A stretch of DNA of 23,372 nucleotides. It comes from a virus. Positions 1 to 23,372 of this stretch are shown piece after piece. The position numbers were made by a program, and so were the translations under genes. The stretch's first letter is position 1, and each line of letters starts with the position of its first letter. The stretch spans positions 1 through 23,372 of IMG/VR virus record IMGVR_UViG_3300008339_000498. One strand, given 5' to 3'. The notes under the pieces were generated by a model that searched no databases, was not told the DNA's origin, and saw only the letters and a program-made list of their open reading frames with translations.

Positions 1-1
1 A

Positions 2-2293
2 GTGGCAGCAGAAGGGGCCGCAGTATCTACAGGATTCTTAGCTACAGCTCTAAACGCAATTCCATTTGTTGCCATCGCAACAGGAATTGGATTATTAGCT
101 TATAATTTATTATCAGCAGGTGATAACTCAGAAAAGGCGGCTGAAGAACAAGAAAAATTAAGAAAAGAAACTGAGGAATATAACAAAAAACTTGATGAGG
201 AAAATACAAAGATAGGTGAAAGTGCTGGATCCTATCTTCAATTAGTTTTCCAATTAAAAAATACAAACGCAAATTCCAAAGAAAGGGTAAAATTGATCAA
301 TCAAATCAACGCAACTTATGGAACTACATTTAAAAATCTACAAGATGAAACGGCATTCCAAAATCAACTTAACTTATCTGTAAAAGAATATATTGCTCTT
401 CAGGTTTTGAAAGCAAGACAACAATCTAAGGAAAAAGAAACTCAAAAGGCAATTGGAGAATTGATTAAGGCTCAAGATGAATTAACAAAATTCGCAAGAG
501 AATATGGTGGTGTTGTCAACAAAAATGGAGAAATAGAAACTAAATGGACTCAACAACAGATTTCTGATTACGATTTAAAAAAATATGGTGTTTCAGTTTT
601 CACTGATACTCAAATTAAATTGAATTTTGAATTACAACGAGCCCAAGAAAGAGCTGAAGGGTATGCAATTTCTGCCGGTGATCTTCAAAAAGAAATTGAT
701 AAACTTACTAATAACGGTAAAAAATATGTACCTGTAGTTCAAAACACAGTTAAAACAACTGAAACTGCTACCGAGGTAACTGATCAATATGCTGGTGTTT
801 TAGAAAAAGCAAACAATAAGTTAGAGAGACAAAGAGCAATTCAAGAAGCTAATGAGAAATTCAATACCGATAGAATTAAAAATACATTACAAAAAGACAT
901 TGAACTTGTAAATCAATTGTATGGTGATGAAAAACAAAAAATTATTGATAGGGCTACAAAGGCTGAGATTGACAAATACGAAGATAAATTCAAAAAAGAG
1001 GGAAAAACAGAAGAACAATTCTTTAAAAAAAGAGAAGAAATTTTAACCAATTGGACAAAATATGCGTTAGATGAAGAAGTAGCATTATTCAATCAATTAG
1101 ATGAATATAGAAAACAAGATGTCACCAAACTTCAAGAAAATTATAATTCTAAAGAAGAACTTATTAAAGAAAGTACAAAAAATATTTTAACTAATACACA
1201 ACTAATTCAAATAGAATTTGAGAAATCAGAAGCAATTAGACAAGCTGAAGAGGGTAAAAAGACAGAAGAAGAAAAAAATAAAGCAAGAATTGAAGTTAGA
1301 TCAAAATTTGCTGATAAGGAAATTGAACTTTTAAAGAAAAATCTTGAGGAACAGAAAAGAATAGCGAAACTTAATTTAGATATTATATTACAAGATGAAT
1401 CAAAAAGTTTATCTGAAAAAGAACAAGCACAAGCTGAATATGATCAGAAGGTTATTCAAATGGCTCAACAAACTGCCGATAAAATTAATGAAATTAATGA
1501 TGGTATTAAACCACCAATTCCTGATGAAAAAACTTTAGAGGAAAAAATTAATAAATCGGTTGAAAAAATTTCAGAATATGTAGACGCTATAGCAACATTA
1601 TATAGTCATTTAGAAAATACGATCAGAATGATTTCTGAACAACGTTTTAAAAATGAAGAAGAACGTATAAATAATGTCTATGAAAAAGAAAAAGAAGCCT
1701 TAGAAGGTCAGTTAAATGCTAATCTTATATCAAGAGAACAATATGACAATAAATTACTTGAATTAGAACAACAAAAAGAGGCTGAAAGTATCATTCTAAG
1801 AAAAAGAGAATTTGAAACTAATAAGAGGTTAAATATGGCTAATGCTGTAATAGCAGGTGCTCAAGCTGTATTACAGGCATTAGGTTCATCAGCCCCTCCT
1901 GTTAATATTATATTAGCGGCATTAGTTGGTGGATTAGCGGCTGTTCAATTTGGTGTGATAGCAAATGAACAATTTACGGCAGCAGAAGGAGGTATTGTAC
2001 CTGGTATAGGACCAGGAAATATTGATTCAGTTCCGTCAATATTAGCACCAGGTGAGTTTGTAATCAATTCTAAATCAGCACAAATGTACCCTCAGTTATT
2101 AAGTAGTATAAATGAAATGGGTGGGGGTAAAAAATTAGTTCCTGATTTACCACCTTCAAATGCTCAAGGATTACCAACAACAGTATTCCAACAAGATAAA
2201 TCTCAACAACCTATCAGAGCATATGTGGTAGAAACGGATATTAGTGATTCACAGAAACGAGTGAATAGAATAAAACGAAGTGTTGAATTTTAA
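2..2293 (+). CDS. Tail tape measure protein, C-terminal part (5' end outside window)
   Basis: This is most of a phage tape measure protein, which sets tail length and is threaded inside the tail tube. The visible 763 residues open with a hydrophobic segment (about residues 18-40). A stretch typical of Bacteroidota phage tape measures follows (SKERVKLINQINATYGTTFK, about 92-111), then long Lys/Glu/Gln-rich coiled coil (about 140-600). A second hydrophobic patch lies near 615-660. The C-terminus carries the characteristic tape measure ending EGGIVPGIGPGNIDSVPSIL followed by APGEFVINS. The reading frame is open to the first base of the window and the GTG at position 2 is only the first possible start, so the real start is probably upstream and the protein longer. 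The next gene, a head protease, starts 12 bases later. The family call is solid; the start is not known. Confidence 0.85.
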   Translation: MAAEGAAVSTGFLATALNAIPFVAIATGIGLLAYNLLSAGDNSEKAAEEQEKLRKETEEYNKKLDEENTKIGESAGSYLQLVFQLKNTNANSKERVKLINQINATYGTTFKNLQDETAFQNQLNLSVKEYIALQVLKARQQSKEKETQKAIGELIKAQDELTKFAREYGGVVNKNGEIETKWTQQQISDYDLKKYGVSVFTDTQIKLNFELQRAQERAEGYAISAGDLQKEIDKLTNNGKKYVPVVQNTVKTTETATEVTDQYAGVLEKANNKLERQRAIQEANEKFNTDRIKNTLQKDIELVNQLYGDEKQKIIDRATKAEIDKYEDKFKKEGKTEEQFFKKREEILTNWTKYALDEEVALFNQLDEYRKQDVTKLQENYNSKEELIKESTKNILTNTQLIQIEFEKSEAIRQAEEGKKTEEEKNKARIEVRSKFADKEIELLKKNLEEQKRIAKLNLDIILQDESKSLSEKEQAQAEYDQKVIQMAQQTADKINEINDGIKPPIPDEKTLEEKINKSVEKISEYVDAIATLYSHLENTIRMISEQRFKNEEERINNVYEKEKEALEGQLNANLISREQYDNKLLELEQQKEAESIILRKREFETNKRLNMANAVIAGAQAVLQALGSSAPPVNIILAALVGGLAAVQFGVIANEQFTAAEGGIVPGIGPGNIDSVPSILAPGEFVINSKSAQMYPQLLSSINEMGGGKKLVPDLPPSNAQGLPTTVFQQDKSQQPIRAYVVETDISDSQKRVNRIKRSVEF

Positions 2294-2305
2294 CAATTAG
2301 ACAAG

Positions 2306-3277
2306 ATGATTAAATATGTATTTAAGGATATGGAAGAACCAACTCTATATCTTGATTTTGAAGAGGATAATATGAATGAAGGGATGGATGCTATCTCATT
2401 TGTAGATAGACCAGCAACTGATGTTCAATGGAAAATATTTGAGACCATAGAGGACAGTTATAATGATTATCCATTAATAGCAAGTGAAAATGCTTGTAGA
2501 GCCTTAAAATATAAAGAGAAACATCCTGAGATTGATTGTGGAACACGTACAGGTTGGTCAAGAGCCAATCAATTATGTGGTAGAAGAAACATTTCAATTG
2601 AGACAATTGCTCGCATGGCTTCATTTAAGAGACATCAACAAAATAAAGATGTTCCTTATGATAAAGGATGTGGTGGAATTATGTGGGATGCTTGGGGTGG
2701 AGATGTTGGTGTTGAATGGGCTATCCGTAAAATGGAGAGAATCAACAATGAATTACGTATGGCAGGTTTTAAGAAACAAGAATTTAGTGATCTTAATGAA
2801 GAAAAACGAATGGTAACTTCACCTGTTATGTTGGCAGAAACCCCAATCTTACGTTATAATCCTGATCTTGGTAAATATTGGGTTAAATTCAAACCCGAAA
2901 CCATTGAAAAAATGATGAGGAAATATTTCAAAGAAAACAAAATACACAAGGTTAATACAAATCACGATCCAAAATCTCGCAAAGATGGGGTATATATGGT
3001 GGAAAGTTATATTGTTGGAGATAGAAATGAATCAAAAGTTTTTCCTGATTTACCTGAAGGTACTTGGATGGCAACATTTTATGTTGAAAATGATGAGGTT
3101 TGGGACCAAATCAAACAAGGGGAGTTCAATGGATTTAGTTTAGAAGGTTATTTTATTGAGAAATATGAGGACGATATGATTGCTCGTATAGAAGAAGAAT
3201 TAGAAAGCATACTTACTTCAACATATAGTGATGAAGATAAGGAATTAAAAATTAAAAAATTATTAAATATTAAATAA
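2306..3277 (+). CDS. XkdF-like prohead serine protease with an inserted domain
   Basis: Predicted capsid maturation protease of the XkdF type (323 aa), expected to cleave scaffold and capsid precursors inside the procapsid. The N-terminus has the usual acidic start and AISFVDRPA (29-37). The protease-like part runs from MVTSPVMLAETPI (169-181) to GFSLEGYF (276-283). In it, His220 (NHD) and Ser278 (GFSLEG) are in the right places for the catalytic His and Ser; this is an inference from family pattern. Between the two lies an extra domain (about 56-146) with ASENACRALKYKEKH, RANQLCGRR, IARMASFKRHQ and MWDAWGGDVGVEWA. I recognise this as a recurrent module in Bacteroidota phage proteins, of unknown role, with four Cys at 64, 78, 91 and 122. 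The stop overlaps the next start as TAATG. Scaffold and major capsid genes lie close downstream, as expected for a prohead protease. Confidence 0.75.
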   Translation: MIKYVFKDMEEPTLYLDFEEDNMNEGMDAISFVDRPATDVQWKIFETIEDSYNDYPLIASENACRALKYKEKHPEIDCGTRTGWSRANQLCGRRNISIETIARMASFKRHQQNKDVPYDKGCGGIMWDAWGGDVGVEWAIRKMERINNELRMAGFKKQEFSDLNEEKRMVTSPVMLAETPILRYNPDLGKYWVKFKPETIEKMMRKYFKENKIHKVNTNHDPKSRKDGVYMVESYIVGDRNESKVFPDLPEGTWMATFYVENDEVWDQIKQGEFNGFSLEGYFIEKYEDDMIARIEEELESILTSTYSDEDKELKIKKLLNIK

Positions 3278-3705
3278 TGAAACATTATCTAATGATATTC
3301 TTCGCCTTTGTGTCTCCTTTATTTCCATTGGCGTTATTGGTGTCTTTATTTTCCATTATAGACACTTTTGTAGGTCGTTGGTATGCTAAGAATACCAATC
3401 AAGAAATAACAAGTAAGAAGACACGTATTGGTCTCACACATAAACTTATAACCTATTTTGTTGTGTTGATAAGCGCTTACGGTATTGATTACGTAATTGT
3501 GAATGAAATAGCAAGAAATTACATTTGGTTTGATTGGGCTTTTACCAAGTTCTTTGCTTCCGTATTGATATGGGTAGAATATACATCAATTGATGAGAAG
3601 ATTAAGTGGGTAAAAGGTAAAGGACTTACCGATAGAGTGATAGAATTTGGGAGATCTCTCAAAAAAATCATTGGTTTTGGTAAGGAATTAAATCCTAAAA
3701 ACTAA
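3277..3705 (+). CDS. Holin-like small membrane protein
   Basis: A 142-aa membrane protein resembling the phage_holin_4/toxin-secretion holin family, which makes the inner-membrane lesion that releases or activates lysin. Three hydrophobic segments are visible: residues about 5-29, 53-75 and 85-102. They are separated by a short basic loop (EITSKKTRIGLTHK). The tail is cytoplasmic-type, basic and amphipathic (IDEKIKWVKGKGL onward). A hydrophobic start, a DTFVGRWYAK segment, a GIDYVIV segment and then a helix with WVEYTSIDEKIK is the order seen in that family. The start codon overlaps the upstream stop (TAATG), which suggests coupled translation with the protease. No lysin gene is adjacent or visible in the window. 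The holin call rests on topology and family resemblance only. Confidence 0.6.
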   Translation: MKHYLMIFFAFVSPLFPLALLVSLFSIIDTFVGRWYAKNTNQEITSKKTRIGLTHKLITYFVVLISAYGIDYVIVNEIARNYIWFDWAFTKFFASVLIWVEYTSIDEKIKWVKGKGLTDRVIEFGRSLKKIIGFGKELNPKN

Positions 3706-3749
3706 AAGTATTAAACAATAAATAAATAAAAATAATTAAAACAAAAGTT

Positions 3750-4535
3750 ATGAACACAAAAACAAACATTTTAGCCAAAATCAAGGAGTTGTTCGCAGAG
3801 CAAAAAATGATGGAGGATTACACAGCAGCAACAAATGAGATCATTCGTTGTTTGAGTGATAGTTTAGCGGTTGGATCAAAAGTAGCACAAGTAATTGGTG
3901 GAGTTGAAACTGATCTTCCCGACGGAAGTTATCTATTGAACAATGGAAAAACCATTAAAACTGTTGGTAACGTCATCAAAGAAATCAACGAATACAGAGC
4001 CGAAGAAAATTTGGGTAAAACAGAAATGGGATCTGATACCGCAAGTTCAGCCCAAGAAGACGCAATCGTAGCTGAGGAGAATATGGAAGATTACAAAAAT
4101 GAAATTATGACCAAACTTGTTGACGGAACTGAAGTTAAAATCTTATCAAAAGGTGAGGCTTTATCTGTTGGTGATGAGGTTTTGGTTAAGGACGCTGAAG
4201 GTAATTTTACAAAAGCACCGGCTGGAGAGCACAAGTTGGAAGGTGGATTAGTTATCTATGTTGATGAATTAGGTTTTATCAATGAATTAGAAACTGAAGA
4301 AACTGAAGACAAAGATGAAATGAAAAATATGTTTGAAGCAATTTCTCAATTAACCATACTAGTGGGTGAGTTGAAAAAAACTATTTCAAATGTAAGTGAA
4401 AAAAATTCTGAATTAACAGAAAAATTTGAGAAATTTTCAAAGGAACCATCTGTTGAATCAGTAACTAAAAAACAAGTTTCTCTATCTAAAACGGCAGATA
4501 AAGTAGAGAGAGCGAAATTCTTCGGAGGAAGATAA
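3750..4535 (+). CDS. Probable capsid scaffold/head protein with an internal duplication
   Basis: A 261-aa acidic protein directly before the major capsid gene, where scaffolds usually lie. Two diverged copies of one small beta domain are visible. Copy 1 (about 39-80) has LAVGSKV, LPDGSYLLNNGKTI and VIKEIN. Copy 2 (about 138-180) has LSVGDEV, APAGEHKLEGGLVI and FINELE. The copies are joined by a Glu-rich helical linker. Residues about 186-230 form a predicted coiled coil, and the end is basic (KVERAKFFGGR). A coiled coil with a basic C-terminus that could bind capsid protein fits a scaffold, but a decoration or head-associated protein is possible. The gene has its own A-rich leader (3706-3749) rather than a stop/start overlap, which suggests independent and strong initiation. 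No Shine-Dalgarno is visible. Confidence 0.55.
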   Translation: MNTKTNILAKIKELFAEQKMMEDYTAATNEIIRCLSDSLAVGSKVAQVIGGVETDLPDGSYLLNNGKTIKTVGNVIKEINEYRAEENLGKTEMGSDTASSAQEDAIVAEENMEDYKNEIMTKLVDGTEVKILSKGEALSVGDEVLVKDAEGNFTKAPAGEHKLEGGLVIYVDELGFINELETEETEDKDEMKNMFEAISQLTILVGELKKTISNVSEKNSELTEKFEKFSKEPSVESVTKKQVSLSKTADKVERAKFFGGR

Positions 4536-4570
4536 TAAACAAAAATAAACTTAAATAAAAATTAACTAAA

Positions 4571-5497
4571 ATGGCATTAAACGTCGCAGGTTTAACAGCA
4601 TACGTGGATCAAGAGCGTATGGCTTTAATCAAAAAAATGATTTTGGGTGGTCGTTCAACACAATTTTTGACAATCCAACCAGACATTAAGTCAGCAGCAT
4701 CAATCAACTTGTTGTCTTCTGATTTAGTAGCACAAGCAGGTGGATGTGGATTCAACGATGAAGGTGAAACTATCTTAACTCAAAACACACTTAATGTTTG
4801 TCCTTTAAAGGTAAACGAAAGTATCTGTTTGGATACACTTGAGCAATACTACACTCAAGCAATGATGAACCCTGGTTCATATAACACTCAAATTCCTTTT
4901 GAGCAAATCTACGCTGAAGAGAAAGTAGCTCAAATCAGTTCATTAATTGATACATTGATTTGGCAAGGTAACACATCTTTGACTGGTAACACAGGATTAT
5001 GTAATGGATTTATCAAATTAGCAAACACAACTTATTCAGGTTCTGTTGTTAATGGTAACGTAAGTTCAGCAACAGCAATTACAGCGGGTAACATCGTTGG
5101 TTTAGTTGATGATGCTATCCAAGTAATTCCTGTTAACATCGTAGCAATGGATGACTTATACTTATACTGTGGTTATGACTTCGCAAGAACTTATTTCACA
5201 GCATTGAGAAACGCTAACCTTTACAACTATCCATCTGTAGAAACAGGAGCAAATGATTTTATGATCACTATCCCTTCTTCTAACGTTAAATTGGTAGCGG
5301 TTAAAGGATTGAACGGTACAAACAAGTTCTTCATCTCAACTAAATCTAACCTATTCTTTGGTTGTGACTTATTGAATGACTATGAGAACTTTGAATTGTG
5401 GTATTCTCAAGATTTCCAAGAAGTACGTATGGCTTCTAAATGGAAATCAGGTGTGAACGCAGCATTCTGGGAATATGTAGTATACTTCAAATTGTAA
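4571..5497 (+). CDS. Major capsid protein
   Basis: A 308-aa protein identified as the major capsid protein by position (after protease and scaffold, before tail tube), size and overall pattern, consistent with an HK97-type fold. Visible features are an N-terminal helical arm (QERMALIKKMILGGRSTQ), a core with FEQIYAEEKVAQISSLIDTLIWQGN, and a C-terminal half ending in RMASKWKSGVNAAFWEYVVYF, a typical closing strand. Several Cys (in GGCGFN, NVCPLKV, ESICLDTL, GLCNGF, YCGYDF, FFGCDLL) are unusual for a capsid protein. Synonymous codon use is richer in C-ending codons (AAC, ATC, GAC) than in neighbouring genes, as expected for a very highly expressed gene. The leader is A-rich (TAAATAAAAATTAACTAAAATG). 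A hairpin follows the stop. The start is the only sensible ATG. Confidence 0.8.
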   Translation: MALNVAGLTAYVDQERMALIKKMILGGRSTQFLTIQPDIKSAASINLLSSDLVAQAGGCGFNDEGETILTQNTLNVCPLKVNESICLDTLEQYYTQAMMNPGSYNTQIPFEQIYAEEKVAQISSLIDTLIWQGNTSLTGNTGLCNGFIKLANTTYSGSVVNGNVSSATAITAGNIVGLVDDAIQVIPVNIVAMDDLYLYCGYDFARTYFTALRNANLYNYPSVETGANDFMITIPSSNVKLVAVKGLNGTNKFFISTKSNLFFGCDLLNDYENFELWYSQDFQEVRMASKWKSGVNAAFWEYVVYFKL

Positions 5498-5512
5498 TCA
5501 ACCCAACTAATC

Positions 5513-5533
5513 AAGGGGGTGTAATTCCCCCTT
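5513..5533 (+). terminator. Perfect 7-bp hairpin after the capsid gene
   Basis: AAGGGGG (5513-5519), a 7-base loop and CCCCCTT (5527-5533) form a perfect stem 16 bases after the capsid stop codon. The bases that follow are A-rich, not a T run, so it is a weak candidate for an intrinsic terminator. It could instead protect the 3' end of capsid mRNA or act as a processing site, letting capsid message accumulate over downstream tail message. No function is shown by the sequence itself. Confidence 0.5.
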
Positions 5534-5562
5534 ATAAAATAAACTAAAATAAAAATAAAAAT

Positions 5563-6084
5563 ATGTCTTTTACTTGTAATTTAACTGATGGGTACGTTTT
5601 AGGATGTTCATCTATTGGTGGTGTTGAGAAGGTATGGATTGGAGAATGGGTTGATAATGTTGCTATACAACAAGATTCTTGTGGTATTATCACAGGTATT
5701 ACAACTACAGGTCTTACAGTTTATTCTTTTGAACAAGATATTGAACACGCAGGTTTAGTTCAAACAGGAAACTATTCTCGTGAAAACGGAACAGTATTCT
5801 ACGAATCAGTATTATCAATCAAATTGATTGGTCTTGACTGTAATGTAAGAAACAGAATGGTGGAATTAGGTAGAGCACCTTTATTCGCTGTTGTTAAATC
5901 TAATGCTGGTGATTACTACTATTTAGGTCTTGAATCTTCTGGTAGAGCATCTGCTGGTGATGCTAACTTAGGAGTATTACTTGGAGATATGAATGGTCTT
6001 AACCAATCTATTTCTTGGAAATCTGCTAACGGCGCTTACTTAATCAACGGATCATTAGTAGGAACTACAATCACAGTATTGTAA
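5563..6084 (+). CDS. Tail-tube-like major tail protein
   Basis: A 173-aa beta-rich protein resembling the tail tube proteins of Bacteroidota siphophages, the ring subunit of the tail tube. Family-like features are an early GGVEKVWIGEWVDN segment with a following ITGITTTG strand; a central EQDIEHAGLVQTGNYSRENG; then SVLSIKLIGLDCNVRNRMVE (compare the usual LTLxLPKLxxxxRN pattern); FAVVKSNAGDYYYLGLE; and a C-terminal GDMNGLNQSISWKS strand. Its size and location after the capsid gene support a highly produced structural protein. It has an A-rich leader and is followed by a clear terminator, so capsid and tube probably end one transcription unit. The alternative is another abundant head or tail decoration protein. 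Confidence 0.6.
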   Translation: MSFTCNLTDGYVLGCSSIGGVEKVWIGEWVDNVAIQQDSCGIITGITTTGLTVYSFEQDIEHAGLVQTGNYSRENGTVFYESVLSIKLIGLDCNVRNRMVELGRAPLFAVVKSNAGDYYYLGLESSGRASAGDANLGVLLGDMNGLNQSISWKSANGAYLINGSLVGTTITVL

Positions 6085-6118
6085 TATTTGTTCTTCTAGG
6101 TCTTCTGACCTTCTTTAT

Positions 6119-6156
6119 AACCCCCTTGTCTGGATTGACTTGGGGGTTTTTTATTT
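6119..6156 (+). terminator. Intrinsic terminator after the tail-tube gene
   Basis: AACCCCC (6119-6125) pairs with GGGGGTT (6142-6148). A further GTC/GAC pairing inside is separated by a symmetric TT/TT internal loop. The stem is followed by a T run (TTTTTT, 6147-6152). Spacing after the stop (about 35 bases) and the T tract fit a rho-independent terminator closing the capsid/tube unit. Confidence 0.8.
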
Positions 6157-6180
6157 AACACCAAACAAAATTACATCAAT

Positions 6181-6196
6181 AATATTTAATTAAAAA
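6181..6196 (+). promoter_or_regulatory. AATATTTAATTAAAAA start-proximal element, copy 1
   Basis: The 16-base element AATATTTAATTAAAAA sits 3 bases before the ATG at 6200. The same core recurs at 12390, 16769 and 22262, each 3-6 bases before a start codon and nowhere else that I noticed. Given the lack of Shine-Dalgarno sequences, it is most simply an A-rich translation initiation enhancer. A late promoter role is less likely, because it would leave almost no leader. Confidence 0.55.
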
Positions 6197-6199
6197 ACT

Positions 6200-6580
6200 A
6201 TGATAAGGATACCAAATTATCAGACATCATTAACACCATTTACCTTATGGGAGGATACAACACTTCCATTATCGGCTACGACATATATTTTGGAGTTAGA
6301 TGGAAAACAACTTAACGATCAAACTTTATTATTTTTGACGGGTGAAACATCCCCAAATATTTATAGATGGAATTGGTTTCCAATTGATTTAACACCATAT
6401 AACTTAATTCAAGGTCAATATAGTTATAAGGTATGGCAAACGACGGGAAATACTCTTACAATCACTGGTTTGACCACTAATGATATTGTTGAGACAGGAG
6501 CAGCTTGGATATATTCATCAGGAACAACACAACATCCTGTATATGTTCCAACAAATCAAACTAAATATGTATACGAATAA
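6200..6580 (+). CDS. Small beta-rich phage structural protein, function unknown
   Basis: A 126-aa protein of a type found in Bacteroidota phage structural operons, with no known function. It looks all-beta, with SATTYILELDGKQLN, LTGETSPNIYRWNWFPIDLT, LIQGQYSYKVWQTTGNTL and DIVETGAAWIYSS resembling strands of a small sandwich. There are no Cys residues, membrane segments or signal peptide. It follows a strong terminator, has its own start-proximal A-rich element, and ends 5 bases before the portal gene, so it probably opens the portal/connector unit. It may be a head, neck or decoration component; this is inference from neighbourhood. Confidence 0.6.
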   Translation: MIRIPNYQTSLTPFTLWEDTTLPLSATTYILELDGKQLNDQTLLFLTGETSPNIYRWNWFPIDLTPYNLIQGQYSYKVWQTTGNTLTITGLTTNDIVETGAAWIYSSGTTQHPVYVPTNQTKYVYE

Positions 6581-6585
6581 AAATT

Positions 6586-7971
6586 ATGAATGAAGAAATA
6601 AAAGACGAAAAAGCGTTACCAGTTAAAATATTCACTTTTAACGAGGCGTATATCCCACCTGTGTATAAATTTGAGAAAAAAGGAGATTACCATTTCTTAA
6701 GTTGGGGGGCTTCCAATCAATATCCTGTATATGTATTGGAATTATATAACAATTATGGTTCAAGTTTGAATAGAGCCATTATAAATAAGAAGTCAAAATT
6801 GAGTGCTGGTTTTGGTCTTAAACCTATTATGGATGAGAGATTAAGATTATGGTGTGAGAAAAATAGAATATCTCATCTATTCAAATATTTGGCTAAAGAT
6901 TTTGAACTATATAATGGGTTCTGTATTGAAGTTAGATGGTCTCGTGATGGACAATCATTTGAATTGGGATACATTCCATTACACACAATTAGAATAGGTC
7001 TTAAAGAAGAAGAGGAAGATCCTGATTATTTTTGGTATTCAACAGATTGGTCTAACATAAAAAAACCTGAGCATGAACCTGAATACATTAAAAAATATGA
7101 TCCTACAGATAGAACAGGTCGTCAATTACTTTATTATATTGAACCAAATCCAGCCCACACTAATTTATATCCTATTCCAAATTATTCAACGGCAATAAAT
7201 TGGATTGATTTAGATTATCAAATTAGTAAATTTCACGTAAATCAAGTAAGACAAGGGTTCTCCCCTTCGTTCATTTTGAATTTTGCTAATGGAATACCAA
7301 CTCAAGATGAACAAAATATGTTCTTCCGTGAGTTCCAAAGAAATTATAAGGGAGCAGATGGTGCTGGTAAAATAATGATTACCTATTCTGATGGTGGAGA
7401 CAGTAAACCTGAACTAATACCAATCCAATTAAATAACTCTGATGAGAGATTTTTGATGTTACAAAGCCAAGTGGTAGAACAAATTACTATGGCACACGAA
7501 TTTCCAATTTCATTGATTAGCACTGAACCCGGTAAATTGGGATCATCATCTGAACGTAAGGAAATGATGGCTGAATTACAAGTATATTATACAACTCAAA
7601 GACAGGAACAATTGGAATACGCTTTGAATAGTGTTCTTAAAGATATTGGATTTACAGAACCTTTGAGATTGAAACAATACTCTGATGTGGATGAGACAGG
7701 ATTATTGACTGACGAGGGAACTATACCAGCAGCAGAGGACTTAAATGTACAAGAGAAAGCACAAGCAGAACTTAAAGGATCTGTTGGTGGTGTTCAAGGT
7801 ATCTTATCAATCCAAGCATCGGTAGCACAAGGTATTACAACAATTGATAGTGGATCAGCAATTCTTGAATTGATCTATGGAATTCCACCTGTTGTAGCAA
7901 GAAGAATGTTGGGAGAACCACAACCAATTCAACCAACTGAAACAATAAACACAACTAATACTATAATCTAA
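6586..7971 (+). CDS. Portal protein
   Basis: A 461-aa portal protein, the dodecameric ring at the capsid vertex through which DNA is packaged and ejected. Recognisable features are WGASNQYPVYVLELYNNYGS with INKKSKLSAGFG near the N-terminus; YLAKDFELYNGFCIEVRWS; KFHVNQVRQGFSPSFILNF; the stem/clip region FFREFQRNYKGADGAGKIMI; and a conserved LMLQSQVVEQITMAHEFPIS segment. The C-terminal AELKGSVGGVQGILSIQASV is typical of portals in this phage group. The length is normal. It starts 5 bases after the previous stop, and its own stop overlaps the next start as TAATG. The terminase that should dock on this portal is about 5 kb downstream, beyond a regulatory island. Confidence 0.88.
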   Translation: MNEEIKDEKALPVKIFTFNEAYIPPVYKFEKKGDYHFLSWGASNQYPVYVLELYNNYGSSLNRAIINKKSKLSAGFGLKPIMDERLRLWCEKNRISHLFKYLAKDFELYNGFCIEVRWSRDGQSFELGYIPLHTIRIGLKEEEEDPDYFWYSTDWSNIKKPEHEPEYIKKYDPTDRTGRQLLYYIEPNPAHTNLYPIPNYSTAINWIDLDYQISKFHVNQVRQGFSPSFILNFANGIPTQDEQNMFFREFQRNYKGADGAGKIMITYSDGGDSKPELIPIQLNNSDERFLMLQSQVVEQITMAHEFPISLISTEPGKLGSSSERKEMMAELQVYYTTQRQEQLEYALNSVLKDIGFTEPLRLKQYSDVDETGLLTDEGTIPAAEDLNVQEKAQAELKGSVGGVQGILSIQASVAQGITTIDSGSAILELIYGIPPVVARRMLGEPQPIQPTETINTTNTII

Positions 7972-8579
7972 TGAGTTACACACCAATAGTATATTATATA
8001 TCAACAACATATCTTCGTCAGAACACCCCAATTGAGGACAATGTGGACGATGATAAGATTTTACCATACATTGTACAGGCTCAACAAACAATCGTACAAG
8101 AGGGGATTGGTGAAACAGGTATAAATGCTTTGAATACAGCCGTTCAAAACAATACTTTAACAAACGATGAACAGGCATTTATGAGAAATTATGTACAACC
8201 ATTGGTTGCTCAATACGCATTTTACCTTATGTTTCCATTCTTAAACTTCAAATCTACAAATAAAGCCGTATCAAAAGAGTCAAGTGAGTTTTCAACACCA
8301 GCAGATTTGGATGAAATTAAGTATTTGAGATCAGCAATACTTGATATGGCTGAATTTTATAAAAGAAGAATGGTAAAATACTTATTGGATCATCCGGCAA
8401 TGTTTATTTGGTATTCAAATCCTGATGCTTTAGATAACTTACCAAAGACAGCACAGTCATATTTCACCGGTATGTATATGCCTTATGGTGGAGTTAGAGG
8501 TAATATAATGAATTGGTACGAACCATATGGATCAATTTACCCTTGTGGGTTCGGTCCTTGTTGGGATGGTAACTGTTAA
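7971..8579 (+). CDS. DUF6712-like head-tail connector protein
   Basis: A 202-aa protein resembling the DUF6712 family of Bacteroidota phages, thought to be a head-tail connector (adaptor) that sits under the portal. The helical core is visible: YISTTYLRQNTPIEDNVDDD (9-28), ILPYIVQAQQTIVQEGIG, NYVQPLVAQYAFYLMFPFLN (73-92), KAVSKESSEFSTPADLDEIK (98-117) and YLRSAILDMAEFYKRRMVKY. Beyond about residue 165 there is an unusual Gly/Tyr-rich tail ending with three Cys spaced every five residues (192, 197, 202). The start overlaps the portal stop (TAATG), which implies translational coupling and matched amounts. Connector function is inferred from family and position. Confidence 0.65.
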   Translation: MSYTPIVYYISTTYLRQNTPIEDNVDDDKILPYIVQAQQTIVQEGIGETGINALNTAVQNNTLTNDEQAFMRNYVQPLVAQYAFYLMFPFLNFKSTNKAVSKESSEFSTPADLDEIKYLRSAILDMAEFYKRRMVKYLLDHPAMFIWYSNPDALDNLPKTAQSYFTGMYMPYGGVRGNIMNWYEPYGSIYPCGFGPCWDGNC

Positions 8580-8599
8580 AATTAAATTTAAGATACGAT

Positions 8600-9223
8600 A
8601 TGTGTGATATAACGAACGATTGGAGTATGGATGAGGTGTTACATCATCCAAAACTTTCAGATGACTACAAATACAAATTTTTTGAGGATCTAGCAAATCA
8701 AGAAGAATACTTTGAGGTATTAAATAACCTTGGACTTCCAATAGATGGATTGGGGGTAACTATATCTGATTTGGATAACTTGGATTATATTTGGGATCTT
8801 AATGATGATGATAAGGGAATTCCATCCGCTACTACTCAATTTGCTGAACAACAGAAGTTCCGTGTGATCAATTTATATAGATATATCTCAACGGAATATG
8901 GACCTTCATTTGTTGGACCAAAGACAAGAAGATTTTGTAAGATGACTGTAAGTAGAACGAATGCTGCTTTGATGAGGTATGAAGATATTGTAAGATTAAA
9001 TTCTTCAAACCCTGGTCTTGGTAAAGGTGGTTCTGATACCTATTCAGTATTTGAATGGAGAGGTGGTGCTAACTGTAAACATATTTGGGTTAAATACAAA
9101 TACGATACAGAGTCAAAGAATTTGGTTAAGGCTCCATTTAATGAGCAACCACGTAATGTACAAGTTGGGGGTATGGTTCCATATGCTAATGGTACAAATT
9201 TCCCACCAGCAAGAGAAAAATAA
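8600..9223 (+). CDS. Phage protein with a Cys/His-containing C-terminal module, function unknown
   Basis: A 207-aa protein that I cannot assign to a named function. The first half is acidic and Asp/Leu-rich. The second half has YISTEYGPSFVGPKTRRFCK (95-114), NAALMRYEDIVRLN, NPGLGKGGSDTYSVFEWRGG and NCKHIWVKY (158-166). Cys113, Cys159 and His161 may form a metal or structural site. Similar 'R-FC ... YxxEDI ... GG-NC-H-W' modules occur in Bacteroidota phage head proteins in my recollection, sometimes together with the AWGG domain seen in the protease at 2306; this link is tentative. It is the last gene of the left plus-strand operon and ends at a shared convergent terminator. Confidence 0.5.
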   Translation: MCDITNDWSMDEVLHHPKLSDDYKYKFFEDLANQEEYFEVLNNLGLPIDGLGVTISDLDNLDYIWDLNDDDKGIPSATTQFAEQQKFRVINLYRYISTEYGPSFVGPKTRRFCKMTVSRTNAALMRYEDIVRLNSSNPGLGKGGSDTYSVFEWRGGANCKHIWVKYKYDTESKNLVKAPFNEQPRNVQVGGMVPYANGTNFPPAREK

Positions 9224-9241
9224 TCAAATTAACCTATAATA

Positions 9242-9268
9242 AAAAACCCACCTATTCAGTGGGTTTTT
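9242..9268. terminator. Bidirectional terminator between convergent operons
   Basis: AAAAACCCAC (9242-9251), a 7-base loop and GTGGGTTTTT (9259-9268) form a perfect 10-bp stem with A and T flanks on opposite sides, so it can terminate in both directions. It lies 18 bases after the stop of the plus-strand gene ending at 9223. Its right arm is inside the last codons of the minus-strand gene ending at 9252. Confidence 0.85.
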
Positions 9269-9953
9269 CTATTTTCTCAACATAAAAAGCACCAATATCT
9301 TTATTCTTGGTTATAGATTGTGAGATATAATTCTTACTATATTTATAATTTAAGTAGTTTTGAATTTGAGATATAGTTTGAAATGGTATTGAAACACTAT
9401 CATCATTTCTATTTTTTAAGATATATTTAACTCTTTTGAATACAGCAGTTTTCAATTTCGTATATACCTTCTGTCTCATTCTACCGTATTCGTGTACTTT
9501 TAATTGAAGTATATCTTTGATTCCGTATTCATCGTAATCTTCCAACATCAATTTTACCATACTCTTTTCTTTATCACTAAACTTTTTACTCTGAATTGAT
9601 TTTAATAAGATCTCCCGAAGTTTCTCCTTGTCAATGGTATCAAGTATCGTCTGATCTTCAAAAGGTTCGTATGGCTCATCAGAATACTTCATTTTGGATT
9701 TAGCAATATGATATCCAGCACAAAAGTTTTTAACAATTAAAAATGTGTATCCTTTTATTCTTTCATAATCATCTTCCAATACCCCCTCATTCATTTTTTG
9801 TATTATCTTAACCCAAGTATCTTGAATTATTTCCATTCTATCTATGTAAGGAATGTTATTACATTGTCTCATCCCTAGTACTAATCCCCGTATCTGTTTC
9901 TGAAGTTGATTGTAACTCTTCATTTTTTTGTTTTCTTTTTTTATGCCATTCAA
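9252..9953 (-). CDS. Divergent sigma-70-family-like regulator with extra C-terminal HTH-like module
   Basis: A protein of up to 233 aa that resembles an ECF-type sigma factor and could redirect host RNA polymerase to phage promoters. The region-2-like part is about residues 36-86 (DRMEIIQDTWVKIIQKM, IKGYTFLIVKNFCAGYHIAK). The region-4-like part is about 124-176 (KFSDKEKSMVKLMLEDYDEY, then GRMRQKVYTKLKTAVFKRVK). A C-terminal extension (188-228, PFQTISQIQNYLNYKYSKNY, ISQSITKNKDIGAFYVEKI) looks like a NUMOD1-type helix-turn-helix, which is unusual for a sigma factor. The listed start overlaps the upstream HNH gene by 95 bases. The internal ATG at 9923 (residue 11) follows a very A-rich stretch typical of starts here and is my preferred start; one at 9872 would overlap by only 14. 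The function call is from pattern only. Confidence 0.5.
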   Translation of the reverse strand: MNGIKKENKKMKSYNQLQKQIRGLVLGMRQCNNIPYIDRMEIIQDTWVKIIQKMNEGVLEDDYERIKGYTFLIVKNFCAGYHIAKSKMKYSDEPYEPFEDQTILDTIDKEKLREILLKSIQSKKFSDKEKSMVKLMLEDYDEYGIKDILQLKVHEYGRMRQKVYTKLKTAVFKRVKYILKNRNDDSVSIPFQTISQIQNYLNYKYSKNYISQSITKNKDIGAFYVEKIEKPTE

Positions 9954-10413
9954 TTAAATTTGATTTCCATAATCCATTTGAGAATGCGTGCTTCATATTA
10001 TAACTTCTTGTACACCATTCCAAATTTTCAATTCTATTATCTAATTTATCTCCATTGATATGATTTATTTCTTTTTTATTTTCAGGATCATCATTCCAAA
10101 TAAAAGTTAGAGCAATTAACCTGTGGTGTAAATATGTTGTAGAATCTATTGTTAATACTCTATATCCTTTTCTATCTGTTCTAATTGATTTTTTCTTATA
10201 GGTTTTACAACTTCTAATTTCACCTTCTTTATTGATTAAATATTTTCCTTCAAATCCTTTCATATCAAACCATTCTACTTCGTTTACTTTCATTTCTTGA
10301 AGTCGTTGAAGGGTTCTCTCCATTTTTCTTTTATTGTTGTGGAAATCGTTTAATTCTTTTACTCTCTTTGGATTGTTTTTTCTCCATTGAATATCTTTCT
10401 CTCTCTTCGTCAT
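9859..10413 (-). CDS. NUMOD4-HNH homing endonuclease
   Basis: A 184-aa free-standing homing endonuclease, a selfish gene that nicks or cuts DNA lacking it. Residues 1-40 are basic and helical. A NUMOD4 DNA-binding motif follows (EVEWFDMKGFEGKYLINKEG, 45-64, then EIRSCK). The HNH_3 nuclease is at about 95-140 with LHHRLIALTF, NHINGDKLDNRIENLEWCTR and YNMKHAF; the key residues are His97, His118 and Asn126/Asn130. It ends with a charged tail (about 155-184) whose DNA is shared with the start of the sigma-like gene in another frame. It lies 10 bases after the replisome-organizer-like gene on the same strand. All key HNH residues are present, so it is probably active. Confidence 0.85.
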   Translation of the reverse strand: MTKREKDIQWRKNNPKRVKELNDFHNNKRKMERTLQRLQEMKVNEVEWFDMKGFEGKYLINKEGEIRSCKTYKKKSIRTDRKGYRVLTIDSTTYLHHRLIALTFIWNDDPENKKEINHINGDKLDNRIENLEWCTRSYNMKHAFSNGLWKSNLIEWHKKRKQKNEELQSTSETDTGISTRDETM

Positions 10414-10423
10414 ATTATTAAAA

Positions 10424-10846
10424 TTATAAGTTATTCCATTTACCGAAATTTAATTCAACCTCATTTTCATTAACATTTTCATTAACATTAACATTATCAT
10501 TTACATTAACATTATCATTTACATTTACATTAGGTTGTTTTTCAATCAACCTGTGGTTGTTTTCAAAATCAACTATGGTTGTTTTATGTTGTTTTTTTGC
10601 GTTACTATTACCTTTTGGTGCCCCACCTTTTTTACCATCTTCTCTTCGTTTCATATTTGAATCCAATTGTGGTTTTATTAATGTCCATATTATTCCACAA
10701 ATACCGGTTAAATTGGGGGTTGTTCCGTATAAACAATATTCAAACATTGAATTATATAAATTCAACTGATCCTGTTTATCTTCAACGTTTTTGATTGCCT
10801 CATAGAATGATCTATATACGACAAAACTTTCTACTGATTTTTCCAT
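10424..10846 (-). CDS. DUF6291-like replisome-organizer-type protein with Asn-Val repeat tail
   Basis: A 140-aa protein whose first ~80 residues match the DUF6291/phage replisome organizer N-terminal pattern: SFVVYRSFYEAIKNVEDKQD, LYNSMFEYCLYGTTPNLTG, IWTLIKPQLDSNMKRREDGK and KKGGAPKGNSNAKK. Such proteins are thought to help load replication proteins at the phage origin. Residues 105-128 are a low-complexity N-V/N-D/N-E run encoded by twelve 6-bp units. After it only about a dozen residues remain, so a larger C-terminal domain found in many related proteins may be missing. The HNH gene starts 10 bases further on, which raises the possibility of truncation when it was inserted. It is transcribed from the divergent region 10847-10957 with an A-rich start context. 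Confidence 0.6.
   Translation of the reverse strand: MEKSVESFVVYRSFYEAIKNVEDKQDQLNLYNSMFEYCLYGTTPNLTGICGIIWTLIKPQLDSNMKRREDGKKGGAPKGNSNAKKQHKTTIVDFENNHRLIEKQPNVNVNDNVNVNDNVNVNENVNENEVELNFGKWNNL
10461..10532. repeat. Twelve tandem 6-bp units (WCATTW) inside a coding region
   Basis: Twelve consecutive hexamers of the form (A/T)CATT(A/T) run without interruption for 72 bp. On the minus strand they encode 24 residues alternating Asn with Val, Asp or Glu in the gene at 10424-10846. The six-base period means that unit gain or loss keeps the frame and adds or removes two residues. Confidence 0.9.
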
Positions 10847-10957
10847 ATTTTTCTACTTTTATATAAAATAAATAGTCATAAAAAAAAGAAAAGTCAAATT
10901 ATTTTAAAAAAAGTTGACGTTTCTAAAACAAAGGTATATTTATAATTAAAGGATCTG
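10847..10957. promoter_or_regulatory. Divergent promoter region
   Basis: This 111-base AT-rich gap separates divergent genes starting at 10846 (minus) and 10958 (plus). For the plus strand, TTG (10914-10916), an 18-base spacer and TATATTTA (10935-10942) resemble the Bacteroidota -33/-7 promoter (TTTG, TAnnTTTG), with one mismatch in the -7. For the minus strand, a TTTG at 10898-10895 with TATTTATT 20 bases further is a weaker candidate. A perfect TACCTTTG on the minus strand (10936-10929) has no good partner. Promoter activity is inferred. Confidence 0.5.
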
Positions 10958-11230
10958 ATGAATAAGACAATTTTAGAATTTATATTGGACGCTGTTATTG
11001 CTCACAAATTTGACGATAACACACTTGGTGAAGAAATAAGACAACTTGAAGAAACAATTAGATCCATTATAAACATAGAAAAGGATCCAATATTAGAGGT
11101 TTTAGACACGTTGATAAGTGATAACCCCTCTAATGAAGATTTAGGTCATAAGATCCGAAGTATAGCCCCTTTAATTTTATTAGCATTATATGTTGAAACG
11201 GACATTAGTGGAGATAGCGACACCGAGTAG
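10958..11230 (+). CDS. Small acidic helical protein, function unknown
   Basis: A 90-aa acidic protein with no recognised family. It appears mostly helical and contains two similar short stretches, DDNTLGEEIRQLEE (about 19-32) and NPSNEDLGHKIRSI (about 56-69), suggesting an internal repeat. The end is hydrophobic (APLILLALYVETDI, about 70-83) but too short and mixed for a confident membrane segment. It is the first gene of the rightward early-type cluster, starting about 16 bases after a promoter-like -7 element. Its stop codon lies inside a perfect palindrome (11227-11240), and it overlaps the longest version of the next gene. Confidence 0.55.
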   Translation: MNKTILEFILDAVIAHKFDDNTLGEEIRQLEETIRSIINIEKDPILEVLDTLISDNPSNEDLGHKIRSIAPLILLALYVETDISGDSDTE

Positions 11231-11711
11231 TATATACTACGAGATAATGAGAAATATTATCACCCCAAATTTCCATCTTATACCTGAACTAATCAGTGAA
11301 TTATCTATTGGATTTTTGGAGAATGAAGAGAAAGTAGATCAGATAATCAAGGACGGGTGGTTCAAATACTACTTCATTCGTTCGTGTGTAAACCAAATTA
11401 AATCTTCAACGAGTGGATTCCACAAGAATACCAGAATAAAAGATTTCCAATATATAGATAATCTTGAAATTATTGATGATACCGATATAGAAATCAAGCA
11501 AGATAAAGAAGAAAAATACCTCATCATAGATAAAATCTATACAACAATTCCAAAAACCTACTTCCAAGAATTCCTTTGGCATGAATATTTTCTCAAAGGA
11601 AAAACACATAGACAAATAGCCAAAGAAAATAATATCTCTCATTGTCTATCATTCCACGAAATAAAGAAAATAAAAGTGGAAATTATGAAAAAAATACCAA
11701 AAACCATTTGA
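11190..11711 (+). CDS. Sigma-70-family-like phage transcription factor
   Basis: A protein of up to 173 aa resembling a widespread small sigma-like protein of Bacteroidota phages. The region-2-like part is about residues 31-82 (IPELISELSIGFLENEEKVD, FKYYFIRSCVNQIKSSTSGF, HKNTR). The C-terminal region-4-like helix-turn-helix is about 125-168 (FLWHEYFLKGKTHRQIAKEN, ISHCLSFHEIKKIKVEIMKK). It may direct host RNA polymerase to middle or late phage promoters. The longest start (11190) overlaps the previous gene by 41 bases. An ATG at 11247 (residue 20, giving 154 aa) begins 16 bases after that stop and just past a palindrome, and is equally plausible. A strong Bacteroidota-type promoter overlaps its 3' end and serves the next gene. 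Confidence 0.6.
   Translation: MLKRTLVEIATPSSIYYEIMRNIITPNFHLIPELISELSIGFLENEEKVDQIIKDGWFKYYFIRSCVNQIKSSTSGFHKNTRIKDFQYIDNLEIIDDTDIEIKQDKEEKYLIIDKIYTTIPKTYFQEFLWHEYFLKGKTHRQIAKENNISHCLSFHEIKKIKVEIMKKIPKTI
11227..11240. promoter_or_regulatory. 14-bp perfect palindrome, possible operator or hairpin
   Basis: GTAGTATATACTAC reads the same on both strands. It spans the stop codon of the 90-aa gene (TAG, 11228-11230) and ends 6 bases before the ATG at 11247 of the sigma-like gene. A dimeric regulator could bind it, or in RNA it could fold as a 5-bp stem with an ATAT loop that affects reinitiation. Its role is unknown. Confidence 0.4.
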
Positions 11712-11738
11712 TTATTAAGATAACATCTATTATATTTG
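11707..11738 (+). promoter_or_regulatory. Bacteroidota consensus promoter
   Basis: TTTG (11707-11710), a 20-base spacer and TATATTTG (11731-11738) match the primary-sigma promoter of Bacteroidota (TTTG at -33, TAnnTTTG at -7) at every fixed position. The ATG at 11767 lies 28 bases after the -7 element, leaving a leader of about 20 bases. The -33 element overlaps the stop codon of the sigma-like gene. This is the best promoter match noticed in the window. Confidence 0.75.
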
Positions 11739-11766
11739 TACTATAAACAGTAAAAAAATATAAAAT

Positions 11767-12003
11767 ATGTGTAATTTAGTAGACGCCTTTATGGAGGAAC
11801 AATACCAAGATCAAGAGTTTTTGGATTGGTTAGAACAAAAAAACAGACAAATTAGAGAACAAATGGAAGAACATTACTCAATAGAGTATGCTAAAGACGC
11901 CATAGCCGCTAAAATGTATGAAGATTTGATGGACCTTGAGGTTCACGATATGGAAAAGAAGTATGATAATCTATCCCAATGGGAATTATTAAATGAATTA
12001 TAA
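11767..12003 (+). CDS. Small acidic helical protein, function unknown
   Basis: A 78-aa strongly acidic, Gln/Glu-rich protein, almost wholly helical by composition (FMEEQYQDQEFLDWLEQKNR, then REQMEEHYSIEYAKDAIAAK). I recognise no family. There is no membrane segment and only one Cys (residue 2). It sits directly behind the best consensus host promoter in the window, so it is probably transcribed early by unmodified host polymerase, as expected for small host-takeover proteins; that role is a guess. The next small gene follows after 3 bases. Confidence 0.55.
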   Translation: MCNLVDAFMEEQYQDQEFLDWLEQKNRQIREQMEEHYSIEYAKDAIAAKMYEDLMDLEVHDMEKKYDNLSQWELLNEL

Positions 12004-12006
12004 GAT

Positions 12007-12213
12007 ATGGGACAGAATACAAGCAGACAGATAGCAACTCAATCATCATTAAAATTAGTATTAGATTGGAGTGTAACAATAGATCGTCCGTTAAAATTAA
12101 AGGAATTGGTCTCAATCACAAATGTAATTGTAGATTATGTTGAAAATGGTTACAGTAAGGAAATTGGTCAAAGATTAGAGACCATTCAAGATTATTTAGA
12201 TAATAATGAATAA
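12007..12213 (+). CDS. Small phage protein, function unknown
   Basis: A 68-aa helical protein with IATQSSLKLVLDWSV near the N-terminus and LKLKELVSITNVIVDYVENG in the middle. Short proteins with this 'xxQSxLKxAxD... ELVxxxxxxxxYV' layout are frequent in Bacteroidota phages in my recollection, but have no known function. It starts 3 bases after the previous stop and shares its promoter, and is the last gene before the 197-base non-coding leader. Confidence 0.55.
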   Translation: MGQNTSRQIATQSSLKLVLDWSVTIDRPLKLKELVSITNVIVDYVENGYSKEIGQRLETIQDYLDNNE

Positions 12214-12339
12214 ATAAATTTTGATATTTAATAATTTATTCTTATAATTATAATAATCATTGGGGGAGGATCCGTTGTCTTATTTATGATTTTATTTTAT
12301 TTTTTTAACTCCCCTATTTTTCTACTGTAAGTAATAATT

Positions 12340-12368
12340 GGGGTGATAATATGGTCACCCCTTTTATT
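12340..12368 (+). terminator. Intrinsic terminator-like hairpin before the terminase operon
   Basis: GGGGTGA (12340-12346), an 8-base loop and TCACCCC (12355-12361) form a perfect 7-bp stem followed by TTTTATT. It probably ends transcription of the small-gene cluster, 43 bases before the next start codon. Confidence 0.7.
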
Positions 12369-12389
12369 CACAACAAATCCAATAGTCAT

Positions 12390-12404
12390 ATATTTAATTA
12401 AAAA
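12390..12404 (+). promoter_or_regulatory. ATATTTAATTAAAAA start-proximal element, copy 2
   Basis: The core seen at 6182, 16769 and 22262 recurs here 6 bases before the ATG at 12411 and right after a terminator-like hairpin. The base before it is T instead of A. Confidence 0.55.
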
Positions 12405-12410
12405 GAGTAT

Positions 12411-12752
12411 ATGATAACACAAGAATTTTACAACCACTGTTATTTTTTAGCCACATTATCAAGAATGGGTAAACCTCATGCCTTAGATATGGAAAATGTG
12501 ATTAGAGAAAAGATTGATCCAAAGTATAGGGTATGTACCAAATGTTCCGCTCAAATGAAACACGGACAAAGTATGATATTAAATTGGTTAGCAGATCAAG
12601 AGATATTTGAAGAGGTGATACCAACTATCACACCACTACCTGAAGTATCGTTATTTGAGTTCCCTGAAGTCCCTATAGATGTTGATGAGGTAGAAGCAAA
12701 GAAAGTTGGATGTACCAAATGTTCTAAACGAAAAAAAACAACTAAATCGTAA
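12411..12752 (+). CDS. Small protein with two CTKCS motifs, possible zinc-binding protein
   Basis: A 113-aa protein of unknown function with two identical CTKCS motifs, at residues 42-46 and 101-105. Together they could form one four-Cys zinc site across a Pro/Glu-rich linker (TITPLPEVSLFEFPEVPIDV, 72-91). The first motif continues as AQMKHGQSMILNWL, a pattern I have seen in small proteins next to Bacteroidota phage terminases; the basic tail (KRKKTTKS) follows the second. It opens the packaging operon and its stop overlaps the small terminase start (TAATG). A packaging or DNA-recognition accessory is possible but unproven. Confidence 0.6.
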   Translation: MITQEFYNHCYFLATLSRMGKPHALDMENVIREKIDPKYRVCTKCSAQMKHGQSMILNWLADQEIFEEVIPTITPLPEVSLFEFPEVPIDVDEVEAKKVGCTKCSKRKKTTKS

Positions 12753-13126
12753 TGAGTTTATCAGCAAAACACAAATCATTCTGTGATGAGTATCTATCTA
12801 ATGGATTGAATGCTACTCAAGCATATAAATCTATCTACAAAGTCAGTGATAAAGTTGCTGGAGCAAGTGGTCCAAGATTGTTAGATAATGTTAGAATTAA
12901 AGAATACCTCCAACAAGAAGGAGAAAAGACAGCACAACGACTACAAATAACCAAAGAAGAACTCTTAAATGATTTGGTGGAAATCAAAAATAACAACAAG
13001 GGGGTAAGAGATGCTACCGCTATGAAGGCGATAGAACTTATTTCAAAGATGTCAGGATTTGATGCTCCAACAAGACAAGAGATTTCAATACAGGAACAAC
13101 CATTGCTTCCTGATGATGATGAATGA
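12752..13126 (+). CDS. terS: Terminase small subunit (Terminase_2 type)
   Basis: A 124-aa DNA-recognition subunit of the packaging terminase. The N-terminus matches the Terminase_2 helix-turn-helix domain: LSAKHKSFCDEYLSNGLNAT, QAYKSIYK, then GPRLLDNVRIKEYLQQ. A helical oligomerisation region follows (KEELLNDLVEIKNNNKGVRD, ATAMKAIELISKMSGFDAP). The acidic C-terminus (PLLPDDDE) probably contacts the large subunit. The family length is normal. Start and stop overlap both neighbours: TAATG upstream and ATGA (13123-13126) into the large subunit, indicating coupled translation. Confidence 0.85.
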   Translation: MSLSAKHKSFCDEYLSNGLNATQAYKSIYKVSDKVAGASGPRLLDNVRIKEYLQQEGEKTAQRLQITKEELLNDLVEIKNNNKGVRDATAMKAIELISKMSGFDAPTRQEISIQEQPLLPDDDE

Positions 13127-14310
13127 ATTATAAACAGACAACAGCATTAAAGAAAATCAGATCCCTTAAGAATAGAATTAAGGTAGTACAGGGGGGTTCA
13201 TCAGCAGGAAAGACAATCAGTATTCTAATCCTGTTGATTGATAGATGTATTAAAAATCCTGGTCTTGAAGTATCTGTTGTTTCTGAAAGTATCCCCCACC
13301 TTCGTAGAGGAGCCATACGTGACTTCTTAAAGATTATGAAGGATACAGGTAGGTATATTGCTTCCAACTATAACAAAACTCTCTTACGATACGAATTTAC
13401 AAATGGATCCTATATTGAATTCTTCTCTGCTGATAGTGAAGAAAAACTACGTGGGGGTAGAAGACAGATCCTATACATCAATGAGTGTAATTCAATTAAC
13501 TATGAAGCCTATCTTCAGTTAGCCATCCGTACAAGTGGGGACATATATCTTGACTACAATCCATCAGCAAGATTTTGGGCTCATACAGAGGTTATAAATC
13601 AACCTGACACAGATTTCATCATTCTCAATTATAAAGACAATCAGGCGTTATCTGATGAGGTTGTAAAGATGTTGGAGAGTAATAGAGAGAAAGCCAAGAC
13701 CTCAACCTATTGGGATAACTGGTGTAAGGTATATCTTGATGGAGAAATAGGACAAGTGGAGGGGACCATCTTCAATGACTATGAGACCATAGATAAGATC
13801 CCCGATGAAGCAAGATTGTTAGGATATGGATTGGACTTTGGATATAGTTATGATCCTGCTGCTCTGATTGCTCTATACAAATACAATGATGATATTATTG
13901 TAGATGAGGTTGTATATCAGACAGGATTATTGAATTCTGAACTATCATCTCTAATGAAACAATATAACGTCTCTGGTGAGATCTTTGCTGACTCTGCTGA
14001 ACCCAAGTCCATCCAAGAGTTAAAACGATACGGACATCAAGTTAAATCAGTTGAGAAGGGGAAAGACAGTGTGAACTATGGAATACAAATACTCCAACAG
14101 AAGAAAATGTTTGTAACCAAGAGATCAGAGAATATTCTTAATGAATTTCAGAAGTATATGTGGAAGAAGAATAGAGATGGTGGATATGATACAACCCCCA
14201 TTGATGCTCATAACCACGCCTGTGATGCTTTAAGATATGTGGCTATGTCCAAATTGGGGGTAAGAAAAGAAGGAAGTAAGAGACCTATAATGGGATTTAT
14301 GAACGTATAA
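13123..14310 (+). CDS. terL: Terminase large subunit (PBSX-like ATPase-nuclease)
   Basis: A 395-aa packaging motor that pumps DNA into the prohead through the portal and cuts the concatemer. The ATPase domain has Walker A GGSSAGKT (24-31), a Walker B-like ILYINE (116-121) with the catalytic Glu121, and DYNPS (144-148) as a probable coupling motif. The RNase H-like nuclease domain has GLDFG (Asp238), FADSAEPKS (Asp290) and DAHNHACDALRY (Asp361, Asp368). Size and motif order fit the PBSX/Terminase_3 type. It overlaps the small subunit by 4 bases. The protein looks complete and active. Confidence 0.93.
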   Translation: MNYKQTTALKKIRSLKNRIKVVQGGSSAGKTISILILLIDRCIKNPGLEVSVVSESIPHLRRGAIRDFLKIMKDTGRYIASNYNKTLLRYEFTNGSYIEFFSADSEEKLRGGRRQILYINECNSINYEAYLQLAIRTSGDIYLDYNPSARFWAHTEVINQPDTDFIILNYKDNQALSDEVVKMLESNREKAKTSTYWDNWCKVYLDGEIGQVEGTIFNDYETIDKIPDEARLLGYGLDFGYSYDPAALIALYKYNDDIIVDEVVYQTGLLNSELSSLMKQYNVSGEIFADSAEPKSIQELKRYGHQVKSVEKGKDSVNYGIQILQQKKMFVTKRSENILNEFQKYMWKKNRDGGYDTTPIDAHNHACDALRYVAMSKLGVRKEGSKRPIMGFMNV

Positions 14311-14354
14311 AAACATTTCCATAGAGGAGATATTTATTTTTAATATAAAGAAAT

Positions 14355-14948
14355 ATGATACAGATTAATGTACAAGTAGATGACGAAGAAGTAAAAAATT
14401 ATGAATTTCCAAGTGATTGGTCAGAAGTTACTATAGAACAATTTAGTAATATATATTCAATTGATACGAATATCCATCAAGGACCATTCTATTCATTTGA
14501 GTTGATTCATCAATTATCAGGAATTGATAGAGAAATTATCGAACAAATTGATTTTGATGATTTTAAGCAATTGATTAAGGCTTTAGAATTCTTTTATAAG
14601 CCAGTTGAGGACTTAAAAAAAGAGTCAATTATTGTGGATGGGGAGGAATATTTTCTCTATTCAGAGTTTAATAAATATACTGCTGGTGAAATTATCTCAA
14701 TTGAGACGATATTACAATCAGTGAATGGTGATGTAAAGAAGGTAATGCCTAAATTATTATGTATATTTTTACGTAAGAAAAAGGAAAATGGTAACTTGGA
14801 AAAATATAATACTAAATTTATGTCTCGTGAAGAGAAATTTAAGAAGATTAAAATTAGTGAAATTAACCACATCTTCAATTTTTTTTTAACTGGAAGAGAT
14901 TCGTTACTCAACAATATGACGGACTCTTCCAAAAACAACGAGAAGTAA
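14355..14948 (+). CDS. Tail assembly chaperone, short form (gpG-like)
   Basis: A 197-aa protein interpreted as the short form of a tail assembly chaperone that keeps the tape measure protein soluble and helps nucleate the tail tube. The N-terminus has FPSDWSEVTIEQFSNIYSID (18-37), a pattern of such chaperones, then helical segments (YSFELIHQLSGIDREIIEQI, FDDFKQLIKALEFFYKPVED). Near the end (14882-14888) the frame contains U_UUU_UUA, where part of the ribosomes should shift to the -1 frame and make a longer form ending at 15154. Non-shifted ribosomes continue 19 codons past the slip site to the stop at 14946-14948. The chaperone call rests partly on this G/GT arrangement, which is a hallmark of the function. 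Confidence 0.7.
   Translation: MIQINVQVDDEEVKNYEFPSDWSEVTIEQFSNIYSIDTNIHQGPFYSFELIHQLSGIDREIIEQIDFDDFKQLIKALEFFYKPVEDLKKESIIVDGEEYFLYSEFNKYTAGEIISIETILQSVNGDVKKVMPKLLCIFLRKKKENGNLEKYNTKFMSREEKFKKIKISEINHIFNFFLTGRDSLLNNMTDSSKNNEK
14882..14931 (+). promoter_or_regulatory. -1 programmed ribosomal frameshift signal
   Basis: The heptamer T_TTT_TTA (14882-14888), in frame with the gene at 14355, is a classic X_XXY_YYZ slippery site. Two bases later a stem begins: TGGAAGAG (14891-14898) with CTCTTCCA (14924-14931). It is extended after a bulged A by TTCGTTA (14900-14906) with TGACGGA (14917-14923, two G-T pairs) and a 10-base loop. Such a stem is a common stimulator. The 2-base spacer is shorter than usual, so the lowest pairs may be open when the ribosome pauses. 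Confidence 0.8.
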
Positions 14949-15154
14949 CTACCGAAAATGAGAGATTTAAAAAGCTCTTGGGGGATAAAAAGAAAATGGA
15001 TAACCGATATGTATGGTTGGATTTTGTATACACACTGATGGAAAAATTGAATCTAAAAGAAGATGAGGTGTATAAAATGAGTTATGTACACTGTCTGAAT
15101 TGGTTGGGATATTTTAAAAATAAAGAAGAATTAAAGAATAAAAACTCATTATAA
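14888..15154 (+). CDS. -1 frame extension of the tail assembly chaperone (gpT-like domain)
   Basis: This is an 88-codon open frame in the -1 register relative to the chaperone gene, reached only by slippage at 14882-14888. The long product would be 178 residues from the zero frame plus 88 here, 266 aa in all. It begins NWKRFVTQQYDGLFQKQREV and contains NERFKKLLGDKKKMDNRYVW, LDFVYTLMEKLNLKEDEVYK and MSYVHCLNWLGYF. The -1 frame has a stop at 14864-14866, so it opens only just before the slippery site. It has no ATG until 14996, in mid-domain and without a leader. By analogy with lambda gpGT, the extension should bind the tail tube subunit. Its stop overlaps the next start (TAATG), which confirms that ribosomes arrive here in this frame. 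Confidence 0.8.
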   Translation, partial: NWKRFVTQQYDGLFQKQREVTTENERFKKLLGDKKKMDNRYVWLDFVYTLMEKLNLKEDEVYKMSYVHCLNWLGYFKNKEELKNKNSL

Positions 15155-16047
15155 TGGCTATAACAAACGTAATAACATTAAATCAATTGATAAAATGGTT
15201 CCAACTGTTCCAACAGAATAACTATTTTTTGAATGATTTTGGATTTGGGGAACCTTACGATATCAGTACTTCAAGACAAATGAATTTCCCATATATGTGG
15301 GTTATGATGAACGATGATAGTACCATAGCTCAAGCGGGTCACAATAAAACTGCTATACCTGAACTATCATTTTCCATTATGTTTATGGATAAGATCAATA
15401 TTCAAGAGAACTATTTGGATACAAATGGATTCCCATCAGACAATTCACAAGAGATCTTGAGTGATATGTTACAAGTTCTACAGGATTTATTAACAGATAT
15501 AGCCCAAAATTGGCAGACCTATGGAATATTTATTTCCCAAGATGTTACATTTTATCCTGCTGTAGACGAGACCACAGATAAAGCAACAGGTATTGTTGCT
15601 AGAATTATATTGAAATTAAAATATGTGAACTGTATTATACCTGAAAATCCATATTTTGATACCCCCACTCCAACACCAGCACAAGTAACAAGTACTCCAA
15701 CACCTACTGCTACACCAACACCTACCCCTACTCCATCACCTGTAACAGTATATCAATATTTTACGGCTAATGTAACAGGAGCAACAAGTCAACAAATCAA
15801 TATACAATGTTGGGATACATTTTGGAATATAGGGCCTGGCCCAAATCAATGTGCATGGACAGGTGAAATATTTGTGACAGGATCAACAGGTACAGTTGTT
15901 AACCCAACATTTACATATCCACTTGGACAACAAACTTATGTATTAGATCTTTCTTCAAGTTTGGGGGTTGGTCAAACAATTGCTAATATTAGTTGTTGTT
16001 GGAATGTTTCAATACCATGCCAGAATTATATTCCTAATTTCATATAA
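15154..16047 (+). CDS. Tail completion/terminator-like protein with Thr-Pro linker and extra C-terminal domain
   Basis: A 297-aa two-domain protein. Residues 1-165 match a Bacteroidota phage tail completion/minor tail family: LNQLIKWFQLFQQNNYFLND, FGFGEPYDISTSRQMNFPYM, WVMM, SFSIMFMDKIN and SQEILSDMLQVLQDLLTDIA. That family normally ends near here. Residues about 168-196 are a Thr/Pro linker (TPTPTPAQVTSTPTPTATPT). A beta-rich domain of about 100 residues follows, with Cys in IQCWDTFW, NQCAW, SCCWN and PCQNY. The add-on may be displayed on the virion surface. It is translated by coupling to the frameshifted chaperone frame (TAATG). The next annotated gene starts 20 bases after its stop. Confidence 0.6.
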   Translation: MAITNVITLNQLIKWFQLFQQNNYFLNDFGFGEPYDISTSRQMNFPYMWVMMNDDSTIAQAGHNKTAIPELSFSIMFMDKINIQENYLDTNGFPSDNSQEILSDMLQVLQDLLTDIAQNWQTYGIFISQDVTFYPAVDETTDKATGIVARIILKLKYVNCIIPENPYFDTPTPTPAQVTSTPTPTATPTPTPTPSPVTVYQYFTANVTGATSQQINIQCWDTFWNIGPGPNQCAWTGEIFVTGSTGTVVNPTFTYPLGQQTYVLDLSSSLGVGQTIANISCCWNVSIPCQNYIPNFI

Positions 16048-16067
16048 ACTATTAAAAATTAAAATAT

Positions 16068-16247
16068 ATGAGTATCAAAATTATTAAAGATGGACAAGTA
16101 ATCCACAACGACAGTAAAAAAGCGGTTCAATTAGAACCTAAGCCAGTTCAAACTGATTTAGAACAATTATTAGTTATGAAAGAATTAAAGATAATGGACT
16201 TGGAAAGACAAATTAAATTATTGAAAAGACAATTAGAAAATGGCTAA
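16068..16247 (+). CDS. Small coiled-coil protein, 59 aa, function unknown
   Basis: An open frame of 59 codons: MSIKIIKDGQVIHNDSKKAV and so on, ending LLKRQLENG. The second half (about 29-58, TDLEQLLVMKELKIMDLERQ) is a predicted coiled coil. It starts 20 bases after the previous stop with an A-rich leader (TTAAAAATTAAAATATATG), and its end overlaps the next gene by 8 bases (ATGGCTAA). It fills what would otherwise be a 190-base gap in a tightly packed operon, which argues that it is real. It could be a small tail assembly factor. Confidence 0.65.
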   Translation: MSIKIIKDGQVIHNDSKKAVQLEPKPVQTDLEQLLVMKELKIMDLERQIKLLKRQLENG

Positions 16248-16749
16248 GGATACATTTATTGATCCTGTATTAGCCAATCAATTTGGTAAGGATTATGTAA
16301 AGATCCTTGTTACCCTATTGAAGAATAATACCATACCATCAAGATCAGGTTTAAGACCGTTTCCAAAAGTTGCTACAGGTAGGTTAATTAGATCAATAAA
16401 TTATAGATTACAACCAACAGCACAGGGGATTCAAGTACAATTATTAAGTGAGGATTACCTGAAATATGTTGATCAAGGTAGAAGAGCGGGGGCTAAATAC
16501 CCCCCAATTGCTCCCCTATTAAGATGGGCGAGAGTAAAAGGATTACCTGAAGGTGCTGCTTATGGTGCTCAAAAGAATATTCATAGATTTGGTATCAAGC
16601 CAACCAATGTAATTAGAAAAACACTTAATATTATAGAGACATCAAGAAACGCTAATAGAATATACGAGGAGAGAATGGTTAATAACATCGTTAAGTTATT
16701 GGAAAGAAATTATCAAGCAGCTCAGATTAAATTTGATAAAGGTGTATAA
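16240..16749 (+). CDS. HK97 gp10-like head-tail joining/tail protein
   Basis: A 169-aa protein resembling the HK97 gp10 family, minor structural proteins involved in head-tail joining or tail completion. Typical features are ATGRLIRSINYRLQPTAQGI (45-64), a strand pair with VQLLSEDYLKYVDQGRRAGA (66-85), and YPPIAPLLRWARVKGLPEGA (87-106). A basic helical end follows (GIKPTNVIRKTLNIIETSRN onward). It overlaps the small coiled-coil gene by 8 bases. It sits among tail genes rather than next to the portal, which favours a tail-side role. Confidence 0.65.
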   Translation: MAKDTFIDPVLANQFGKDYVKILVTLLKNNTIPSRSGLRPFPKVATGRLIRSINYRLQPTAQGIQVQLLSEDYLKYVDQGRRAGAKYPPIAPLLRWARVKGLPEGAAYGAQKNIHRFGIKPTNVIRKTLNIIETSRNANRIYEERMVNNIVKLLERNYQAAQIKFDKGV

Positions 16750-16767
16750 AAACACTTGTCTATTTGG

Positions 16768-16783
16768 AATATTTAATTAAAAA
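16768..16783 (+). promoter_or_regulatory. AATATTTAATTAAAAA start-proximal element, copy 3
   Basis: This 16-base sequence is identical to copies 1 (6181) and 4 (22261). It ends 6 bases before the ATG at 16790, in the 40-base gap after the gp10-like gene. It may boost translation of the large tail protein. Confidence 0.55.
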
Positions 16784-16789
16784 TATTCT

Positions 16790-18742
16790 ATGGCTTATTC
16801 AGCGATTACATTACCATATCAATATATGGCTGCTTATTCAGCGGTTCCATTAAAGGTATTTGATGATGATTACAATCAAGTACAACAATTCAAATATATT
16901 ATTAATGCTACATATGATACTGTGAATGTATCAGCAGCAGCACCATATACGTATCAATCAACCATATATACGGAATTAACAACTTCAACCCCACATTCAT
17001 TTGTGAAGGGGGATACAATTCTATTAGATGATACGATTGCTTCTAATCAACAAACAGGATACTATAATATTATATTGGTAACCTCACCTACAAAAATTGT
17101 AATTGATTTATTTCCATCAATTTTATTTACCTCGTTTCCTATACCTATTTCTAAATTTTATAAATGGAAATTATCCCCCGATCAACAAGGATTCGGTAAA
17201 TTGGATATGAGTAACGTTATGAAGGATCAAGTATCACAAAACTTAACAGGTCAAACTGTAAATTATCAGTTAGCCTATAATGGTCCTGATACCAAGAAAT
17301 GTTTTGGTATCATTGCTGGATATGAAAGTCAATATGTCTTTGAATTTGAGGATAATATTTTCTTAGGTACAGTAGGATTTTATAATTCAACAATAACTTC
17401 ATTGACAGGTATACCATTCCAAATTGGGGATGTAATTCAAATACAACAAAATCCTGTTGCTTGGGCTTATACCTCAATTTCAAACAGTACAGCACCAGCA
17501 GGTTTTGCTAGATATAACTCATCTCAATCACATTCATTTACGGGGGGACAACCAATTCAAGTTGCTGGTCAAACTGTGATCACAAATTACAATGGTAATA
17601 CAAGTGTTAGACCAACACCAGCCCCAACTCTTACATCACTTGTAACTTATCAAGCATTTCAAGGTAACTCATCTATACCAGGTTATATCTATGGTATTCC
17701 AAAACCATCTTATAATACTACAGCAACGATTATAGATATCTATGTAGATCCAACATATGGTGTGGTTATTAAAACAGATGTTGCTTGGGCTGGATCATCA
17801 GTTCCAATTTCAGGTATTATCAAATATTCGGGAAATATATTACAACAAAATATCAACGCCTATATAAACTATAGTGGGTTCTGTGTGTATAATGCTCATA
17901 TCAATAGACCTGATTATTCAGTTACAGCATTTGATCCATATGTAATTCAAAATAGACCATTCAGTGGTAATAATATTTCAACCATTTTATCAGGAGCCAC
18001 TTGTTATAGAATTGAACCTAATACGATAGCCTTCTTATTGGCTCACCAAAATAGTTCATTATTTGCTGATGGTATGTTCTATGAATTCTTTAATGCTGCT
18101 GGTGCTACATTAGGATCAATATACATACCAAAACCAACAGGTAGTATAGATTTTTATTCTCCTGTTGGATTAGGTCAAATTAGTGGGTCTCCATATGTCA
18201 ATTATACTAACGTATTCAATAACTATGTTAATAACATTGTTAGTTATACTGTAAACACTTATAATTCTACAGGTATTCCATCTCAATCAAGTAATAAAAT
18301 CTGTTTCAAATTGAATGGAGATTGTTCAATGTATGAGGTATATCATCTAATGTGGAAAGATCAGTATGGATCTTTTATCTCTTACCCTTTTATTTATATC
18401 TCCCGTGATTATATTGAGAGTGAGAAGAAGACATATTATCAACAAGAAGGTAAATGGGATAATAATACATTTGATTATGATGACTATGGAGTGGGGGAAA
18501 AGGTTTTTTATGAGAGAAGTAGAGAGTCATTAACGTTGAATTCAGGGTGGTTATATGAGTTTGAGAGGTATTTAATTAAGGATTTGGTACAATCACCTTC
18601 CGTATATATTCAAACCCCTGACAATCGTTTATTTAACTGTCATTTAGATCAACCAAAAACTGAAATATATAAGAACATAAACGAGCAATTATTCTCATAC
18701 ACATTTAATGTGAGGGTAAGTAACAATGAATTTAGATTTTAA
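16790..18742 (+). CDS. Large tail structural protein (distal tail/tip-associated)
   Basis: A 650-aa tail protein of a type recurrent in Bacteroidota phages. The N-terminus has VPLKVFDDDYNQVQQFKYII (19-38), a usual opening. A beta module follows with HSFVKGDTILLDDTIASNQQ and a YYNIILVTSPTKIVIDLF pair, a fold common in phage tail proteins; a similar HSFTGGQPIQVAGQTVI occurs near residue 245. The C-terminal ~150 residues are the most family-like: FKLNGDCSMYEVYHLMWKDQ, YGSFISYPFI, ESEKKTYYQQ, ESLTLNSGWLYEFERYLIKD, LVQSPSVYIQTP and a final FNVRVSNNEFRF. Its stop overlaps the next, 1166-aa tip gene (TAATG), so the two are probably made together as partners in the tail tip. Confidence 0.6.
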   Translation: MAYSAITLPYQYMAAYSAVPLKVFDDDYNQVQQFKYIINATYDTVNVSAAAPYTYQSTIYTELTTSTPHSFVKGDTILLDDTIASNQQTGYYNIILVTSPTKIVIDLFPSILFTSFPIPISKFYKWKLSPDQQGFGKLDMSNVMKDQVSQNLTGQTVNYQLAYNGPDTKKCFGIIAGYESQYVFEFEDNIFLGTVGFYNSTITSLTGIPFQIGDVIQIQQNPVAWAYTSISNSTAPAGFARYNSSQSHSFTGGQPIQVAGQTVITNYNGNTSVRPTPAPTLTSLVTYQAFQGNSSIPGYIYGIPKPSYNTTATIIDIYVDPTYGVVIKTDVAWAGSSVPISGIIKYSGNILQQNINAYINYSGFCVYNAHINRPDYSVTAFDPYVIQNRPFSGNNISTILSGATCYRIEPNTIAFLLAHQNSSLFADGMFYEFFNAAGATLGSIYIPKPTGSIDFYSPVGLGQISGSPYVNYTNVFNNYVNNIVSYTVNTYNSTGIPSQSSNKICFKLNGDCSMYEVYHLMWKDQYGSFISYPFIYISRDYIESEKKTYYQQEGKWDNNTFDYDDYGVGEKVFYERSRESLTLNSGWLYEFERYLIKDLVQSPSVYIQTPDNRLFNCHLDQPKTEIYKNINEQLFSYTFNVRVSNNEFRF

Positions 18743-21700
18743 TGGCGGCTATTAACCAATTTAAGATTATATCAAGGGGAAAAGAGATAGATACCTACGA
18801 TGATTTTGATATATCTCTAACATATCAGATTGATGATATTGAAGATGTGTCAACAAAAAAGGCTTCATTTTCAAAAACAATCGTTATTCCTGGTACCCCA
18901 AATAACAATGCTTTCTTTGTAAATATATTTGAGATCAATATTGATATATCTAATACATCATTTAATCCAAAAAAATCATTACCCGTTCAAATAGCAATTG
19001 GTGATGAGATCGTATTTTATGGAAATTTACAACTTCTTAATATCATTACTAATCAAAAATTGGTTGAATATGAGGTCGTAATTACAGGTTTATTTAAGAA
19101 TATAATTGTGGCTTTTGCTGATTATTATATTGCTCAATTAAATTTAGATGAATATGATCACTATCGTAATATAACTAATATTCAATTATCATATAATAAC
19201 GATATTTACATAAATGGTGTTCTTACAAATGAAAATCCTGGTGTTGGTTATATCTATCCACTTACTGTAAATGGGTCTAATTCTGTATCAAATAAAATAT
19301 TTAACGCTTTTGATTTAAATCCTGCTGTATATCTAAAAACATTGATGGATAAAATGTTCCAATGGGCGGGATATACATATACATCCGATTTCTTTAACTC
19401 TGATTATTTTAAATCATTGGTAATGCCAACGGATAATCCAACTTATGATAGTCAAAATATCCTTGATAGAACCGTAAGAGTGGGGGTTGCTAGTACTGTT
19501 GGATATACAATGGCTTCACCATTATATAATGGATTACAACTTAATTGGATTAACTCACCACAAATACCACAATGTCTTCTATGTGGAACTACAGCTATAT
19601 CCCCAATGTTAAAGAAAACAAATACTTGGTGGAGTAATACAACAAATGGTTCTTGGTATGTTCCTTATAGTGATGAGACATCATTTGTAGCTGGTCAACA
19701 ATATCAAGATCCATCTAATGAATGGGTATATTTGGGGACACCACAAAGTATTTCACAATATACAGCAACAGTTCCAGGATTCTATGAAGTAGATGTAGAT
19801 ACAGCATTTCAAATGTATTATAGACACGAGACAGGATCAAATTTTAAATGGATTTCAGGAGTAATAACTTATAATGCTAGAATATATAAGGTTGGTGTTA
19901 ATGGGGTTCAAACACAATTATATACTACAGGTAACTTAAGTATTACTCCACCACTTGCTAACTCAACAGGTAGAAGTGCGTTTGGTAATACCACAGTACC
20001 ATCAACAGGTTTTATGCCAGGTTGGTGGTTATCTGATGCCGAGTATGCTATGAATATGAATATTCCATCAGTATGGTTAAATACAGGTGAAAAAATTAGA
20101 ATATCATTTGGTTTATATTATCCAACTAGTGTTACTTGGTCTTCAAATGTTGATAAAGTATTGGTAGCAGCTGTAGTATATCCATTAACAAGAGGGGGAA
20201 GTCCAAATAGAATTCAAATCAAACCAGCAACCAATGTCAATTACAATGTTAATAATTTATTAAGGTTATCAACAATGTTACCAACAATTAAAATGAGAGA
20301 TCTTTTTATTGATGTTGTGAAGATGTTTAACTTGATTGTAAGTGATGATCCTAACAATCCTAATAACCTCATCATTGAACCACGAGATGATTATTATGCT
20401 TCCAAACAATTAGTTCGTGATTGGACATATAAATTGGATTATGATCAAGATATTAAGCAGACACCAATGAGTGAATTAGATGTTAAATCATATGAATTTA
20501 CATATACTCAAGATAGTGATTACTATAATAAATTATATGAAGAGACATCTGGTAGAATATATGGAGATGCTTATATTGATTTTATTAATGACTTTTCAAC
20601 AACTGTTAATAAAGTTGAATTACAATTAGCCCCAACCCCTGTAAGTGATAATTTCATTACACCATATGTGGCTCCATTCTTTTGTGATATTGATGGTAAT
20701 TCCAATTTAAGACCAGCTAAAGTTAAACCTCGTATTTTATTTGTTAAGAAATTAACTCAAACAATACAAGCCAATACCACTAGAATTGGATTAAGAGATA
20801 ACCCAACAAGTACAATCAGTTATAGTTGGACCTATGTATATGCTGGTATGTATGATGACCCATTTGATCCTGAATATACATTGGAATGGAATAATTCAAC
20901 CACATTATATTACAATACATCGTTATGTTGTCCATCAAATAACCTTATTAACCAATTTTACCTATCTACATTTAACGATATTACTGATGTTAATGCCAAA
21001 CTATTAGAAGCATATTTTTATCTTACTCCAAGTGATCTAAATCAATTTGATTTTAGAGATATAATTTTAATTGATAACGCATATTGGAGGGTAAATAGGA
21101 TTGAAGATTATAATCCAAATGCTATAGATAGAACCACAAAAGTAATTTTATATAAATTAAATGACTTAGATATCTTCTATAATGATAATAGTGAGGTAGC
21201 AACATCTGAAATTGATTGTCCTGATGATGTATATGTAAAACAAACTAAATGGGGGTGGATAATTGTATCCCCATCTGCTCAACCAATTACTCAAGAATGT
21301 TGTTTATATTTTGGTGGATATTGGACAAATGGTTTCTGTCAAGCCAAAAAACCAATTATTAGTACACCTGGTGAGCCTTGGGGAGTACAAACAGGATATC
21401 CACCTGTTGGTGGTAATGGAGTTGCTCCTGAATTCCAATTGAGAAGTGGAGCTGTATATGTTGAAAGACCATTTGAGATGAATAAAAATCAAAATATTAT
21501 CAACTCAAATACGGTAATTGTTAAAGGTACAAGTAATTATGTTGATCCATCATCAGAAAATGTATTGGTATTAGGTGATGGAAATACTGTAAATGCCGAC
21601 ACCAGAAACGTTTTAATTGTTGGAAATAATCATAACTCAGTTGAGAGTGATTCAATCGTTGTAGGTAACCTTGTATTGAATTCTGATGGGTTTAGATGGT

Positions 21701-22242
21701 ATTATCCAACCATTACTGAAGCTGGATATGAAACTGTAATGTATGTTGGTAAAACAAATCTTATAGATATTATTGATGGTACTTATCAATCTGTAAGAAA
21801 TTATGGTGGAGATAGTAAATTAAGACCAATTATAAATGGTAGTGATCCTGAACCAATTGTTATCGAACTAAGTCCTACACCAACCCCAACTCCTACATCT
21901 ACTTTAACTCCTACTCCAAGTATTACACCAACGATAACAAAAACTCAAACTTTAACACCAAGTGTTACCCCAACATTAACAAATACTCCAACACAAACAA
22001 AAACTCCAACTCCGACACCATCTTCAGGTATTATGTATTTGGCTAGTTCTTGTTGTAGTGCTGATGAGATATATACTGTATTACCATCATCAGGATTAGT
22101 TGGAAGATTAGTGTTAGTTGGAGGACAATGTTATCAATTAACTGAAGAAAAAATTGGAAGTCCTGCTTTTATAGGAACATTATTAGATGTAAGTATTGGA
22201 TCTTGTTCTGATTGTATAGCGGTACATTTCTGTAGTTCATAA
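18742..22242 (+). CDS. Tail tip/hub-like protein with Thr-Pro linker and Cys-rich C-terminal domain
   Basis: A 1166-aa multidomain tail protein. Residues 1-130 carry the conserved opening of Bacteroidota phage tip proteins (RGKEIDTYDDFDISLTYQID, KKASFSKTIVIPGTPNNNAF). At about 515-600 is a hub-like part: IKMRDLFIDVVKMFNLIVSD, NNLIIEPRDDYYASKQLVRD and DWTYKLDYDQDIKQTPMSEL. At about 915-980 a short-repeat beta-roll/beta-helix-like region appears (SENVLVLGDGNTVNADTRNV, LIVGNNH). Residues about 1043-1095 are a long Thr/Pro linker (TPTPTPTSTLTPTPSITPTI). The last ~70 residues hold a Cys pair (SSCCSADE), a further Cys (GGQCYQL) and a Cys-rich end (GSCSDCIAVHFCSS). The layout suggests a hub carrying an exposed, possibly receptor- or glycan-binding, terminal domain; that role is inferred. 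Confidence 0.6.
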   Translation: MAAINQFKIISRGKEIDTYDDFDISLTYQIDDIEDVSTKKASFSKTIVIPGTPNNNAFFVNIFEINIDISNTSFNPKKSLPVQIAIGDEIVFYGNLQLLNIITNQKLVEYEVVITGLFKNIIVAFADYYIAQLNLDEYDHYRNITNIQLSYNNDIYINGVLTNENPGVGYIYPLTVNGSNSVSNKIFNAFDLNPAVYLKTLMDKMFQWAGYTYTSDFFNSDYFKSLVMPTDNPTYDSQNILDRTVRVGVASTVGYTMASPLYNGLQLNWINSPQIPQCLLCGTTAISPMLKKTNTWWSNTTNGSWYVPYSDETSFVAGQQYQDPSNEWVYLGTPQSISQYTATVPGFYEVDVDTAFQMYYRHETGSNFKWISGVITYNARIYKVGVNGVQTQLYTTGNLSITPPLANSTGRSAFGNTTVPSTGFMPGWWLSDAEYAMNMNIPSVWLNTGEKIRISFGLYYPTSVTWSSNVDKVLVAAVVYPLTRGGSPNRIQIKPATNVNYNVNNLLRLSTMLPTIKMRDLFIDVVKMFNLIVSDDPNNPNNLIIEPRDDYYASKQLVRDWTYKLDYDQDIKQTPMSELDVKSYEFTYTQDSDYYNKLYEETSGRIYGDAYIDFINDFSTTVNKVELQLAPTPVSDNFITPYVAPFFCDIDGNSNLRPAKVKPRILFVKKLTQTIQANTTRIGLRDNPTSTISYSWTYVYAGMYDDPFDPEYTLEWNNSTTLYYNTSLCCPSNNLINQFYLSTFNDITDVNAKLLEAYFYLTPSDLNQFDFRDIILIDNAYWRVNRIEDYNPNAIDRTTKVILYKLNDLDIFYNDNSEVATSEIDCPDDVYVKQTKWGWIIVSPSAQPITQECCLYFGGYWTNGFCQAKKPIISTPGEPWGVQTGYPPVGGNGVAPEFQLRSGAVYVERPFEMNKNQNIINSNTVIVKGTSNYVDPSSENVLVLGDGNTVNADTRNVLIVGNNHNSVESDSIVVGNLVLNSDGFRWYYPTITEAGYETVMYVGKTNLIDIIDGTYQSVRNYGGDSKLRPIINGSDPEPIVIELSPTPTPTPTSTLTPTPSITPTITKTQTLTPSVTPTLTNTPTQTKTPTPTPSSGIMYLASSCCSADEIYTVLPSSGLVGRLVLVGGQCYQLTEEKIGSPAFIGTLLDVSIGSCSDCIAVHFCSS

Positions 22243-22260
22243 AAACAATCACCAAACTAA

Positions 22261-22276
22261 AATATTTAATTAAAAA
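22261..22276 (+). promoter_or_regulatory. AATATTTAATTAAAAA start-proximal element, copy 4
   Basis: This 16-base sequence is identical to the copies at 6181 and 16768 and ends 4 bases before the fibre ATG at 22281. No Shine-Dalgarno sequence is present. Confidence 0.55.
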
Positions 22277-22280
22277 AAGA

Positions 22281-23372
22281 ATGTCTGATAAGATTGAATA
22301 CTCACGATTATTATTAAAAAGAACTGGTCAAACAGGACAAGTTCCAACCATACCAACAGGGACCACACTAAATGAGATGATTCCTACTGACTTATTTGTT
22401 GGTGAAATGTATTGTAACGTTGCCGATGATGCTTTATGGATTAGAACCGACAATGGGATTTATCCTATATCATTATCAGGTATTACTGCTTCAACCCCTG
22501 ATTTAGGTCAAGTATTATTTCAAGGTAATTTTACCAATGGAGAAGATATTATTGTATCTGCTGGTAATACCATTGTATTTTCAGGATTAAGTTCAGGATC
22601 AAGTACAACATTTTTAGCATTAGATGCTTCAGGTAATACAATTACTGTAACAGGTAGTACAGGAGGTACGGGTACATCTGGAACTTCGGGGACATCAGGA
22701 ACAGATGGTACAAGTGGAACTAGCGGATCATCGGGATCAAGCGGATCATCAGGGTCATCAGGATCAAGTGGAACATCAGGAATGTCAGGAACTGCTGGTA
22801 CAGATGGTTCGTCAGGTATAAACGGAACTTCAGGTACAAATGGGACTTCAGGTACAGATGGTTCGTCAGGTATAAACGGAACTTCAGGAACTTCAGGTAT
22901 TGGAACAAATGGTACTTCAGGTACATCAGGACAAGATGGTTCAATAGGGATACAATATCAATATACATCAGGATCAACATCACCATCAAATCCATTAGGT
23001 TCAAAATTTAATTCTAATGGAAGTGTGGTATATGATTCTTTTGTAAATCTTGATGTAACTTATCCATCAGGTATAACTCAATTTTCATTTTATTATTATT
23101 CTAATGGAACCGATTATACAAACTATCTAAATTATTTAGTTTCATCAGTTAATTTAGGAGCTCCATTATTTTTACAAATAGAAAGTAAACAAGGTTATGG
23201 TGATAAAATTATTTATAGCGCTTCATCAGCAACCACTTATGTTTCTGGTGGACATACTTGGATGACCTTTAATGTATCATTAGTTTCAGATTATATAAAT
23301 TTTGTATTTGTTAACTCATCACAATATGATATTTCATTTAATCTTTATGGTAAAAATGGAACTAATGGTACA
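22281..23372 (+). CDS. Collagen-like tail fibre protein (3' end outside window)
   Basis: An open frame of 364 codons with no stop before the window end. The N-terminus (MSDKIEYSRLLLKRTGQTGQ, then PTDLFVGEMYCNVADDALWI, about 35-54) resembles the attachment/stalk domain at the start of many phage tail fibres. Residues about 131-223 are Gly-X-Y repeats, mostly GTS, GSS, GTD, GTN and GIN, with one break in register (GIGTN) and no proline. They should form a collagen-like triple helix stabilised by Thr/Ser. A beta-rich domain follows (about 224-358), and the sequence re-enters Gly-X-Y repeats (GKNGTNGT) at the edge, so at least one more collagen segment lies beyond. It probably binds host surface polymers, as the last gene of the tail cluster. 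Confidence 0.8.
   Translation, partial: MSDKIEYSRLLLKRTGQTGQVPTIPTGTTLNEMIPTDLFVGEMYCNVADDALWIRTDNGIYPISLSGITASTPDLGQVLFQGNFTNGEDIIVSAGNTIVFSGLSSGSSTTFLALDASGNTITVTGSTGGTGTSGTSGTSGTDGTSGTSGSSGSSGSSGSSGSSGTSGMSGTAGTDGSSGINGTSGTNGTSGTDGSSGINGTSGTSGIGTNGTSGTSGQDGSIGIQYQYTSGSTSPSNPLGSKFNSNGSVVYDSFVNLDVTYPSGITQFSFYYYSNGTDYTNYLNYLVSSVNLGAPLFLQIESKQGYGDKIIYSASSATTYVSGGHTWMTFNVSLVSDYINFVFVNSSQYDISFNLYGKNGTNGT
22797..22888 (+). repeat. 38-bp perfect direct repeat in collagen-like coding region
   Basis: The 38 bases at 22797-22834 recur exactly at 22851-22888, a period of 54 bp, or 18 residues and six Gly-X-Y triplets. Synonymous positions are identical too, which points to recent duplication by slippage or recombination rather than protein-level constraint. 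Confidence 0.9.

Follow-up and report, generated by a model that had tools for sequence, protein, structure and literature searches.

The DNA analysed here (the window) is a linear virus record of 23.4 kb (23,372 nt). The gene under study lies among late genes on the + strand, with the following features in and around it.

13123-14310, + strand: gene for the terminase large subunit (terL; Pfam Terminase_3C, 3e-13), directly upstream of the frameshift gene
14355-14948, + strand: zero-frame open reading frame, from its ATG to the stop at 14946-14948, for a short product of 197 aa; relatives are 35-88% identical
14879-14887, + strand: run of nine T's (T9) that carries the slip site; the sole run of at least 8 T's in the window
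14879-14885, + strand: in-phase T_TTT_TTT heptamer, the conserved and most likely slip site
14882-14888, + strand: in-phase T_TTT_TTA heptamer, usable, without conservation in relatives
14888-15154, + strand: -1 frame past the junction, 88 codons and a stop, encoding the C-terminal domain; dN/dS about 0.1 beyond the overlap
14891-14931, + strand: bulged stem-loop of 8 bp plus 7 bp, starting 5 nt after T_TTT_TTT
15154-16047, + strand: next gene, whose start overlaps the -1 frame stop; a homologue is present in the loci of 83 of the 85 relatives

The short product comprises an N-terminal domain and a poorly conserved tail of 20 residues, and the predicted fusion, or long product, has 266 residues. 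From 14867, just past an upstream stop (14864-14866), the -1 frame stays open until it ends at 15152-15154, in a stop codon that overlaps the next gene's ATG (15154). No ATG, GTG or TTG was found in the -1 frame of the window before the slip site. An earlier note on this DNA had described an 88-codon -1 frame lacking a usable start upstream of the slip site; this description holds in the window, and all of the note's coordinates (the end of the reading frame at 14948, the -1 stop, the upstream closure, the heptamer and the stem) were confirmed.

The terminase small and large subunit genes together span 12752-14310; portal and protease genes are among the other late genes, and the left end carries a tape measure fragment. 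A map of window 1-5497 against relatives L034-L037 has a permuted gene order, in which the tape measure gene comes before the genes for the protease, a holin-like protein, capsid, tube and portal. Three genes on the - strand (9252-10846), among them an HNH endonuclease gene with NUMOD4 and a gene for a DUF6291 protein, run opposite to the late genes between the head genes and the terminase. The product of 11190-11711 is reminiscent of a small sigma-factor-type protein and had no Pfam match; look-alikes lie upstream of terL in L054, L102, L105 and L132. The gene at 15154-16047 encodes a low-complexity TPTPTP tail, and its homologue in L034 and L035 has 821 aa with collagen-like repeats, as in window 22281-23372.

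Evolution of the two frames

Relatives were gathered in five scans of a viral collection, which gave 85 distinct sequences with the window included. They fall into 34 clusters when the first domain is grouped at 70% identity, and identity extends down to about 35%. The earlier note had looked to homologues for the fate of the -1 frame, and the comparison bore it out: in 84 of the 85 sequences, the C-terminal domain follows the N-terminal one in the -1 frame and is conserved as protein. The single frame-0 case (L083) has a deletion inside the C-terminal domain. Among four representatives, dS was 0.77-1.24 and dN 0.07-0.09 in the -1 frame past the zero-frame stop, whereas dN exceeded dS in the zero frame beyond the overlap. 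Thus, the -1 frame evolves as a protein, the zero frame beyond the overlap does not, and both domains are under selection. The zero frame of L009 and L010 terminates five codons past TTA, whereas their -1 frame is uninterrupted.

In L083 (1704-2408), the short protein is intact despite the deletion in the C-terminal domain, which may mean that the long form was lost in nature or that the sequence is misassembled. DNA-level phase variation was dropped because no relative joins the frames at the run. A +1 shift for L067 was also dropped, as the C-terminal domain of L067 is in the -1 frame. L133 sits in a Sulfurovum bin, possibly through a binning error, and no host was assigned on that basis.

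The slip site, the stem and the slipping machine

An in-phase T_TTT_TTT is found in the overlap of 81/85 sequences and is absent from all 13,700 other codon positions in these genes, an enrichment far above chance. The run measures T7-T10 in 81 of the 85 relatives and has 9 or 10 T's in 76 of them. L179 has T5 only but carries the canonical heptamer A_AAT_TTT at the same place. The conserved X_XXY_YYZ heptamers in the overlap are 81 copies of T_TTT_TTT and one of A_AAT_TTT. L060 and L154 have T5, without a heptamer or a long run, yet both keep the -1 domain. At the junction of L060 (651-1456; also in L061-L063) and of L154, the sequence is CAT/TAT TTT TCA, with no standard heptamer.

The slippery site had been given earlier as T_TTT_TTA, which is indeed in phase at 14882-14888. 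However, the last codon of the site in relatives is TTA, TTG, TCA, TCG, TCT or ATA. Because the TTA codon varies, T_TTT_TTA is not the conserved heptamer, and this role falls to T_TTT_TTT at 14879-14885. The distance to the stem is 5 nt from T_TTT_TTT and only 2 nt from T_TTT_TTA, and a spacer of 5 nt falls within the spacing common among -1 signals. In the window, either heptamer is usable. The predicted junctions differ accordingly, and the junction peptide may read NFFFNWK as well as NFFLNWK, so that NFFL joined to NWKR no longer stands as the sole expected form.

The bulged stem of 8 bp and 7 bp described in the earlier note is the minimum-energy fold from 14891 (-17.5 kcal/mol). In the window, it exceeded shuffled sequences (z -3.95 to -6.1, with -3.95 for dinucleotide shuffles) and synonymous recodings of the -1 frame (z -4.0). 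Its conservation among homologues was found in part. Against synonymous recoding, the window's clade gave z values of -1.5 to -4.1, and values below -2 also came from L059, L102, L105, L108, L119 and L132, but about half of the 45 sequences tested showed no stem beyond chance, many T9/T10 relatives among them. The lower 8 bp are near-invariant in 12 close relatives. The upper stem of these 12 shows one double change, A-U to G-C, and covariation was not above that of shuffles. The Leu codon in the right arm is CTC throughout, while CTC makes up 2% of the Leu codons in the window; this invariance fits selection on pairing, but the codon lies inside the overlap, where the zero frame is also a constraint. 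An Rfam search with the stem gave no match.

These features suggest how one start could give two proteins. Most ribosomes would read the zero frame and make the short protein of 197 residues. A minority would slip back one base on U_UUU_UUU (14879-14885) or on the overlapping U_UUU_UUA, helped by the stem 5 nt downstream, and would make the 266-residue fusion with its conserved C-terminal domain, predicted to be helical. We infer the ribosome, rather than RNA polymerase, as the slipping machine, and likewise the ratio of the two products.

The programmed -1 frameshift proposed in the earlier note stands as far as the conserved -1 transition to a long fusion is concerned, but slippage by RNA polymerase on the T9 run had not been considered. 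Here, T9 would be copied as ten U's in some transcripts, which would reach the -1 frame without any slip by the ribosome. RNA polymerase of Escherichia coli slips on runs of at least 7 T's (PMC6260861), a minimum that the window exceeds. The run has 9 or 10 T's in most relatives although translation needs only 7, but a Phe codon of the -1 frame accounts in part for the T's beyond the heptamer. There is also a weak tendency to keep nine T's, scored as a T added in front when one is lost behind (Fisher test on clusters, p 0.04). For transcription, the downstream stem that the window's clade conserves should be of no consequence; on the other hand, many relatives without a stem carry T9/T10. Five relatives keep shorter runs in phase, exactly T7 in L111 and T8 in L089, L105, L108 and L144, which speaks against the polymerase, and A_AAT_TTT with T5 in L179 fits the ribosome and not polymerase slippage. 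A homopolymer long enough for the polymerase is present in 81/85 members, the window included, and so not in the whole family (T5 only in L060, L154 and L179). Therefore, we consider it quite likely that ribosomal slippage is the main mechanism in the window, where polymerase slippage could act alone or in addition. As an explanation of the frame transition without a ribosomal slip, polymerase slippage seems rather unlikely.

Genome position and identity of the product

By BLAST, 63 of 81 loci have terL upstream of the frameshift gene, at a median distance of 44 nt. Reading by eye showed a terminase-like reading frame as the closest large upstream gene in seven of the remaining 18, once 830 nt away; the upstream terminase was confirmed in L132, which was among those loci. 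The frameshift gene lies at least 8 kb from the tape measure gene, which the window has at its other end and which is also distant in the two relatives holding both genes. The frameshift gene, then, is not located between the tail-tube and tape measure genes. The lambda-like arrangement seen in it earlier has to be given up, since the gene directly follows terL, away from the tape measure gene. Neither of the two relatives holding both genes showed a further frameshift pair upstream of the tape measure gene. For the neighbouring genes p15154 and p16240, no clear family emerged.

AlphaFold2 modelled the N-terminal domain with a pLDDT of 84; of the C-terminal domain, the last 50 residues were well modelled and the remainder poorly. 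The best fold matches of the N-terminal domain in BFVD were unnamed phage proteins. Named matches included a tail assembly chaperone at E 6e-4 and, at E 0.044, a tape measure chaperone frameshift protein, both with TM-scores below 0.4. A match to Pfam Phage_TAC_7 scored 14.8 bits against a cut-off of 25. No curated chaperone family was reached at the cut-off in Pfam and none in NCBIfam, and neither domain had a relative in the PDB, whether compared as a sequence profile or as a fold; the weak Z-scores of these comparisons were set aside. The identity as a tail assembly chaperone, claimed earlier, is thus plausible from the fold matches, while the profile matches are very weak and below cut-off. 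Taken together, the fold matches, the weak Phage_TAC_7 match and the two-product design make a tail assembly chaperone our best guess, and a likely one by analogy. As with E/E+E' of phage P2 and G/GT of lambda, many short copies would bind the tape measure protein and few long copies would recruit tail-tube subunits.

Alternatively, the frameshift pair could be real and serve head completion, packaging or tail termination. The constant place after terL, which is kept even with divergent terminases, would suit such a role, as would neighbours without assigned function and a tape measure gene far away. However, the fold matches that carry a name are to tail chaperones, a short and a long product from a frameshift is the design typical of tail chaperones, and no competing frameshift gene was seen upstream of the tape measure gene in the two relatives. 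We consider this role unlikely, and the tail chaperone is retained as the preferred identity.

A combined reading is that the family switches by lineage between the ribosome (a shorter run or A_AAT_TTT, with a strong stem) and polymerase slippage (T9-T10, without a stem), and that the product serves a terminase- or neck-linked step and not tape measure chaperoning. If the switching is true, the same two-product output would be kept by either machine. The dnaX gene of bacteria, which is not a phage gene, offers a likeness in that homologous genes may use either slippage machine at a homopolymer; according to Larsen 2000, as cited in PMC3711429, the slippage is ribosomal in some bacteria and transcriptional in others. 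For the present family, we hold the combined reading to be improbable.

Known systems, isolated relatives and significance

The lambda gene adjoins its tape measure gene and uses the heptamer GGGAAAG. The window gene has the two-product logic in common with lambda gpG/gpGT (PMC5009743) but does not adjoin the tape measure gene, and no sequence relation between the two is shown. HIV had been named as the precedent for the heptamer; the closest one is gpE/gpE+E' of phage P2, made by a -1 slip on TTTTTTG, with the tape measure gene T as neighbour (PMC3091744). As in P2, a short and a long protein share one start, and a heptamer with six T's, close to where the first gene ends, is the site of the -1 shift. 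In contrast to the window gene, which follows terL, P2 E is immediately before the tape measure gene; P2 has no downstream stem, whereas the window's clade has one, and its heptamer is TTTTTTG where the family has a run of T7-T10. P2 gpE, used as a single sequence, did not match the family profile. The class of mechanism is thus already known from P2 and lambda, while the gene family is new and its genome position is unusual.

A search with tblastn, using the window protein and two distant relatives, gave no match in 50,697 phage records. Isolated relatives were found through a fold search and profile comparison. The layout recurs in gp38/gp39 of the Nonlabens (Persicivirga) phages P12024S and P12024L, genes that lie directly after terL and include a -1 reading frame; P12024S has T9 with an in-phase T_TTT_TTT at 23579. 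The family profile matched both domains (E 7.5e-5 and 0.006), and the fold match had an E value of 3e-9. They differ from the window gene in showing only about 15% identity and in being annotated as two hypothetical proteins, with gp39 covering only the last part of the -1 reading frame. In the P12024S record (L180, NC_018271), gp38/gp39 at 23136-23830 are one frameshift gene split by annotation, with T9 at 23578-23586. The prediction that gene callers would split the gene had, therefore, already come true in P12024S.

A more distant candidate is a 293-aa protein of the Flavobacterium phages 2A and FPSV-F7 (Unahavirus), with a weak profile match that runs collinearly through the junction (E 0.003, probability 11%). 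It is encoded by one uninterrupted reading frame, with no frameshift in those records. The copy in phage 6H has a fold match to the window gene and sits in the tail module upstream of the tape measure gene. In the 6H record (L181, NC_021867; 10352-10927, - strand), gp10 is truncated and has two bases more than in 2A, 23T and the FPSV phages.

As annotated, gp39 of P12024S would make the C-terminal domain a protein of its own, with initiation within the -1 frame, for instance at an internal Met. For the family, this is very improbable: the first internal Met of the -1 frame in the window is Leu or Ile in many relatives, conservation of the C-terminal domain reaches upstream of it to the slip site, and a start codon in the -1 frame ahead of the slip was seen in a single relative. 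Homopolymers are error-prone, but a sequencing or assembly error in the T run that splits one ordinary gene, which the earlier note had raised, is ruled out by the comparison of the 85 sequences, which come from many samples, nearly all have the same -1 relation and include zero-frame tails that vary or stop early. As judged from the sequences, a fusion protein is the only reading that fits the frame, selection and start-codon data, and the frame transition is real and conserved and appears to be programmed. Overall, we somewhat favor a ribosomal -1 frameshift that makes a short and long pair, probably a tail assembly chaperone set, as the explanation of the whole.

The nearest cultured relatives of these phages infect Flavobacteriia, and the sequences make up a large family of late genes that lacked annotation and are predicted to be expressed by frameshifting. 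The gene is missed or split by gene callers and by current profile libraries, and the heptamer together with the -1 domain gives a simple annotation handle for the family. P12024S is a cultured phage in which the frameshift product, the ratio and the mechanism are measurable. These data suggest that the tail chaperone of these phages should be sought after terL and not beside the tape measure gene.
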